64,000 nucleotides of DNA from Galliscardovia ingluviei (GTDB lineage Bacteria > Actinomycetota > Actinomycetes > Actinomycetales > Bifidobacteriaceae), in NCBI RefSeq assembly GCF_014635685.1, contig NZ_BMDH01000001.1:496001-560000 (forward strand), read 5' to 3'. The notes under the pieces are model-generated. The model was not told the origin of the DNA. It did not search any database and saw only the letters and a program-made list of their open reading frames with translations. Position numbers and translations under genes: made by a program. Every line of letters starts with the position of its first letter. Position 1 is the first letter of the stretch. Of this stretch, positions 1 through 64,000 are shown piece by piece.

Positions 1-1
1 A

Positions 2-985
2 GATAGTGTGCGCCATCATCCTGTGATAGTTGATTGTACTCTAGGGCTTGCTGGACATGCTACGGCATTTTTGCACGCTGCACCGCAGGCGATTTTGCTC
101 GGTATTGATAGGGATGAGCAGGCACTAGCATTAGCGACTGAACGTATGCGTCAAGAAGGGCTTCAAAACCGTTTCATACCAGTACATGCGCCGTTCGACC
201 AGTTAAGTAATGCATTAACAGAACACCATATCGACTATGTAGATGCAGTGTTTATGGATTTGGGGTTATCAAGTCTGCAAATTGACACTGCGGAACGAGG
301 ATTTTCCTATTCTCATGATGCGCCGCTTGATATGCGTATGGATACTTCAACATCAATGCGTGCTAGTGATATTTTGCGTACCTATGATGTTGCTCAGTTA
401 AAATCAATATTCCAACGATACGGACAAGAAAAATTTGCTGGGCCTATTGCCAAAGCGATAGTGAAAGAACGTGAAGTAACTCCTTTTGAGACTTCTGCTC
501 AGCTTGTCCAACTTGTTGATCGTGTGGTACCTAAAGCCCATCGTCCTGCAGGAAATCCTGCTAAACGAGTGTTTCAAGCATTGCGAATTGAAGTAAATGG
601 CGAATTGGATAAACTTGCACAAACGCTGCCACAGGCGATGTTGCATTTAGCAATGCATGGCAGATTAGTTGTGGAGTCATACCACTCGCTGGAAGATACC
701 ATCGTAAAAAGAGCTATGGCACAGGGACTGACCGTTGATGTGCCGCCTGATATGCCAGTAATTCCAAAGGATGCAGAGCCATTTTTGGCAGATATTACAC
801 ATGGTGCATTACAAGCAGGCCGTGAGGAAATCGAGAGAAACTCAAGATCAGGATCGGTAAGACTTCGAGCCGTTGAACTCACGCGACCAATTCCAGATAA
901 ATGGCGAAAAACCTTTATGCAGCAATCGCAGGCTGAATACTATAGCGTACAGCATCATCGAGGTTCACGTCATAAACGTAGATAA
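2..985 (+). CDS. rsmH: 16S rRNA m4C1402 methyltransferase RsmH (5' end outside window)
   Basis: RsmH (MraW) uses SAM to methylate N4 of C1402 in 16S rRNA. The visible protein begins inside the SAM-binding motif I (VDCTLGLAGHA, then IGIDRDEQAL), so about 15-25 N-terminal residues lie before the window. The frame is open to base 2 and no start codon is needed here. The family motifs DLGLSSLQ, ERGFSYSHDAPLDMRMD and the C-terminal region VESYHSLEDTIVK ... GSVRLRAVE are present. It is the first visible gene of the dcw cluster and is followed after 81 bp by ftsL. The assignment is secure; only the 5' end is missing. Confidence 0.95.
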   Translation, partial: DSVRHHPVIVDCTLGLAGHATAFLHAAPQAILLGIDRDEQALALATERMRQEGLQNRFIPVHAPFDQLSNALTEHHIDYVDAVFMDLGLSSLQIDTAERGFSYSHDAPLDMRMDTSTSMRASDILRTYDVAQLKSIFQRYGQEKFAGPIAKAIVKEREVTPFETSAQLVQLVDRVVPKAHRPAGNPAKRVFQALRIEVNGELDKLAQTLPQAMLHLAMHGRLVVESYHSLEDTIVKRAMAQGLTVDVPPDMPVIPKDAEPFLADITHGALQAGREEIERNSRSGSVRLRAVELTRPIPDKWRKTFMQQSQAEYYSVQHHRGSRHKRR

Positions 986-1066
986 GGCACAAACGAACCG
1001 AATAATTGCAGATACTTCAAATCCAACCGATTTTGTAATACGAATACACATTGACAGGGGTAAGCA

Positions 1067-1606
1067 ATGAGCGCAAGTGCAGCACCACGCATTACGAGGT
1101 CTACGATAAGTTCTCGAAGCAGTTCATCTATGCGGCGATCGCAACTTACTCTGTTATCAGGTACTTCATCCCCAGTAAGATCCGCTAGTGAACGATCTGC
1201 GAAATCACGACCACAATCACGCAATAGCGGTATTGCAATGTATGGGGCACCCAGGCTTAAGGCGAAAACAGCGCATCGTGCCAATAGTGTTTCAGCTCTT
1301 ATGCGTATAGGAAAAGCTATTGCTGCTGCGCGAGTACGAGCTGTCCATGTAGTACTTGCAGTAGTTATACTTGTTTCTAGTTTATTTGGTTCGCTATTAC
1401 TGCGTACGCAGATGGTTCAGGATTCATTTGCTATTACACAAACGCAACAGTCAATAGGTAGGCTGACACAGGATATTCAAGAGAAGCAAGTACAACTTGA
1501 AAAACTGCAAGCATCACTACCCAATAAGGCTTCAGATTTAGGAATGGTTCCTGGTGCTGAATCGGTTACTATTGACGTTTCTGGGGCAGTGAAGGCTACG
1601 CACTAA
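1067..1606 (+). CDS. ftsL: FtsL-like septal membrane protein
   Basis: A 179-residue bitopic protein. It has a Ser/Arg-rich cytoplasmic part (1-90), one membrane span (about 93-113), and a Gln/Leu-rich segment (about 118-150) with coiled-coil character, followed by a short tail. This layout, and its place between rsmH and the transpeptidase gene, is that of FtsL, which joins FtsQ/DivIC to recruit FtsW-FtsI to the septum. FtsL proteins share little sequence, so the call rests on topology and synteny. The cytoplasmic part is longer than in E. coli FtsL but usual for actinobacteria. AGGGG lies a few bases before the ATG. The stop overlaps the next start by one base (TAATG), so translation is probably coupled. 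Confidence 0.75.
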   Translation: MSASAAPRITRSTISSRSSSSMRRSQLTLLSGTSSPVRSASERSAKSRPQSRNSGIAMYGAPRLKAKTAHRANSVSALMRIGKAIAAARVRAVHVVLAVVILVSSLFGSLLLRTQMVQDSFAITQTQQSIGRLTQDIQEKQVQLEKLQASLPNKASDLGMVPGAESVTIDVSGAVKATH

Positions 1607-3402
1607 TGGCAAAACGAACAAGAAGTTTTGGCGATATTTTCAGACGGCGCACCCTTGCTATCGGGCTTGTTATTGTAGTAATAGCACTTTCTTGTGTGGT
1701 GAAGCTGTCATATATTCAGTTGTACAACGGTTCTGCTTTAGCAAGTCAAGCAGCACAATCGAGGACAGTAGATCGTAGATTACAAGGTGTGCGCGGTACG
1801 ATAACAGATATCAATAATGTAACGCTTGCGCAGAGCATAGAGAGTTATACGATTTTTGCCGATCAGCAGGCTGCATCTCAATTTAAACCGGTAGCTTGCA
1901 AAGGTAGGAATAACGGCATATGCCAGGAAACTACGCAGAAGAAGGTATTTGAAGTTGAAGGGCCTGCATCGATAGCCCGTATGCTTGCGCCTATTCTACA
2001 AATGGATGTTAAGGAACTTGGAGCCAAATTAACAGGGTCAAACCGTTATGTGATTTTACAGCGTAACGCGCTACCTCAAGTTAAACGGCAGATTGATCAA
2101 CTCAATATTAGCAGTATCATTGGTTTTGAGCTGACTTCAAATAGGGAATATTCGGATGATGGTCTTTTAGGAACGATTCTTGGAGGAGTTGATAACACCG
2201 GCAATGGCGTTGCAGGCTTAGAGCTCATGGAAAATGAAGCACTTGTCGGACATGATGGTCATGTGGTGTATCAACGAGGTCGTAATGGGCAGGAAATTCC
2301 TGGAACACGTACTGAATCGAGCGATCCTAAACAGGGTGGCACAGTGCAGCTTACCATTGACCGTGATGTGCAATGGTATGTGAAAAAAGCGCTTGTGGAT
2401 GGCAAAAACAAATACCATGCGCAATATGGCATTGCCGTTGTACAAAGAGTTTCTGATGGACAAATTGTTGCTATTGCTGATACCGATGAATATCAAGCTG
2501 GTAGCGATGATGCAAAAACGCATACATCGAGAGCAATTACAGAAGTTTTTGAGCCAGGTTCAACGGGCAAGTTAATTACGGCAGCAGCTGTACTACAAGA
2601 AGGATTACATCAGCCGGCAGATCATTTTTCTGTACCGTACTCTATTAAAGTTGATGGGCAAACTATTCATGATTCGCACGAACATGGCGTCGAACAGCTT
2701 ACTCTCGGCGGTATATTAAAGGTTTCCTCAAATGTTGGTACACTGATGTCTGCGCAAAATCTTTCATATGATAAACGACTTGAATATATTAAAAAATTTG
2801 GTATCGGTGAATCTACAGGCATTCAGTTCCCCGGCGAGTCATCTGGTCAGATTGTTGATAATGCTAGCCAGTGGGATTTGCGCACTCGTCAAACGGTACT
2901 ATTTGGTCAGGGGTATTCTGCTTCTGCACTACAGATGACGAATGTTGTCGCTACTATCGCCAATAAAGGTGTGCGCAATGCCCAGCGACTTATTGCTTCT
3001 GCGACTGATGCGCAGGGTAATAACGTTACTCCTCAAAGTGCTCAACCTGTTCGTGTTATTGATGAGGATAATGCTAATAAAATGATGAATATGATGGAAT
3101 CTGTAGCACAAGCCTCTCAGAAGCTTCTTAATATGCCAGGTTATCGCATTGCTGGAAAATCTGGCACAGCAGAAGTTGCTGGTGAAGGTGGCTCTTTATC
3201 GGGTATTATGGCTGACTTTATTGGAGCTATTCCTGCTGATAATCCTCAGTTTGTCATTACTGTGGTCTACCGAGATCCTGAAGGTCTATATGGTATTGTT
3301 ACTGCAGGTCCTGTTTTTGCGCAGATTGGTGAATTCCTTATGCAGAAATACCAGATTCCAGCTTCTGCTCCAAGAACAGATGCTATTCCTACAGAGTGGT
3401 AA
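1606..3402 (+). CDS. ftsI: Septal transpeptidase, class B penicillin-binding protein (FtsI/PBP3)
   Basis: A 598-residue class B PBP that cross-links septal peptidoglycan outside the membrane. Visible parts are an N-terminal membrane anchor (about 15-38), a pedestal/dimerisation domain, and a transpeptidase domain with the three catalytic motifs in order: S319-T-G-K322, S374-S-N376 and K518-S-G-T521. Length and domain order fit FtsI rather than an elongation PBP2, as does its position between ftsL and the mur genes. The start overlaps the ftsL stop by one base. A GC-poor 37-bp spacer separates it from the MurE-like gene. Confidence 0.93.
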   Translation: MAKRTRSFGDIFRRRTLAIGLVIVVIALSCVVKLSYIQLYNGSALASQAAQSRTVDRRLQGVRGTITDINNVTLAQSIESYTIFADQQAASQFKPVACKGRNNGICQETTQKKVFEVEGPASIARMLAPILQMDVKELGAKLTGSNRYVILQRNALPQVKRQIDQLNISSIIGFELTSNREYSDDGLLGTILGGVDNTGNGVAGLELMENEALVGHDGHVVYQRGRNGQEIPGTRTESSDPKQGGTVQLTIDRDVQWYVKKALVDGKNKYHAQYGIAVVQRVSDGQIVAIADTDEYQAGSDDAKTHTSRAITEVFEPGSTGKLITAAAVLQEGLHQPADHFSVPYSIKVDGQTIHDSHEHGVEQLTLGGILKVSSNVGTLMSAQNLSYDKRLEYIKKFGIGESTGIQFPGESSGQIVDNASQWDLRTRQTVLFGQGYSASALQMTNVVATIANKGVRNAQRLIASATDAQGNNVTPQSAQPVRVIDEDNANKMMNMMESVAQASQKLLNMPGYRIAGKSGTAEVAGEGGSLSGIMADFIGAIPADNPQFVITVVYRDPEGLYGIVTAGPVFAQIGEFLMQKYQIPASAPRTDAIPTEW

Positions 3403-3439
3403 GCATCAATGAGTGCAGTGTTGAGGAATTGAGGACAAC

Positions 3440-4321
3440 GTGAGCTACGCAAATGATTCGGGTTCTTCGAATATTACTATTCAACTGTTGCGAGAGCAGT
3501 ATGGCATAGAGACACTGCATCATGACTATGGACCGGTGACGATCACTTCTATAGCTTTGTCACTCGATGATGTAACTCAAGGATCGCTGTATATACCTAG
3601 CAAACAAGCGATAAGTGAAGATCCCTATTTTATGCAGGCACAGTCGCGCGGAGCATATGCTGTACTAGTTGACCGTCAGACTGTAGTTGATAGTGCTCAA
3701 ATTAGTATTCCAGTGCTTTTTGGGTCACTATCTGCTCAGGAGCTAGGAACTCTAGCGGCTACGCTATATCATTATCCTGCACAAGCAATTGCAATTTTTG
3801 CGATTATTGGTCAGCACACAGAACGTTATGCTAGTCAGCTTGCATATATTTTACATATTTTGGGTAACCCAGTGGGTCTTATTAGTAGCACTATGACCAA
3901 GTCTCTTGATACTGATTTGTATACGCATATGCCACTTTCTTCGGTGGCAATGCAGAAACTTCTTTCGGTAATTGTAGAGGACGGTGCTGCGGCAGCAGTT
4001 ATTGGTGTAGATCAGCAGACCTTACAGCAGGGTGCGCTTTCTTGTATTGGCGTAGATATTTGTGCTCTAATTCGTGATGAAGACCATATTGGTCATGCGG
4101 GTATTAATGAAGCAGCTGCGTACTATGGGGCAGTTATTGGTGAGAAAATCGCCATTGCAACGCGCACTGCAGATTCCGATGAGCTGGCTGAGTTATTTAA
4201 GCCTCATGCTGATCCTGATGAGCTGGCAGTATTATCAACATGCCTGGCTATGGTAATGGCCGCAGGAGTACGAAAAAATAATATTCGTAGCGCGCTTAAA
4301 GTTGCTAAAGAGATGGATTAA
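3440..4321 (+). CDS. MurE-like protein without an ATP-binding loop
   Basis: A 293-residue protein at the usual place of murE, between ftsI and murF. Its order follows MurE: an N-terminal UDP-binding-like domain (TITSIALSLDDVTQGSLYIP), then the start of the central domain. Where MurE has the P-loop GTNGKTT, this protein has GQHTERY (about 124-130), so Lys and Thr are absent. The MurE segment EVSSHAL appears as GVDQQTL, and DHLDYHG appears as DHIGHAG. The C-terminal ligase domain is missing (293 against about 490 residues). It starts with GTG after a GAGG sequence. The frame is intact and sits 9 bp before murF, so it is probably expressed. It cannot be a working Mur ligase as read. A true murE must lie elsewhere. 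Confidence 0.7.
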   Translation: MSYANDSGSSNITIQLLREQYGIETLHHDYGPVTITSIALSLDDVTQGSLYIPSKQAISEDPYFMQAQSRGAYAVLVDRQTVVDSAQISIPVLFGSLSAQELGTLAATLYHYPAQAIAIFAIIGQHTERYASQLAYILHILGNPVGLISSTMTKSLDTDLYTHMPLSSVAMQKLLSVIVEDGAAAAVIGVDQQTLQQGALSCIGVDICALIRDEDHIGHAGINEAAAYYGAVIGEKIAIATRTADSDELAELFKPHADPDELAVLSTCLAMVMAAGVRKNNIRSALKVAKEMD

Positions 4322-4330
4322 GGGGTCGAT

Positions 4331-6007
4331 ATGCTGCAGATGACAGTAGCACATGTTGCTAAGACAGTTGAGGGTTCATGCGTTACGGCGTACCGTGGTC
4401 AGGTTGCACCATGTACAGAGAGCGATCTTGAGGCGGTTGTGACTAGTGCAGTAACTGATTCTCGTCAAGTACAGCCTGATAGTGTTTTTGTTGCGATTGC
4501 AGGCGAGCATGTAGATGGTCACGATTTTCTTGAGGCAGCGGCAAAACTTGGTGCGCGTGCTGCATTGGTGTCACATCCAGTCGATATTGCAGATGAGCAG
4601 TTGGCTCGACAAATGGTGCAGATTGTTGTTAAAGACACTGTTAAGGCATTAGGGGTACTTGCGCGAGAGAATATCGCATTGCGTCGCAGTGGCATTGCAA
4701 CATATGGTCCATTTAGCGTTGTTGGAATAACGGGTTCTGTAGGAAAAACTACCACAAAAGATTTATTGAACAACTTGTTGAGCACTGTTGGCCCCACTAT
4801 TGCTCCAGTAGGATCGTTCAATAATGAAATCGGGTTGCCGCTTACTGCATTGCGTGTAGATGAACATACACGGTTTTTGGTAGCTGAAATGGGTGCCAAC
4901 CACATGGGAGAGATTCGATATTTAACCTCTCTAGTGCGCCCGGATATTGCAGTGGTCTTAAAAGTGGGCGTTGCTCATGTTGGTGAATTTGGTTCGCCAG
5001 ACAATATTAGAAAAGCAAAACAAGAGATTGTTGAAGCATTAGATGAACATGGTGTTGCAGTACTTAATGCCGATGATGAACGAGTTGCTAGTATGGCTCA
5101 TGTAGCACCTGGATCGATTATTTGGTTTGGGGTTGAATGCCAACACGATAGTGCGTTGCAACAACAGTTCGTTACTGCTCGCAATATCACGCTCGATGGT
5201 CATGATCATGCGCACTTTACTCTTATGGATACGCAAGGCAATACTGCAGAACTAACTTTGACATTATCAGGTCAGCACCATGTGATGAATGCTCTTGCTG
5301 CTGCTGCAGTTGCCCAATATGTGGGCGTGAGCATGGATAATATTGTGCGCGTGCTTGCACATGCTGGAGCACAAAGTGCACATCGCATGGATGTGTTTAC
5401 TAAAGCGTTTACGCTACTCGATCATCAAGATGCTGACCAGCAAGATGGGAGTAGTACTGCAGTATGTACTGTTATTGATGATTCTTTTAATGCTAATCCA
5501 GATTCTATGCGTGCAGGTTTACAGGCTTTGGCTCACTGGCAAGATACTGATGAGCAAGGTAATGCCATTCCTATGGTTCGTATTGCTGTATTAGGCGCAA
5601 TGCTTGAGCTCGGAGAAAAGAGTAAACAACTCCATAAGCAAATTGGCGCAGAAGTTGTGGATTTAGGCATTGATGCGTTGATTAGTGTTGGAGAAGGTCA
5701 GGAGCTATCTCCTCTTGCAAAAGCCTTAGTTCAAGGAGCTGAGCAAAAAGCAGAAATAGTCACAACTGCCCAAACTGTCTATGATGGTAAGGCACATTAC
5801 GAGATTGAGCACAAGAGCTTTGCTACCCATGTACCAACAATTGAATCTGCCCAACACGCTATTGAAGAGTATATGACTATGGCTTTGCAAGCTCAGCCTC
5901 ATGCGCATGTTGTAATCTTATTAAAAGGTTCACATGCTTCCGGTCTAGGCAAGCTTGCCGAACAGTGGCATCATGATGTGCAAACACGAGAGGGGATATT
6001 GCAGTGA
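4331..6007 (+). CDS. murF: UDP-MurNAc-tripeptide--D-Ala-D-Ala ligase MurF
   Basis: MurF adds D-Ala-D-Ala to UDP-MurNAc-tripeptide in the cytoplasm, using ATP. The N-terminal substrate domain contains TDSRQVQPDSVFVAIAGE. The P-loop is GITGSVGKTTTKD (about residues 132-144), followed by the Mur ligase signature around SFNNEIGLPLT and AEMGANHMGEI, and by DDSFNANPDSMRAGL in the C-terminal domain. At 558 residues it is longer than most MurF proteins (450-500). The extra length lies in loops of the C-terminal half, between about residues 470 and 520. The start follows the MurE-like gene by 9 bp, and its TGA overlaps the GTG of mraY by four bases. Confidence 0.95.
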   Translation: MLQMTVAHVAKTVEGSCVTAYRGQVAPCTESDLEAVVTSAVTDSRQVQPDSVFVAIAGEHVDGHDFLEAAAKLGARAALVSHPVDIADEQLARQMVQIVVKDTVKALGVLARENIALRRSGIATYGPFSVVGITGSVGKTTTKDLLNNLLSTVGPTIAPVGSFNNEIGLPLTALRVDEHTRFLVAEMGANHMGEIRYLTSLVRPDIAVVLKVGVAHVGEFGSPDNIRKAKQEIVEALDEHGVAVLNADDERVASMAHVAPGSIIWFGVECQHDSALQQQFVTARNITLDGHDHAHFTLMDTQGNTAELTLTLSGQHHVMNALAAAAVAQYVGVSMDNIVRVLAHAGAQSAHRMDVFTKAFTLLDHQDADQQDGSSTAVCTVIDDSFNANPDSMRAGLQALAHWQDTDEQGNAIPMVRIAVLGAMLELGEKSKQLHKQIGAEVVDLGIDALISVGEGQELSPLAKALVQGAEQKAEIVTTAQTVYDGKAHYEIEHKSFATHVPTIESAQHAIEEYMTMALQAQPHAHVVILLKGSHASGLGKLAEQWHHDVQTREGILQ

Positions 6008-7104
6008 TAGCTTTACTGCTTGCTGTTGCCATTACACTTGTAGTTACACTGACAGGAACACCAGCACTCATTCGTGTGGTACATAAGTTGCATTATGGTC
6101 AGTTCATTCGCCAAGATGGTCCGCAATCGCATCAAATAAAACGCGGCACTCCAACATTAGGTGGTGTAGTTATTGTACTAGCCATTATTTTGGGTTGGCT
6201 TGTTTCTGCGCTGTACCGTTTCTTCGCCAATGGCGAGCCGATTTCTACTACTGCAATTATTGTGCTTTTAGCAATGTTTGGTATGGGATTGCTTGGTTTT
6301 ATTGATGATTTTGCCAAAGTACGAAAAAAACAAAATGAAGGATTGAGTGTTGCTGGCAAGTTCACCGGGCAGTTTATTATTGCAACAGTATTGGCTATTG
6401 TTACTGTACTGATGCCAACCCATTCTCGTATACCAAGTGCACAGGCAGCAGTTTCCTTTATTGAATATCCGATTATTGATTTCGCTAAGCTTGGTAAAAT
6501 TGCGGCACTTGTTCTATTTATTATTTGGGTTAATTTTTTGATGACTGCGTGGACGAACGCTGTAAATCTGACAGACGGTCTCGATGGGCTTGCTGCAGGA
6601 AGTTCCATGATTGCATTCCTAGGATATACATTTATTGCTGTGTGGCAAGGTAAACATTTATTTGGTAGCCCATCGATTGGTATGCAATATCATGTTGCAG
6701 ATCCACAGGATTTAGCAATTATTGCGGCGTGTGCTGTTGCTGCTTGTTTTGGATTCTTATGGTATAACACGAATCCGGCACAAATCTTCATGGGAGACAC
6801 CGGTTCTCTTGCATTGGGTGGATTGTTTGCAGCACTATCTATTACCACACATACAGAAATTCTTGCAGTACTTATTGGCGGTTTGTTCGTGCTAGAAACA
6901 TGCTCCGATGTTATTCAAGTAGGCTATTTCAAACTTACTCATAAACGTGTGTTCAAGATGGCGCCAATTCACCATCATTTTGAATTACTAGGTTGGCGTG
7001 AAAACACAGTTGTAGTGCGCTTTTGGATGATTGAAATGATGTTTGTATTTATTGGTTTGTGTGTATTCTATGCGCATTGGGTTGTAGAATCAGGCTTAGT
7101 GTAG
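6004..7104 (+). CDS. mraY: Phospho-MurNAc-pentapeptide translocase MraY
   Basis: MraY transfers phospho-MurNAc-pentapeptide to undecaprenyl phosphate, making lipid I. This 366-residue protein has about ten hydrophobic spans. The family signatures are GTPTLGG near the N-terminus, GFIDDFAK, NAVNLTDGLDGLAAG with the catalytic Asp residues, FMGDTGSLALGG, and the histidine triad APIHHHFELLGW. The GTG start at 6004 overlaps the murF stop, so translation is coupled. No further start is needed because the first span begins at once. A 79-bp gap follows before murD. Confidence 0.97.
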   Translation: MIALLLAVAITLVVTLTGTPALIRVVHKLHYGQFIRQDGPQSHQIKRGTPTLGGVVIVLAIILGWLVSALYRFFANGEPISTTAIIVLLAMFGMGLLGFIDDFAKVRKKQNEGLSVAGKFTGQFIIATVLAIVTVLMPTHSRIPSAQAAVSFIEYPIIDFAKLGKIAALVLFIIWVNFLMTAWTNAVNLTDGLDGLAAGSSMIAFLGYTFIAVWQGKHLFGSPSIGMQYHVADPQDLAIIAACAVAACFGFLWYNTNPAQIFMGDTGSLALGGLFAALSITTHTEILAVLIGGLFVLETCSDVIQVGYFKLTHKRVFKMAPIHHHFELLGWRENTVVVRFWMIEMMFVFIGLCVFYAHWVVESGLV

Positions 7105-7183
7105 TTGAGTAGTTGCGAGTATGTGCATGTGATTGTGTACACATTGAACCATGAATTTGAGTTTTAAACATAAGTAGGTAGCG

Positions 7184-8617
7184 ATGAATCACAATAATCC
7201 AATTCTTTGGCAGCACGAGCATGTACTTGTAGCTGGGCTTGGTGTTTCTGGCAAGAGCGCCGTAGCCCAATGTGAACATTTAGGGGCAATGGTCAGCACT
7301 TTTGATGCTCATGCGCAAGCTACTTGGAATAATGAACGTGATATTGACTGGTCATCAATTACCATAATGGTGGTGTCCCCTGTTTTTGCGCCAACAAGTG
7401 AGTTAATGCAACAAGCTATAGCACACCATATTCGCGTGATGAGTGAAGTTGAATTAGCGTGGCATATTCGCGTAGAACATCCTGATCACTCATATGCACC
7501 ATGGATTGGTATAACAGGTACAAACGGCAAAACAACAACAACTGAAATGACAGCAGCAATGTTGCAGCATGCAGGACTTCATGCTCCAGCAGTTGGTAAT
7601 ATTGGTGTTCCAGTATCCCAAGTTGTTACTGATAGTAGCGTTGATGCGTGTGTGGTTGAATTAAGTTCATTCCAGATGCATACCACTGATAGTTTGCGTT
7701 TGCGTTGTGCGGCAATAACAAACCTCGCAGATGATCATCTTGATTGGCATGGTGGGTTTAAGCAATATGCTGCTGCAAAAGCTAAGGTGTATCACGGTGT
7801 TACTGATGTTTTGGTATACAATGCTGATGATAAGCGGGTGACTGCACTTGCAATGAATGCCAAACCAGCGCCTGGATGCCGCACGGTAGGATTTACCTTA
7901 CATGAACCTCAATCTGGTCAAATTGGTGTTGTTGACGGCGTAATTATAGACAGATCTGGACTTGTGAGCGATGAGCAAGGATCTGCTCTTGCTTCTATCA
8001 GTCAGTTTACTCATTTATGCGAGCCTGATGGCACAGTCTATCCACATTTACTTGCTGATGCCTTGTGTGCTATGGCTTTAGCACTGGGCTATGGCATTGC
8101 TGTAGAAGATGTTGTTGAGGCTTTGAAGTCTTTTTCGCCAGGCGGACACCGTATTGCTACAGTTGCTTCTTTAGGGGCAGGAGAGCAATCAATACGCTTT
8201 ATTGACGATTCAAAAGCAACGAACGCACATGCTGCTCTTGCCTCATTATCAAGCTTTGCTGATGGGCAGGTGGTTTGGATTGCAGGTGGTCTTGCTAAAG
8301 GCTCTCGTTTTGAAGATTTAATTGCACAGATGCACAACAAGCTGTCAGCAGTGGTAGTTATCGGTGTCGATCAAGAGCCAATGCTCCATGCGCTTGCTCA
8401 AGAAGCTCCAGACATTCCTGTAACGCGGATTGCTACCGAACCAAAAGGAACAGTAATGGAACGTGCTGTACAAGCTGCAGGGCAATATGCGCGCGGTGGG
8501 CAGGTAGTGCTGATGGCGCCGGCATGCGCATCAATGGATCAGTTTGTGTCTTATGCTGATCGTGGCGATCAATTCGCGAAAGCAGCACGTACATGGGTGG
8601 AAGCTCATGGCAGATAA
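7184..8617 (+). CDS. murD: UDP-MurNAc-L-Ala--D-Glu ligase MurD
   Basis: MurD adds D-glutamate to UDP-MurNAc-L-alanine. The 477-residue protein has an N-terminal Rossmann domain (VLVAGLGVSGKSAV), the ATP loop GITGTNGKTTTTEM (about 109-122), the central signature ELSSFQMH ... LADDHLDWHG, and a C-terminal domain with FIDDSKATNAHAAL. All catalytic motifs are intact. GTAGCG precedes the ATG at 7184 and is a weak ribosome site. Its last 11 bases overlap the start of ftsW. Confidence 0.96.
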   Translation: MNHNNPILWQHEHVLVAGLGVSGKSAVAQCEHLGAMVSTFDAHAQATWNNERDIDWSSITIMVVSPVFAPTSELMQQAIAHHIRVMSEVELAWHIRVEHPDHSYAPWIGITGTNGKTTTTEMTAAMLQHAGLHAPAVGNIGVPVSQVVTDSSVDACVVELSSFQMHTTDSLRLRCAAITNLADDHLDWHGGFKQYAAAKAKVYHGVTDVLVYNADDKRVTALAMNAKPAPGCRTVGFTLHEPQSGQIGVVDGVIIDRSGLVSDEQGSALASISQFTHLCEPDGTVYPHLLADALCAMALALGYGIAVEDVVEALKSFSPGGHRIATVASLGAGEQSIRFIDDSKATNAHAALASLSSFADGQVVWIAGGLAKGSRFEDLIAQMHNKLSAVVVIGVDQEPMLHALAQEAPDIPVTRIATEPKGTVMERAVQAAGQYARGGQVVLMAPACASMDQFVSYADRGDQFAKAARTWVEAHGR

Positions 8618-9926
8618 GCCTATACGCAGGAAAACGCAATCACTGAAGCTGCGTGATCGTCAGTCCGAAACAACGTCTAAGTCTCAAGAAGGTTCATTGC
8701 GCGGATGGGATCGGGCTGTCCATGCTGTGGTACAAGGCGCACCGGTAGATCGAGAACGCCATCAGCAGATGGTCTCGTGGCATGGGTGGCGCATAATTAT
8801 GAATCCAGTATGGTGCTATTATGGATTCATTCTCAGCGTGATGGCATTATGCGTATTCGGTTTGATTATGGTATTTTCCAGTTCCACAGTTGATCTCATT
8901 GCACAAGGAGACAATCCGTGGGCACAGGTGCTTCAGCAAGGCATTTTTGCTATTTTAGGACTGATTGCTGCTATTATACTTTCGCGTATTTCACCTGATA
9001 TGTTGCGAGGATCTTCGCCAATTGTGCTTGGCGTTGGTTTGTTTTTGCAGACATTAACTATTACTGGTTTGGGTTCTGCAGCTGGCGGTAACGTTGGCTG
9101 GATTGTTATTGGTCCACTTCGATTCCAGCCTGCAGAAATTCTCAAATGGTCACTTTGCGTGTGGATGCCGTATGCATTGCAATTAACGAGAAAAAACCAG
9201 CATGCTGGCACTATCCGTCAATACGCAGTGCCAATTGTCTCGTTTGTGGCAGCATTTGGTGCCATTATGCTTGGCGGTGATCTGGGTAGCGCAATGATTA
9301 CTGTGCTTATTGGCGCAGTAGCATTATTTGTGGGTGGTTTTCCGCTACGTTGGTTTGTCGGTCTAGGAGTAGTTGGCGCATTAGGTGTGGTCTTGGTTTT
9401 TGTGCAAGGCAGTTCAAATCGAATGAATCGTATTCTTGCAACGTATACTGAGTGCTCTGGAGACGATTTGCAAGGATTGTGTTATCAAGCGATCCATGGT
9501 AATTATGCATTGGCTTCTGGTGGCTTAACTGGTGTTGGATTAGGGAATTCCAGAGAGAAATGGAATTATTTGCCAGCTGCATTCAATGATTTTATTTTTG
9601 CTGTTATTGGCGAGGAACTTGGTTTTCTTGGTGCGCTTGCTGTAATAGTGCTGTTCATTATTATGGGTTGGTGTTTGATTAATATTGCGATGCGACACCA
9701 AAATGCGTATGCGCGTATGGTTTTAATGTGCATTATGGTTTGGCTCGTTGGACAGGGCTTTATCAATATCGCTGTTGTAGTAGGTATTCTTCCAGTTATG
9801 GGTTTGCCACTGCCGTTTGTATCATATGGTGGTACTGCGTTGGTTATGTGTCTAGCTGCTGCAGGAACGGCTATTGCTATGGCGCGTTCTCAGGACGAGA
9901 TTCGTGCAGCAACATCAAAGCGTTAA
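8607..9926 (+). CDS. ftsW: Septal peptidoglycan glycosyltransferase FtsW (SEDS family)
   Basis: FtsW polymerises lipid II at the septum together with FtsI. I start it at the ATG overlapping the murD stop by 11 bp, because GGGTGGAAG lies just before it; this gives 439 residues (MADKPIRRK). The reading frame extends 63 bases further upstream, inside murD. A basic cytoplasmic segment of about 75 residues precedes roughly ten membrane spans. SEDS landmarks are [32 protein letters not shown] with downstream [16 protein letters not shown], and [14 protein letters not shown] near the C-terminus. The gene is in tight order with murD and murG. Confidence 0.94.
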
Positions 9927-9957
9927 TTGTGACTGCCGTTCGCGCTATGCTCGACAT

Positions 9958-11151
9958 ATGTCTCAAGGAGTAAATATTGTGCTTGCCGGCGGCGGTACTG
10001 CTGGTCATGTCAATCCGTTGCTTGCGATTGCGAAAGCAATCAGTGAGCAGGAGCCAACTGCATCAATCAATGTGATTGGAACAGCAGTAGGACTAGAACA
10101 TACACTTGTTCCGCAGGCAGGATATCCGCTACAAACAATTGAGAAAGTTCCATTTCCACGTAGCATTACTCCGCAAACATTTGTATTTCCATTCAAGCTC
10201 GCTCGGCAGATCAAACGAGTAAAGCAAATTATAATCGCTTCACATGCCGATGTAGTTGTGGGCGTAGGCGGCTATGCTTCTGCGCCAGCCTATATTGCCG
10301 CACATCAGCTGGGTATCCCGCTGGTGATTCATGAGCAAAATGCCCGAGCTGGTATGGCCAATAAACTTGGTGCACGATGGGCACAGTTCGTAGGTACAGT
10401 ATATGAGCACACCGGTTTGCAGAGCGCTCGCGGTGCAACAGTATGCCGAGTAGGTTTACCTCTTCGTCCTGCTATTGCAGATATTGCTCAACGTATGCAG
10501 AATAATAAGTTTGCAACACGTGTTCAAGCAGCTATGGAGCTTGGCGTTGATCCTTATCGTCCTATTGTATTAGTAACTGGCGGATCATTGGGGGCTCAAA
10601 GCTTGAATACTGCAGTAGCTAATACTGCGCAAGAGATTTTACGCACCGCTCAGGTTATTCATTTAACTGGAAGGTCTAAAGATCAACAGGTTAAAACCCT
10701 GGTTGAAGCTTCTGCGGGTACTGATGTTATTGCTGGTGTTGGCAGCGAATTCGCCAATCAGGGAGACTATCATATCGCACCTTATTTAGAGCGAATTGAT
10801 TTAGCTTTTGCGTGTGCTGATTTGGTGATTTGTAGGGCTGGTGCCGGTACTTGTGCTGAATTAGCAGCACTTGGCGTTCCAGCAGTATACGTGCCATTAC
10901 CTATTGGCAATGGTGAACAACGTTTTAATGCTGCTGGTGTTGTGGACGCTGGTGGCGGTATTATGGTTGCTGACCGAGATTTCACTAGCGAATGGGTATC
11001 GCATACTATTCCGGCTTTATTAGCAGATTCACAACGTTTGCAATTTATGGCACAGCATGCTTTTGAACATGGTATTCGTGATGCGGCACAGTCTATGGCT
11101 GAACATATTGTTCGCGTGGCCAAAGATTATCAACATACACATAATGCGTGA
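9958..11151 (+). CDS. murG: UDP-GlcNAc:lipid I GlcNAc-transferase MurG
   Basis: MurG makes lipid II at the inner membrane face. I chose the ATG at 9958 ([17 protein letters not shown]), which places the glycine-rich loop about 9 residues from the start as in relatives. The frame is open back to 9874 inside ftsW. A GTG at 9979 with AAGGAG before it would cut into the first strand, so I reject it. Motifs are [37 protein letters not shown], and the donor-binding [23 protein letters not shown] with NGEQRFNA. Length is 397 residues. Confidence 0.93.
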
Positions 11152-11199
11152 TGTAATACACCTCAGTAAGTAATGCATTGTGGTAGTAAGGATAACGAT

Positions 11200-12738
11200 A
11201 TGACAGATATTATTTTGGATCCAACAGCAGTACCAACAGACTGGAATACAACGAAACTTGATGGCTTGGGAACAGTGCATTTTATCGGTATTGGTGGAGC
11301 CGGAATGAGTGTACTGGCTGAGATTTTGCATGGCATGGGCGTTGATGTGCAAGGTTCTGATCGTGAACGTAGTGCAAAAACTGATCGTTTAGAGCAGCTT
11401 GGTATTCGCGTATTTATTGGACAGCAGGCCGAACATGTTGCCCATGCTCATATTGTGGTTTGGTCGAGCGCAATTAAAGCGGATAATCCTGAAATTATTG
11501 CAGCTGCGCAGCAGGGTAGTGTACTTTGGCATCGTTCAGATGTGCTGGCTTGGCTGATGAGAGCGCGTGATACGGTTACTGTGGCTGGCGCTCATGGGAA
11601 AACGACAACGAGCGCCATGATTGCAACTATTATTACTCATGCGGGTCAAGGAGCGCTTGCTGATCCTTCGTATGCGATTGGTGGGTCTTTGCAATCAGCT
11701 CATGGTCATACTGATGGTGGTCACGCTGGCAAAGGGTCAGTATTTGTTGCGGAAGCTGATGAATCGGATGGCAGCTTTGTGAAATACCGCCCACAGGTTG
11801 CAGTGATCACAAACATTGAGGCAGAACATTTAGATCACTATGGTGATGAGGCTCATTATATTGAGGCATTTGTCGCGCATGCACAACACGCTCAGCGAGC
11901 AATAGTGCTCTGTGGAGATGACGCTAATTCGTGGAGGCTTTTACAAAGCCTATCAGATGATGAAGCTGCGCATACCGTTATTGTTACAACTGAGGATGCT
12001 CAAGTTTTTGCTACTCACCATGAGCGCGAATTGCGAGGAGCTCATATAGTGAGTATTGAACAAGAACGTGAACGTACTGTTGAGCAAGCAGCAAGTGGCA
12101 TTGTTGAATCATGCCTTGTCCACCTACCACAGTTTGTAGCTGGAGATCAAGAGCGTAGCGTTACTTTACAATTACGTGTTCCTGGTGTACATAATGCACG
12201 TAATGCGGCACAAGCTGTCGTTGCAAGTGTGCTAGTGGGAGTATCTGCTCAAGCTGCAGCACAAGCATTAACAGAATTTTATGGGGCTGCTCGACGTTTT
12301 GAAATCCGCGGAGTAGTTGATGGCATTACTGTGGTTGATGATTACTCACATCATCCAACAGAGATTGCAGCATTGCTTCACGCGGCTCGTAGAAGATTCC
12401 CAGATGCCAATATTCGAGTATTATTCCAACCTCATTTGTATTCTCGTGCCAAGTTTTTTGCGCAAAATTTCGCGTCGGCATTAGCGCTCGCGGATGATGT
12501 TATTGTTACTGGTATTTTTGCAGCTCGTGAGCAAGCTAGTGATTATCCTGGCATTAGTGCTGCAACTATTGTCAAGTATGCTAGTACTGGGCAGCATATT
12601 GAGGCCGGAAGTGATATGCATGAGGATGCAGTACGATTGGCTGGTCGTGCGCAATCGGGAGATGTGCTGATTACGGTAGGTGCTGGCGATATTACGAATA
12701 TGGCATCAGTAATGCTTACTGCGTTGCAACAGCGGTAA
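11200..12738 (+). CDS. murC: UDP-MurNAc--L-Ala ligase MurC
   Basis: MurC starts the stem peptide by joining L-alanine to UDP-MurNAc. The ATG at 11200 has AAGGA seven bases upstream and yields 512 residues (MTDIILDP); an ATG nine codons earlier has no such site. Motifs are FIGIGGAGMSVLAEIL at the N-terminus, the ATP loop AGAHGKTTTSAM, EADESDGSF, TNIEAEHLDHYGD, and VDDYSHHPTEI in the C-terminal domain. It follows murG by 48 bp and precedes ftsQ by 21 bp in the same operon. Confidence 0.95.
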   Translation: MTDIILDPTAVPTDWNTTKLDGLGTVHFIGIGGAGMSVLAEILHGMGVDVQGSDRERSAKTDRLEQLGIRVFIGQQAEHVAHAHIVVWSSAIKADNPEIIAAAQQGSVLWHRSDVLAWLMRARDTVTVAGAHGKTTTSAMIATIITHAGQGALADPSYAIGGSLQSAHGHTDGGHAGKGSVFVAEADESDGSFVKYRPQVAVITNIEAEHLDHYGDEAHYIEAFVAHAQHAQRAIVLCGDDANSWRLLQSLSDDEAAHTVIVTTEDAQVFATHHERELRGAHIVSIEQERERTVEQAASGIVESCLVHLPQFVAGDQERSVTLQLRVPGVHNARNAAQAVVASVLVGVSAQAAAQALTEFYGAARRFEIRGVVDGITVVDDYSHHPTEIAALLHAARRRFPDANIRVLFQPHLYSRAKFFAQNFASALALADDVIVTGIFAAREQASDYPGISAATIVKYASTGQHIEAGSDMHEDAVRLAGRAQSGDVLITVGAGDITNMASVMLTALQQR

Positions 12739-12759
12739 TAACGCGGTGTAGGAGTTGTT

Positions 12760-13761
12760 ATGGCGGGTCGTACTATACGTTCATCTTCACATCGTGATCA
12801 GCATTTGTCACAAACTAAAGAACAAGATCAGACCTCTGATGTGCGTGATATTTCCGCGGAGCGAGTTGGTCGTGTTGTTGCGTCAGAAGCTAGGGAGAGT
12901 GCTAGCAAACCTGGCGAATTTGTTGATGCGCGTAGTATGGCTTCAGGTAGGAGTGTGGGCTCACAAATTGATGAGTCTACATTCGGTAATAATGGATTTT
13001 TAGCTAGGTCTAAGGTAATTCATTTTCCTCAGCGTGAACGTGAGCGTATTCACACCAAACATAGAGTCCTCACTATTCGTATAGTAAGTACAGTGCTTGC
13101 TATTGCAACAGTATGCGCTCTAGTTTGGGGATTGTTATTCTCACCGCTACTAGTGCTCGATAGTACTCAAATTCATATCGGAGGGACAAATACTTGGGTT
13201 TCTGATGCTCGAGTAAAAGCACTGGTAACTGATCAGGCAGGCAAGTCATTATTGCTTATTCAAAGTGGCAAGCTTGAAGAGCAAATTCGTGCATTGCCTG
13301 GAGTTACACAAGCTGAAGTTACTAAAAACTATCCGCATGGGCTAACAGTACATGTGCAGGCGCAAGTTCCTGCTGCAATATTGAAGGCTGATAGCACTAT
13401 GGTTGCAGTTGATAATAAGGGTCGTATCCTCAACGATGTGCATACTGCAGTTGACGGTATCCCAGTTATTGAAGTTTCACAAATTGAATCAGCACTTAAG
13501 CAGACTTCGGTCAATCAAGCTGTACAAATTTTAGGTTCACTTGATGAAAATACGCGAAAGCGGATTAGTACTGTGGAAGCAAAAACACGTGATTCGATTA
13601 CTACAAAGCTTGATGATAATGCGTTGACTATTATTTGGGGAGATGCAAGTAAATTAAAACTTAAGATGGCTATTGTTACTACATTGCTGTCTCAGCCTGA
13701 TACTCTTGCGGGAGCAACGACTATCGATGTCTCTGCCCCCGACCGACCAATTATTAAGTAG
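12760..13761 (+). CDS. ftsQ: Cell division protein FtsQ (POTRA domain)
   Basis: A 333-residue bitopic protein with a polar cytoplasmic segment (1-110), a single span (about 111-132, RIVSTVLAIATVCALVWGLL), and an extracytoplasmic POTRA-like domain. The POTRA-like part runs LDSTQIHIGGTNTW ... GVTQAEVTKNYPHGLTVHV, followed by the FtsQ/DivIB region. FtsQ holds the FtsBL complex at the septum. GTAGGAG lies just upstream of the ATG. It is the last gene of the cluster: the next gene, dtd, is convergent and only 20 bp away. ftsZ, which follows ftsQ in many bacteria, is not here. Confidence 0.9.
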   Translation: MAGRTIRSSSHRDQHLSQTKEQDQTSDVRDISAERVGRVVASEARESASKPGEFVDARSMASGRSVGSQIDESTFGNNGFLARSKVIHFPQRERERIHTKHRVLTIRIVSTVLAIATVCALVWGLLFSPLLVLDSTQIHIGGTNTWVSDARVKALVTDQAGKSLLLIQSGKLEEQIRALPGVTQAEVTKNYPHGLTVHVQAQVPAAILKADSTMVAVDNKGRILNDVHTAVDGIPVIEVSQIESALKQTSVNQAVQILGSLDENTRKRISTVEAKTRDSITTKLDDNALTIIWGDASKLKLKMAIVTTLLSQPDTLAGATTIDVSAPDRPIIK

Positions 13762-13781
13762 CATTGTAGTGACAGTGGATG

Positions 13782-14243
13782 CTAGATTCCAAGTTCTTGT
13801 GTATCAAAAATAATCGTATAAGGGCCGTCGTTTATGAGATTAACGCTCATATGAGCGCCAAAGAATCCTTCATGGACAGTTGCGCCTTCTTGTTCTAATA
13901 GAGTATTGAATTGATGCCATAATTGTTCAGCATGTTCAGGCGTTCCTGCTGCAGTATGATCAGGACGATTGCCATGCTTGGTATGCGCAAATAAGGTGAA
14001 TTGTGGGATAGATAGTATTTGCCCTCTAAGGTCAAGCACAGAGTTATCTTGTGGGTTACGATCGCTTGGGAAAACACGTAGGTGAGTGATTTTGTGTGCC
14101 AACCATCGAGCTTGTTGTTCAGTATCGCTGTCTTGAATGCCAACAAGTAGTAGCAGACCTTGTGTAATACTGCGAGTGGTTTGTTCCTGTGTATCAAGGT
14201 TGGTAACACTTGCTTGGCTAACTCGTTGAAGAATAATACGCAT
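13782..14243 (-). CDS. dtd: D-aminoacyl-tRNA deacylase
   Basis: DTD removes D-amino acids (and glycine) from mischarged tRNAs in the cytoplasm. The 153-residue protein has the typical N-terminus MRIILQRVSQASV and the two active-site motifs: IPQFTLFA, where most members have SQFTLYA, and NDGPYTIIFDT near the end, the NxGPxT motif. The Ser-to-Pro change in the first motif is unusual but the Gln is kept. The gene is convergent with ftsQ. A putative terminator for the upstream transporter lies between the two minus-strand genes, so dtd may have its own promoter. Confidence 0.93.
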   Translation of the reverse strand: MRIILQRVSQASVTNLDTQEQTTRSITQGLLLLVGIQDSDTEQQARWLAHKITHLRVFPSDRNPQDNSVLDLRGQILSIPQFTLFAHTKHGNRPDHTAAGTPEHAEQLWHQFNTLLEQEGATVHEGFFGAHMSVNLINDGPYTIIFDTQELGI

Positions 14244-14275
14244 AGCATCAGATAGTAACAGTAGTTATAGTAAAA

Positions 14276-14313
14276 CCCTGACTAAGTGGCAGGAGTGTAG
14301 CCATAAGTCAGGG
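14276..14313 (-). terminator. Rho-independent terminator after the sugar symporter
   Basis: CCCTGACT pairs with AGTCAGGG (8 bp), and TGGC pairs with GCCA inside the loop. Read on the minus strand the stem is followed by TTTTACT. It lies 124 bp beyond the stop codon of the minus-strand transporter and before dtd. Confidence 0.6.
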
Positions 14314-14436
14314 TCAAAGTGCCTCGCTCTTAAAGTAGCATGGAGGGCGAGTTTTGGCAATAGGAAAATAGAAAATTGTATATTAATGAGAAAAGCTAGC
14401 CAAAAGTAGGCTGGCTTAAATGACTAATTGATATGT

Positions 14437-15804
14437 TTATTTGCGTGCATGTGCTGTAAGCTCTTCTTCAATTTCTTCGAGAGAATGTCCCTTTGTTTCT
14501 GGAACAAAGCGGATTACGAATGGTATAGAAAGTAGAGCAAACACAGCAAAAATAGCAAATGGTCCACCTACATTATTGTGGAATGCGGCAAGGAGCATCA
14601 AGAAGAATTGTGAAACAATGAAGTTGCCAATCCAATTTGCTGCTGAACCGATAGACGTGCCAATGCCGCGGACAGAAAGTGGGAAGATTTCACCAATCAT
14701 TACCCAAGCAAGAGGTCCCCATGAAACTGCGAAGCCCAGAATATAAATACCAATAAGCACCATAGTTGGGATAGCAGCGTGTGATACATCGCCGAAGAAA
14801 TTGATTGCAGCAAGTACAAACAGTGACACCGCCATCACTACCGAACCAAAGATTAGTACGGTTTTGCGAGCAAAGCGATCCATATAGATTGTGGCGATAA
14901 TAGTAGAAGCAAAATTAACAATACCAATACCAACAGAAACCCAAATAGCCTGATCCTCGGGGAATCCGAAGCCTTTAATAAACACTTGGGGCAGGAAGTA
15001 GATAACTGAATTAATACCGACAAGTTGCTGGAAAAGCATAATGCCAATTGCTGCAATAATTGCAGGGCGAGCAACGGTGAAGAGCTCTGTAGCGCTACCA
15101 GTATGAGACTCTTCAGACGCAACTCGAGTGATATCGTTGAGTTCTTGTGAGGCAGCTGCATCGTCTTTTTGAATGGCCAAGAGTACTTGATATGCCTCTT
15201 CAGTGTGTCCAAGCTTAGCGAGATAGCGAGGAGATTCTGGAAGAAGGATACCGCCAATAAGCAGCAGAGCTGAAGGAATTAAAGCCGATGCAAGCATCCA
15301 GCGCCAATCTCTAAATCCGAGCAAATTATGATTGAGGAATGCAAGATTAGAGACATATGCCAGCAGGATACCAAAAGTAACCATAAGCTGGAATAGCGTC
15401 GATAGGGAACCGCGTCGCTCTTTAGGTGCAAGTTCTGCAAGATAAGCTGGAGTGAGTGCAGATGCAGCACCTACAGCTAGGCCTAAGAGGATACGAGCCA
15501 GCACCATTGGCAAAAATCCAATAGCTGTTGCCGACAAACCTGATCCCAAGAGGAAAAGTATTGCAGAGACTATAAGTAGCTTTCTACGACCATACTTATC
15601 AGAAAGTCCGCCGATAACAAGCGCGCCAATCATTGAGCCAATCAGCACGGACGAGGTGATAAATCCTGTTTGTGCAGCTCCTAGATGGAAGTCCTTCTCA
15701 ATAAGAGGTGAGGCGCCAGAAATAATACCGGTATCGAAACCGAATAGCATACCGCCCAAGGCTCCGAACACAAAAATGAACGTGGTGTTGAGACGATGTT
15801 TCAT
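14437..15804 (-). CDS. Sugar:H+ symporter, MFS sugar porter family
   Basis: A 455-residue, 12-span transporter. Sugar-porter signatures are GFDTGIISGASPLI in span 1, GGLSDKYGRRKLL after span 2, PESPRYLAKLG in the central loop, QQLVGINSVIYFLP in span 7, and PETKGHSLEEIEEEL at the C-terminus. This is the XylE/GalP/AraE type; the sugar cannot be told from sequence. The start is the internal ATG at 15804, directly behind a perfect AAGGAGG. The reading frame runs 12 codons further but without a ribosome site. It is monocistronic, with its own promoter and terminator. No sugar-catabolic gene is adjacent. Confidence 0.9.
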   Translation of the reverse strand: MKHRLNTTFIFVFGALGGMLFGFDTGIISGASPLIEKDFHLGAAQTGFITSSVLIGSMIGALVIGGLSDKYGRRKLLIVSAILFLLGSGLSATAIGFLPMVLARILLGLAVGAASALTPAYLAELAPKERRGSLSTLFQLMVTFGILLAYVSNLAFLNHNLLGFRDWRWMLASALIPSALLLIGGILLPESPRYLAKLGHTEEAYQVLLAIQKDDAAASQELNDITRVASEESHTGSATELFTVARPAIIAAIGIMLFQQLVGINSVIYFLPQVFIKGFGFPEDQAIWVSVGIGIVNFASTIIATIYMDRFARKTVLIFGSVVMAVSLFVLAAINFFGDVSHAAIPTMVLIGIYILGFAVSWGPLAWVMIGEIFPLSVRGIGTSIGSAANWIGNFIVSQFFLMLLAAFHNNVGGPFAIFAVFALLSIPFVIRFVPETKGHSLEEIEEELTAHARK

Positions 15805-16149
15805 CGTTGCCTCCTTATAAAAATCCACATAAGAACCCAAGGGTATCAGGGGCTAAGCACGAAATATAACCGTGACACACATACTATATATGTCAGAAAT
15901 ATCACGTACCAAGCGCGTGCATGGCGGTAGCAGATTCGGGTTCTACTCTTGCTCTCTGGATGGTAAGTTCTCGCTATTTGAGGTTGTAATTACCAATGTC
16001 GTCTATAAGTGCATTACTGCAAGACACGGCTCTATGGCAGACGTAAAGCAATGCAATACTGTGTGCCACATGCTGTGGAGTAGGGTATCAACTTCGATTG
16101 TAGTAGTAATATTACTGGGTTTTGGTAGAAACACGCAATGAGTAGTTAG
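15805..16149. other. 345-bp intergenic region upstream of the sugar symporter
   Basis: It holds the symporter's Shine-Dalgarno (15810-15816) and a candidate promoter at 15883-15912. The remainder (about 15913-16149) shows no gene. An 89-codon plus-strand frame here lacks a ribosome site and any recognisable feature. Confidence 0.5.
15883..15912 (-). promoter_or_regulatory. Candidate promoter of the sugar symporter
   Basis: On the minus strand, TTGGTA and TATAGT are separated by 18 bases, about 80 bases before the start codon. This resembles a housekeeping sigma promoter (4/6 and 5/6 to consensus). No clear operator is seen next to it. Confidence 0.4.
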
Positions 16150-16758
16150 CTAGTCAATATCTTCTCCGGCTAGGGCGCGAGCTTTGAGTGATTCACTGGT
16201 TGCGGCTTCCCAAACCTCTTTGGCGGCTGAGTAGTTGAGTGCAGTAATACACAGTCCAACAATGATATCTGGCCAGCCAGAAAGGGTGTAATACGTGACA
16301 ATACCCATGATAATGATGGCTGCATTTGCGGCGATATCATTGCGCGCGGCAAGGAATGCTGCAATACTTAATGAACCACCCTCATTGCGGCAGCGTGCCA
16401 GAAGTAGTACGCACACTGTATTGATAACAATAGCTCCACCGGCAGTAATCATTAAACGTAATGGATCTGGGGCGGTGGGGTGTGAAAACTTGATAATAGC
16501 TTGCACGAGGGCTGCTATTGCTGGAAGCAGTATAATACCTGACATGATTTTGCCAATAATAGCTCGTGTGCGTAGTGAAAAACCGAGAGCAATGGCTATG
16601 AGCGTATTGACGGCAAAATCCTCGAAAAAATCTACGCTATCGGCAAATAGGCTAACAGAACCTATCGTTAGCGCAACAATGCCTTCAAGAATAAAATACG
16701 AAAAATTTAATATTGCTACCCAAATAACTGTGGTGCGAAGTAATTGTTCTTGCTGCAT
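16150..16758 (-). CDS. Cation diffusion facilitator family membrane protein
   Basis: A 202-residue protein with about five to six membrane spans and features of the CDF (ZitB/CzcD) family. In span 2, SLFADSVDFFEDF carries the paired acidic residues of the metal site. In span 5, AARNDIAANAAIIIMG matches the usual H/N-x-x-x-D position. It lacks the histidine-rich loop and the C-terminal cytoplasmic domain, so it is shorter than most CDF exporters (about 290-310). The shorter form is known in several actinobacteria. The metal is likely Zn, Co or Mn but cannot be assigned. It has no clear ribosome site and stands alone between the symporter region and tmRNA. Confidence 0.7.
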   Translation of the reverse strand: MQQEQLLRTTVIWVAILNFSYFILEGIVALTIGSVSLFADSVDFFEDFAVNTLIAIALGFSLRTRAIIGKIMSGIILLPAIAALVQAIIKFSHPTAPDPLRLMITAGGAIVINTVCVLLLARCRNEGGSLSIAAFLAARNDIAANAAIIIMGIVTYYTLSGWPDIIVGLCITALNYSAAKEVWEAATSESLKARALAGEDID

Positions 16759-16922
16759 ATGGGTATTGTATCGGCAGGACTGATTTAAGGTAGCGTGCTT
16801 TATGTGGTGTGTACTATGGTGGGTAGTTTTTAGGAGAGGGTTGTATTGGAGTGACTGTTATTTGAGCGACTGCGAATTGAAAACACTTATCTAGATGGGT
16901 TGTAACTTCTTGAGAGGACGAC

Positions 16923-16951
16923 TTGCGAGAATATCGTATATAGTGTATTAT
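16923..16951 (+). promoter_or_regulatory. Candidate promoter of the tmRNA gene
   Basis: TTGCGA, a 17-base spacer, then TATTAT. A start about 7 bases later would give a leader of roughly 50 nt before the mature tmRNA 5' end, which RNase P would remove. The call rests on the hexamers and distance only. Confidence 0.35.
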
Positions 16952-17010
16952 AAAGTGTTCGAGCTTAGCTCGTGTGTTTATAAACACATTGGTGATTGAT
17001 AACACAATAT

Positions 17011-17406
17011 GGGGTCGATCGGTTTCGACGGTGATCTGTTCGCTGTAGGGAAGCGTGTCGAGAATGCAGGGGTCCACTCGTTAACGTGCTCCTGTAAAAA
17101 ATAAGTGCTAAATCTAACCGCACTGAGTTTGCTCTTGCTGCCTAAGCTTCGCGCTAGGATTTAACCGGCAAGATATCACTCCGTCCACTCCAACTCGTTC
17201 TCGGAAGGAATCTGGGCGTCGTTTAGAGAACTTGCTTGGTTCATTGAGTTGCTGGATGAATCAAGGACTTTAACAGTAGCTATGCCCGCTATCAGTTGTC
17301 TGCGTCATCGATAGGGGCAGACAGATAACCAAATGGTCAGCAGACTACACACGTAGAAGACTATGGGTGCGATTATCGGACCCGGGTTCAATTCCCGGCG
17401 GCTCCA
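17011..17406 (+). ncRNA. ssrA: tmRNA (SsrA)
   Basis: tmRNA rescues stalled ribosomes and tags the incomplete protein. The 5' end begins GGGGTCGA followed by GGTTTCGAC, the conserved tRNA-like D-arm region. The 3' end is the T-arm GGGTTCAATTCCC followed by the acceptor strand ending GCTCCA; CCA is not encoded. The tag frame at 17107-17145 reads AKSNRTEFALAA and then TAA, ending in the ALAA degron. As far as I recall, this is the tag type of bifidobacteria. The segment between tag and T-arm would hold the pseudoknots. A terminator follows. The 3' ends of tmRNA genes are frequent phage and island integration sites, and accessory genes do begin right after it here. Confidence 0.97.
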
Positions 17407-17411
17407 CTTCT

Positions 17412-17446
17412 AAGGGTTTCAGGCAAACGCTTGAAACCCTTTTTTC
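17412..17446 (+). terminator. Rho-independent terminator of ssrA
   Basis: AAGGGTTTCA (17412-17421) pairs with TGAAACCCTT (17432-17441) around a 10-base loop, followed by a T run. It starts six bases after the mature tmRNA end. Confidence 0.9.
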
Positions 17447-17530
17447 ATGCCGATTCAGTGAAATACGAAACTACAAGTCGATAGGCGCGTTGAACATTGT
17501 CATGCTGAGCGTTCTTATTTGATGGAATAA

Positions 17531-17860
17531 TTAATGTGTTGCTGATGCTGTAAGTTTCAATCCAATGACACAAGCAATAATCCCGATAATAAACAGTACT
17601 CTGAGTATCGAAAAGTCTTCTGCACCGGTAATCATAGCCCATAGCGCAGTAATAGAAGCTCCAATAGCAACCCATACAGCATAGCCTGTGCCAACAGGAA
17701 TTATTTTGAGGGCATAACTCAACCCCAACATTGAGCAGATGCACGCAACAAAAAACACCACAGTAGGGATAAGCCGTGTGAAATGTTCACTGTAGGACAG
17801 TGCTGTAGCCCAAACAGCTTCTAAACAACCTGAAAGAATTAAGACGATCCAAGAAAACAT
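17531..17860 (-). CDS. gdx: Guanidinium exporter Gdx (SugE-type SMR protein)
   Basis: A 109-residue four-span small multidrug resistance protein. Glu14 in ILSGCLEAVWATAL is the conserved proton/substrate site. The SugE-subgroup pattern LSYALKIIPVGTGYAVWVAIGA is present. SMR proteins work as antiparallel dimers exchanging H+ for substrate, and the Gdx subgroup exports guanidinium. This identification is supported by an upstream guanidine-II riboswitch, whose usual targets are exactly such exporters. A strong AAAGGAG lies before the ATG. The gene is a single unit, convergent with ssrA and separated from it by the tmRNA terminator. The older name is sugE. Confidence 0.9.
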   Translation of the reverse strand: MFSWIVLILSGCLEAVWATALSYSEHFTRLIPTVVFFVACICSMLGLSYALKIIPVGTGYAVWVAIGASITALWAMITGAEDFSILRVLFIIGIIACVIGLKLTASATH

Positions 17861-17865
17861 GATAC

Positions 17866-17920
17866 TCCTTTCTTTATGAGGCCGTCCTCTTTGAAAGAAG
17901 CAGATAGGTCGTCCTACCTG
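17866..17920 (-). promoter_or_regulatory. Guanidine-II (mini-ykkC) riboswitch upstream of gdx
   Basis: Read on the minus strand, hairpin 1 is CAGGTAGG-ACGA-CCTATCTG (17901-17920; 8 bp, one G-U) and hairpin 2 is GAGG-ACGG-CCTC (17878-17889; 4 bp). Two hairpins with ACGR tetraloops are the defining feature of guanidine-II RNAs. The 11-nt linker contains CTTCTTTC, which can pair over 8 bp with GAAAGGAG, the Shine-Dalgarno of gdx. The expected mechanism is that without guanidine the linker hides the ribosome site. Guanidine binding stabilises both loops and frees it. The fit of ligand, structure and gene is very good. Confidence 0.9.
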
Positions 17921-18451
17921 TACATTTTGATTTGCTTAATCTGCTATGACATAAAATTATGCGCCATGTCACAACTAGTGGAGACATTAGCAATTAATAC
18001 AGACTTTTTGACTATCGTCCGTGGCACTCTAACCCTACTATTTGGATTAAATATAAAGTATTTGTATTTTGCACTACTGCCGCCCGTGAAGGGTGCGACA
18101 GTGGTAAATGAACAAGTGTGTCCACTATCCAGTCATTATTATGGCACATAAGGTACACCTATCAAAGATGGTATTTCTTCACGCGCTATGAGGCTGTTTA
18201 ATGGCTCTTTGTGCTTATCAAATTTTCGATAGTGTTTTTATAACTGCTCTTATCGTACCGCAAGTATGCTGTAAACTGTGGTGCAAACTGCCGTAGGGAA
18301 GTGTCTGCTTAAGTTTTGCGTTTGTTTGTTGGATAACAAACTTTTTGAATACAATATGATAATTATTCTAGAGTATAGGTTACGGAAGTTTTCATTTTTT
18401 GTTCGGCAGCAAATCAGTGCGCAGCAGCGGAGTAGTAAGTTTGTTACTGAT
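17921..18451. other. Non-coding stretch between gdx and the EndoU gene
   Basis: About 530 bp without a convincing gene. It contains the upstream region of the gdx riboswitch, one degenerate CRISPR repeat (18067-18099), and a frame opening at 18278 that leads into the EndoU domain but has no ribosome site. It looks like a decayed junction. Confidence 0.5.
18067..18099 (-). repeat. Isolated degenerate CRISPR repeat
   Basis: In plus orientation the last 17 bases, CCCGTGAAGGGTGCGAC, match the array repeat at 16 of 17 positions, and the whole 33-base stretch at 22 of 33. In crRNA orientation the 5' half is kept and the 3' half is lost, as is typical of the leader-distal repeat of an array. It lies 1.67 kb beyond the last repeat of the present array. 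Such a 17-base match is very unlikely by chance in this window. Confidence 0.65.
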
Positions 18452-18889
18452 ATGCAGTCGTTTATCAAGAGAGATGGGAAACCTCGTATAGACTGGCCAG
18501 CAACCACGCATCCGATAGGCGACCAGATTCTTGATCACGTTCTATATGGGGATAGAAAGCGTAATATTGGTGGGCATCTGCATGGTCAGGGTATTGTTGG
18601 CAAACGGGAATTTTCTGAAAGCTGGGATGCTACGCGTATTAAGCGTTCGATAGCGCAAGTGATGGAACGTCCATTATGGGTAAGGAAAGCTGCTCACGAG
18701 TTTAGACCTACAACATTTGGTGCTGAAATTGATGGTGTGCAAATTGAAGTAAAAGCATTCTTGTATCAAGGTCGTTATGTTATTGAGCGTGCATACCCTG
18801 TTGGTGGTGAGGGCGTTATTATGAATATGAAAAATGGTGATAAAATCGAGGTAAAGAAGTCACGTGCTAAAGTTTGGATTGGAGCATGA
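18452..18889 (+). CDS. EndoU-type nuclease domain protein (orphan toxin tip)
   Basis: A protein of about 145 residues from the ATG at 18452. It resembles the bacterial EndoU RNase domain found as C-terminal toxin of polymorphic and contact-dependent toxins. The features are ILDHVLYGDRKRNIGGHLHGQG with His residues and the GGH pattern, a middle WDATRIKRSIAQVMERP, and the end IEVKAFLYQGRYVIERAYPV, where EndoU proteins have a strand followed by TAYP. There is no signal peptide, no secretion or repeat domain, and no good ribosome site. The frame opens at 18278 after a stop. It may therefore be a detached toxin tip or a fragment of a longer gene. It overlaps the next gene by one base, the usual toxin-immunity arrangement. 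Confidence 0.6.
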   Translation: MQSFIKRDGKPRIDWPATTHPIGDQILDHVLYGDRKRNIGGHLHGQGIVGKREFSESWDATRIKRSIAQVMERPLWVRKAAHEFRPTTFGAEIDGVQIEVKAFLYQGRYVIERAYPVGGEGVIMNMKNGDKIEVKKSRAKVWIGA

Positions 18890-19197
18890 TGAGTAATAAT
18901 TATGATACTGCATCTGTTATTGCTTTCATGGAGCTTGTTGATGAATGCGTTGATGTGGCAGCTTCGTTCTCTGATGAAACTGATAAAAAGTTTGATACTG
19001 AACTAGCGCGAGATCAAGCGGAAGCTGGTGAGGGTGATGGGGCGATAATGGATATCATCATCTATGCTCAAGATCATCCTCAGTTGTATGATTTATTGCC
19101 CGCTGCTTTGTATGAAGAAGTTCGGAAGAACGATTACCTTAAAGATCGTTTGCATGTTTTTGCGGACTACCTATTTGAGCATGAGCCGAAACGATAA
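18889..19197 (+). CDS. Candidate immunity protein for the EndoU toxin
   Basis: A small acidic protein of 102 residues (start MSNNYDTASVIAFMELVDEC) with predicted helices and no membrane span. I do not recognise the family. Function is inferred from position: its ATG overlaps the stop of the EndoU gene, with GGAG just upstream. It is acidic as many nuclease immunity proteins are, and a terminator-like hairpin follows. A second ATG three bases earlier is possible. Confidence 0.5.
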   Translation: MSNNYDTASVIAFMELVDECVDVAASFSDETDKKFDTELARDQAEAGEGDGAIMDIIIYAQDHPQLYDLLPAALYEEVRKNDYLKDRLHVFADYLFEHEPKR

Positions 19198-19217
19198 GTA
19201 AAACAGTAATCCTTAAC

Positions 19218-19264
19218 AGTTGAGCCCACAGTGTGTGAGATACGCATTGTGGGCTCAACTTTTA
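19218..19264 (+). terminator. Terminator-like hairpin after the toxin/immunity pair
   Basis: A perfect 13-bp inverted repeat, AGTTGAGCCCACA (19218-19230) and TGTGGGCTCAACT (19248-19260), with a 17-base loop and followed by TTTAC. It closes the EndoU/immunity unit 20 bp after the stop codon. Confidence 0.75.
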
Positions 19265-19289
19265 CTACCAGGAGTAGAAAGGAATACGA

Positions 19290-19784
19290 TTGGATAATCA
19301 AGAACCAGAAGAAGAGCAGACAGAACCAACCACAGGCGAACATAGTGAGAGTCAAACAGACCAAGAAGCATCCACGCCACCGTGGGAGCGTGACGGCGTG
19401 GACTTCGACCCTGCTAAAGCGTGGAATCTTATTCAGAACTTGCGTGCTGATAACGCCAAAATCAAAGAAATGAACGATAGTTATAAATTGCAGTTGAAAA
19501 CCTATGAGGATGAGAAACTCAGTGAGACAGAGCGGTTGCAACGTGATCTTGAAGAGGCGCATCAGGCTATCGCGAATTATAAGAAGGAACAAGTTTGGGT
19601 GTCTATTAAGCAAGCCCACCCTATCCTTACTGATGAAGACAAGGCGCTTATTGGTGAGGGAAGTGAAGAAGAGATGACTGTGCGTGCTGCAAAGCTTGCG
19701 GCACGACTCGAACAAGCTCAGGCAGCATTACGAGAAGCAGCAGTACAACCCATACGTCATCCACATATGAACCGCACCCCGTGA
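19290..19784 (+). CDS. Phage capsid scaffolding-like protein, 3' end fused into the CRISPR array
   Basis: A 164-residue acidic, helical protein. It has a Glu/Gln/Thr-rich N-terminus, then PWERDGVDFDPAKAWNLIQNLR, and a long coiled-coil-like helix (about 50-110). This architecture is typical of phage minor-structural/scaffolding proteins of the DUF4355 kind, though no phage gene lies beside it. It starts with TTG after AAAGGA. The last codons, NRTP and TGA, are made from the truncated terminal CRISPR repeat, so the natural C-terminus is probably lost. I regard it as a prophage leftover. Function is uncertain. Confidence 0.5.
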   Translation: MDNQEPEEEQTEPTTGEHSESQTDQEASTPPWERDGVDFDPAKAWNLIQNLRADNAKIKEMNDSYKLQLKTYEDEKLSETERLQRDLEEAHQAIANYKKEQVWVSIKQAHPILTDEDKALIGEGSEEEMTVRAAKLAARLEQAQAALREAAVQPIRHPHMNRTP

Positions 19785-20804
19785 GGGGTGCGACCTTACA
19801 AACGGTGAAGCGAGTGAATGCTGAGTTATTTCAATTCACGCACCCCGTGAGGGGTGCGACGTTACAAACACACGTCATGTGGTGGCGTGGTTACATTTCA
19901 ATTCACGCACCCCGTGAGGGGTGCGACAAGCCAAGAACAAATAATCAAACAACTTTGCGAAATTTCAATTCACGCACCCCGTGAGGGGTGCGACCATGGC
20001 ATACGATTAGTAATAATGTCTATAAGCGTATTTCAATTCACGCACCCCGTGAGGGGTGCGACAAACGCACTAAACGAATGAAGGCGTTACCGTCAAATTT
20101 CAATTCACGCACCCCGTGAGGGGTGCGACGACCTTCAAGCGCCGCGCATGAGCTCACGTGTGGTATTTCAATTCACGCACCCCGTGAGGGGTGCGACACG
20201 GGTATGTCATACGGAGTGCCTAACCACTTTTATTTCGATTCACGCACCCCGTGAGGAGTGCGACCGATAAAAATGCGAGTGAGCGCACGCTTAAGTGTTA
20301 TTTCGATTCACGCACCCCGTGAGTAGTGCGACAGAGTCGTAAATCACCACTCGTAGTACCAAATGTATTTCGATTCACGCACCCCGTGAGGAGTGCGACC
20401 TGCCCTATGTGCGTGAGTTCGCTTGCCATGTTTGATTTCGATTCACGCACCCCGTGAGGAGTGCGACAAAGTCGTCCACTACGTTTGCCCAATCGTCAAA
20501 CATTTCGATTCACGCACCCCGTGAGGAGTGCGACTTCAATACTGTTGGCGGCGTTTTGCATGTGCTGTGATTTCGATTCACGCACCCCGTGAGGAGTGCG
20601 ACGCCAGAATGCGGCACTGGTTTACCATCAAGCACAATTTCGATTCACGCACCCCGTGAGGGGTGCGACGATTGTGGAGTTAAAGATGCGCTTTCCTCGT
20701 TCAATATTTCAATTCACGCACCCCGTGAGGGGTGCGACTTTGACGACCTGAAAACACGCACCACTGTCATCATTTCAATTCACGCACCCCGTGAGGGGTG
20801 CGAC
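19773..20804 (-). CRISPR. Type I-C CRISPR array, 15 spacers
   Basis: There are fifteen full 33-bp repeats and one truncated repeat (19773-19794), with spacers of 33-36 bp. Full repeats start at 19828, 19895, 19962, 20030, 20097, 20165, 20232, 20300, 20367, 20435, 20502, 20570, 20637, 20706 and 20772. In crRNA orientation (minus strand) the repeat begins GTCGCACCCC, has the loop TCAC, then GGGGTGC and the handle GTGAATTGAAAT; the stem is GCACCCC/GGGGTGC. This is the I-C class repeat. The degenerate repeat at the low-coordinate end and cas2 at the other end put the leader at 20805 upward. Repeats 20232-20602 carry two substitutions (see findings). Spacer sources are unknown. Confidence 0.98.
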
Positions 20805-21157
20805 CGCATAGATGGACAAATTATCCACTATACGAGCACATATTATGCCATATGTGACGAATAATTTCCACGAGGAAGCATAAATACTACTTCCTTGTTT
20901 ATGTTGTCCTTATATCTCACTCTGAAATTATCAAACAACGATTGCAATAATGAACAAACAACGTCGGCGAATACCAAAATATGCTTTTATCTGGTGCGAA
21001 CACTCCGTGTATTGATGAGTACTTGCGGTTCGCATAGGTTCTTAGCAAGAAGTTTATGGTAACACTTAGGGGCATTCGCAGCATTTCCAATTCGCATTGC
21101 ATGCATAATTTCGTACCCACATATAACTATGCATTATGCCCCGCTATGCACCTACGT
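20805..21157 (-). promoter_or_regulatory. CRISPR leader region between cas2 and the array
   Basis: 353 bp without a gene, placed directly before the newest repeat in the direction of transcription. It is AT-rich near the array. An inverted repeat CACATAT/ATATGTG (20837-20856) lies 33 bp from the first repeat, and a second, AGGAAG/CTTCCT (20873-20895), is further out. Leaders carry the array promoter and sites used by Cas1-Cas2 for polarised insertion. The exact promoter could not be fixed. Confidence 0.65.
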
Positions 21158-21448
21158 CTAAATAATCAACACCTCATCTAAGGGGTGATGAGTCTGCCTA
21201 CCGTAGTGGCTTACTTTTGTTGAATATTTGCTGCCTAAATTATAGAACCTGATACTGTCTTTTTCGCTATCTATTATTTCCAACAGTTCGTGAATCAACT
21301 CCAGCTTTTGGGATGACGTAATTTCGCATTCAAATACGCTTTGCTGCACGCGTTGCCCGTATTTTGTACAGGCTTTTGCAACATTGCGCAGCCGACGTTT
21401 TCCTTGTGCAGTTTCAGTATTAACATCATAGGTTACTAAAACGAGCAT
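21158..21448 (-). CDS. cas2: CRISPR adaptation endonuclease Cas2
   Basis: 96 residues from the ATG at 21448 (MLVLVTYDVNTETAQGKRRL), preceded by GGAG at a good distance. The frame opens 11 codons earlier without a ribosome site. LVTYDVNTE carries the catalytic Asp at the end of strand 1, and QQSVFECEIT is the second conserved strand. It forms the integrase core with Cas1. It is the last cas gene, 110 bp after cas1, and faces the leader. Confidence 0.96.
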   Translation of the reverse strand: MLVLVTYDVNTETAQGKRRLRNVAKACTKYGQRVQQSVFECEITSSQKLELIHELLEIIDSEKDSIRFYNLGSKYSTKVSHYGRQTHHPLDEVLII

Positions 21449-21558
21449 GTTACTCTCCAACCAAGGTGTGGAATTGTGCAAAAGTACAACATAGTTTGAA
21501 AGTATTCAGCAATACCTTCTTGCTCAATTTTCTCAAACACTCAGTGCATCGTGTATCT

Positions 21559-22590
21559 TTATTTCCACAAAAATGGCGGGTATGCATCTAGATCACCTCG
21601 AATTGTTCGTGCTAAGAGCAGTGCTTGAGTATAGGGAAGCAGTCCCCAAGAGATTTTCTCTTGTAAAAATGGGTGAGTAATAGTTTCTTGCTTTCTCTTT
21701 TCCCATGCTGTAAGTACAGTTTTTCGCCCCAGCTCGCTAAGCAAGACACTTCCATTTTCTTGTGTCTCAAAATGTTTATATTGAATAACTCCTGTATTCA
21801 CCAAGGTTAGCGCAAATCGATCGGCAAGACATGGACGTAATTCTTCCATTACATCAAGCGATAATGATGCTCTTCCAGGTCTATCTGTATGCATAAAACC
21901 AGCATAAGGATCTAATCCAACGCCATGAAGCGCACTTGCACAGCTTGACTGTAGGAGTACGTAAATGAAGGAAAGTAGCGCATTCATGGGATCTAATGGA
22001 GGTCTGCGGCTTCGTTCTGTGAAATAAAAATGTTCTTTATCTCTCAAAATGAGATCATCAAATGTTGCAAAATATTCGTGCGCTGCGAGACCTTCTATAC
22101 CACGCAACTGATCAATGGATTCGCAGTCTTTTAGAGCAGTAAGTAGTTTTTGCAGTGTTGCACTGGTATGTTGTAAACGCTCTACATTAACACGTAGTTC
22201 ATGGTCTCTTTTTGTACGTTCAACAACCCATCGAGCATTGTAAATTTTTCCAGTAATAAATGACTGTGCGTATGGTAATGCCATTTCAGGAGCGCTGCTA
22301 ATGGCAAACTGCTCTTTACGTAAGATAATATTGCGCTGATGTTCTCCTAGTACTGAGCAAAGATAGCGTCCAGTTGGTTTGAAAAACGACAATTGTACGC
22401 CAAACTCACAGCAAGCTCCCATTAAAGCTGGAGAAGCTCCTTTGTAAGAGAAACATAGAATCGCATCTAAAGATCGCAAGGGGATAGAGGCAAGTGTGCG
22501 TTCCTCTTGCTTGACTACCACATTGTCTTGGTGCAAGGTTAGATAGGTATTTTCACTCAGTATGAAGAGCGTTCGTAATAATTGTTTCAT
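21559..22590 (-). CDS. cas1: CRISPR integrase Cas1 (type I-C)
   Basis: 343 residues, the usual I-C length. Visible metal-binding landmarks are GIEGLAAHEYF (Glu), then LHGVGLDPYAGFMHTDRPGRASLSLDVMEELRP with the His and the acidic residue. It inserts new spacers at the leader end with Cas2, and Cas4 trims the prespacers. The ribosome site is weak (GAGAA). A 168-bp gap separates it from cas4, whereas in compact I-C operons these genes touch. Confidence 0.97.
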   Translation of the reverse strand: MKQLLRTLFILSENTYLTLHQDNVVVKQEERTLASIPLRSLDAILCFSYKGASPALMGACCEFGVQLSFFKPTGRYLCSVLGEHQRNIILRKEQFAISSAPEMALPYAQSFITGKIYNARWVVERTKRDHELRVNVERLQHTSATLQKLLTALKDCESIDQLRGIEGLAAHEYFATFDDLILRDKEHFYFTERSRRPPLDPMNALLSFIYVLLQSSCASALHGVGLDPYAGFMHTDRPGRASLSLDVMEELRPCLADRFALTLVNTGVIQYKHFETQENGSVLLSELGRKTVLTAWEKRKQETITHPFLQEKISWGLLPYTQALLLARTIRGDLDAYPPFLWK

Positions 22591-22758
22591 ATTGTTCTCG
22601 AATCTGGCTTGTTACAAAAGGTCGGTAACAGTAATACGGATCTCTTGTAATTGATTTGCTCAAGGGAATTTAAGGACCTAGTTTTTGCATCCATTACATA
22701 TGTGTGGGCGCTATTTATGGGTAAAAAAGAGAACCTGTTCTGCTGCTATTAGGCAATG

Positions 22759-23442
22759 CTACTGGTTGATAGTTTGCTGAATATACGCTTTTGCGCTTGT
22801 TGAATTCAACATTTTGGGTTGGCATATGTCAAGTAGTGAACATGATTTGCAACGTGGACGAAACTTTGCTTTGGGAGTGTAGCCTCTGTTGAAGTAGTCG
22901 TGCATTTGCTTGCAGTATTGTTGCACTTGTTCACGCAGTTCAGTATTGAATGTAACAATTTCTCGTCGTTTTGTGTGTTGATAGAAAAGCGAACCCTCAG
23001 GTACGTCACAGGAAAGCATGTATTCTAGGCACATTGCTTCTGCACATAGTTGTAGACGATCGGCGTCGATTTCCTTAGGTTTACCATGCTTGTATTCAAC
23101 AGGGTAGGGAATCCACGAACCTTGCCGTTTTGACAAATGTATGCCGTGTGGATTGCTGTGAAATTCCACAACATCACATATACCGCTAATCCCAAGTATG
23201 GGATTGAACACGCGTAAACTGCGTAAGATAAGAGTATTGCCGCGAGATTCTGATTGCTGATAATCATCGACACGTTCATGTTCAATAGACCCCGCTGTAG
23301 TGAGGTAATTATCAATCCATTGCTGCTCAATATGGATAAGAGCCCATTGTCGTGCACAGAATGCGTAGTGCTGTATTCCGGAAAGTTGAAGCCACTCATC
23401 TTCGCTGTATGATGTTGAAATATGTACGTTTGGCACTTCCAT
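22759..23442 (-). CDS. cas4: CRISPR prespacer-processing nuclease Cas4
   Basis: 227 residues of the RecB-like Cas4 family. The pattern is one Cys near the start (QHYAFCARQW), then SGICDVVEF and YPVEYKHGKPK (the D and E-x-K nuclease residues), and a C-terminal cluster RCKSCSLLDIC. Together the four cysteines bind an Fe-S cluster. Cas4 defines PAM and length of prespacers. The ribosome site is weak. A 245-bp non-coding gap separates it from cas7, unusually long for this operon type. Confidence 0.95.
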   Translation of the reverse strand: MEVPNVHISTSYSEDEWLQLSGIQHYAFCARQWALIHIEQQWIDNYLTTAGSIEHERVDDYQQSESRGNTLILRSLRVFNPILGISGICDVVEFHSNPHGIHLSKRQGSWIPYPVEYKHGKPKEIDADRLQLCAEAMCLEYMLSCDVPEGSLFYQHTKRREIVTFNTELREQVQQYCKQMHDYFNRGYTPKAKFRPRCKSCSLLDICQPKMLNSTSAKAYIQQTINQ

Positions 23443-23687
23443 TTTGCCAACTTTCTTCGTTGAAAGCGAGAGTAATATTTGTAATACAATTGGCAGGGCT
23501 ACAGCATTGAAGACTCAGCCAAATGACTACAAAGTGTACGTACGAATTGCACACTCAGCAGGCCTGAAAACTCATCAACAATCATTACATATTAAGCTAG
23601 CAATTAACTACTCATCACCGTGCTATAAGTATGTTTTCAGAGCGTATCAGGCCTACTGGGTTTATCTTCTATTGATGAAGGAGAGCG

Positions 23688-24539
23688 TTATTTGCCTTCG
23701 ATAATCTCATAATGAAGTCCAGGTATAGTTGATTCATCAACAGTAACCGTGCCTTCATCATCAATATGTACAGCGCGATGTACACGAGCTGAGGAATACT
23801 GACCTGATCGGTCATTGTGCTCAAACCAGACAACAGCTATCACTTCCATAGATCCCGCAGGGCGAGCAGAGCTTTCATCATTTTCAAAAATAGTAAGCAG
23901 GGCTTCCTTGACCTTTTGAGCGTCAGCATCACTGAAACCAGTTAAACTTGACAACTGAGTGTTGATAGAGCCATACGTAGCATACACAGCACTTCCTGAA
24001 ATGCGGTATTTGAATCCCATGGTATCTGCGGATTTTTTACCAGTATCAGTAGTTTCACTATTTACCGACTTTGTGATTTCTATGTCATCGATAGCTACTG
24101 GTTTGAGGGAGAATGCTGGCTGAATACTTACCGGTCCGCGCACGCCCAGTGAAACTGCATCACTGTCTTTAGTACCTTTTGCTTTATACGCGAATACTTG
24201 TCCAAATGCACGCACATCGAACCATTGCTTGCATACGTGATGATACATGGTGGTTTTATTATTTGACTCGTCTTTGTCAAGCGATTGCTTGAAAGTATTG
24301 AAGCGATCAGATAGTGAACGTTCCCCGTCATCAGAGCGTTCTTCTGCTTGTACAAAAATGCGTTCACCAGCGTCCTGTAAACGGTTGCGTAATTTGCGCT
24401 TTAATGCTACATCTGATACTTCTCCAAGGCCGCTGCCAATAGTGCGTGGGCGATTGCCGTTTAGAGGGTCACCGTTAGGGTTAGCATTTTGTACACGGAA
24501 TACTAATGCAAAGTCGATTTTATGGGTAAGAGTTTCCAT
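23688..24539 (-). CDS. cas7: Cascade backbone protein Cas7 (Csd2, type I-C)
   Basis: 283 residues. The N-terminus KIDFALVFRVQNANPNGDPL is diagnostic for Csd2/Cas7c. VKQ-type RNA-contact loops and the C-terminal strand VHIDDEGTVTVDESTIPG follow. About seven copies coat the crRNA spacer and flip every sixth base. A strong AAGGAG lies before the ATG, 48 bp after cas8c. Confidence 0.96.
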   Translation of the reverse strand: METLTHKIDFALVFRVQNANPNGDPLNGNRPRTIGSGLGEVSDVALKRKLRNRLQDAGERIFVQAEERSDDGERSLSDRFNTFKQSLDKDESNNKTTMYHHVCKQWFDVRAFGQVFAYKAKGTKDSDAVSLGVRGPVSIQPAFSLKPVAIDDIEITKSVNSETTDTGKKSADTMGFKYRISGSAVYATYGSINTQLSSLTGFSDADAQKVKEALLTIFENDESSARPAGSMEVIAVVWFEHNDRSGQYSSARVHRAVHIDDEGTVTVDESTIPGLHYEIIEGK

Positions 24540-24587
24540 AGTTGCTCCTTAGTAATGTATGTAATATGGTCTTCGATTTTAACTGAA

Positions 24588-25016
24588 TTACTCTGCAGAT
24601 TCTGGATTATGTTTAGCTTCTTCGTTACTGTTTGTACTCCAACCAGCAATGTTCCTTCGCTGATGAGAATATCCCAGTAAATACAGCGCGGATAGAGCTT
24701 CATCTGATTCGTATTCTTTAGGATTAAATCTGTCCATAACTTCATCGATGGTATTGCAAATTCTTTGAGTAAAGCGTACAAGCCTTGGATTACTCTTCCC
24801 ATATTCAATATAGGGATTTATTTTATTACGTATTGTGTTATATGTTTCAAATGGGTGTGCACTGTAGTTGTTCATAAAACGCAGAGCGTTAGTGGCACGG
24901 TTTGCATTTGTGCCATTACCACGCACGTAGAGTACTCGTTCTTCAAAGCAGTCAGCGAGTGCTAGTAGCCGTCCATACAAGTAGTCCCTGTCAGTGCGTT
25001 CCTCATCGAGTGCCAT
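24588..25016 (-). CDS. cas11c: Cascade small subunit Cas11c from an internal start in cas8c
   Basis: In type I-C systems the small subunit is known to be made from an internal start in cas8. Here ATG at 25016 (codon 500 of cas8c) has AAGGGAG with six bases between it and the start. This is as good as the operon's real start sites, and gives 142 residues (MALDEERTDRDYLYGRLLAL...), mainly helical. Position, size and frame all fit Cas11c, which forms the complex's belly filament. Confidence 0.75.
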   Translation of the reverse strand: MALDEERTDRDYLYGRLLALADCFEERVLYVRGNGTNANRATNALRFMNNYSAHPFETYNTIRNKINPYIEYGKSNPRLVRFTQRICNTIDEVMDRFNPKEYESDEALSALYLLGYSHQRRNIAGWSTNSNEEAKHNPESAE

Positions 25017-26513
25017 AGTAATCTCCCTTCGATTGTTGTTATTGAGGTTGTAATACTGTTTCCATAGTCCACAAGTAACGGCTAAATCTGTCTGCCAAGT
25101 GCTCAATTTGTCGTAGGACAATGGATGTTTGACGTGATTGAATGTTTCTTCGAGTATTGCTCTAGGTACTGGTTTTGCACTAAACATGCATTCGATAAGG
25201 AGTTGTCGTGTTACGCGCTTTAACTGTTTGTAGCGCTTACTCGTTTGGTCTGCAGTGCCGAATGCTACACGGATAATATCGTCAGACGATGGTGAGCTAG
25301 TTATAATTTCACGTTTATATCCATCATCTGTTTTCTTATACCGTGGTATATCCCAAGCAATATTAGCGTGCCAGCGTGCAAGATTTTCAAGGTACTCTTT
25401 TGGTTGAAGTTCACGGTAATATCGCACACTCAGACGTCCAGTTGAAGCAGCATCAAGGATGAGTATAACTATTCTTCCTTCATGCTGGCTCATAAAATTA
25501 GGTGAATGATGCCCTTGCAGTAATTTGGCAAACTTCTTCGCAAATTCCTGATAAGTGACTTGTTGTGCTTCTTCAACAGGGTTATTTGATGTTATAAGCT
25601 GATCGGCAGCAAGCCAGCTTAGCGTAACAGGTTTAGCAATACCAGAGATTTCAGGTTCATCAACTGGTAATTGTGGCTTTGCAACCTGCCAAATTACAAT
25701 TGCTTGAGTATCGGTAATCAAACCATGCGTGCGTACAAGCCAGCGCAGTGTATTATGGATTTTTTGCGAGGTAAGCGAATCAATAGAGAGTGCTTCATCG
25801 CGGTTAGCAAATCGACCTCGGAAGGTAAAACCACTACTATCATTCGCAGATAAAACTTTGGCATTACCTGCAGTGCTCACAATATTCTTCGGGAAATTTT
25901 CCACTTGGGTATAGAAATCCTGTCCGAACATATCTTTACCAACAGCATGCCCGTGATGTGAGGAGAAAGCAATCCACTGCTCACGGATTTCAGGTTTATC
26001 AGCAATAGCTTGTATTGCAGTGTCAGGTTCCTCAATAAGGAAGGAAACACCAAGTTTATGATCTTTATCCGTGAAAGTCTCATTGAATCGTTCAGTAGCA
26101 TCTTTTGTGAGGCTATGTTGAGTAAGATACGAGTAGAGGGCATTGAGTATGGCGTTGTCACCTTTCCACTGGTTAAGCTGCTCAAGATATAATCTAGCTT
26201 TGTCTGCATCAAGAGTCGCATCCAAGTAATGTAATTGATCGCATAAAGCATGTGGCGCGGGCTTACTTGTTCTACCCATAGATGCTTCGGTGCATGGAAT
26301 AATCACTGTTTGCGTCTTGTCGAGGCGTTTGAAATTCACCAGTTCGCCTTGAAGATTAATCGTCGCTTCAAAACTGACCTTAAGCGTCATGTGATTAAGC
26401 GGCAATAATGCTTGATTCACTACATCGTCGTGGGGGTTGTCGCTTGATTCAACAAGCCCTGATGCTGGTTTAATGTGTTCGTAAGTGTTCAGAAGATTAG
26501 TCCAGATATCCAT
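24588..26513 (-). CDS. cas8c: Cascade large subunit Cas8c (Csd1)
   Basis: 641 residues from the ATG at 26513 (MDIWTNLLNTYEHIKPASGL), directly behind GGAGGAAG. The frame extends 36 codons upstream into cas5c but has no ribosome site there. Csd1 landmarks include the N-terminal region, HGHAVGKDMFGQ, and DAASTGRLSVRYYRELQPKEYLENLARWH. The large subunit recognises the TTC-type PAM and recruits Cas3. It overlaps the end of cas5c by 17 bp. The last 142 codons are likely also translated separately as Cas11c. Confidence 0.95.
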   Translation of the reverse strand: MDIWTNLLNTYEHIKPASGLVESSDNPHDDVVNQALLPLNHMTLKVSFEATINLQGELVNFKRLDKTQTVIIPCTEASMGRTSKPAPHALCDQLHYLDATLDADKARLYLEQLNQWKGDNAILNALYSYLTQHSLTKDATERFNETFTDKDHKLGVSFLIEEPDTAIQAIADKPEIREQWIAFSSHHGHAVGKDMFGQDFYTQVENFPKNIVSTAGNAKVLSANDSSGFTFRGRFANRDEALSIDSLTSQKIHNTLRWLVRTHGLITDTQAIVIWQVAKPQLPVDEPEISGIAKPVTLSWLAADQLITSNNPVEEAQQVTYQEFAKKFAKLLQGHHSPNFMSQHEGRIVILILDAASTGRLSVRYYRELQPKEYLENLARWHANIAWDIPRYKKTDDGYKREIITSSPSSDDIIRVAFGTADQTSKRYKQLKRVTRQLLIECMFSAKPVPRAILEETFNHVKHPLSYDKLSTWQTDLAVTCGLWKQYYNLNNNNRREITMALDEERTDRDYLYGRLLALADCFEERVLYVRGNGTNANRATNALRFMNNYSAHPFETYNTIRNKINPYIEYGKSNPRLVRFTQRICNTIDEVMDRFNPKEYESDEALSALYLLGYSHQRRNIAGWSTNSNEEAKHNPESAE

Positions 26514-27216
26514 ATTCTTCCTCCACGCGTTGCACATTGGTTCCAAGTTGGAATTGTTGTATAGGCTGATGAGAACGAATAATGCGTTGTTCAAGATGCG
26601 TTGTTTTGTCATGAAAATCAATCACACCATCATGCATTACTGGTCTAAAAAACTGAGTTATGAAATGGTGTTCTGGATTTTCATCCGGATAAATGAAACT
26701 GTGAAACATATATCCCATATCCCAGTCGCCGTAATCGTCATAAAAACCTGCGCTTTCGCCAAAAACGCATGGTTCGATATATCCAGGGCATTCACGTGTA
26801 CCTAAGAAAATATCGCGTCTTCCACCTTTTTCTACTGAGCGGAGTGCAATTTGATGGTGTTTATTTTCGTTGCGATCGCCCGCTAGATCTTTGCGTTGTT
26901 CATTCCAAACAAAATGTGCTTGTACTTGGTAACGTACGTCATAAAGATATGTGTAATAGGATAAGTCGTTGCTGCCACTGAGCTTAATTGGTCTGATGCC
27001 CTTGCTTTCAGTTTGTATTTTATGCATAATGCGCACAGCATCAATAACCCAGATGAAAGTAGGTTTCCAATAAATTCCTTCAGTAATGCCAATCAATGCT
27101 TGATATGTTGGTACTGAATAGGAAAATTTTTCGCCGCCGATTCGTGCTGCTGGATCTGAAAACAGGGCATATTTTCCTGATATTTCGTATTCAATAGAGT
27201 TTCTATGTTGGCTCAT
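26497..27216 (-). CDS. cas5c: Cascade protein and crRNA endonuclease Cas5c (Cas5d)
   Basis: 239 residues. In type I-C this Cas5 replaces Cas6: it cuts the repeat RNA at the 3' base of the stem and caps the 5' handle. The N-terminus (SGKYALFSDPAARIGGEKFSYSVPTYQALIGITEGIYWKPT) is characteristic of Cas5d, as are FLGTRECPGYIEP and the C-terminal part. AAGGAGG before the ATG is excellent. It is the first gene of the minus-strand operon. Its promoter region contains the inverted sites described below. Confidence 0.96.
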   Translation of the reverse strand: MSQHRNSIEYEISGKYALFSDPAARIGGEKFSYSVPTYQALIGITEGIYWKPTFIWVIDAVRIMHKIQTESKGIRPIKLSGSNDLSYYTYLYDVRYQVQAHFVWNEQRKDLAGDRNENKHHQIALRSVEKGGRRDIFLGTRECPGYIEPCVFGESAGFYDDYGDWDMGYMFHSFIYPDENPEHHFITQFFRPVMHDGVIDFHDKTTHLEQRIIRSHQPIQQFQLGTNVQRVEEEYGYLD

Positions 27217-27276
27217 CGAGCCTCCTTGGAGTATCTTCGTTGATATAACATATTGTACAACTTTATATGGACTATA

Positions 27277-27311
27277 ATATCAATTAATAAGAAGTTCTTA
27301 TTGTTTGATAT
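27277..27311. promoter_or_regulatory. 35-bp palindrome with two TTC-flanked target-like sites
   Basis: The arms are TTCTTATTAATTGATAT (minus strand, 27293 to 27277) and TTCTTATTGTTTGATAT (plus strand, 27295-27311), 15 of 17 alike, around one G. Each arm starts with TTC, the I-C PAM, and holds TTGATA, a -35-like hexamer directed at cas5c or cas3. The spacer-like segment at 27373 shares the 14 bases after the TTC except positions 6 (minus site) or 6 and 7 (plus site). It could be a Cascade target or a protein operator. Confidence 0.7.
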
Positions 27312-27341
27312 GCTTACGACATTCGAGTTTTGCAAAGTCGT

Positions 27342-27415
27342 GTCGCTTAAAATATTAAGCGTGAATTGAAAATTATTTATTGATATGTAGGTGCAGTGCT
27401 GGGCCTCGGCCCAGC
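27342..27415 (+). ncRNA. Candidate crRNA-like regulator (CreR-type degenerate mini-CRISPR)
   Basis: Pseudo-repeat 1 (27342-27372) starts GTCGC, has stem CGCTTAA/TTAAGCG with a 4-base loop, and ends GCGTGAATTGAAAA. This keeps 13 exact bases of the true repeat's 3' part, i.e. the crRNA handle. A spacer-like segment of about 22 nt (27373-27394) begins TTATTTATTGATATG. Pseudo-repeat 2 (27395-27415) is a hairpin GCTGGGC-CTCG-GCCCAGC, with the same 7-bp stem and 4-base loop as the real repeat but a different sequence. It lies in the leader of cas3. Expression and processing by Cas5c are inferred. Confidence 0.65.
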
Positions 27416-27501
27416 AAAACCTGCTTCAGGTGCAATGCATTATTGCCTGCTGTTGAGTAGTATGCTAGATGGCAAATAAACACCGTGGAACTGAGGTTGT
27501 G

Positions 27502-29997
27502 ATGGCGCAATCAATACTGTATGGGCGAAAATCAGAGGATGGAGATACTCAACCGCTTCGTGAACATTTATTGGGAGCGGGGCGATTAGCGCAATCTTTT
27601 GAACAAGAATATAGTGATCTAGCATATGCTGCAGCAGTACTTCACGACATTGGTAAGGCTAGCGACGATTTTCAAGCATACTTGCTGAATAATCAAGGTG
27701 AGCGTGGCAGTGTGCATCATGCTATTCACGGAGCGTTATTAACGCAACAATCTCAGTACCAAACCTCTGACGAAGCTCAGTTAGCTAATGCCATACTTGC
27801 ACTTGCCATTGCTAGGCATCATGGTGAATTGCCGGATTGTATTTTCCGCCAACAAGACCAGTATGGCGCAAATAGTATTTTTGAAGTATTTGCAGGAAAA
27901 ATCCCCCAGGTCGATCAAGATAACTTCACTCAGGTGCGATCGCGCCTAGATGAATTACAGCTAGATGTTGATCAAATATTGCAACAAGCTGTTTCGAATA
28001 TTCATGAGTTTCACTCTACGCTTGCCGCACATCAACAAACGATTGCCACTTATGATCAGGTTATGTTTTATTACGGTTTGCTCGTGAAATATATGTATTC
28101 AAGACTTGTTGATGCAGATAGGCTTGACGCAGCTGCTTTCACTATGCCTGCATCTCAACGTGAACATGCTCTTGTCCAGACGCAGCCTGATTGGGAAACA
28201 TATATTCAAAAACTTGCGGACTTTACTAGTACCTTTGATACAGCAACACCAATAAACCGAGTGCGCACTTCAATTTACAGCCAATGCCAAGAAGTCTCGC
28301 AACGTGAAACTGGTATCTACCAGTTAGCAGTACCTACTGGTGGTGGCAAAACACTTGCATCACTGAACTTTGCCTTACATCATGCTAAGCAGCGGAACAA
28401 GCGACGCATTATTTATGTAATTCCGTATCTGTCGATTACTACGCAAACGGCGCAAGTGTTTCGTTCGGTATTTGATCTTGACGCTGAAAATACTGTGCTT
28501 CTTGAACATTACTCCAGAGCGGATTCATATAGAACGAATAGTCAAGAACATGTAGCAGAAACTGGGCAACGTGATGATGAGTCTTTACTGGAAAAACTAG
28601 CTGCAGAACGATGGGATAGTCCAATTATCGTAACCACTATGGTGCAATTTTTGGAGACAGTAATGTCTGCTCAAGGCACGAAGCTACGTAAATTCCATAA
28701 TATGGCTGACAGTATTATTATTTTCGATGAGATACAAGCATTGCCTACCAATACCATTAATCTCTTCAATGAGATTGTAAGTTTTCTTTCAAATATATTG
28801 CATACCACTATTGTGCTGTGTTCCGCTACGCAGCCGCATTTGATGCAATCGAGTAGGCATAATCTTGCATTGAGTGCTAAGCCTAATCTTGTGCATCTAA
28901 GCGATAAGGAGCGTCAAGTCTTTCGCAGAACACAAATTATTGCATCGCAAGAACTGTGCTCTATCGAGGAGTTTGCGGAACATGTGTTGGAATCTGCTCG
29001 TACCCATGGTAATTGTTTGGCTGTTGTGAATTTGAAAAATGAGGCAAAAAAAGTGTTGGCTCACCTTAAATCGCTACATGCTGAGGATGAGTTCACTCTT
29101 GTACATTTGAGTACTAATATGTGCAATGCACATCGCGCTGATAAAATTGCGTTCTTAAATAAGCAACTTGCTACAAAGGACGCTCACGTAATTTGTGTGA
29201 GTACGCAGCTGATTGAAGCAGGCGTTGATATTTCCTTCAGGAGTGTTGTGCGTGCAACAGCTGGTCTCGATAGTATTATTCAGGCAGCTGGACGTTGTAA
29301 TCGTAACGGGGAACGTGCTACTCCAGCACCAGTGTTGGTGTACTCACTACAAGACGAGCATTTAGAGAATCTCCCAACGATTCAAATTGGTAAAAATATA
29401 ACCGAGCAAATCTTGAGGCAGCATCCTGAGATTGATTTGCTTTCTAACCGAGCAATAGATTTGTATTATGACATATTATTTGACACATATAAAGTGCAAC
29501 CGGGAATGAATAGCATCATGGATTACGAGTTTAGACAAGCTGGTGGTACTCGTATGTATGCGTATTCAGCATTAGCAGTAAATAAGAAACAACGTGGCGA
29601 GTATTACAATGCAACTGGCAAGCAGTATCTCAATCTATTCGCTCAAGCATTTGCCACGGTGGGGGAGCATTTCCGAGTGATTAAAAATGCTGGTCAGTCT
29701 GTTGTAGTGCTCTATAGCACGCAGGAAGATCAAGAATGCAAACCACTTACTTTTATTCAGCAGCTAGCTGATTCTAGTATTGATAAATCCGAAAAGCTTG
29801 CAATTTTACGCCAATTGCAGCCGTATACCATCACCTTGTTTGATTATGAAATTCGCAAACTCGAAGATGAACACGCATTAACCACGCAAGAAATTGTGCC
29901 CAATAGTAATTTTACCATTCGCTACATTGATAGTGCACACTATAGTGATGATATAGGTATCACTTATGATATTACGCCGGACATGATGATGTTTTAA
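27502..29997 (+). CDS. cas3: CRISPR helicase-nuclease Cas3 (HD + SF2 helicase)
   Basis: 831 residues from ATG 27502, which has GAGG seven bases before it; an ATG 11 codons earlier lacks a site. The N-terminal HD nuclease has LHDIGKASDDF, VHHAIHGALL and ARHHGELPD. The helicase has Walker A VPTGGGKTLASL, motif II IIFDEIQALP, motif III LCSATQP, and motif VI QAAGRCNRNGE. Cas3 is recruited by Cascade to cut and unwind target DNA. In most I-C loci cas3 heads the operon in the same direction. Here it is divergent from cas5c, so effector and nuclease are separately transcribed. Confidence 0.96.
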   Translation: MAQSILYGRKSEDGDTQPLREHLLGAGRLAQSFEQEYSDLAYAAAVLHDIGKASDDFQAYLLNNQGERGSVHHAIHGALLTQQSQYQTSDEAQLANAILALAIARHHGELPDCIFRQQDQYGANSIFEVFAGKIPQVDQDNFTQVRSRLDELQLDVDQILQQAVSNIHEFHSTLAAHQQTIATYDQVMFYYGLLVKYMYSRLVDADRLDAAAFTMPASQREHALVQTQPDWETYIQKLADFTSTFDTATPINRVRTSIYSQCQEVSQRETGIYQLAVPTGGGKTLASLNFALHHAKQRNKRRIIYVIPYLSITTQTAQVFRSVFDLDAENTVLLEHYSRADSYRTNSQEHVAETGQRDDESLLEKLAAERWDSPIIVTTMVQFLETVMSAQGTKLRKFHNMADSIIIFDEIQALPTNTINLFNEIVSFLSNILHTTIVLCSATQPHLMQSSRHNLALSAKPNLVHLSDKERQVFRRTQIIASQELCSIEEFAEHVLESARTHGNCLAVVNLKNEAKKVLAHLKSLHAEDEFTLVHLSTNMCNAHRADKIAFLNKQLATKDAHVICVSTQLIEAGVDISFRSVVRATAGLDSIIQAAGRCNRNGERATPAPVLVYSLQDEHLENLPTIQIGKNITEQILRQHPEIDLLSNRAIDLYYDILFDTYKVQPGMNSIMDYEFRQAGGTRMYAYSALAVNKKQRGEYYNATGKQYLNLFAQAFATVGEHFRVIKNAGQSVVVLYSTQEDQECKPLTFIQQLADSSIDKSEKLAILRQLQPYTITLFDYEIRKLEDEHALTTQEIVPNSNFTIRYIDSAHYSDDIGITYDITPDMMMF

Positions 29998-30255
29998 CGT
30001 AAGATTTTTCAACAATCTTTCGTAACTTGTTACTGTCGTTTGTACTTCCGCTTGGTTTAGCATAGCGTTACCGCAGCGTGTGAATTGTCGAAGGCAGGTT
30101 TGAGATTGGCTTTCGTATTTTGGATTTCGTAATAATACAGCGTCTAGATACACATGCCGAAAAATGAGATAAACGCGCGAAGTGCTGTGTCGTACTTGTA
30201 TGGTGCTATCAATATCTGTTGAGGAAGTTTGCCATACATGCAGTAAGGGGCTTTT

Positions 30256-31779
30256 ATGCAGGGAAATACTAACAGTGGCAGTGCAGTAGCTGCTACCCAG
30301 GCGTCTCAAGCTCAGCCAGATACAGGGAGCGGTAGCGGCAGCAAAGATGAAGGATTGCGTCGTTCGTTGCGCCAGCGCCATCTCACCATGATTGCTATCG
30401 GTGGGGCAATTGGCACAGGGTTATTCGTTGCTTCAGGGGCAACTATTGCCCAAGCTGGACCTGGTGGCGCACTCGTGGCTTATGGTGCTATTGGCATTAT
30501 GGTATGGCTGATTATGCAGTCCTTGGGAGAAATGGCAGCGTATCTACCCGTTGCTGGTTCCTTTGGTGAATATGGCACTCGTTTTGTCTCTCCATCGTTT
30601 GGCTTTGCTATTGGTTGGAATTACTGGTTTAATTGGGCAATAACTGTAGCAGCAGAACTCGTTGCGGCAGCCTTAGTGATGAAATACTGGTTCCCCAACA
30701 CCCCTTCTATTGTTTGGTCAGCACTGTTCTTGGCAATTCTTTTTATCATTAACGCACTTTCTGCACGAGCTTATGGTGAAAGTGAATTCTGGTTTGCTGC
30801 TATTAAAGTTGCAGCAGTTGTGGTATTCCTTGTGCTTGGTATTGCTATGATTGTTGGCATTATTGGAGACTCTCCAGGAGCTACCAACTGGACTAAAGGT
30901 CAAGCACCATTCGTTGGTGGCTACAAGGGGATTTTGCTGGTACTCCTCGTTGCTGGATACTCATTCCAAGGTACTGAGTTGATTGGTACTGCAGCAGGTG
31001 AGGCTGCTGATCCGGGCAGGTCCATTCCTCGGGCAATTCGCACTATTTTCTGGCGAATTCTGCTCTTTTATATTGGTGCTATTGCTGTTATTGGTTTTCT
31101 CATTCCATACACGGATCCGTCACTATTATCGTCATCGGAAACGAATATTGCAGTTTCTCCATTCACTTTGGTATTCAAAAAAGCTGGTATTTTAGGTGCA
31201 GCAACACTGATGAACGCAGTAATCCTAACTTCTGTGCTTTCTGCTGGAACCTCTGGTCTGTATGCTTCTACACGCATGCTATTTGCGCTTGCAGAAAACG
31301 GGCAGGCGCCAAAGTTTTTGATGAAGTTATCAAAGCATCAGGTGCCGTTTAATGCGCTTGTAGCTACTACTTTAGTTGGGTTGGCAGGCTTTATTACATC
31401 GCTTGTAGGTGACGGTAAAGCATATGAGTTTTTGCTGACTGTTTCTGCTTTGGCTGGCTTTATTACTTGGGCTGGTATTTCGTGGTGTCATTGGAAATTC
31501 CGTATGGCATTAAAGGCACAAGGTCATTCATTAGACGAATTGCCATACCGTTCTCGTTTCTTCCCAGCTGGTGCAGTGGTAGCTTTACTAGCATGTATTG
31601 CTATTATTATCGGTCAGGCGTATGAACCAATTACTTCAGGCGCATCGATTGGCGGAGTATTGATGCCATATATTGGTGTTCCAGTGTTCTTTGCATTATG
31701 GTGGGGGCATAAGTTGGTCACGCATGCGCCATCAGTAACTCCTGAAACAGCTGATTTAGGGACGCATAATGTGCACTAA
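30256..31779 (+). CDS. lysP: Lysine/basic amino-acid permease (APC family, LysP-like)
   Basis: 507 residues: a Gly/Ser/Gln-rich cytoplasmic tail (about 1-45) and twelve spans. The APC signature HLTMIAIGGAIGTGLFVASG starts span 1. GEMAAYLPVAGSFGEYGTRFV and GFAIGWNYWFNWAITVAAELVAAALVM closely resemble E. coli LysP. It is expected to import lysine with protons, but other amino acids are possible. AAGGGG lies before the ATG. It stands alone, 258 bp after cas3. That gap shows no gene, terminator or clear promoter, so this is about where the conserved backbone resumes. Confidence 0.8.
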   Translation: MQGNTNSGSAVAATQASQAQPDTGSGSGSKDEGLRRSLRQRHLTMIAIGGAIGTGLFVASGATIAQAGPGGALVAYGAIGIMVWLIMQSLGEMAAYLPVAGSFGEYGTRFVSPSFGFAIGWNYWFNWAITVAAELVAAALVMKYWFPNTPSIVWSALFLAILFIINALSARAYGESEFWFAAIKVAAVVVFLVLGIAMIVGIIGDSPGATNWTKGQAPFVGGYKGILLVLLVAGYSFQGTELIGTAAGEAADPGRSIPRAIRTIFWRILLFYIGAIAVIGFLIPYTDPSLLSSSETNIAVSPFTLVFKKAGILGAATLMNAVILTSVLSAGTSGLYASTRMLFALAENGQAPKFLMKLSKHQVPFNALVATTLVGLAGFITSLVGDGKAYEFLLTVSALAGFITWAGISWCHWKFRMALKAQGHSLDELPYRSRFFPAGAVVALLACIAIIIGQAYEPITSGASIGGVLMPYIGVPVFFALWWGHKLVTHAPSVTPETADLGTHNVH

Positions 31780-31821
31780 TTCTCAGTGAGTTCAAGAGCA
31801 ACGAATGTACGAGGCATAGCG

Positions 31822-32613
31822 TTACACAGTTAATGTGATAATACGCTGTGCCTCGTCAATATTAGGTCGTCCTAGTCCATGAGTTGATGCCATTTGGTGA
31901 GCATACTGTGGTACTTGACTATTGGTTATTGTCCCAGCATCAAGTAGCGTGCGAGCCATAAGCCCGCGATAATACTTGGCGCGGTGTGTTATCGTTCGCC
32001 CGTTATTATTAAGAGCTTTAAGCGTCCAAAACGGCCAAGGATTGTTATCGTCTTTATCATCTGGAATATGGGTGAGTAGAGGATTCTTTGCTACAGGCCA
32101 AACTTGGTAAGCTGCAGAACGTGCATCAAAAACTACATTATCGTGTGATCCAGCAGCATGTTGCATTGCTGATAATGTCATCCCACTAAGTGCCTGTTTC
32201 CACATATGCGCGACTGATCCTATATCTGGTAAACGCACATTCATAGCAAGTCGATACAGAGGGATCTTATCATGCGCTGTTGTAAGTCCAAATAATCCAG
32301 AAACAATAATTGCTGCGTCATGAGGTTGTAGATGTGCCGCCTCGTAGAGTACACCGGTATACACTTGCGCTGCTGGAGCGCAGGGCGATTCGTATAAATG
32401 CAAGTTCGCACGTATATCAGGCAGCGTTTGTTCACCAGATTTTAATATAGCTAACACTTCCTGATCTGGTAATACACAAGCTGTTATTAAAGATTGCGCA
32501 ATACGTTCTCGTATTTCATTTAATGTGGGGAAGCTCAGTGTATCCATTTGCAACTTGGTGCCACTGATTGGAGCAGTTTTTCCTTCAGAAGGCGGAAGTA
32601 ATACTAAAACCAT
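31822..32613 (-). CDS. yaaA: Peroxide stress protein YaaA (DUF328)
   Basis: 263 residues from the ATG at 32613, giving the family start MVLVLLPPSEGKTAP; the frame runs 12 codons further upstream but breaks the alignment. Further landmarks are the central YTGVLYEA and VSGLFGLTTAHDKIPLYRL, and the C-terminal HRAKYYRGLMART. YaaA proteins bind DNA and reduce damage from peroxide in E. coli; the biochemical role is not settled. It ends 43 bp from the convergent permease gene. No terminator is obvious. Confidence 0.88.
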   Translation of the reverse strand: MVLVLLPPSEGKTAPISGTKLQMDTLSFPTLNEIRERIAQSLITACVLPDQEVLAILKSGEQTLPDIRANLHLYESPCAPAAQVYTGVLYEAAHLQPHDAAIIVSGLFGLTTAHDKIPLYRLAMNVRLPDIGSVAHMWKQALSGMTLSAMQHAAGSHDNVVFDARSAAYQVWPVAKNPLLTHIPDDKDDNNPWPFWTLKALNNNGRTITHRAKYYRGLMARTLLDAGTITNSQVPQYAHQMASTHGLGRPNIDEAQRIITLTV

Positions 32614-32871
32614 AACTCTACTGTATATGAATAGTGGCACAGTAAACAAGTATCGCTGAAAGTATTATGGGCTACTCGGTTGAACAGTCCACTGTATTTT
32701 GCAAGTACTATAACGTAATTTACCTATGTTCTGTATCGTGCACCTGCATGGTTAAGCATAAACCAATAATTGGTAGTACCAGCGCAAAAGCAAAACCTCA
32801 TGCTGAACTGAAACTAATGGGCATGTTCGTAAGGAAGACACGCCCACATAGATAGTAATTCGACTGTAATG

Positions 32872-33924
32872 TTAGTGCTTAGCGATAATGGATGCGATGT
32901 TGCGCTGCACACGCCAAGCTTCTGGAATAGGGTAGATAGGGTACACGTGATTCATTTTGTCGCCCACAATGTAGTGATGGCGAATTCCTTGCGCTGATAA
33001 TGCTTGATGAAGCCGTTCGGAGTCAGGATACAGAAGTTCATGTGTACCCACAACGATGGTAATTGTTCCAAGGTGGTCGAAGTTACCATACAGTGGACTG
33101 ACATATGGATTACGTGCATAATCCTTATGCTCATTATGTATTGTCGGTTTGGCTGTTGATGAGCCTACACTGTTATGATTTGTTGCAGCAGGTGTTGCCC
33201 AGAGTTTGCCAAGCTGTTGGATCGGCCAAGCTTTGAGCATTGGGTCAAGCGGTTCATATTGTGCGATTGCACGGTTATTAGTGGCAATATCCGTCCATGG
33301 GGAGAGTAAAACAATATGCTTTGGCTGTGCTAGATGATGGTCCCTTATATACATAGCGAAAGCAAGTGCAAGACCGCCACCTGCAGAATCTCCCATAATG
33401 GTAATGCGTTCAGATGAATCTACAGTAGGTAATATGATTCGATACAGCGCATCAAGACTTTGGAATGTTTCCTCAAATGTATGATTTGGTAGCTTGGGGT
33501 AGATGGGGAATACTACTCGCGCATCAAGCAGGCGTGCTATGCGGGCTACACTGATATAGTGCATTATGCTTGGCTGATGCACATAGCCGCCTCCATGCGT
33601 ATATAAAAGCACTGGCTGTGTAGGGTTGTGCTTGTTATTCCATATAAAAACCTGCATACCGTGTACGTGTATTTCCTCAACTTTTTGCCCCACTAGAAGG
33701 CTTGGATTGGCAACTGGGCGCTCGTTGGAAATATAGTATGGTGCTAATTTTTCTTGGAATGCTTGCTTAGAAGTTGTGCCAAAAATACTTGCTGCTTTTC
33801 TTGCCGGTAGGATGTGTTCAGCAATCCAGCTTGTGGCTGAGCGGTGCTCAACGCCATGAGCGTACGCCCATAACCCTGCAGCGCTAAGTGCTGTTCCAAG
33901 GGCAATTTTGCTGCGTATACTCAT
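32872..33924 (-). CDS. Alpha/beta hydrolase, hormone-sensitive lipase-type esterase
   Basis: 350 residues with a hydrophobic N-terminal segment (about 6-22) that may be an anchor or signal. The HSL family oxyanion motif HGGGYVH, nucleophile elbow GDSAGGGLAL (Ser), an acid in ELLYPDSERL, and His in MNHVYPIYP form the complete catalytic set. It likely hydrolyses short acyl esters; the natural substrate is unknown. A GGAG-like AAGGAGC precedes the ATG on the minus strand. It is probably a single gene. Confidence 0.85.
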   Translation of the reverse strand: MSIRSKIALGTALSAAGLWAYAHGVEHRSATSWIAEHILPARKAASIFGTTSKQAFQEKLAPYYISNERPVANPSLLVGQKVEEIHVHGMQVFIWNNKHNPTQPVLLYTHGGGYVHQPSIMHYISVARIARLLDARVVFPIYPKLPNHTFEETFQSLDALYRIILPTVDSSERITIMGDSAGGGLALAFAMYIRDHHLAQPKHIVLLSPWTDIATNNRAIAQYEPLDPMLKAWPIQQLGKLWATPAATNHNSVGSSTAKPTIHNEHKDYARNPYVSPLYGNFDHLGTITIVVGTHELLYPDSERLHQALSAQGIRHHYIVGDKMNHVYPIYPIPEAWRVQRNIASIIAKH

Positions 33925-34021
33925 AGAGCTCCTTACAACGATGATGGATGGTCATACATTAGCGTGAGATGACACAGGTGCATCTCACGCTAAAAAAGTT
34001 ATGCTATTAATAATAGTTGCA

Positions 34022-35368
34022 CTAATCGATTGTTACAGTTCTCTTCTCCTTTCTTGATAGGACTAAATATCCGATTCCTGAAAGTGCAGAAAGTAGCGCA
34101 ACAACGAGGTATGACATGGTCCACGAGAGTGTGTCAGCCAATATCGGCATTATCCAGTTCGCTCCCAAGTTGCCGATAATATAGGCCATTAACCCAACAA
34201 AACCTAAGGCTGTGCCGGAGACTTTAAGTGGGACAAAATTAAGGGTAAGAATATTGACGATAAGTTGTGGGCCGTAGATAAGTGTACCTAATAACCCTGA
34301 TACTACAAGCAATTGAATATATGAGGCGTTGCCAGTATTGGAAAGTGACTCGTAATAGAAAACTAATGCAGCCATTACAAATAGCCCGCTTGCCCCAATA
34401 ACAGTCATGCGATTAGCGAATTTTACAGCAAGCCATGCAAAAAGCAACGTGCCAGGTATGGCGACCCACTCAAGCATAGAGACGGCAGTAAGTGCCTGCT
34501 GTTCACTAAAATGTTGAGAACTTAAATAAATCGGCATCCAATCTTCGATACCAAAACGAACAAAATACAAAGCTGCATTGATAAAACCAACAAGCAAAAT
34601 TCCAGGGTTTAAAAACACATATTTACGTATCAGTTCCCAATATGGCATAGTTGAGACGGAGTCAGCGCCCTCGACATTTGGTTCTCCTTGTTCTCCATAC
34701 ATTTCACGTAATGTACCGAAGCCTTCGCTTTGCGGGTTATCTCCGCCAAACTTCCAGATAAAAATTGCGATGACAAGAACAAATACTCCAGGTAGAATAA
34801 AGCCAAGGGCCAAATTTCCTGGAGCTACTACTGCAAGACCTGCAATAATAAGAGGTAATAGAGCAGAACCCACATTTTGGGAAACATTCCATCCAGCAAC
34901 CGCGGCTCCACGTGTTGTATTAGGGAAATATTGTGCAATCATTGCTTGTGAGCTTGGTGCAAGAGCACCTTGAATAAGTCCAACGGCAATAAGAATTATG
35001 GCAATAACCCAGAAATTATGAGTGAAACCCATAAGAATACAAAGTAATGCACTCATTGCTAATGCTCCGCCAAAGAGTTTACGTAAACTAACTCGATCGG
35101 CAAGTGCTCCCATTACGAACTTGCCAATTCCATATGTTACTGCGAAGCATGTGAGCAATGTTGCTACATTGAGTTTATTCCATCCATAAACATCAATCAT
35201 GGACTTGGACATCAGCTTGAAGTTATTTCGAACGAGATATGCGCACACATATCCAACGAAAGCCACTGCAAGAATGACTTTTTGTCTCCACAGGAATTGA
35301 GCAAATGCTTTAGCATGTTCAATTTGATATGGCGTTTTATGTGCTGTTTGTTGTGTTGAATGCTCCAT
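34022..35368 (-). CDS. Organophosphate:phosphate antiporter (GlpT/UhpT family)
   Basis: 448 residues and 12 spans, from ATG 35368 behind AAAGGAG; the frame runs 21 codons further without a site. The OPA signature in span 1, FVGYVCAYLVRNNFKLMSKSMID, parallels the GlpT/UhpT motif with the phosphate-binding Arg. GIGKFVMGALADRVSLRKLFG is the MFS loop. Members exchange glycerol-3-phosphate or hexose-phosphates for phosphate. The substrate is not resolved. No phosphodiesterase or two-component sensor is nearby. Confidence 0.82.
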   Translation of the reverse strand: MEHSTQQTAHKTPYQIEHAKAFAQFLWRQKVILAVAFVGYVCAYLVRNNFKLMSKSMIDVYGWNKLNVATLLTCFAVTYGIGKFVMGALADRVSLRKLFGGALAMSALLCILMGFTHNFWVIAIILIAVGLIQGALAPSSQAMIAQYFPNTTRGAAVAGWNVSQNVGSALLPLIIAGLAVVAPGNLALGFILPGVFVLVIAIFIWKFGGDNPQSEGFGTLREMYGEQGEPNVEGADSVSTMPYWELIRKYVFLNPGILLVGFINAALYFVRFGIEDWMPIYLSSQHFSEQQALTAVSMLEWVAIPGTLLFAWLAVKFANRMTVIGASGLFVMAALVFYYESLSNTGNASYIQLLVVSGLLGTLIYGPQLIVNILTLNFVPLKVSGTALGFVGLMAYIIGNLGANWIMPILADTLSWTMSYLVVALLSALSGIGYLVLSRKEKRTVTID

Positions 35369-35674
35369 TTCTTCTCCTTTGAATGATTTGGAGTTACGCT
35401 TAAATATACTGAAATATATTTGGAAATACAATGGTTTTCCATAAAAAATACGTGATCAACTAATAATGGAACGTTTGTTCCGCATAGTGAATCTTTTGTG
35501 TCTGTTAAGGAAAAACTATATTTCATTATTTGAATAAGTACTTCCCTGAGAACTCTCTCTTGTGTTCAGTGTTACAGTAACACATGAGTCTGGTGTTGCG
35601 TCTTTCTGAGTATGTTTTGTACAATGTTTATGCCATGTAATGGCTTATGGTAAGGAGTTTTGGGAGGGTTTGAC
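35369..35674. promoter_or_regulatory. Divergent intergenic region with palindromic operator and promoter
   Basis: 306 bp. A perfect 15-bp palindrome GTGTTAC-A-GTAACAC (35569-35583) lies 12 bp upstream of TTGCGT, which is 18 bases from TACAAT (35596-35625). The latter is a good promoter for the DUF4234 gene. The palindrome looks like a dimeric regulator site. It could also act on the divergent antiporter gene 200 bp away. Confidence 0.55.
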
Positions 35675-36283
35675 ATGAGTACACCGCAGCAGAACATGCC
35701 TCAGGGGCAAGGATATGGGCAGCAACAAGCATATCAGCAGCCGAATGCTCAATATACGCAGACCGGTTATGCTGGGCAGCAGTATCAGCAGCCTATGGGT
35801 AACCAGCAGTATGGAAATTATCAGCAACCAGCATACCAGCAACCCAATTTCCAGCAGCAATATCAGCAGACTATGATGCCAAGAAAGCAATTTACCACAA
35901 ATCGTAGTTTTGTAGTTTGGATTTTGCTTAATATCATTACCTTCGGTATTTACGGGCTTGTAATGATGTATGTCATTACGCAGGATGTCAACGAAATTTG
36001 TTCTCCTCGTGATGGTAGACATACCTATAGTTTTCTGCTTATGGTGTTTTTGTTCAGCTGGCTTACCCTCGGAATTTATCCATTGGTATGGTGGCATATG
36101 TTCTCGAATCGCCTCGGAGATGCATTGCAAAGCAGAGGGTATAACCGTATGATTTCCGCTTCGAGTTTTTGGGGATGGAATATTCTTGGCGCACTGATTA
36201 TTGTGGGTCCATTTATTTACTTGTATAAAATGTTGGATGCAGTCAATACACTGTGTGCAGATGCTAATAACCGCGGAATTTAA
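35675..36283 (+). CDS. DUF4234-type membrane protein with Gln/Tyr-rich tail
   Basis: 202 residues. The first 70 are a low-complexity Gln/Tyr/Pro/Gly region (repeated QQYQQP-like units). Three to four spans follow, with the DUF4234 pattern VVWILLNIITFGIYGLVMMYVITQDVNEIC and WLTLGIYPLVWWHMFSNRLGD. The N-terminal tail resembles prion-like low-complexity segments seen on actinobacterial membrane proteins. GGGAGG is seven bases before the ATG; an upstream TTG is less likely. The function is unknown. A hairpin terminator follows. Confidence 0.75.
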   Translation: MSTPQQNMPQGQGYGQQQAYQQPNAQYTQTGYAGQQYQQPMGNQQYGNYQQPAYQQPNFQQQYQQTMMPRKQFTTNRSFVVWILLNIITFGIYGLVMMYVITQDVNEICSPRDGRHTYSFLLMVFLFSWLTLGIYPLVWWHMFSNRLGDALQSRGYNRMISASSFWGWNILGALIIVGPFIYLYKMLDAVNTLCADANNRGI

Positions 36284-36311
36284 TACAAGGAAATGTTGTC
36301 TATATAGAATG

Positions 36312-36339
36312 GAGCTGGGATATTTACAAATCCCAGCTC
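36312..36339. terminator. Bidirectional terminator-like hairpin
   Basis: GAGCTGGGAT pairs perfectly with ATCCCAGCTC around an 8-base loop, between the convergent DUF4234 and fructokinase genes. There is no long T run on either side, so strength is uncertain. Confidence 0.55.
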
Positions 36340-36407
36340 TAATCGTTATTACTGTGCTAACTATTTTGGCAATAAAGTTAGTGTTTCTCGACTTAGGCTT
36401 ATAGCGT

Positions 36408-37307
36408 TTATAGCCCCTGTTCACCGATGTAGTCTTCGATCTGCTCTGGATAAGCAGGCCACGCACCGTCATTTGTGCATACAAAAGCGGCAGTATTAAC
36501 TGCGACCTTATGTGCATCTCGTAAACTTGCGCCCTGCAAAATGCCCATGGTAAATGCTCCGGAGAATGAATCACCAGCGCCAATTGTGTCGGCTACCTGA
36601 ACTTTTGGAGTGTTGATTGTCGAGTGTTCGCCGTTTTTGCTCCATATAGTGCTGTATTCCGCACCAGCGGTGAGAATAAGATAATCAAGATCATAGGTGT
36701 TCATAAACCATGTGCACACTTCTTCATCGCTTCCGGACAGTCCGAATAGCGTGCGAAGGAGCACCAGCTCCTCATCATTAACTTTAAATACGGTAGCTAA
36801 GCGTAATTGTTCGTCGATAAGTTCTTTTGAGTAGTGATCACCGCGAATATTGATATCGTAATATCGTAATGAATCACGTCGGGCATGTTGTAGCAGCGCA
36901 ATAATAGTATCGTGTGATTCTTGGCTACGGCATGCAAGACTACCGAAGCAAATAGCGTCAGCTTGTTGTACAAGTTCGATTAATTCTTCGGTAAGGGTGA
37001 TATGATCCCAAGCCACATTTTTTACAATTGTCCACTCTGGAATACCGTCGATTAAGGCTACTTCTGCACGTCCGGTGGGGTAGGCATTGCGCTGCAAAAT
37101 AGATTTGATGCCGGTTTGTTGTACCGCTTGGGCAAGTTCGTCGCCAAAAGGGTCTTCGCCAACTGCGCTAATCGAATATCCATCTGCTCCATGCTTGGTT
37201 GCGTGGTATGTAAAGTTCACAGGTGCTCCGCCTGCGCGTTTGCCGGAGGGGAGCATATCCCATAAAATTTCTCCGAGGCTGACGACTATTGGTTTGTTGT
37301 GTTCCAT
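36408..37307 (-). CDS. Fructokinase (PfkB/ribokinase family)
   Basis: 299 residues. Family motifs are GEILWDMLPSGKRAGGAPVNFTYHA at the N-terminus (sugar site) and DTIGAGDSFSGAFTMG near the C-terminus with the catalytic Asp and anion hole. It closely follows bacterial fructokinases (CscK/ScrK type), making fructose-6-phosphate. That product feeds the bifid shunt. AAAGGAG precedes the ATG. It lies 66 bp downstream of a ROK regulator on the same strand, so the two are probably cotranscribed. No sucrose or fructan hydrolase is in the window. Confidence 0.85.
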   Translation of the reverse strand: MEHNKPIVVSLGEILWDMLPSGKRAGGAPVNFTYHATKHGADGYSISAVGEDPFGDELAQAVQQTGIKSILQRNAYPTGRAEVALIDGIPEWTIVKNVAWDHITLTEELIELVQQADAICFGSLACRSQESHDTIIALLQHARRDSLRYYDINIRGDHYSKELIDEQLRLATVFKVNDEELVLLRTLFGLSGSDEEVCTWFMNTYDLDYLILTAGAEYSTIWSKNGEHSTINTPKVQVADTIGAGDSFSGAFTMGILQGASLRDAHKVAVNTAAFVCTNDGAWPAYPEQIEDYIGEQGL

Positions 37308-37373
37308 TGGTTGCTCCTTTGGTTTGTGGTTGGTTTATGAATATATGTTGCCCATATATGTGATATATGTGGT

Positions 37374-38648
37374 TTATGGATGTTGCATAACGCTGCTTGG
37401 ATGGGCTAATAATTCTTGCGTAGCAATAGCACCTGCACCCAGCAGTGTGGCATCAACATGGAGATGAGAAGTTACAATATGTGTTGACTGCCATAGTTCT
37501 GGCAGTACACGCTGCTTACAAATATGAGTAATAGTAGATAATAGAGCGTCTCCTCCTTGAGCAAGAGTGTCTCCGAGAACAATAATTGATGGATTAAAAG
37601 CGTTGATAATACTGACACATCCGTAGGCAATAGCCTCATAAGCACTCGTCATGATATCGGTGATACAACTATCATCACTTGGATAATGAGCAATTAACCA
37701 AGATGCAGCTTGTTCATGAGTAAGCGTTTGTGGATCTACTTGATAGTGCTTGAGGAAATATGAAGAGTGATTCATCATAGTTTGGTGCACGGCGGCAGCA
37801 CTACAATATGTTTCTAAACAGCCATAGTTGCCGCATTCGCAAGGCCTACCATGAACATCAATGCTCACATGTCCAAGCTCAGTTGAAGTTCCAAGAGTAC
37901 CGCTTAGTAGTATGCCGTCGCTGATAATACCAAGACCAACACCTTCGCCAAGGAGGTAGTAGGCAAGATAATTGGTGTTTGCTTGCTTAATAGTGTGAGA
38001 ACCATGAGTTGATGGTGATGTATCTGGAAGATTTTCAAAAGTACCAAAGAGTGATTGTGCTACAGCGCCAGCTCGAGCATCATGCTCAATAAGTGTAGGT
38101 ACTGGGAAACTTTGTGCAAATTCGCTTTTGAAATTTATTGACTGCCAGCCTGACACTGACGTGGCAAGAGCAATACGTCCTTCGTTGCGCAAATAAGGAC
38201 CAGGGACAGCAATTCCAATAGCTTTAATGGAAGGATCATTTTGCAGCATAGTAAATACTGCGGTTTTAATGGTCTGGCAAATATCTTGCACATCTGATTC
38301 GTGAATATGCTCAATCGTGTGCTGGTGTTGAATTTGACCTCGCACGTCAAAAATAGCAAGAGTTACGCTAGAGCGCGCAATTTTTATTCCAATAACATGC
38401 CATGCTTGATTGTTGAGTTGCAAGCCAATCGAGCGGCGTTGCATAAGTCCATCAATAGCGCCTGTTTCTTCAATAATATTAGCTTCGATAAGGTTGGCGG
38501 TAATTTTAGTAATTGCTGCTGGTGTTAAATGAAGTTGTCTTGCAAGTTGTGCGCGAGAACGTGTGCCTTGAGTATGCAGGATTTGAACAATGCGCGAACG
38601 GTTGAATTCAGCCATACTTGAATGTGTAGTGCCGTACGTTCTTGGCAT
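37374..38648 (-). CDS. ROK-family transcriptional repressor (sugar-responsive)
   Basis: 424 residues. The N-terminal winged helix-turn-helix (about 12-70) is RIVQILHTQGTRSRAQLARQLHLTPAAITKI. A ROK sugar-kinase-like domain follows, with VPGPY, EHDARAGAV, GEGVGLGIISDG, and the zinc motif GRPCECGNYGCLETYC. It likely senses a sugar or sugar phosphate and regulates itself and the fructokinase. GGAG lies before the ATG at 38648. A perfect palindrome 28 bp upstream is its probable operator. Confidence 0.88.
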   Translation of the reverse strand: MPRTYGTTHSSMAEFNRSRIVQILHTQGTRSRAQLARQLHLTPAAITKITANLIEANIIEETGAIDGLMQRRSIGLQLNNQAWHVIGIKIARSSVTLAIFDVRGQIQHQHTIEHIHESDVQDICQTIKTAVFTMLQNDPSIKAIGIAVPGPYLRNEGRIALATSVSGWQSINFKSEFAQSFPVPTLIEHDARAGAVAQSLFGTFENLPDTSPSTHGSHTIKQANTNYLAYYLLGEGVGLGIISDGILLSGTLGTSTELGHVSIDVHGRPCECGNYGCLETYCSAAAVHQTMMNHSSYFLKHYQVDPQTLTHEQAASWLIAHYPSDDSCITDIMTSAYEAIAYGCVSIINAFNPSIIVLGDTLAQGGDALLSTITHICKQRVLPELWQSTHIVTSHLHVDATLLGAGAIATQELLAHPSSVMQHP

Positions 38649-38675
38649 AATAACTCCATTGTTGAAGCGAAATTT

Positions 38676-38698
38676 ATGTATTAACTATGTTAATACAT
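38676..38698. promoter_or_regulatory. Operator-like palindrome upstream of the ROK gene
   Basis: ATGTATTAAC-TAT-GTTAATACAT, 10-bp perfect arms with a 3-bp centre. ROK repressors bind such AT-rich dyads. The position, 28-50 bp before the start codon, fits autoregulation. Confidence 0.65.
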
Positions 38699-38817
38699 GG
38701 CTAGTTTTAATTGCAATTACAGCGTGTCGAAGAAAAATATAGAAAAGCGGGTGTCGAGCTTGCATACTACCTATAGTCATGTGGGACAATAGGCACAGTA
38801 CGAAAAAGGGAGGCAAC

Positions 38818-39744
38818 ATGCCAAGTCGCCGTAAGGTAGTGCTTGTAGCCAGTCGAAAAACAGTTGGTAAATTGAATGTCAATGATGTGATCGGCCAGCT
38901 CGTTGGACATGGGTTTGAAGTTAATGTTGAAGAGTACTTCAATCCTCCGCTGTTTGGCTCAAACTCCCATGCTCGTGTCAAGTCTGACACGGAAATTGTT
39001 GTAGTACTTGGTGGCGATGGTACGATGCTTCGTGCCGCAGAACTTGTGCACGGCACTGATGTGCCGATTGTAGGCATAAATATGGGTCACGTTGGTTTTC
39101 TGGCCGAATTTGAACGCTTCCAAATACAAGATGCGCTAGCAAAAATTGCAAGTCGAGACTATAGCATTGACGAACGAGTAGTTGCTCAAGTTGCTGTCAC
39201 AATACCACATCAGAGTACTCCGATTATGGACTGGGCATTGAACGACGTCACTATTGAAAATGCAGAACGCGGGCGTATGTTAGAAATCGCTATAGCAGTC
39301 GATGATGTTGATGTCAGCTCTTTTGGTTGCGATGGTGTAATCATATCTACACCGACAGGTTCTACGGCATACGCATTCTCTGCAGGCGGACCTGTTATCT
39401 GGCCTGAGGTAGGAGCTTTGCAATTGGTGCCACTAGCAGCTCATGCGCTATTTGCAAGACCGCTGATTATTGGCGCACAGTCTACTTTTTCTATTCATAT
39501 TCCTCATTCAGATCAGTCTACTCAAGCAGCAACACAAGCATGGATTTGTGCAGACGGTAGAAGACAACAGGTCTTGCCTCAAGGCTCGACGATTGATGTA
39601 CACCAATCAAGTCAAACTGTTAAACTCGCGCGATTAATTGGTATACCATTTAGCAGTAGATTAGTTTCAAAATTTGATTTACCAGTACGCGGTTGGCGGC
39701 AAGGTAGTGCACAACATACGCTCAATGACGGTGAGAAGAAATAA
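38818..39744 (+). CDS. nadK: NAD kinase
   Basis: 308 residues from ATG 38818 (MPSRRKVVLVASR) with GGGAGG just upstream. The frame opens 13 codons earlier. Motifs are VVLGGDGTMLRAAEL (GGDGT), NMGHVGFLAEF, the NE/D-type motif LNDVTIEN, and CDGVIISTPTGSTAYAFSAGGP. It phosphorylates NAD to NADP. It is followed six bases later by recN, the same pairing as in many actinobacteria. Confidence 0.96.
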   Translation: MPSRRKVVLVASRKTVGKLNVNDVIGQLVGHGFEVNVEEYFNPPLFGSNSHARVKSDTEIVVVLGGDGTMLRAAELVHGTDVPIVGINMGHVGFLAEFERFQIQDALAKIASRDYSIDERVVAQVAVTIPHQSTPIMDWALNDVTIENAERGRMLEIAIAVDDVDVSSFGCDGVIISTPTGSTAYAFSAGGPVIWPEVGALQLVPLAAHALFARPLIIGAQSTFSIHIPHSDQSTQAATQAWICADGRRQQVLPQGSTIDVHQSSQTVKLARLIGIPFSSRLVSKFDLPVRGWRQGSAQHTLNDGEKK

Positions 39745-39750
39745 GGAAAT

Positions 39751-41550
39751 ATGCTCGAAGAATTAGAAATTCGCGCACTTGGACCTCTTGAACATGCCCA
39801 AGTGAAGCCAGCTGTAGGAATGACTGCAATTACTGGTGAAACAGGTGCAGGTAAATCCATGCTACTCAATGCACTTGGGCTTATTTCTGGTAAAACAAGC
39901 TCGCCAACTATGGTAAAGCCAGATCAAGCACAAGCATGGGCACAGGGAATTTTTGATATTTCGGCTAACACTTCAGTGCAATCTGTATTACAGGAATCAG
40001 GCATTGATATGGATAGTGTGGCTGCCGATGGGCTTTTCATCTCAAGAACAGTTCCATCCCATGGACGTTCACGAGCTGTAATTAACGGCAGAAGCGTACC
40101 ACGATCAGTACTAGCAAATGTAAGTAGCCAGCTATTAACAATCCATGGCCAATCAGACCAATTACGCATTGCTCAGCCTAGTGCGCAACGAGACTTCTTA
40201 GACAACGGTATTGCTCCACAGATACTTGAACAATATGCACAAGCATGGCGCGACCTTACCCACGCTTGGCAACAGTTACAACGTATACAATCAGCTCGCT
40301 CGCAGGCGACAGCACGTGCTGATTATTTACGTGAGTCTATCGAACGCATTACTAGAGTAGACCCTCATACTGGAGAAGATGAAGAATTACGATCTCTACG
40401 GTCCCGTATTGAACATGCTGCCGATATTGCACGCGCAGTACAAGCAGCGTTAGCGGCGCTTGATGGCGCAGGTTTTGACGATGCCGAAGGAGCTCGTAGC
40501 CTAGTCGATCATGCTGCTGACACCTTACAAGCATTGCATATAACACAACCATTTGAACAGCTTGCCGAACGCCTGCAGTCAGTAAGTTCAGAATTAAGCG
40601 ATATTACCTATACATTAAGTTCATTGCAAGAAAGTGAAGAAACCAGTCAAGACCTAGATAGTGTCAATGCACGTATTCATGAACTCGATGAGCTAACGCG
40701 CAGATGGGGACCTACACTTGCTGATGTACTAGCGTGGAAGGAAAAAGCCCAGTTTGAGCTCGAAGACCTTGATGACTCTCCTGAGCGTGTTGCAGCATTA
40801 CAAGCGCAATATGAAGCAGCACAACAAGTGGCATTGCAATATGCACAACAATTACATGAGGCTCGTGTACAAGTGGCACAACAATTAAGCACTCATGTTA
40901 ATCAGGAATTAGCGGCGCTCGCTATGCAAGGAGCTTCCTTAAGCATTGAGGTACATGAGAGGAATACTTCACCCGCAAAGGCTCAAATACACGTTCAAGA
41001 TGATGCTCAACCGTTAGATAGTAATGGCATAGATGATGTAGAGTTTGTATTCAAACCATTTCCGGGAGCTCCTGGGATGGCTATGGGACAACACGCTTCT
41101 GGCGGTGAACTGAGTAGATTGATGCTGGCATTAGAGCTTGCAGCAGTGCAAGTACGAGCAGAGAGTAAAGACTTACAAAGCGACAAAAGCGATAACCAAG
41201 ATATGCTGGATAATGCGCAACATGGGGAGCGCGAGCGCTTAACCTTTGTCTTTGATGAAGTTGATGCTGGTGTAGGTGGCCGAGCAGCAGTGGAGCTTGG
41301 CAAGCGATTAGCCCTGTTGGCACAAGATCAGCAAGTTATTGTTGTTACCCATTTGCCACAAGTAGCAGCGTGGGCGGATCGACAGTATGTTGTACAAAAA
41401 AATGTGAGTGAAACATCTGGCGCTACAACCACAGTGCAGTTCGTAGAGCAGCAACAGCGTGAAGAAGAAATTGCACGTATGCTCGATGGGGGCATTAGTG
41501 AAAGCTCACTACATCATGCTCGCGAACTTTTAGCGCAGTGTACTCTGTAA
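39751..41550 (+). CDS. recN: DNA repair ATPase RecN
   Basis: 599 residues, an SMC-like protein. It has Walker A TGETGAGKSMLLNAL (about 28-42), long coiled-coil arms (about 150-380), ABC-type signature ASGGELSRLMLALELA, Walker B LTFVFDEVDAGVGG, and VTHLPQVAAWAD. RecN acts at double-strand breaks. AAGGAAAT lies before the ATG, and the gene follows nadK by 6 bp. Translation is probably coupled. Confidence 0.96.
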   Translation: MLEELEIRALGPLEHAQVKPAVGMTAITGETGAGKSMLLNALGLISGKTSSPTMVKPDQAQAWAQGIFDISANTSVQSVLQESGIDMDSVAADGLFISRTVPSHGRSRAVINGRSVPRSVLANVSSQLLTIHGQSDQLRIAQPSAQRDFLDNGIAPQILEQYAQAWRDLTHAWQQLQRIQSARSQATARADYLRESIERITRVDPHTGEDEELRSLRSRIEHAADIARAVQAALAALDGAGFDDAEGARSLVDHAADTLQALHITQPFEQLAERLQSVSSELSDITYTLSSLQESEETSQDLDSVNARIHELDELTRRWGPTLADVLAWKEKAQFELEDLDDSPERVAALQAQYEAAQQVALQYAQQLHEARVQVAQQLSTHVNQELAALAMQGASLSIEVHERNTSPAKAQIHVQDDAQPLDSNGIDDVEFVFKPFPGAPGMAMGQHASGGELSRLMLALELAAVQVRAESKDLQSDKSDNQDMLDNAQHGERERLTFVFDEVDAGVGGRAAVELGKRLALLAQDQQVIVVTHLPQVAAWADRQYVVQKNVSETSGATTTVQFVEQQQREEEIARMLDGGISESSLHHARELLAQCTL

Positions 41551-41665
41551 GTTTTGGCACTTGTACGTTCGCATGCTTGCCAATAAATGCATTGACATTG
41601 ACTTCATGTATCTCAATTACTGCATAAGCTAGTGCAAAAAGTCAGCAATATGAGTATGATGAAAG

Positions 41666-41766
41666 CGTCGGGGGAACTGCAACAGCCAAAGTAGTGCTGT
41701 ACTGCGGTTGAGAGTGGCATAAGCCTAACCCTTAGAACCTGTTGGTTAAGACCATGGTAGGGAGTA
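41666..41766 (+). promoter_or_regulatory. TPP riboswitch controlling thiD-HAD-tenA
   Basis: THI-element landmarks occur in order: CGGGGGAACTG (41670-41680), a P3 extension closed by CAGC/GCTG, then GGTTGAGAG, the conserved ACCCTTAGAACCTG (41728-41741), and TGGTTAAGACCATGGTAGGGAG closing P4/P5/P1. The 3' GGGAG lies close to the thiD start, so ligand binding probably blocks translation start. No terminator is seen between riboswitch and gene. TPP would turn the operon down. Confidence 0.9.
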
Positions 41767-41774
41767 ACGAATCT

Positions 41775-42599
41775 ATGGCAATATTAATACCCGTATTATC
41801 TATTGCTGGCTCAGACTGTTCTGGTGGTGCTGGCATTCAAGCAGACTTAAAAACTATCAGCGCTCTTGGTTGTTTTGCGATGAGCGTGGTTACCTCGGTA
41901 GTTGCAGAAAACACTGCACGTGTGATTTCGGTGATGGATGTTTCTGATGAGCTTATTCGCGATCAAATGGAAGCAGTATTTACCGACATTCCACCGAAAG
42001 CTGTAAAAATCGGGATGCTTAATACGCCTACTATTATGCGGGCTGTAGCGACTGGACTTGATACCTATCAGCCAGAACATGTAGTTATTGATCCAGTGAT
42101 GGTTGCAAAAAATGGAGCTCCGTTGATGCAACCCTCGTCGATGCAAGAATTGATTACGACCATTATTCCAAGAGCAAGTGTGCTCACACCAAATATTCCA
42201 GAAGCCGAACAAATCACTGGTATGCAGATTCAATCTGTTGCAGATCAAGAGGCAGCTGGCCGCGCAATTATTGCATTGGGATGCAAAGCGGTGCTCGTCA
42301 AAGGCGGCCATAGCACTGGGGAAGCAATTGATGTTCTTGTAGATAATTCTACTGGCAAGATTACAGTACATCAGTTTGCTCATGCACGCATCCAGACCAA
42401 GAATACTCATGGCACAGGCTGTACGCTTTCCTCTGCAATTGCAACAGGACTTGCACAGGGTATGAATACGGTTGATGCTGTGGCGCGAGCAAAACGGTAC
42501 GTGACTATGGCTATTGAGCATGCTTTGGAACTTGGCGAAGGCAATGGTCCGACACACCACTTCTACGATGTGTATGAGCATGGTCTACGAGCAATCTAA
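41775..42599 (+). CDS. thiD: Hydroxymethylpyrimidine (phosphate) kinase ThiD
   Basis: 274 residues from ATG 41775 (MAILIPVLSIAGSDCSGGAGIQADLKT). Earlier in-frame codons lie inside the riboswitch and are rejected. Ribokinase-fold motifs are SDCSGGAGIQAD, IDPVMVAKNGAPL, LTPNIPEAEQITG, and THGTGCTLSSAIATGLAQG with the catalytic region. It makes HMP-PP for thiamine synthesis or salvage. It is the first gene of the riboswitch operon and overlaps the HAD gene by 20 bp. Confidence 0.95.
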   Translation: MAILIPVLSIAGSDCSGGAGIQADLKTISALGCFAMSVVTSVVAENTARVISVMDVSDELIRDQMEAVFTDIPPKAVKIGMLNTPTIMRAVATGLDTYQPEHVVIDPVMVAKNGAPLMQPSSMQELITTIIPRASVLTPNIPEAEQITGMQIQSVADQEAAGRAIIALGCKAVLVKGGHSTGEAIDVLVDNSTGKITVHQFAHARIQTKNTHGTGCTLSSAIATGLAQGMNTVDAVARAKRYVTMAIEHALELGEGNGPTHHFYDVYEHGLRAI

Positions 42600-43278
42600 C
42601 AGGTCTAGGGCATGGCAACGGGCAGCACTATTTGATCTTGACGGTACGCTGTTCGACTCACTTGGTATCTGGGAACGCATTGATAGAGAATTTCTATCTG
42701 ACAGAGGCATCGCATTACCAGATGATTATGCGCAAACTGTTGAACATATGAGCTTGAACACAGCAGCGCAATATACCATTAAGCGCTTTGGACTTGATGA
42801 GCAGGCACAAGATTTAGTGCACGAGTGGCAGGAACGCACGCGTAATGCTTATGCAACAGTGCAATATAAGCCTTTTGCTCAACACTATGTGCAGTATTTG
42901 CGCTCGCAATCAGTGGCCATAGCACTGGTGACTAGTCTTTCACGCCCGCTTTTTGAACAGGCTAACCACGCTACACAGGTGAGTCAATATGCTGACGCGG
43001 TATGTCTGATAGAAGATATTGGTTCAGCAGGTAAACACGAGCCAGATATTTTCCAGCATGCATCTCACGTACTGCAATGTGAGCCTCAGCATTGCATAGT
43101 TTTTGAAGATACCGTGGCAGGAATCCGCTCAGCTTCACAAATCGGCATGCAAACATGTGCGGTACTTGATCAACGAACCCAGCCCGTGTGGCAAACGCTA
43201 CAATCAATAGCCAATTATGCCATTACTGACTTTTCACAGGCACCAACATTAGATACCTTGACTAAGGCTGGTCTGTAA
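42580..43278 (+). CDS. HAD-family phosphatase in the thiamine operon
   Basis: 232 residues. HAD motif I is ALFDLDGTLFDSLG (nucleophile Asp and Asp+2), motif II LVTSLS, Lys in AGKHEPD, and motif IV VFEDTVAGIRSA. A helical cap lies after motif I, so it is a beta-phosphoglucomutase-like phosphatase. I start it at the ATG overlapping thiD, the last one before motif I. It lies between thiD and tenA behind a TPP riboswitch. The likely substrate is a thiamine-pathway phosphate such as thiamine monophosphate; this is inference from context. Confidence 0.8.
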   Translation: MVYEQSNRSRAWQRAALFDLDGTLFDSLGIWERIDREFLSDRGIALPDDYAQTVEHMSLNTAAQYTIKRFGLDEQAQDLVHEWQERTRNAYATVQYKPFAQHYVQYLRSQSVAIALVTSLSRPLFEQANHATQVSQYADAVCLIEDIGSAGKHEPDIFQHASHVLQCEPQHCIVFEDTVAGIRSASQIGMQTCAVLDQRTQPVWQTLQSIANYAITDFSQAPTLDTLTKAGL

Positions 43279-43348
43279 GGATATCTCAACGAGTTTCGGC
43301 GTGACAGCAAACTAACAAAATCATATTTTATAGAAATAGGGGAATACC

Positions 43349-44056
43349 ATGACCTATCAACTCATACGCAGTGCACAACCTGGCAGTATTTTGGAACGTT
43401 TCGCTTGTGCTGCATCCCATGTCTGGCAGGCTGGTTATGAGCAGCCATTTATCCAAGAATTACGACAGGGGATACTCTCGCAAGAGCGATTTACTTGGTA
43501 CATGATTCAAGACCGCTTATATTTAGATGATTATGCTAATGTGCATGCGCTCGCTTTTGCAAGCTGCACTCACAGTACTATTCAGCAAGATTTGGCACAT
43601 GCGTTAGGTGATATTGCGCACGAGCTTGCCACAGTCCATGATACGTACACACAGGTTTTTGGTATTAGCGAGCAACGCATTACCCATGCTGTACAAAGCG
43701 CAGCAGCGCGAGCATACACTACTAGCATGCTAGAAACAGCATATCGCGGCAATACATTAGAGATTTTGGTGGCATTGCTTCCATGTGCTTGGGTGTATGC
43801 AGACTATGGTGCACGTCTTGCACAAGAATTAGGCGATGCAGTGCATGGCCACCCATATGAACAGTGGATTAGTACGTACGCTGCTGACGATTTTTGGGAT
43901 GCATCACAATGGTTACGCGATGACATCACGCTCCTAGCGCAACAAGCAACCGAGGTAGAAATTCAACGCCTTGAACAGATGTTTGTCCAAGGCGTTGATC
44001 TTGAGCGAGTATTCTGGGCAAGCGCATATGAAATGCAAGCAGGATGGAACTTCTAG
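43349..44056 (+). CDS. tenA: TenA-family aminopyrimidine aminohydrolase (thiaminase II)
   Basis: 235 residues, all-helical TenA fold. Landmarks are the N-terminal MIQDRLYLDDYANV, catalytic Cys in LLPCAWVYADYG, GHPYEQWISTYAADDFWD, and a Glu near the C-terminus (SAYEMQAGW). TenA salvages HMP from degraded thiamine (aminomethylpyrimidine). AGGGGAA precedes the ATG. It is the last gene of the riboswitch operon, convergent with thrC 23 bp away. With ThiD and the HAD protein this gives a salvage set. thiE and thiM are not seen in the window. Confidence 0.92.
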   Translation: MTYQLIRSAQPGSILERFACAASHVWQAGYEQPFIQELRQGILSQERFTWYMIQDRLYLDDYANVHALAFASCTHSTIQQDLAHALGDIAHELATVHDTYTQVFGISEQRITHAVQSAAARAYTTSMLETAYRGNTLEILVALLPCAWVYADYGARLAQELGDAVHGHPYEQWISTYAADDFWDASQWLRDDITLLAQQATEVEIQRLEQMFVQGVDLERVFWASAYEMQAGWNF

Positions 44057-44079
44057 TATGTATGCGCTGCTTTGCCGAG

Positions 44080-45597
44080 CTATAGTGTAAACGCAGCGCG
44101 ACGTACTACGTCTTGCATTTGAGCAATATCGATAACCTCAGTGAATCGTTCGTGGGCATGTTCGAGGCCGCGAAGCGCTGCAGGTGCTTGAGTGCCAGTT
44201 TGCTGACTTAATACATCCATGCATGCAAAGTCACTGCCAGTATGGTCGAAACCGAGTGCTTGATTGACTACACGAGGGAATTTATAAGGGCTTGCCGTAG
44301 CAAGTAGAATACGCGCTGCAACATTCTCGCGCTGCGGCATGCGCTGTAAGACAGTGTAACCACACGCGGTGTGTGGATCAATAACTTCTCCTGTACTTGC
44401 AAAACATGATGCAATTGCCTCGTTAACTTCGTCTTCATTAGCCCAATCAGCGCTAAATATTGTTTGTATGCGTTTAAGCATATCCTCAGGAATCTGATAG
44501 GTGCCATCTTGGCTCAAGGACTCCATGAGTTTAGCAACTAATGCTTCATCCTTATTTGAGAAGTAGTAGAGCATACGCTCTAGATTGGAAGAGATAAGAA
44601 TATCCATAGAAGGAGAAGTAGTCTGATAGAACGGACGATTGCGATCGTATACACCAGTGTTCAGAAAATCAACAAGCACATTGTTTTTATCCGAGGCAAC
44701 TGTGAGATGCGCTACAGGAAGCCCAAGTAGTTTCGCATAATATCCGGCTAAAATATTGCCAAAATTACCAGTTGGCACGACAAACTCTACCGGATCGCCA
44801 AGAGTAATAGCCCCACGCTGCACAAGTTGGGCATATGCAGCAAAGTAATACACTACCTGTGGCACCAAACGACCGACATTGATGGAATTAGCTGAGGAAA
44901 GTGCGACATGAGCATCATCCTGTAGTGTGTTAGCAAACTCATGATCTGCAAAAATGCGTTTAACAGCGCTCTGGGCATCATCAAAATTGCCACGTACAGC
45001 ATACACGTGAACATTATTGCCCTGCTGTGTGGTCATTTGAAGTTGTTGAATTTGACTTACTTTGCCTTCAGGATAAAAGACCGTAATACCAGTGCCCGGC
45101 GCGTCTGCGAAACCTGCAAGAGCAGCTTTTCCAGTATCTCCCGATGTGGCTGTCAGAATCATAATACGTTCTTCGGTGTGTGCAGTCTGTTCAGGAACAT
45201 CTGGTGTGTTTGCAGTGCGAGCCATGAAGCGAGGCAAAATTTGCAATGCAACATCTTTGAAAGCACTGGTAGGACCATGGAAAAGTTCAAGAATCCAGTC
45301 GTCTCCTAAAGGCTTTAATGGGGTAATGTGTGTATCATCCCACTGATCCCCGTACGCTTGCTCAATGCACTCACGTAATTCATGCTCAGAGAAATCTGGT
45401 AGCAGTGCTTTGAGAACACTATAGGCAATATCTTGATATGAGCTTTGCATTAGACCAGCAATATCGATATGAGGACCATTGGCGGTGCCCAAATCATCAT
45501 TGACAAAGAGCCCGCCATCATAGGCAATTCCTGTGCGAATTGCTTGTTTTGCTGTTACCATCTGGTCATTAGAGCGTGTGCTATGGAAAGTATTCAC
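44080..45597 (-). CDS. thrC: Threonine synthase
   Basis: 505 residues from GTG at 45597 (MNTFHSTRSNDQMVTAKQAI), behind AAGGGAG. The longer frame (38 more codons) has no site. PLP enzyme landmarks of the long ThrC class are RTGIAYDGGLFV, LFHGPTSAFKDVALQ with the PLP Lys, TATSGDTGKAALAGF, and VPTGNFGNILAGYYAK. It converts O-phosphohomoserine to threonine. It is divergent from glyA across 191 bp, a combination that links threonine and glycine/serine metabolism. Confidence 0.95.
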   Translation of the reverse strand: MNTFHSTRSNDQMVTAKQAIRTGIAYDGGLFVNDDLGTANGPHIDIAGLMQSSYQDIAYSVLKALLPDFSEHELRECIEQAYGDQWDDTHITPLKPLGDDWILELFHGPTSAFKDVALQILPRFMARTANTPDVPEQTAHTEERIMILTATSGDTGKAALAGFADAPGTGITVFYPEGKVSQIQQLQMTTQQGNNVHVYAVRGNFDDAQSAVKRIFADHEFANTLQDDAHVALSSANSINVGRLVPQVVYYFAAYAQLVQRGAITLGDPVEFVVPTGNFGNILAGYYAKLLGLPVAHLTVASDKNNVLVDFLNTGVYDRNRPFYQTTSPSMDILISSNLERMLYYFSNKDEALVAKLMESLSQDGTYQIPEDMLKRIQTIFSADWANEDEVNEAIASCFASTGEVIDPHTACGYTVLQRMPQRENVAARILLATASPYKFPRVVNQALGFDHTGSDFACMDVLSQQTGTQAPAALRGLEHAHERFTEVIDIAQMQDVVRRAAFTL

Positions 45598-45788
45598 GTG
45601 TTCTCCCTTACTGCGGCGCTTGAATACACAAGTGCATATGCCATTGCCCATAGTGTACAAAAAAATCACGTCCAACACAGCAGCATTGCACATCGTGGAC
45701 GCTTTACTCATTCGACAGCTTTATTTCGTATAATTGCCATGTGCCATACAAATGTGCACATGCAACTGCGCATGAAGAAAGGACTGGT

Positions 45789-47096
45789 ATGACAGCCTCA
45801 TCGTTAGCTCAAAGCCCACAAGATCTTTTTAATGCACCAATTGCTCAAGCAGACCCTGAAATAGCCGCGTTACTTAACGCGGAACTTGACCGTCAGCGTG
45901 ATGGTCTAGAAATGATTGCTTCAGAAAACTTTGTTCCACGTGCCGTATTGCAAGCTCAAGGCTCAGTACTAACGAATAAGTATGCAGAAGGCTACCCAGG
46001 AAAGCGCTACTATGGTGGTTGCGAGCAGGTAGATCAGGTCGAACAACTAGCTATCGATCGTGCAAAACGCTTATTTGGTGCTGAATACGCCAATGTGCAG
46101 CCTCATTCTGGTGCTCAAGCTAATGCTGCTGTATATCAGGCACTAATTAAGCCAGGAGATACCGTGCTTGGTTTAGCCCTCGACCATGGTGGTCATTTAA
46201 CCCACGGTATGAAAATTAATTTTTCTGGTAAGTTCTACAATGCGCAGAGCTATGGCGTTGATCCGCAAACATATCGCATTGAGCCAGAAATTATTCGCCA
46301 GCGCGCATTAGAAATACATCCGCAGTTGATAATCGGCGGATGGAGTGCATACCCTCGCGTAGAAGATTTTGCTGCCATGAAAGAGATTGCTGATGAAGTA
46401 GGCGCAAAATTCTGGGTGGATATGGCTCATTTCTCGGGTTTGGTAGCTACAGGGCTTCACCCAAGTCCAGTGCCATTTGCTGATGTTGTTTCTTCGACAG
46501 CACATAAGACTTTAGGTGGACCACGTTCAGGATTTATTCTTGCCAAAGAAGAGTACGGCAAAAAGATTAACTCCGCAGTATTCCCTGGTCAGCAAGGTGG
46601 ACCATTAATGCATGTTATTGCAGGAAAGGCAGTGAGTTTTGCTCTTGCTGGCACAGATGCTTTCCGCAATCGTATGCAGCGCACGCTTGATGGAGCGCAG
46701 ATTTTGGCACAGCGTCTAATGGCTGATGATGTCAAAGCCAATGGCATCAGTGTCCTAACCGGTGGCACTGATGTGCATTTAGTAATGGTAGATTTGCGCA
46801 ATAGTGCTATGGATGGTAAGCAAGGGGAAGATTTACTTGCCAGTATCGGTATTACTATCAACCGTAATACGGTGCCATTTGATCCTCGACCGGCGTCTGT
46901 AGCATCAGGACTTCGTATTGGTACTGCGGCACTTGCCACTCGTGGGTTTGATCTTGATCAGTATGAAGAAGTTGCCGATATTATTGGTACGGCACTTGCT
47001 CAGGGCACGAGTGCTGATGTCGATAGTCTGCGAGCACGAGTAAACCGACTTGTGGCGGAATTCCCATTGTATCCGCAACTTGATCAGATTCATTAA
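45789..47096 (+). CDS. glyA: Serine hydroxymethyltransferase
   Basis: 435 residues from ATG 45789 ([14 protein letters not shown]), with AAAGGA upstream. The frame opens 16 codons earlier. Motifs are [43 protein letters not shown], the PLP Lys in [14 protein letters not shown], and [16 protein letters not shown]. It interconverts serine and glycine, loading tetrahydrofolate with C1. TATAAT at 45729-45734 may be its -10 box. No glycine riboswitch is seen. A strong terminator follows. Confidence 0.97.
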
Positions 47097-47105
47097 ATGA
47101 GGTAT

Positions 47106-47143
47106 TTCTGGGGTAAGAGCCATTACTTACCCCAGAATTTTTT
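47106..47143 (+). terminator. Rho-independent terminator of glyA
   Basis: TTCTGGGGTAAG pairs with CTTACCCCAGAA (12 bp, 8-base loop), followed by six T. It lies 9 bp after the glyA stop. Confidence 0.95.
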
Positions 47144-47187
47144 AATACATTTGTTTGTTTTACGCGCTATGCGGTAAAGTGTGCACT

Positions 47188-48573
47188 ATGAATGAGCAGA
47201 ACGATCAGAGTCAGCTTGCTGAAGAAGCATATGAAGTTGTAGTAGATGGTGAAACTTCAGTAATTCTTGAAGCCCAACCTGCACAACAGACTACAGATAC
47301 CGTATTTGCACAAGTGTGTGCGCAAGCGGACCGTGCTGCTGACGCGCAGCGAGCATTATCGTGTGCTAATAGCGGTCAGAAGAATGCACTACTGCTGGCT
47401 ATTGCTGATGCGCTTGTAGAGCATGCTTCGGAGATTGAACAGGCTAATGCTATCGATTACAGCAATGCACAAGCAGAAGGCATGGATGCGGGTAAACTCG
47501 ACAGGCTACTGTTCACTGTTGATCGTATTCAAACTACAGCACAAGGGGTACGTGATGTTGCAGCCCTTGCTGACCCGGTAGGCGAGGTGATTCGCGGCAA
47601 TACTATGCCTAATGGCATGAGGCTCAACCAGGTGCGTGTGCCTCTTGGTGTAGTAGGAATGATTTATGAAGCGCGTCCGAATGTCACCATTGATGTAGCG
47701 GCATTATGTTTGAAATCTGGTAATGCAGTAATATTGCGTGGTGGTCATGCTGCCGAGCATACCAACCAAGCAATTTTAGCTGTGATTGCAGAGGTTATGG
47801 CTGAGCAGGGCTTCGATGCTTCTCTCGTGTCCAGTGTCGATCAGTTTGGTCGTGCAGGCGCACAAGCAATGATGCGGGCCAGGGGACATATTGATGTGCT
47901 CGTACCACGTGGTGGCGCAGGATTGATTCGAGAAGTTGTTGATCATTCTCTAGTACCAGTGATTGAAACAGGTTCTGGAAATGTGCACATTTATATTGAT
48001 GAATCAGCAGATCCAGACAAAGTTGTTCCGATTATTGTTAATGCAAAAACTCAGCGTGTTGGAGTGTGCAATGCTGCTGAAAAACTACTGATACACCATA
48101 CTGTTGCAGAGAGCTTGTTACCTGATATTGCATACGCATTAACTGCTCATGGAGTGCGTATTCATGCAGATGAGGCCTCGCTGAATATTATTACATCAGT
48201 TGGTATTGATGGGCTTGATATTGTGCCTGCGACAGAGGATGATTGGATGACGGAATACCTCGATTATGAAATTGGTATTCGTATTGTCCAGTCTATGCCA
48301 GAAGCGATTGCACATATTAACCGATACTCTACAGGGCATACGGAAGCTATTATTAGCGAAGACTACACAAGAATTGAAGTTTTCACGCACTTAGTGGATT
48401 CCGCGGTAGTAATGGTGAATGCCTCAACGCGCTTCACCGATGGCTCTATGTTTGGTCTTGGCGCGGAACTCGGTATTTCCACCCAAAAAATGCATGCTCG
48501 TGGTCCAATGGGATTAGCTGAGCTTACCTGTACTAAGTGGATTGCCTATGGAACAGGACAGGTGCGTGAATAA
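47188..48573 (+). CDS. proA: Gamma-glutamyl phosphate reductase
   Basis: 461 residues from ATG 47188. It makes glutamate-5-semialdehyde, the second step of proline synthesis. The aldehyde dehydrogenase-fold landmarks are [41 protein letters not shown], and the catalytic Cys in [14 protein letters not shown]. About 40 acidic N-terminal residues exceed the usual 415-430. No Shine-Dalgarno is seen. TTGTTT, 18 bases, TAAAGT (47151-47180) places the transcription start at or next to the ATG, so the mRNA may be leaderless. It overlaps the next gene by one base. Confidence 0.94.
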
Positions 48574-49163
48574 TGAGTACTCGACCCAGTTCTAATAAGG
48601 AGCACGATAATCAGACAGCATCAGACAATAATGCTTCAAAAGTGTTACCTGATGATCAAAGCGATTTTAATCCTCAAGAGGTTGCTCGTCTTGCCATGGA
48701 TCGTGTAGAGCAGAGCGACGACACTATGGTATGGCTGCGTTTGGCAGCTGAACGGCTAAGTCTCGTGCGCTATGTCTTTTTAGTGCAGATTGAAGATGGT
48801 ATTGCAAGCGCAGAGCAGCAGTCGGCACTAGAATATGCGGATGCTGTGCTGATTGGGTGGCCGAGTAAGGATGACGACGACGCTGTTCAGATTGATAGTG
48901 AGATGGCTAAAGATGTTGCTCGACATATGCGGTTAGGTGAGGAATATATTGACCGTTTCAGACAAGCTGAGCGGGCAAGGCATATTGACGAGATGACAGC
49001 AGCTTTGATTCGAGTGTCTGAACAAGTTGCTGAGATTCGTAAAATTTATCAGCCAACATTCCCGTTACCAACTTTTGCTGAAATTCGTCGCGTTATACAG
49101 GATGAGTGGGATGAGGCCATGGGCAAAATTGATGTCGATGCATCCGAATCTCAGGAATCCTAA
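48573..49163 (+). CDS. Conserved hypothetical protein between proA and nadD
   Basis: 196 residues, acidic, soluble, predicted helical, with a polar disordered start (1-35). I do not recognise a domain. The TAATG junction with proA and the 32-bp gap to nadD suggest one transcript. A protein of this size lies at the same place in bifidobacterial genomes as I recall, but no function is known to me. Confidence 0.75.
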   Translation: MSTRPSSNKEHDNQTASDNNASKVLPDDQSDFNPQEVARLAMDRVEQSDDTMVWLRLAAERLSLVRYVFLVQIEDGIASAEQQSALEYADAVLIGWPSKDDDDAVQIDSEMAKDVARHMRLGEEYIDRFRQAERARHIDEMTAALIRVSEQVAEIRKIYQPTFPLPTFAEIRRVIQDEWDEAMGKIDVDASESQES

Positions 49164-49195
49164 GCGTAAAAAGCGGGTAAAGCAGGTAGTAATAC

Positions 49196-49933
49196 ATGAT
49201 TCACAGTGCAGTATGCCGAACAGTGGTACGTGACGCCATGCCGGAGACCAGCGTGATAGCTCCAGTGCGTACGATGAGTGATTTGGCCAATGGTCGCGCA
49301 TCAGTAAGTAGGCAACGCATTAGCCCGACAAAGTCTCGACGTGCGAGAATTGGTATTATGGGTGGCACTTTTGATCCTATTCATAATGGGCACTTAGTTG
49401 CTGCTTCTGAGGTTGCATGGGTATACAACCTTGATGAGGTGATTTTCGTTCCAACTGGACGTCCAGTCTTTAAAATGGATAGGAATGTTACTAATGCGGA
49501 AGATCGCTATTTAATGACGGTTATCGCTACCGCCGCTAATCCACGTTTTACCGTATCAAGAGTAGATATTGAGCGTCCAGGTGTTACGTACACCATTGAC
49601 ACCCTGCGCGATATTCGTGCGTTAAGACCGGATGCGGAATTATTCTTCATCACTGGTGCTGATGCTGTTGCCGAAATTATGCGCTGGAAAGATGCCGATG
49701 CTATGTGGCAATTAGCACATTTTGTTGCAGTAACTCGTCCTGGATATTCGCCGAATATCGAAGAGCAGCATATTCCGCAACGTGCGGTTGATGTGCTTGA
49801 AATTCCAGCATTGGCTATTTCTTCCACTGATGTGAGGCGGAGAAGTGCTCATGGTGAGCCGGTGTGGTATTTGGTGCCTGATGGTGTAGTGCAGTATATT
49901 ACTAAGCACGGTTTGTACAAGGAAACACACTAG
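49196..49933 (+). CDS. nadD: Nicotinate-nucleotide adenylyltransferase
   Basis: 245 residues. It makes nicotinate adenine dinucleotide in NAD synthesis. The nucleotidyltransferase motif is [19 protein letters not shown], followed by [27 protein letters not shown], and the C-terminal [14 protein letters not shown]. The enzyme core starts near residue 48, so the first 45 residues are an extra tail. Start codons at 49238 and 49274 are also possible; none has a strong ribosome site. With nadK at 38.8 kb, the window holds two NAD(P) steps. Confidence 0.93.
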
Positions 49934-50074
49934 AGTTTTGTGCGTGAATGCATGAGGGTGTATGCATTATACGTATCAACGAGTGCTGTATAAGAATACA
50001 CGAGTTGCTCATTCAGTCTGGCTGAACGACTAGACTGGATACTGTATTCAAATCTGCATGAGTTTGGAGATACA

Positions 50075-51088
50075 GTGAGCGTAATCCTTGAGGGTAAGCC
50101 CGACAAGAATCTCATTCTGGTAACCGGCCGAGCGCATCCAAAATTAGCTACGGATGTAGCTAATCAGCTTGGTATCGATGTTCTTGAAACTACAGCATAT
50201 GACTTTGCGAATGGTGAAATGTATGTACGTTACACCGAATCAGTTCGTGGTGCTGATGTTTTTGTGTTGCAAAGTCACGCTGGATCAGTGAACAAAGCTA
50301 TTATGGAACAGCTGATTATGATTGACGCATTAAAGCGTGCGTCAGCGCGTTCTATTACCGCGGTTTGCCCAGTATTGGGGTATTCTCGACAAGATAAAAA
50401 ACATCGTGGTCGTGAACCGATTTCTTGCCGTTTGGTTTTTGATTTGTTGGCAACCGCAGGCGCAGACCGCATCATGAGTGTGGATTTGCACGCTTCTCAA
50501 TCTCAGGGCTTCTTTAACGGTCCTGTTGATCATCTTATTGCTATGCCCGTGTTAGTTGATTATGTTCGTGACCGTTTAGATTTGGACAACATTGCTGTTG
50601 TCTCTCCAGATGCTGGACGTATTCGTGTCGCAGAGCAGTGGGCACAGCGATTAGGCGGCGGTCCTTTGGCTTTTGTTCATAAAACCCGTGATATTACCAG
50701 ACCAAACCAAGCTGTTGCTAATCGCGTGGTTGGCGACGTTCGTGGTAAGGATTGTGTGCTAGTAGATGATCTTATTGATACTGCTGGCACTATTGCCGGT
50801 GCATGCAAAGTACTGCAAGAGGCTGGTGCAAAGTCTATTACTGTTGCAGCAACGCATGGCGTACTTTCTGGTCCTGCGATTGAGCGTTTGCGTAACTGTG
50901 GTGCTCGTGAAGTTGTGCTTACTGATACTGTTCCTATCGCTCCAGAAAAGCGTTGGGATGGCTTAACAGTACTGTCTATTGCGCCATTATTGGCCAGTGC
51001 CATTAAAGCAGTGTTTACAGATGGCTCAGTGGCTGAACTCTTTGATACCTATCCTACGCATCATGGGCAAGGCTTCCTGTTTGCATAG
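50075..51088 (+). CDS. prs: Ribose-phosphate pyrophosphokinase
   Basis: 337 residues from GTG 50075 with GGAG seven bases upstream. PRPP synthase landmarks are ANGEMYVRYTESVRGADVFVLQS, YSRQDKKHRGREPIS (ATP and regulatory site), VDLHASQSQGFF, and the PRPP-binding CVLVDDLIDTAGTIAGA. It supplies PRPP for nucleotide, histidine, tryptophan and NAD synthesis. A terminator follows after 41 bp. Confidence 0.97.
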   Translation: MSVILEGKPDKNLILVTGRAHPKLATDVANQLGIDVLETTAYDFANGEMYVRYTESVRGADVFVLQSHAGSVNKAIMEQLIMIDALKRASARSITAVCPVLGYSRQDKKHRGREPISCRLVFDLLATAGADRIMSVDLHASQSQGFFNGPVDHLIAMPVLVDYVRDRLDLDNIAVVSPDAGRIRVAEQWAQRLGGGPLAFVHKTRDITRPNQAVANRVVGDVRGKDCVLVDDLIDTAGTIAGACKVLQEAGAKSITVAATHGVLSGPAIERLRNCGAREVVLTDTVPIAPEKRWDGLTVLSIAPLLASAIKAVFTDGSVAELFDTYPTHHGQGFLFA

Positions 51089-51129
51089 ATAAAGGTCAGT
51101 TCTGGAAATTCGTTTTTTCGACATGCCGT

Positions 51130-51170
51130 AAAGCCCTTGGAATTATTGATGTTTCAAGGGCTTTTGTGTT
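51130..51170 (+). terminator. Rho-independent terminator of prs
   Basis: AAAGCCCTTG (51130-51139) pairs with CAAGGGCTTT (51155-51164), followed by TGTGTTTT. The loop is 15 bases. Confidence 0.75.
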
Positions 51171-51228
51171 TTCGATTGGAAATTTTGCTCAAGTTGTGAC
51201 ATAATAACCCAGGCGCATGAAGCGCCGA

Positions 51229-51299
51229 TCTCCCATGGTGTAATGGCAGCACACGGGCCTTTGGAACCCTTAGTCTTGGTTCGAATCCAGGTGGGAGAG
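51229..51299 (+). tRNA. tRNA-Gln (anticodon TTG)
   Basis: The acceptor TCTCCCA pairs with TGGGAGA. The D-arm is GTG/CAC, and the T-arm CTTGG-TTCGAAT-CCAGG is perfect. The anticodon loop reads CTTTGGA with U33 and anticodon TTG. The anticodon stem CGGGC/ACCCT pairs only in its three middle positions; both end pairs are mismatched (C-T and C-A). CCA is not encoded. A terminator follows at once. Confidence 0.85.
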
Positions 51300-51303
51300 C
51301 AAG

Positions 51304-51325
51304 AGCCCCGAGATGGGGCTTTTTT
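51304..51325 (+). terminator. Rho-independent terminator of tRNA-Gln
   Basis: AGCCCC pairs with GGGGCT around GAGAT, followed by six T. It lies five bases after the tRNA. Confidence 0.92.
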
Positions 51326-51484
51326 GTTATGTTTAATGTCTTGAATTAGGCATTAGTAGTCTAATTGTGTTTATCTTGGCTACGCTAAGATGTGCACAGA
51401 GTATTCGAGTATTGTCTACTTGCTATAGTCATCCATAGAACATACAGGTGTGTCAGCTCGTTGCTGCAATGGAAAGGTAAAGCC

Positions 51485-52846
51485 ATGAGTGTAGGTGCTG
51501 CAATAATTCTTGCTGCTGGAGAAGGTACTCGAATGAAGTCTGCCGACCCGAAAGTACTTCATCAGTTAGCTGGTCAAACCTTTTTAGAGCGAGTTATCCG
51601 AGCAGTGCAAGGCGTAGATTGTCAGACAATATCTGTAGTAGTGCGATACCAGGCTGAGTGCGTGGGTGCAGAAGCGCAACGTGTTGACCAACATGTGGTA
51701 TTAGTTGAGCAGGATGATATTCCAGGAACTGGTCGTGCAGTGCAATGCGCATTAGCCGAGCTTGACCGCTTGCAAAAACTTGAGGGGCGTATACTTATTG
51801 CGGCAAGCGATATGCCGTTATTAGATAGTGCGACATTGCAAGCATTGTTGGACGATCACGAGCAATCTCATAATGCGGCAACAGTGCTTACCTGTATGCT
51901 TGAAGATCCAACAGGTTATGGTCGTATTATTCGTGATAGTGATGGTCACGTACTGCGTATTGTAGAGCAAAAAGATGCTAATTCTTCTGAGCTTGCTGTA
52001 CGTGAGGTTAATACATCCGTATACGTATTTGAAGCACATGTGCTGCAGCAGGCAGTAGCTTCGCTTGACGATGATAATGCACAGGGTGAGTTTTACCTAA
52101 CGGATGCGTTAGAGCATGCTAAAGCATATGGCAATGTTGGTGCATTCACCGCTCCAGATGCATTAGCGGTTCAAGGTGTAAATGACCGAGTACAGTTAGC
52201 CCATCTCGCCAAAGCACACAATATGCGCGTATGCGAGTATTGGATGCGTCAGGGTGTTACTATTCTTGATCCTGAAACAACATGGATTGAAGATGATGTC
52301 AAACTTGAGCATGACGTCACCATTCTCCCAGGAAGTTTCTTACAAGGGCATACTACTGTCGCTCATCATGCGATAGTTGGTCCTTACACGACATTGATTG
52401 ATGCCACTGTTGGTGCCGAGGCACATGTTGAGCGATCTCGTGTTCAGGAGACGCAGCTAGGGGAGCGTGCCAATATTGGTCCATGGACCTATTTGCGACC
52501 GGGCAATGTATTGGCGGCAGATACAAAGGCCGGTGCATTTGTGGAAATGAAGAAAGCGCATATTGATCAAGGCACGAAAGTTCCACATCTCAGCTATATT
52601 GGTGACGCACATTTGGGTGAACACACTAATATCGGTGGTGGATCTATTACAGCAAATTATGACGGTGTACGCAAGCATCATACAGAAATCGGTGCTGGTG
52701 TTCATTTGGGTGCTGGAACCATGATGGTGGCTCCTGTCACTATCGGAAATCGTGTAACTGGTGGTGCTGGAGCAGTTATTCGCCATGATGTAGCTGATGG
52801 AGCGACAGTATATTCGGAAAACACACAACATGAGGTACAAAAATGA
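51485..52846 (+). CDS. glmU: Bifunctional GlmU (GlcN-1-P acetyltransferase / GlcNAc-1-P uridyltransferase)
   Basis: 453 residues from ATG 51485 (MSVGAAIILAAGEGTRMKS) with AAGG upstream; the 31-codon upstream extension is rejected. The N-terminal pyrophosphorylase has AAGEGTRMKSADPKVLH, then the DMPLL metal site. The C-terminal left-handed beta helix has LRPGNVL, VEMKKAHIDQGTKVPHLSYIGDAHLGEHTNIGGGSITANYDG. It makes UDP-GlcNAc, feeding the mur pathway at the window start. Its TGA overlaps the rsfS ATG by four bases. Confidence 0.96.
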   Translation: MSVGAAIILAAGEGTRMKSADPKVLHQLAGQTFLERVIRAVQGVDCQTISVVVRYQAECVGAEAQRVDQHVVLVEQDDIPGTGRAVQCALAELDRLQKLEGRILIAASDMPLLDSATLQALLDDHEQSHNAATVLTCMLEDPTGYGRIIRDSDGHVLRIVEQKDANSSELAVREVNTSVYVFEAHVLQQAVASLDDDNAQGEFYLTDALEHAKAYGNVGAFTAPDALAVQGVNDRVQLAHLAKAHNMRVCEYWMRQGVTILDPETTWIEDDVKLEHDVTILPGSFLQGHTTVAHHAIVGPYTTLIDATVGAEAHVERSRVQETQLGERANIGPWTYLRPGNVLAADTKAGAFVEMKKAHIDQGTKVPHLSYIGDAHLGEHTNIGGGSITANYDGVRKHHTEIGAGVHLGAGTMMVAPVTIGNRVTGGAGAVIRHDVADGATVYSENTQHEVQK

Positions 52847-53208
52847 GTGCATTCGCACATTCCATTGAGTTAGTTCAAGCTGTTGCTGCTGCAGCAGATG
52901 AAGTAAAAGCGCATGATACCGTAGCTATTGATGTAAGCGAACCGTTGGGTATTACTGACGCTTTTGTGATTACTGCGGGTTCTTCAGATCGACAAGTAAT
53001 TGCGATTGCTGATGAAATTGAGAAAAAGCTTGCTGTGGAATATTCGACTAAGCCACGTTCACGTGAAGGTAACGCGGAAGGTATGTGGATTCTGTTGGAT
53101 TACGGTGACATCGTCGTTCATGTTATGCATGATGATGCGCGGGCATTCTATGATATTGAGCGGCTGTGGCGTGATTGCCCTCAGATTGATACAGGGATTA
53201 CAAATTAA
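52843..53208 (+). CDS. rsfS: Ribosomal silencing factor RsfS (Iojap)
   Basis: 121 residues. Family landmarks are ITDAFVITAGSSDRQVIAIADEIEKKL, the conserved WILLDYGDIVVHVMHDDARAFYDIERLW. RsfS binds L14 and blocks subunit joining in starvation. The ATGA overlap with glmU implies coupled translation. Confidence 0.95.
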   Translation: MSAFAHSIELVQAVAAAADEVKAHDTVAIDVSEPLGITDAFVITAGSSDRQVIAIADEIEKKLAVEYSTKPRSREGNAEGMWILLDYGDIVVHVMHDDARAFYDIERLWRDCPQIDTGITN

Positions 53209-53327
53209 ACACACACGTAATACCCTTGTGAAAGCTTCACCTAAAGCGATAAAAGTTCAGGACTTCTTAAGCATTCTGGTCTACTCTATATCTAGTACGG
53301 TCGGGTACGTTGATTTGAGAGGGCTTA

Positions 53328-54368
53328 ATGTTTAAGAAGTTCTTTAAAGATGTGTCGTTTGTGCCAATTATTGCAGGTGCATTGGCGGCAGTAACTTCTT
53401 TTCTACTTTCTGCTCATATTGGTATTGCGGGTTCAGTAATTGGCGTTGCTATTGGTTCAGTTGTTTCTGCCATTGCATCTCAGGTGTATCAAAATGTGTT
53501 GCGAGAATCAGGTAGGAAACTTCAAGAAAACCTTGATTTTTTACCCAGTTCCAACAGTAGTACAAATTCCCAACAACAGGATTCAGCGGATGCTCTTGAT
53601 CACACTACTGTGATTGATACGCAGCATACACAGGTCATGGATCCTATAGATGAGACTACTGAGTATACATCGCTTCAGCACAGTGGTCAGGCTGCTGGGC
53701 AGGGTAGGGTTGTGCAATCTTCCCGAGTAATTCATACCCCAAGCCGCCGTACTGAATCCGCCCATACAAAGGCCACGGATACTTATTTTGCGCATCAAAA
53801 TAAGCGTACGCAACGAAAAATTATGCTGGTTGCCATTTTGAGTGCCTTACTTGCTGTGGGGGTTACTGCAGGTGTTATATTGGCAGTAACACACGGTGAA
53901 GGTACGGATAATGTAGTACGCACTATCGTTGTCCCTGAAAAGAAACAGCATACGGATCAGGACAGTACCCTTAATAATAGTAATCTGGGAACCGAAACCG
54001 ATAATAATTCAGGTAACGCTGACAATGGTAAGTCGAATGAATCGACAGGGACTACAAACTCTGACCAAACATCTGATAATACAGGATCTTCGACAGGAAC
54101 TACACAAGATTCAGAGCAAAATGCCTCCAACGGTTCTTCAGATACTGGTACCGGCAGTACGAGCGGGAACCATGGGAATAGTTCTGACTCGACATCGACA
54201 TCAGATGGTTCGTCGAATTCAGGGAGTACAGGATCGTCTACAGGTTCCGGTTCAGATTCCAGTAGCACTAATTCAGGTTCTTCTGGAAATACTACGAACC
54301 AGGGGAGTACCTCATCAGGTAGTTCGACTACAAATTCTTCAGGTACGTCTACAAACGGTGCGAAATAG
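53328..54368 (+). CDS. Membrane protein with Ser/Thr/Asn/Gly-rich external tail
   Basis: 346 residues. A first hydrophobic hairpin (about 10-55, with AGALAAVTSFLLSAHIGIAGSVIG) is followed by a polar cytoplasmic loop (about 60-160), and a second span (about 164-190, IMLVAILSALLAVGVTAGVIL). A 140-residue low-complexity tail of Ser, Gly, Thr, Asn and Asp ends the protein. No LPXTG motif or catalytic residues are seen. The tail could pass through the cell wall. GAGAGG precedes the ATG. The family is unknown to me. The tail's tract of short codon repeats may vary in length between strains. Confidence 0.7.
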   Translation: MFKKFFKDVSFVPIIAGALAAVTSFLLSAHIGIAGSVIGVAIGSVVSAIASQVYQNVLRESGRKLQENLDFLPSSNSSTNSQQQDSADALDHTTVIDTQHTQVMDPIDETTEYTSLQHSGQAAGQGRVVQSSRVIHTPSRRTESAHTKATDTYFAHQNKRTQRKIMLVAILSALLAVGVTAGVILAVTHGEGTDNVVRTIVVPEKKQHTDQDSTLNNSNLGTETDNNSGNADNGKSNESTGTTNSDQTSDNTGSSTGTTQDSEQNASNGSSDTGTGSTSGNHGNSSDSTSTSDGSSNSGSTGSSTGSGSDSSSTNSGSSGNTTNQGSTSSGSSTTNSSGTSTNGAK

Positions 54369-54383
54369 TGCATGTTTATTGTT

Positions 54384-54440
54384 CTCAGCTTGAGATATAA
54401 ACGATTCCACAGCGTTTTTTGAGTCGTTTATAAGACTGAG
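54384..54440. repeat. Imperfect inverted repeat after the Ser/Thr-rich gene
   Basis: TATAAACGA (54396-54404) and TCGTTTATA (54424-54432) form a perfect 9-bp stem; CTCAG and CTGAG outside extend it. There is no T tail in either direction, though a T run lies in the loop. It may be a weak terminator or an mRNA-stabilising element. Confidence 0.45.
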
Positions 54441-54482
54441 CCGAGAGATACACAGGGTGTGAAAGCGCAGTACAAATAAAAG

Positions 54483-54517
54483 AAAAACCGCCTATCACAA
54501 GTGATTGTCACAGGCGG
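54483..54517 (-). terminator. Rho-independent terminator of tRNA-Ala
   Basis: On the minus strand CCGCCT pairs with AGGCGG, with inner pairing GTGACAA/TTGTGAT, and the stem is followed by TTTTTC. It lies 8 bp after the tRNA. Confidence 0.85.
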
Positions 54518-54525
54518 CAAATTTG

Positions 54526-54598
54526 TGGAGCTAGGGGGAATCGAACCCCCGACCCCCTCCATGCCATGGAGATGCGCTACCAGCTGCGCTATAGCCCC
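54526..54598 (-). tRNA. tRNA-Ala (anticodon GGC)
   Basis: A 73-nt cloverleaf: acceptor GGGGCTA/TAGCTCC with one G-T pair, D-arm GCGC...GCGC, anticodon loop ATGGCAT giving GGC, a variable loop, and T-arm GGGGG-TTCGATT-CCCCC. The discriminator is A. CCA is not encoded. Confidence 0.95.
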
Positions 54599-54776
54599 GT
54601 GTTCTTAAATGAACCGTTGAATACAATACAGCGTCTTGCATGAGGATGCAACTACGGCGTGTCAAAACTCATACCTTCGACTATTCTAGTGAGGGCAAAA
54701 GTTAAGCACAATAGTACTACTTACACTGCTTGCAATGTGCAACAATTCAGTAATGGTAAAGGCAGGTGATGCAACG

Positions 54777-55715
54777 ATGATGAGAATTTTTAGCACCGTG
54801 GGTGGTCAGGTTGAGCAAATTCAAGAGCCAAAACCTGGGGCATGGATAAGTCTTACCGAGCCTACAGATGTGGAGCTTGCTACCGTTGCAGAAACCTTCG
54901 ACGTGGATCTGGCAGATCTGCGAGCGCCACTTGATGACGAAGAACGTTCGCGTGTGGATGTCGAGGATAACTACACCATGGTTATTGTTGATATTCCAAC
55001 TGTTGAGGAGCGTGGAGGACGGGACTGGTACGAGACTATCCCTTTGTCGATTATTGTGGTTGATGACATTATTATTACAGTTTGTATGCAAGACACTACG
55101 CTGATGCACCCGTTTATGGAAGGTACTATTCGAGGGTTTAATACCTTCATGAAGTCACGCTTTATTTTGCAGATTCTGTACCGCAATGCCACGATGTATT
55201 TGCGATATCTGCGCATTATTGATCGTGAAAGCGATAAGCTCGAATTGAAATTGCGTCACTCTATGCATAATAGAGAAATTTTGATGCTACTAGAACTCAG
55301 CAAAACGTTGGTGTACTTCACTACATCGTTGAAATCTAATGAAATAGTATTAGAAAAACTTTCAACATTAAGCAGAATTCGTCAGTACCCAGATGATCAA
55401 GATTTGTTGGAAGACGTTATTATTGAAAACAAACAGGCAATTGAGATGGCAAATATTTATAGTGGAGTTTTGGCTAATATGACTGACTCTTTTGCATCAA
55501 TTGTTTCCAATAATTTGAATAATGTTATGCGTATTTTTACTATTATTTCAATTACGCTTTCCATACCAACGCTGATTTTCTCCATGTATGGTATGAACTT
55601 CGATGTTATGCCATTTACGCACGCATCATGGGGATTTGCAGCATGTGTTATTGTTTCTGTAATTATTTCTGCGGTAGTGACTTGGTTCTTAACGCGGTCG
55701 CGGTTATTTAAGTAA
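54777..55715 (+). CDS. corA: CorA-family divalent metal transporter
   Basis: 312 residues from ATG 54777 with AGGTGA upstream; the frame opens 14 codons earlier. It has a large N-terminal cytoplasmic domain and a long helix (about 170-255), then two C-terminal spans. The signature YGMNFD closes span 1. CorA pentamers carry Mg2+ and sometimes Co2+ or Ni2+. Key residues are intact. It is a single gene downstream of a divergent tRNA. Confidence 0.93.
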   Translation: MMRIFSTVGGQVEQIQEPKPGAWISLTEPTDVELATVAETFDVDLADLRAPLDDEERSRVDVEDNYTMVIVDIPTVEERGGRDWYETIPLSIIVVDDIIITVCMQDTTLMHPFMEGTIRGFNTFMKSRFILQILYRNATMYLRYLRIIDRESDKLELKLRHSMHNREILMLLELSKTLVYFTTSLKSNEIVLEKLSTLSRIRQYPDDQDLLEDVIIENKQAIEMANIYSGVLANMTDSFASIVSNNLNNVMRIFTIISITLSIPTLIFSMYGMNFDVMPFTHASWGFAACVIVSVIISAVVTWFLTRSRLFK

Positions 55716-55806
55716 TTACTATGTGTTGCAGTTGAGATAAGTATATAAAATATGGGTACGCTGAGTATGAATAGTTGGAATAACCGTATGGTGTTGGTGT
55801 AAGTAT

Positions 55807-56709
55807 ATGCGCATTCGTCCTGTAATCCATAGAATTATTGCTCTGGTGCTTGCTAGCATGTGCATGCTGGTAAGCACTGGATGCGCGTCAACTACTGAAT
55901 TTAGTGATAGTGAGCATATCGACACTGGAATTATCGGTCCACGTATTCGTATCGGTATTCCACTAGATCAGCCAGCGCTGTCCATACGTGCCGGATCAAC
56001 GTATTCTGGTTTTACTGTTGATGTAGCTCAGTATGTTGCTAAGCAGCTCGGATATGCGCCTTGGCAAATTGAATGGGTAGAGGCTCAACCTAAAGCATTA
56101 GAGCAGCTCTTTCAAGAAGGCAATATTGATATTGCTGCTGGATTGTTTGTACCAGATAGTCAATTGGAGCAAATCAAAGAGCAAGTGAATATACTGTTAG
56201 CTGGAGCTTATGCTCGAGATGATGAAAGTATTTTGGCTATTCACCATCAGCGCGAGGAAGAGCAGCATCAGGATATTACTGTGGCGCAAGATATTCTTGG
56301 CAAAGTAGTATGTACGGTATCTGCGGAGGATTTAACTAAACGACAATGGCCGGGGATGACCCATGTGATCCAGCAGCCAAGTGTTATGCAATGTGCTACG
56401 GCTCTTATGTCGGGTATGGCAGATGCTGTAGTTGCCCCGCGTATTGCTCTTACTGGGATTGCGCATACTAGTTTAGAGGACGCGGTTAGTGGACGCAATG
56501 CACAAGTGCTTACTGAGGCTCTTGACACTGGTGCCTATTATATGGTGGTTAAAACTGGCGCAAATACGCTTCAAAGTCGTATTGCATTAGCATTGGAACA
56601 TATGGTGCAAACAGGTACTTGGCAAGAAGTAACTGAACATGTCGAGCACAGTACTGGAGTACGTGTGGGGCTTCCTCAAGCCTTGCAACAGCAAAAGAAA
56701 GATGCATAA
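55807..56709 (+). CDS. Solute-binding lipoprotein, amino-acid ABC type (family 3)
   Basis: 300 residues. The N-terminal signal ends in the lipobox LVSTGC (Cys about 26), so it is anchored outside. IRIGIPLDQPALSIRAGSTYSGFTVDVAQYVAKQLGY is the usual start of the SBP_bac_3 fold that binds polar amino acids. DIAAGLFVPD and the second lobe follow. No permease or ATPase gene is adjacent, so it is an orphan binding protein or pairs with a distant transporter. The usual DR.G ligand motif is not obvious. The ribosome site is weak. Confidence 0.82.
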   Translation: MRIRPVIHRIIALVLASMCMLVSTGCASTTEFSDSEHIDTGIIGPRIRIGIPLDQPALSIRAGSTYSGFTVDVAQYVAKQLGYAPWQIEWVEAQPKALEQLFQEGNIDIAAGLFVPDSQLEQIKEQVNILLAGAYARDDESILAIHHQREEEQHQDITVAQDILGKVVCTVSAEDLTKRQWPGMTHVIQQPSVMQCATALMSGMADAVVAPRIALTGIAHTSLEDAVSGRNAQVLTEALDTGAYYMVVKTGANTLQSRIALALEHMVQTGTWQEVTEHVEHSTGVRVGLPQALQQQKKDA

Positions 56710-56796
56710 CTGTATAAGTAGCAAGCTATAGTGCAGTTTTGCACAGCACTATATTGCAAGCTGTATTATATGGTGAAAACTCAGTAATAGGTTGAG

Positions 56797-56812
56797 CATA
56801 GCGTATGCTATG
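56797..56812. promoter_or_regulatory. Small palindrome upstream of leuS
   Basis: CATAGC-GTAT-GCTATG, 57 bp before the leuS start. It could be an operator or hairpin in the leader. No T-box signature (the AGGGTGGNACCGCG-type box) is present. Confidence 0.35.
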
Positions 56813-56868
56813 TTGCATTGTATTATGCTGTAGATCAGCAATGCTTAAACTGTAATTAAAGGAGCATT

Positions 56869-59826
56869 ATGGCGCAGGATGCGACCAATGACGAGACTCT
56901 TGCTTCAGAGCCAACGTATCGTTACAACGCACAAATGGCACAGGATATTGAAGCATATTGGCAGCAGTACTGGGATGAGCATGGCACATTCTGGGCTGCT
57001 AATGTTGCTGGTGATTTAACTGATGGTCAAGGACGCCACGCTGAAGGTCGTCCTTCCTTCTTTGCGATGGATATGTTCCCATACCCCTCTGGCAAAGGAC
57101 TGCATGTCGGTCATCCGCTCGGCTATTTAGCAACTGATGTGGTCAGCCGATTCCATCGTATGAAGGGAGAGAATGTTCTGCATGCGATGGGATACGATGC
57201 GTTTGGTCTTCCTGCAGAACAGTATGCTGTACAAACAGGTCAGCATCCACGCATCACTACAGAGCAGAATATTGCTAATATGCGACGCCAGCTTCACCGC
57301 ATGGGCTTAAGTTTTGACAACAGGCGTTCATTTGCCACGATTGAACCGGGATATGTGCGTTGGACGCAGTGGATTTTCTCCAAGATTTATGAGTCTTGGT
57401 ACGACCCTGAGGCTGTTAATCCATCGGGGACTCAGGGCTGTGCTCGACCAATTAGTGAGCTTATTGATGAGTTCCGCAGTGGTAAGCGTTCAATTCCTGG
57501 TTTTGCTGATCAATCATGGGATGAGCTGAGTCATAAAGAACAAAGCGATGTACTTAATGAGTTCCGTCTTGCTTATATTTCTCATTCTCCAGTCAATTGG
57601 TGCCCAGGCTTGGGTACTGTGCTTGCTAATGAGGAAGTGACGGCGGAAGGGCGATCTGAGCGCGGTAATTATCCGGTATTCCAAAAGCAATTGCGCCAGT
57701 GGTCCATGCGTATTACAGCGTATGGTCATCGTTTGCTTGAGGATTTGGAGTATATTGATTGGCCAGAAAAAGTAAAGTTGATGCAGCATAATTGGATTGG
57801 TGAATCTCATGGTGCTGCTATTCACTTTACTGTGCCAACAGCAGCCGGTGATCAGGATCTTGAAATCTATACCACGCGACCTGACACGATTTTTGGTACC
57901 ACGTTCTGTGTGGTTGCTCCAGAGCATGCATTACTAGATGAAGTGCCTGATACGTGGCCTGCACAAGTTGATGAAGCGTGGACTGGTGGTTTTGAAAATC
58001 CTCGTGAAGCTGTTGCAGCCTATCGTCATAAAGCACAGACACGCACGGCGAAAGATCATGGTAGTCAAGAGGATTCCAAGTCTGGCGTCTTTACTGGTTT
58101 GTATGCCAGCAATCCAATAACCGGAGCTAAGCTTCCGGTATTTACTGCAGATTACGTGCTTATGGATTATGGTACGGGTGCTATTATGGCAGTTCCTGGT
58201 GGCGATCAGCGCGATTTTGATTTTGCGCAGAACTACCATTTGCCAGTAATTTACACTGTTGCTCCTTCAGCCGAAGATGATACAACACTTGCTGATATTG
58301 AGGGCGTAGCTCCATATACAAGCCATGATGGTGTAGTCATTAATTCGAGTATTGAAGCAAATGCTCAAGATGGTACTGCATTTACTATTAATGGACTGTC
58401 AGTGGACGCTGCTATTGATGCAGTTAATGCATGGCTTGAAGAGCATCATATTGGACATGGCACGGTAAGCTACCGCTTGCGTGATTGGCTCTTTAGTCGC
58501 CAACGCTATTGGGGTGAACCATTCCCAATTGTGTACGATGATGATGAAGTGCCATACTTAATTCCAGATGATCAGCTGCCAATTAATTTGCCTGATGTGC
58601 CTGATTATTCTCCAAAGACCTTCGACCCACAAGATGCGGATTCTAATCCAGAGGCTCCATTAAGCCGTAATGAAGAGTGGGTAACCCTTACTCTTGATCT
58701 CGGAGATGGTCCAAAAACGTATCACCGCGATACCAATACGATGCCTAATTGGGCTGGTTCATGCTGGTATTACATGCGATATTTGGATCCAAATAATACG
58801 CAGGCAATGGTTGATATGCGCGAGTATGACTATTGGATGGGTCCAAACCGTGGTAATGGTCAAACTGGTGGCGTGGATCTGTATATTGGCGGTGTGGAGC
58901 ATGCGGTGTTGCACTTACTGTATGCTCGATTCTGGCACAAAGTACTCTTTGATCTAGGTATTGTGGATTCATCTGAACCATTCCATCGCCTCTTTAACCA
59001 AGGTATGATTCAAGCATACGCCTACACTGATGACCGTGGTCAATACGTACCTGCAGCAGAGGTGGAACATACCGGAGATAATGAGGATACTGGATACACT
59101 TACCAAGGTGAACCAGTACATCGTGAATTTGGCAAGATGGGCAAGAGCCTGAAAAATATTATTACACCAGACGATATGTATGCACAATATGGCGCTGATA
59201 CATTCCGTTTATATGAAATGAGTATGGGACCTCTTGCGGAATCACGTCCTTGGAATGCGCGTAATGTTATTGGTGGCATGCGCTTCTTACAGAGGTTGTG
59301 GCGTAATGTCATTGATGAGCAAACTGGCGAGCTGGTAGTTAGTGAGCAGGAACTCGATACTGCTACGTTAAAGGCTGTGCATACAGCAATTCATGATGTT
59401 ACTGTTGAAATGGAGGGTATGCGCCCGAATACCGCCATTTCGCATCTTATTGTGCTCAATAATTATTTGACAGGTTTACCTCAGGTGCCTCGTCGTGCAG
59501 TTGAGCCATTAATTTTGATGCTAGCTCCTATTGCTCCTCATATTTGTGAAGAACTGTGGAAGCGCTTAGGTCATAGTAGCTCTATTGCCCATGCCGATTG
59601 GCCTGTTGCTGACGAACGCTATGTGGGACAAGATACGGTTACTGCTGTAGTTCAAGTTAAAGGTAAAGTACGTGGCAAGCTGGAAGTAAGTCCTGACATT
59701 GCTCCAGATGAGCTGGAACGTATGGCTCTTGAACTTCCTGCTGTTATCGAGCGTTTGGGTGGTAAGCCAGCACGTAAGATTATTGTTAAGGCTCCAAAGA
59801 TTGTTTCTATTGTGCCTCAAGAATGA
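56869..59826 (+). CDS. leuS: Leucyl-tRNA synthetase
   Basis: 985 residues, class I synthetase. The HIGH-type motif is YPSGKGLHVGHPLGY (about 75-89), the editing domain lies in the middle (TTRPDTIFGTTF), and the KMSKS motif appears as KMGKSLKN. A C-terminal anticodon-binding domain ends VQVKGKVRGKLEVS. KMGKS is a tolerated variant. It is longer than E. coli LeuS (860), as in actinobacteria with an extra insertion. AAAGGAG precedes the ATG. A terminator follows. Confidence 0.97.
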   Translation: MAQDATNDETLASEPTYRYNAQMAQDIEAYWQQYWDEHGTFWAANVAGDLTDGQGRHAEGRPSFFAMDMFPYPSGKGLHVGHPLGYLATDVVSRFHRMKGENVLHAMGYDAFGLPAEQYAVQTGQHPRITTEQNIANMRRQLHRMGLSFDNRRSFATIEPGYVRWTQWIFSKIYESWYDPEAVNPSGTQGCARPISELIDEFRSGKRSIPGFADQSWDELSHKEQSDVLNEFRLAYISHSPVNWCPGLGTVLANEEVTAEGRSERGNYPVFQKQLRQWSMRITAYGHRLLEDLEYIDWPEKVKLMQHNWIGESHGAAIHFTVPTAAGDQDLEIYTTRPDTIFGTTFCVVAPEHALLDEVPDTWPAQVDEAWTGGFENPREAVAAYRHKAQTRTAKDHGSQEDSKSGVFTGLYASNPITGAKLPVFTADYVLMDYGTGAIMAVPGGDQRDFDFAQNYHLPVIYTVAPSAEDDTTLADIEGVAPYTSHDGVVINSSIEANAQDGTAFTINGLSVDAAIDAVNAWLEEHHIGHGTVSYRLRDWLFSRQRYWGEPFPIVYDDDEVPYLIPDDQLPINLPDVPDYSPKTFDPQDADSNPEAPLSRNEEWVTLTLDLGDGPKTYHRDTNTMPNWAGSCWYYMRYLDPNNTQAMVDMREYDYWMGPNRGNGQTGGVDLYIGGVEHAVLHLLYARFWHKVLFDLGIVDSSEPFHRLFNQGMIQAYAYTDDRGQYVPAAEVEHTGDNEDTGYTYQGEPVHREFGKMGKSLKNIITPDDMYAQYGADTFRLYEMSMGPLAESRPWNARNVIGGMRFLQRLWRNVIDEQTGELVVSEQELDTATLKAVHTAIHDVTVEMEGMRPNTAISHLIVLNNYLTGLPQVPRRAVEPLILMLAPIAPHICEELWKRLGHSSSIAHADWPVADERYVGQDTVTAVVQVKGKVRGKLEVSPDIAPDELERMALELPAVIERLGGKPARKIIVKAPKIVSIVPQE

Positions 59827-59888
59827 TCAGCATATAAGAAATTACATTAGTACAACCTACATGTATAGCGAATAGCAATCAGTAGTTG

Positions 59889-59924
59889 AGCGCCCTGTAT
59901 CTATGCGATATGGGGCGCTTTTGT
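59889..59924 (+). terminator. Rho-independent terminator of leuS
   Basis: AGCGCCC pairs with GGGCGCT, with inner TATC/GATA pairing, followed by TTTTG. It lies 62 bp after the stop. Confidence 0.8.
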
Positions 59925-59961
59925 ATATAGACATGCTAGTCGGGTGGGTAGGGGGTGTTCA

Positions 59962-59976
59962 TTAGATAACATCTAA
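59962..59976. promoter_or_regulatory. Palindrome upstream of comEA
   Basis: TTAGAT-AAC-ATCTAA with a G-rich stretch (GGGTGGGTAGGGGG) just before it, 44 bp before the comEA start. It is a candidate operator for the competence genes; evidence is symmetry and position only. Confidence 0.35.
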
Positions 59977-60020
59977 CCCAGGGCTTGTATTGTGTGTGGC
60001 GTCTTTGCCACACTCAATAT

Positions 60021-60983
60021 ATGCAACAGCGTAATCGTGCTCTATTGGCGCATAGGAGTATAGTACCCTACCGACGGCTGCAAACATTGGCTGATTGCTA
60101 TACAGATAAGCTACACATTAGCAATGTTGAGCCTCAGTGTAGTAATCCTGAGCTCCAGAGCGCATTCACAGACTCGTATAGAGAAGAACTAGAGTCTGAA
60201 CATTCTACCTTTACAGCAGAAAATGTTGCAAACTCAGCCGCCGATGCTGCGAATGTGCTGATTCAGCAGTCCTTGATAAACAAGCCCGCATTGCAAGATC
60301 ATGAGCGAGCCCAAACTGAACAATTAGAGCAAATTGGAGAGGACTCGCTACTAGGTATGTTATCCGGGGTAAAAGCTTCTGATACTGAACCTGCGACTGA
60401 TCTACAAAATGACCTTATATCACCTCGAGGGAGAATGAGACTTTCTCTTGAGCCACAGCATGCAGTGTTGCTGATTATTATTCTTATGTGTGCCTTAAGT
60501 TTGAGCGTAACACTTAGTGTCAGGCAAGGTATAGTGCTCGTGCGGCAAGCACAGCATCAAGAACAACTGTTAGCGCAACATACTGTACAAGACGCGGACA
60601 ATACTGGTGCACATGATCCAGACGGCAAAGATGCCACAGATGGCACAGACGACATAAACACACATGTCAATACTCAACAATCGGTGGACTCTGCACACCA
60701 AAACCAAAACACGCAAGACAGAACTGAGCAGGTGCCTGAATCACCAAGTCAGCAGATTGCGCCAGCGCCCCAACAACAGTCGACCATTAACATCAATACT
60801 GCAACAGCTGAGCAATTGCAACAGCTTAAGGGTATTGGACCTACTATGGCGCAGCGTATTATTGACTATCGCAACAAGCATGGGCACTTTTCATCTATTG
60901 ATGAGTTACAACAGGTTAAGGGAATTGGCGTCAAAACACTAGCGAAAATTCGCGATGATATCAGTGTGGGTGATGCTCCATGA
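60021..60983 (+). CDS. comEA: DNA-uptake protein ComEA with long cytoplasmic extension
   Basis: 320 residues from ATG 60021 (a TTG 12 codons earlier is possible). Normal ComEA starts with its membrane span. Here about 140 polar residues precede it, with the span at about 146-166 (AVLLIIILMCALSLSVTLSV). An acidic Asp/Gln-rich linker follows, then the ComEA domain with two helix-hairpin-helix motifs (INTATAEQLQQLKGIGPTMAQRI and LQQVKGIGVKTLAKI), which bind DNA non-specifically. The TGA overlaps the comEC ATG, so the two are coupled. Confidence 0.88.
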   Translation: MQQRNRALLAHRSIVPYRRLQTLADCYTDKLHISNVEPQCSNPELQSAFTDSYREELESEHSTFTAENVANSAADAANVLIQQSLINKPALQDHERAQTEQLEQIGEDSLLGMLSGVKASDTEPATDLQNDLISPRGRMRLSLEPQHAVLLIIILMCALSLSVTLSVRQGIVLVRQAQHQEQLLAQHTVQDADNTGAHDPDGKDATDGTDDINTHVNTQQSVDSAHQNQNTQDRTEQVPESPSQQIAPAPQQQSTININTATAEQLQQLKGIGPTMAQRIIDYRNKHGHFSSIDELQQVKGIGVKTLAKIRDDISVGDAP

Positions 60984-62791
60984 ATATTCACCAAACTTCG
61001 CATAAAGCGCATGGTATAGGGCAGGTGCTGGTCACAGTCGATGAGCAGGGAAGTGTTGATGGACGTATTGCTCCTGTTGCAGGCATGATTTGGGTGTGTA
61101 TGCTTGCTTATCAAATTTTTATAGCTCACCAACTGCTGCATCATCCCATATATCAGATCCTATGCATCACTGGCATATGTATAGCAGGTATTGTCAGCGC
61201 TCTTCTTTGGGTCAGCATGCATATGCGCGCTGGTGTAAAACATGTTTACGAGAATCATAAGTCAAGCGCACTTAGGATTTCACCAGAAGTTCGTAGGGGC
61301 GTGGCACGGTATATTCACCGAACACTGTTGTGGTACATGGTTATTCTTATCGTCGCATGTGGTTGCGCGCTGTTGCGAGCACATGTTGTTCATAGTGAAA
61401 GTAGTCATGATCCAGTCGCGCATAGTATGACACAAGGCGCATCAACAGCTCAAATTGTGTTTCAGACGCAAACAGTTACTGCATCATTTAGACATGGATT
61501 TGACTGTATGATGCGCGTATCCGCACAGTACGTGGCAATTAATGGGGTACATGAACCTTCACATGCCGCTATTCAGGTCTTTGCACAAGGCTCTCTATGC
61601 TCAGCAACTCTAGGTCAACAGGTGCTAGCACAAGGACGCTTGCATGCATCATCGTTTCCTGCAGGATTTGGTTCCCAAGAAATACCGTGGTTTGATGTAC
61701 GCCAGCCAATTACTGTGCTCGCTGATAGTTCTCATTTAAATCAGGCGCGCCAACGCATCTATGAAGCGTTTATTCAGCAAACACGCTTACTTGATGCGCA
61801 ATCAGCAGTACTTATCCCAGGGATAACCATGGGATTGCTTGGTAACAATGCCATACTTGCACAAGCACCAACGTCACCGGAAATTGACAGGTCATATGCA
61901 AAATCATTGCAGCGCATTTTTACCGATGCCGGCATAGTGCATCTTATGGCTGTTTCCGGAGGGCATGTTGTAATTCTTCTTGCTCTATGGTTACAACTGT
62001 GTCGGACTGCGCAGCTACCCGCATGGATCACGTGGATTATTATTGGTCACGCTTTAGTTGGGCTACGGCTTATCATGATGCCAGTAGCTTCACTTGACCG
62101 AGCCTTGATGATGGCCGCTCTTGCACAAACAGCACGCTGTATCGGTCGTCCCAGTAGTTCCATAAGCAGTTTTTCCTGGAGTATCGTACTGCTGCTCTTT
62201 GCACAACCACAGTTGTGTGTTGATCTCGGATTTGCACTTTCATGCACTTCCGTAGGAGCAATACTTGCTTGGAGTAATCGCCTTACTCACGCACTCCATA
62301 TGGTAATGCCTCGGACAATTGCAGCAACACTTGCTGTTACCTTAAGCGCACAGTTCGCAACAACACCAATAACTGCGCTTATTAACCCGCAATACGCACT
62401 TTGGGCTCCGCTTGCTAATATTCTGATTACTCCAGTAATAGCAATAGCGACCATTTGCGGAATACTTGGATTATGTACTGCTTGGTGCATACCGGTATTC
62501 GCACACTGTATATTGGTAGTCTGCTCATGGTGCTGTTCATGGATAACGAGTGTTGCCCGAGTATGCACACAACTACCAGGCAACATTATCCCCCTACCAT
62601 CTGAGGTTGGGGGAGCAGGGATAATACTACTGATTCAAATACTGATAGTAAGTGTGATTAAGTATTGCACAGCACAGCTCAAAACTCGCATAGTGCATAG
62701 GTTCCATGCAGGACATGCTCAACATCGATCTATGCTCACACCATGGCAACGCGTACAACTTTGGATAGCAGAAACACGGTTAATGCTCTAA
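60980..62791 (+). CDS. comEC: DNA-uptake channel protein ComEC/Rec2
   Basis: 603 residues, about ten spans. An OB-fold-like external part (about 140-260) is followed by the Competence domain with GIVHLMAVSGGHVVILLALWLQL (VSGxH motif) and the hydrophobic channel spans. No metallo-beta-lactamase domain follows the spans, so it is the short form. ComEC carries single-stranded DNA through the membrane. With comEA this gives two parts of an uptake machine. Type IV pilus genes and dprA are not in the window, so competence cannot be concluded. Confidence 0.88.
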   Translation: MNIHQTSHKAHGIGQVLVTVDEQGSVDGRIAPVAGMIWVCMLAYQIFIAHQLLHHPIYQILCITGICIAGIVSALLWVSMHMRAGVKHVYENHKSSALRISPEVRRGVARYIHRTLLWYMVILIVACGCALLRAHVVHSESSHDPVAHSMTQGASTAQIVFQTQTVTASFRHGFDCMMRVSAQYVAINGVHEPSHAAIQVFAQGSLCSATLGQQVLAQGRLHASSFPAGFGSQEIPWFDVRQPITVLADSSHLNQARQRIYEAFIQQTRLLDAQSAVLIPGITMGLLGNNAILAQAPTSPEIDRSYAKSLQRIFTDAGIVHLMAVSGGHVVILLALWLQLCRTAQLPAWITWIIIGHALVGLRLIMMPVASLDRALMMAALAQTARCIGRPSSSISSFSWSIVLLLFAQPQLCVDLGFALSCTSVGAILAWSNRLTHALHMVMPRTIAATLAVTLSAQFATTPITALINPQYALWAPLANILITPVIAIATICGILGLCTAWCIPVFAHCILVVCSWCCSWITSVARVCTQLPGNIIPLPSEVGGAGIILLIQILIVSVIKYCTAQLKTRIVHRFHAGHAQHRSMLTPWQRVQLWIAETRLML

Positions 62792-62912
62792 TACTAACTT
62801 TACCAATATAAGCGGTGTAATGGGAGTTGTTGTAGCGGATATACATAGCCATAAGAGAAAAGTAATGATATTCGAGTACTCTGGTTGCTAGTTATCGCAG
62901 ATAAGGGTAAGT

Positions 62913-63872
62913 ATGGTCACACAACTGAGCACAGTCACGTATGTCTATGCAGGTGACAAGCATCTCAATAACCAAACGGTGCAAGATCTCATTGCTCGTG
63001 CACAGCAGCTTGTGCCTCAGGCACAGCGTATTGAGCTTGATGCCGCGCAATCAAGCATCTATGATTTTCGTGAAGCTACCAGTCCAACACTGCTAAGCGA
63101 CACTGCAATCGTCATACTCTCCAATATGGCACAAGCAAGCACCGACCTTGTCAAAGAGATTACAACATATATCAGCATGCCACATGACGGGCAATCCTAC
63201 ATCATATGCCAACAGCTCGAAGGCAACGCGAAAAAAGTCAAAGATACCCTACAAGCTGCTGGTGCACAAATAATTACCGTACAGGATCTGAACAAAGAAC
63301 GCGATCTTGTTGAATATGTAATTTCCTGTTTTGCAGCAAGAAAACGCATGATTACACGAAATGCCGCACAATTTATGGCATCAGTGCTTATCGGACAAGC
63401 AGACCAAATCCAAGCATTGAGCAACCAGCTTTGCGATGATTTCGATACTGACCCGATAGACATTGATGTAGTACAACAATATACAACCGCAGCTCCTCAA
63501 GTTAAAGGATTTGCTATTGCCGATATGGCGCTCGCTGGCAATGGTGCCGCGGCGGTTGTACAGTTGAGGCAAGCGCTTATCCAAGGCACCGACCCCTTAG
63601 CTATTATTGGTGCCCTGGCTTCGTCACTACGAACTATGGCTAAAACAGCTGTCGCACAGGCGGGACTAATTGCGAGTAGAGAAGTCGGTCCATCATGGTT
63701 GATGAATAAAGCACGTAAACAGCTTAGTGGTTGGAATACGCCAGCAATGGCTAAATGCTTTGAACTACTTGCGCAAGCTGATGCTGTTGCAAAGGGCGCA
63801 CCAGGGGATACACAGTACGCACTGGAACAAGCGGTAATGGCTATCGCGACTCGTGGTAATCAAAATGCATAA
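62913..63872 (+). CDS. holA: DNA polymerase III delta subunit
   Basis: 319 residues. The fold and order match HolA: an N-terminal domain with TVTYVYAGDKHLNNQTVQDL where many members have G-x-x ligand loops, a degenerate AAA+ domain, and a C-terminal collar with DPLAIIGALASSLRTMAK and MNKARKQLSGWNTPAM. It opens the beta clamp during loading. AAGGG precedes the ATG. leuS, comEA, comEC and holA form a conserved actinobacterial block. Confidence 0.93.
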   Translation: MVTQLSTVTYVYAGDKHLNNQTVQDLIARAQQLVPQAQRIELDAAQSSIYDFREATSPTLLSDTAIVILSNMAQASTDLVKEITTYISMPHDGQSYIICQQLEGNAKKVKDTLQAAGAQIITVQDLNKERDLVEYVISCFAARKRMITRNAAQFMASVLIGQADQIQALSNQLCDDFDTDPIDIDVVQQYTTAAPQVKGFAIADMALAGNGAAAVVQLRQALIQGTDPLAIIGALASSLRTMAKTAVAQAGLIASREVGPSWLMNKARKQLSGWNTPAMAKCFELLAQADAVAKGAPGDTQYALEQAVMAIATRGNQNA

Positions 63873-63906
63873 GCAATCTAAGTATTCAATCTATAAATCG
63901 GTTATG

Positions 63907-63933
63907 CAATTGGCGGCACTGATCTGCCAATTG
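63907..63933. repeat. Inverted repeat after holA
   Basis: CAATTGGC (63907-63914) and GCCAATTG (63926-63933) around an 11-base loop, without a T run. It may be a weak terminator or a site for the next gene. Confidence 0.4.
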
Positions 63934-63975
63934 TACTAGAGCAAAGACTACACTGGCGACAGTAGTGGAGGAAGT

Positions 63976-64000
63976 ATGCAACAAGAAACTCGACAAGAGA
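63976..64000 (+). CDS. Start of a truncated gene at the window end
   Basis: GGAGGAAGT precedes ATG at 63976; only eight codons (MQQETRQE) are visible. A strong ribosome site supports a real start. The product cannot be named. Confidence 0.6.

Follow-up and report, generated by a model that had tools for sequence, protein, structure and literature searches.

The cas locus and the unit between cas5c and cas3

The window, by which we mean the whole 64,000-nt stretch of DNA analysed here, contains a complete type I-C CRISPR-Cas system. The operon is read on the minus strand and begins with cas5c (26497–27216; PADLOC Cas5c, 6.1e-74; NCBIfam TIGR01876, 246.7 bits against a cut-off of 85). It continues with cas8c (24588–26621), cas7 (23688–24539), cas4 (22759–23442) and cas1 (21559–22590), which match the PADLOC models Cas8c, Cas7c, Cas4c and Cas1c, and with cas2 (about 21158–21448), which is assigned by position and reading frame alone. 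Divergent from this operon, on the plus strand, lies cas3 (27469–29997; PADLOC Cas3c, 1.2e-182), whose true start is probably the ATG at 27502 (MAQSILYGRK..., with GAGG upstream) rather than 27469, judging by the sequence. A CRISPR array of 33-nt repeats (repeat GTCGCACCCCTCACGGGGTGCGTGAATTGAAAT) occupies 19773–20804 on the minus strand. Six successive repeats of this array (20227–20610) are variants, with ACTCC or ACTAC in the stem and ATCGAAA in the handle, and the repeat at 20632 carries the handle change only; the repeats flanking this variant stretch (20227–20677) are of the consensus type. Elsewhere in the window, at 17531–17920, a guanidine-II riboswitch (35.9 bits) precedes a gene of the small multidrug-resistance family (Pfam), which we take to be an ordinary guanidine exporter arrangement.

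From cas5c to cas3, the intergenic region holds a TTC site read leftward, a TTC site read rightward, a pseudo-repeat, a seed and a GC-rich hairpin. The pseudo-repeat (27342–27372, plus strand; GTCGCTTAAAATATTAAGCGTGAATTGAAAA) has a 7-bp stem (CGCTTAA/TTAAGCG) with the loop AATA and an 11-nt 5′ handle, TGAATTGAAAA, and its GCGTGAATTGAAA is array repeat sequence exactly. The core of the handle, GCGTGAATYGAAA, is restricted in the 2.09-Mb assembly of the source genome (G000) to the two arrays, this unit and one further place, C2:373622. Directly behind the handle comes the seed, or guide, segment (27373–27387, plus strand; TTATTTATTGATATG), followed by the hairpin GCTGGGC-CTCG-GCCCAGC (27398–27415, plus strand), with 7 bp and a 4-nt loop. 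When rechecked base by base, all coordinates and bases given for 27277–27415 in a preliminary description of this DNA proved correct. The unit has, in its sequence, one feature of the cas-regulating guide RNAs known as CreR, namely the handle and stem of the cognate repeat placed beside cas and outside an array, while the stem is absent from the predicted structure: in the minimum-energy fold of the isolated 79-nt guide RNA, the 5′ half of the pseudo-repeat pairs with downstream bases and the pseudo-repeat hairpin is not formed.

The preliminary description gave the hairpin at 27398–27415 the 7-bp stem and 4-base loop of the real repeat. We rejected a second repeat at this place, as no second handle lies behind the hairpin and relatives have terminator-like hairpins there. 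More probably it forms the 3′ end of the guide RNA. On neither strand is it followed by a T run, and no terminator-like site was called within 27180–27520; in relatives, the terminator-like hairpin behind the seed has a clear U tract in some units only.

Two facing target sites

The seed segment matches two sites between the unit and cas5c, each behind a TTC PAM. Site A (guide positions 1–16; 27275–27290, minus strand) has its PAM at 27293–27291, 74 nt from the cas5c start, and its protospacer from 27290; it matches the guide at 13 of the first 14 positions, the mismatch being at position 6. Site B (27298–27312, plus strand; PAM 27295–27297) faces cas3 and the guide gene and matches at 13 of the first 15 positions, with mismatches at 6 and 7. 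The two PAMs stand back to back as GAA-G-TTC (27291–27297). Both of these TTC-flanked matches, 13/14 on the minus and 13/15 on the plus strand, had been claimed in the preliminary description and were reproduced exactly.

Chance agreement was assessed by shuffling, in the window and in relatives alike. When the 125-nt target region of the window was dinucleotide-shuffled 20,000 times, the best match behind TTC reached 13/17 or more in 22 cases, and two such matches were never obtained. With any PAM allowed, the top two matches in the target region are precisely the two TTC sites. A search of the 2.09-Mb assembly with the seed pattern TTCTTATTNNTTGATAT behind TTC, in which two positions were left free, found an exact fit at sites A and B only, no place with one mismatch and seven with two (a reversed-pattern control gave three places with at most two mismatches). 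Control spacers compared with the cas5c–cas3 region reached no more than 10/17 for the window's array (15 spacers) and 9/17 for the second array (9 spacers).

The guide points away from cas5c and towards cas3, and the hairpin between them lacks a T run, so that the guide, and perhaps cas3 with it, would come under the control of site B. No sigma-70-like promoter was called on either strand within 27180–27520 (shuffle mean 1.2), and relaxed scans of the region returned weak candidates only.

Matching units in related and distant I-C loci

We surveyed I-C loci by collecting handle-like motifs outside arrays and comparing the 17 nt behind each with every TTC site within 400–500 nt. No stem was demanded in this survey; a demand for 5 bp would miss units such as those of B. 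subtile (L059/L143). The loci came from a family search (Bifidobacteriaceae, 189 genomes; 30 with a match to the Cas5c query and 26 to the Cas3 N-terminus query), an order-level search around a Bacillales relative (397 genomes, 50 with a match, 30 loci examined), a phylum search (396 genomes, 24 with a match, including the window's own) and a named genome collection (80 loci kept of 525). The survey scored 535 handle-like places, of which 51 rows (duplicates included) had a best TTC match of 13–16/17 and 484 one of 12 or less. Three rows below 13 were accepted as units, L058 and its duplicate L142 (12) and L041 (11), and the other low rows were taken as background, including the non-units L040 at 1350 and L119, which score 12. 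The high-scoring rows L013 and L051 are not near cas. The resulting list holds 40 unique units, for example L016 (G059; guide TATGTACAACATGCGTA, target TTC-TATGTACAACAAGCGTA), L136 (G049; guide GGTGTCTGATGTGCGGG, target TTC-GGTGTATGATGAGCGGA) and L098 of Neobacillus muris (guide ATACATTATATTAATCA, target TTC-ATACAATATATAAATCA). A stem of at least 5 bp adjoins the handle in 30 of 38 units, as against 107 of 460 other handle-like places; by the rule used, the remaining 8 of the 38 pseudo-repeats have no perfect 5-bp stem.

The Cas5c proteins of the family fall into two groups, with 64–71% and about 26–40% identity to that of the window; both groups carry units, and their tested members are I-C by curated models. 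Within the Bifidobacteriaceae a unit was found in 12 of 17 genomes with a cas5c of at least 64% identity (none by the survey rule in G005, G185, G108, G149 and G172) and in 6 of 13 with a divergent cas5c (none by the rule in 7), both counts resting mostly on 1.5-kb flanks, so that misses are possible. Bacillales have a unit in 16 of the 30 loci examined (of 50 genomes with a match) and none by the rule in 14, and the named collection has one in 13 of 80 loci, several of its contigs ending near cas. No unit was seen in the 1.5-kb flanks of 23 I-C loci of other Actinomycetota, and for two isolated handle motifs of a Bacillales genome (G189:C14:56325 and C24:35972) a search out to 700 nt found no TTC site that matched. 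As the unit is missing by rule from many I-C loci, it is not essential to type I-C. Among five plasmid I-C loci there is one possible unit (L244), which we left out of the counts. It lies at about 4634–4800 of the locus on the mobilizable Lacticaseibacillus paracasei plasmid pLPZ1, between cas2 and cas5c, and scores 14/17 with 13 consecutive bases matched behind TTC; its stem is atypical.

Guide and target covary. Across 15 Bifidobacteriaceae units, agreement between a guide and its own target averages 12.9 of 14 read positions (minimum 11), while 210 swapped guide–target pairs gave a mean of 4.8 (maximum 12, from the related seeds of L058 and L059), and none of 100,000 permutations of the pairing reached the observed sum. 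Covariation between lineages, a feature of CreR, is thus seen across these 15 units and 210 swaps. The preliminary description had named covariation of pseudo-spacer and sites in relatives as a check, and independent variation of the two as grounds for abandoning a guide; the swapped pairs speak in favour of the guide reading.

This covariation bears on an alternative reading, that of an operator with three half-sites for a protein repressor. Such an operator would account for the palindrome that the facing sites form around a single G, in which 15 of 17 arm positions are paired, with a third half-site in the pseudo-spacer. However, 39 of the 40 units have one seed-matched site each and hence no palindrome, so the conserved palindrome in relatives that is characteristic of a protein operator is not found. 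Moreover, the site still matches the segment directly behind a repeat-like handle in lineages whose sequences differ, changing with the guide, and neither mismatches at positions 6 and 12 (see below) nor a constant TTC are expected of an operator. We therefore rejected a protein operator, which we regard as most improbable. Two facing targets, as originally described, are real in the window but occur in none of the 39 other units compared; among the 40, only the window unit has two seed-matched targets. Nine AT-rich Bacillales units have second matches of 11–14/17, but without agreement throughout positions 1–5 in any of them; where such a match lies at +27/+29, it overlaps the near-palindromic seed of the guide itself.

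The mismatches between guide and target are periodic. A first profile of 38 pairs (the 40 unique units without L013, which is not at cas, and L158, later placed at cas3) was built under a rule that forced a match at positions 1–5 and allowed one mismatch in 7–11. To avoid this constraint, a second profile was made from pairs for which total score was the sole criterion; the set is a different one and includes L013 and L158. In these 38 unique pairs (total at least 13/17), positions 1–14 hold 60 mismatches, 29 of them at position 6 and 26 at position 12, and every other position has none or one. The 15 pairs whose spacers are less than 60% identical have 12 mismatches at position 6, 10 at position 12 and three elsewhere. 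Pairing fades after about 16 nt, and identity is near random from about position 18. When the best match was sought anywhere in the 400 nt upstream, it carried a 5′ TTC in 36 of 38 loci, and TTC is given as the Bifidobacterium I-C PAM, together with an 11-nt handle, in the relevant part of PMC7284854. Because Class 1 complexes flip out every sixth guide base (PMC11127173, in part), we interpret the free positions 6 and 12 as bases that Cascade cannot read. Two further proposals of the preliminary description, that TTC is the I-C PAM and that position 6 is a base flipped out by Cas7, agree with the retained TTC and with the 6-nt Cas7 period of the mismatches (6, 12). A seed partly complementary to sequence ahead of cas, behind the cognate PAM, is likewise a feature of CreR and is found here.

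At the unread position 6 the guide base varies, yet among Bifidobacteriaceae the target has A in all 10 near-group units and T in all 5 divergent-group units, and among Bacillota it has A in 18 of 22. It is possible that this preference reflects a promoter requirement.

These regularities also speak to the idea that the pseudo-repeat is a dead array remnant and its matches the functionless leftover of a self-derived spacer. That the repeats are degenerate and that some I-C loci have no unit would fit such decay, but one would hardly expect a remnant to retain handle, stem, PAM and matched blocks in many lineages and yet to vary at positions 6 and 12 and in its distal part. A dead remnant is a very improbable account of the unit, if marginally less so than an operator.

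The targets are placed ahead of cas genes. The open reading frame downstream of the target matches Cas5c (27) or Cas3 (8) in 35 of 40 units, as judged against the window's own Cas proteins only; in that comparison those of L013, L041, L113, L132 and L158 had no match. Of the 37 units with an open reading frame, 23 have their PAM 50–111 nt ahead of its called start; these starts are mechanical calls, and some are wrong. From the PAM to the cas5c start the distance is 74 nt in the window, 71 in L016, 74 in L184 and 75 in L109. Of the 40 units, 36 have the target upstream of the guide and on the opposite strand, an orientation in which transcription of the guide leads away from the targeted gene. 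The logic is displayed most plainly in L158 (G135; about 1500–1900, minus strand), where pseudo-repeat, seed, U-tract terminator, target, promoter-like pair, ribosome site and open reading frame can all be made out. Its PAM is 2 nt from the TTGACA of a TTGACA-16-TATAAA pair, and its open reading frame has a weak match to the Cas3 N-terminus (6.3e-5), which makes it a further cas3 case; the locus is a clean natural test case for the proposed mechanism.

Such a guide might load Cascade at the cas control region with a main output other than repression, for example activation or the licensing of spacer acquisition. Binding by itself leaves the sign of the effect unfixed, and our promoter scan of 27180–27520 called none. 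Against this stand the distances from PAM to start just given, the promoter-like pair next to the L158 PAM ahead of a Cas3-like open reading frame, and the precedent of CreR, which is one of repression (PMC13131331, in part). We consider an output of this kind very unlikely, though slightly less so than either an operator or a dead remnant.

Proposed autorepression by Cascade and a second guide

The anatomy of the unit, the matches and their PAMs, the covariation, the 6-nt mismatch period and the position upstream of cas are directly seen. On the strength of these sequence features, we propose that the window element is very probably a type I-C guide RNA of the CreR kind, by which Cascade represses its own genes through partial pairing. 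Distant bacteria share this arrangement, with sequences that differ from one to another and yet match within each unit, so it is probable that the CRISPR machinery turns down its own genes by means of a decayed mini-CRISPR unit. The guide would be transcribed rightwards from about 27342 or before. Cas5c would recognise the pseudo-repeat hairpin and leave the 11-nt handle; Cas5d processes I-C repeats (PMC11127173, in part). I-C Cascade would then take up the RNA, in which the seed, some 15 nt long, is followed by a 3′ hairpin. The complex would bind site A through positions 1–5 and 7–14 and site B through positions 1–5 and 8–15. Binding at site A would block transcription of the cas5c-8c-7-4-1-2 operon, and binding at site B the rightward transcript carrying the guide and probably cas3. 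Two Cascades would hardly fit at once, so each binding event may block one side, or both by bulk. The pairing is presumably too short to let Cas3 attack the chromosome. In this way Cascade would set its own level; canonical crRNAs from the array at 19773–20804 would compete with the guide, and derepression would follow when these crRNAs or anti-CRISPRs take Cascade away.

Effector self-repression by a short guide is also known from Cas9, which represses its own promoter through the long-form tracrRNA (tracr-L), a short natural guide; unlike the unit described here, tracr-L belongs to Class 2 and is derived from a tracrRNA. CreR is described as an autorepressor of I-B, I-E and V-A effectors that acts through partial complementarity to the promoter (PMC13131331, in part), and its range is elsewhere given as ‘Type I and Type V-A’ (PMC12737573, in part). 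The window unit resembles CreR in its crRNA-like RNA with a degenerate repeat beside cas, in its partial match to the cas control region behind a PAM and in its predicted autorepression. It differs in belonging to a I-C system, which extends the described range (I-B, I-E, V-A) and is not a mechanistic requirement, and in having two facing sites between divergent cas5c and cas3 with the guide downstream of one of them. Type I-C is not named for CreR in the parts of PMC13131331, PMC12737573 and PMC12948488 drawn on here, and we recognised no report of a I-C CreR in the literature searched; the primary CreR paper may mention I-C. The word CreR is absent from a 2026 review of bifidobacterial CRISPR (PMC12838274), as are ‘promoter’ and ‘autoregul’ from a 2020 survey (PMC7284854). 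Degenerate ectopic repeats are typical of this class of RNAs (PMC9458426, in part), and the CreA of CreTA and CrePA (PMC9458426, PMC12737573, both in part) shares with the window unit a degenerate repeat, partial pairing and Cascade as repressor; the window targets, however, are cas genes rather than a toxin, the adjacent genes being cas5c and cas3. The Racr phage RNA anti-CRISPRs (PMC10651486, in part) are also solitary repeat mimics, whereas the window unit is chromosomal, stands beside cas and has a seed matching the cas control region. As far as we have seen, what is new here is the CreR logic in type I-C, in many lineages and in one unusual two-target form.

The other unit-associated handle of the source genome is closer to the CreA pattern. 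This second crRNA-like unit (C2:373530–373655, guide on the minus strand, handle at C2:373622; about 934–1055 of L013, also row L051) consists of an isolated pseudo-repeat with a 7-bp stem, an exact handle, a seed and a U-tract terminator. About 95 nt past the handle lies a TTC site that the seed of this unit matches at 14 of 17 positions, with mismatches at 6, 11 and 12; none of 20,000 shuffles gave such a match. Immediately next to the PAM is the TTGACA of a promoter-like pair, TTGACA-18-TAACAT as read by eye, ahead of a 204-aa open reading frame; a tRNA-Glu lies on the other side of the guide. The sole match of this open reading frame is to phrog_22307 (1.1e-6), a phage family without assigned function, and it has no match in Pfam, NCBIfam or PADLOC. 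Homologues of the gene in five genomes besides G000 have no guide within their 1.5-kb flanks. From its sequence, the second guide with the 204-aa gene is possibly a type I-C module of the CreA/CreP kind.

More tentatively, I-C Cascade in this bacterium might govern a small natural regulon through two or more dedicated guides. One would throttle both cas arms through two facing sites. As it lies between one of these sites and cas3, and no terminator is called ahead of cas3, it would itself belong to the repressed cas3 leader; the other would hold down a phage-type gene whose release would penalise the loss or inhibition of Cascade. In such a regulon, pairing of about 16 nt with positions 6 and 12 free might be a general code for non-cutting I-C guides.

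If the autorepression proposed here is true, RNA-guided self-control reaches type I-C, the most abundant subtype found in Bifidobacterium (23%; PMC7284854, in part), and extends from Bifidobacteriaceae to Bacillales. The natural guide–target pairs would show how much pairing Cascade may need in order to bind without Cas3 firing, namely about 16 nt, of which positions 6 and 12 can stay unpaired. Such a guide may hold down native I-C systems that are used for editing; its deletion would offer a simple means of increasing Cascade levels in laboratory strains.
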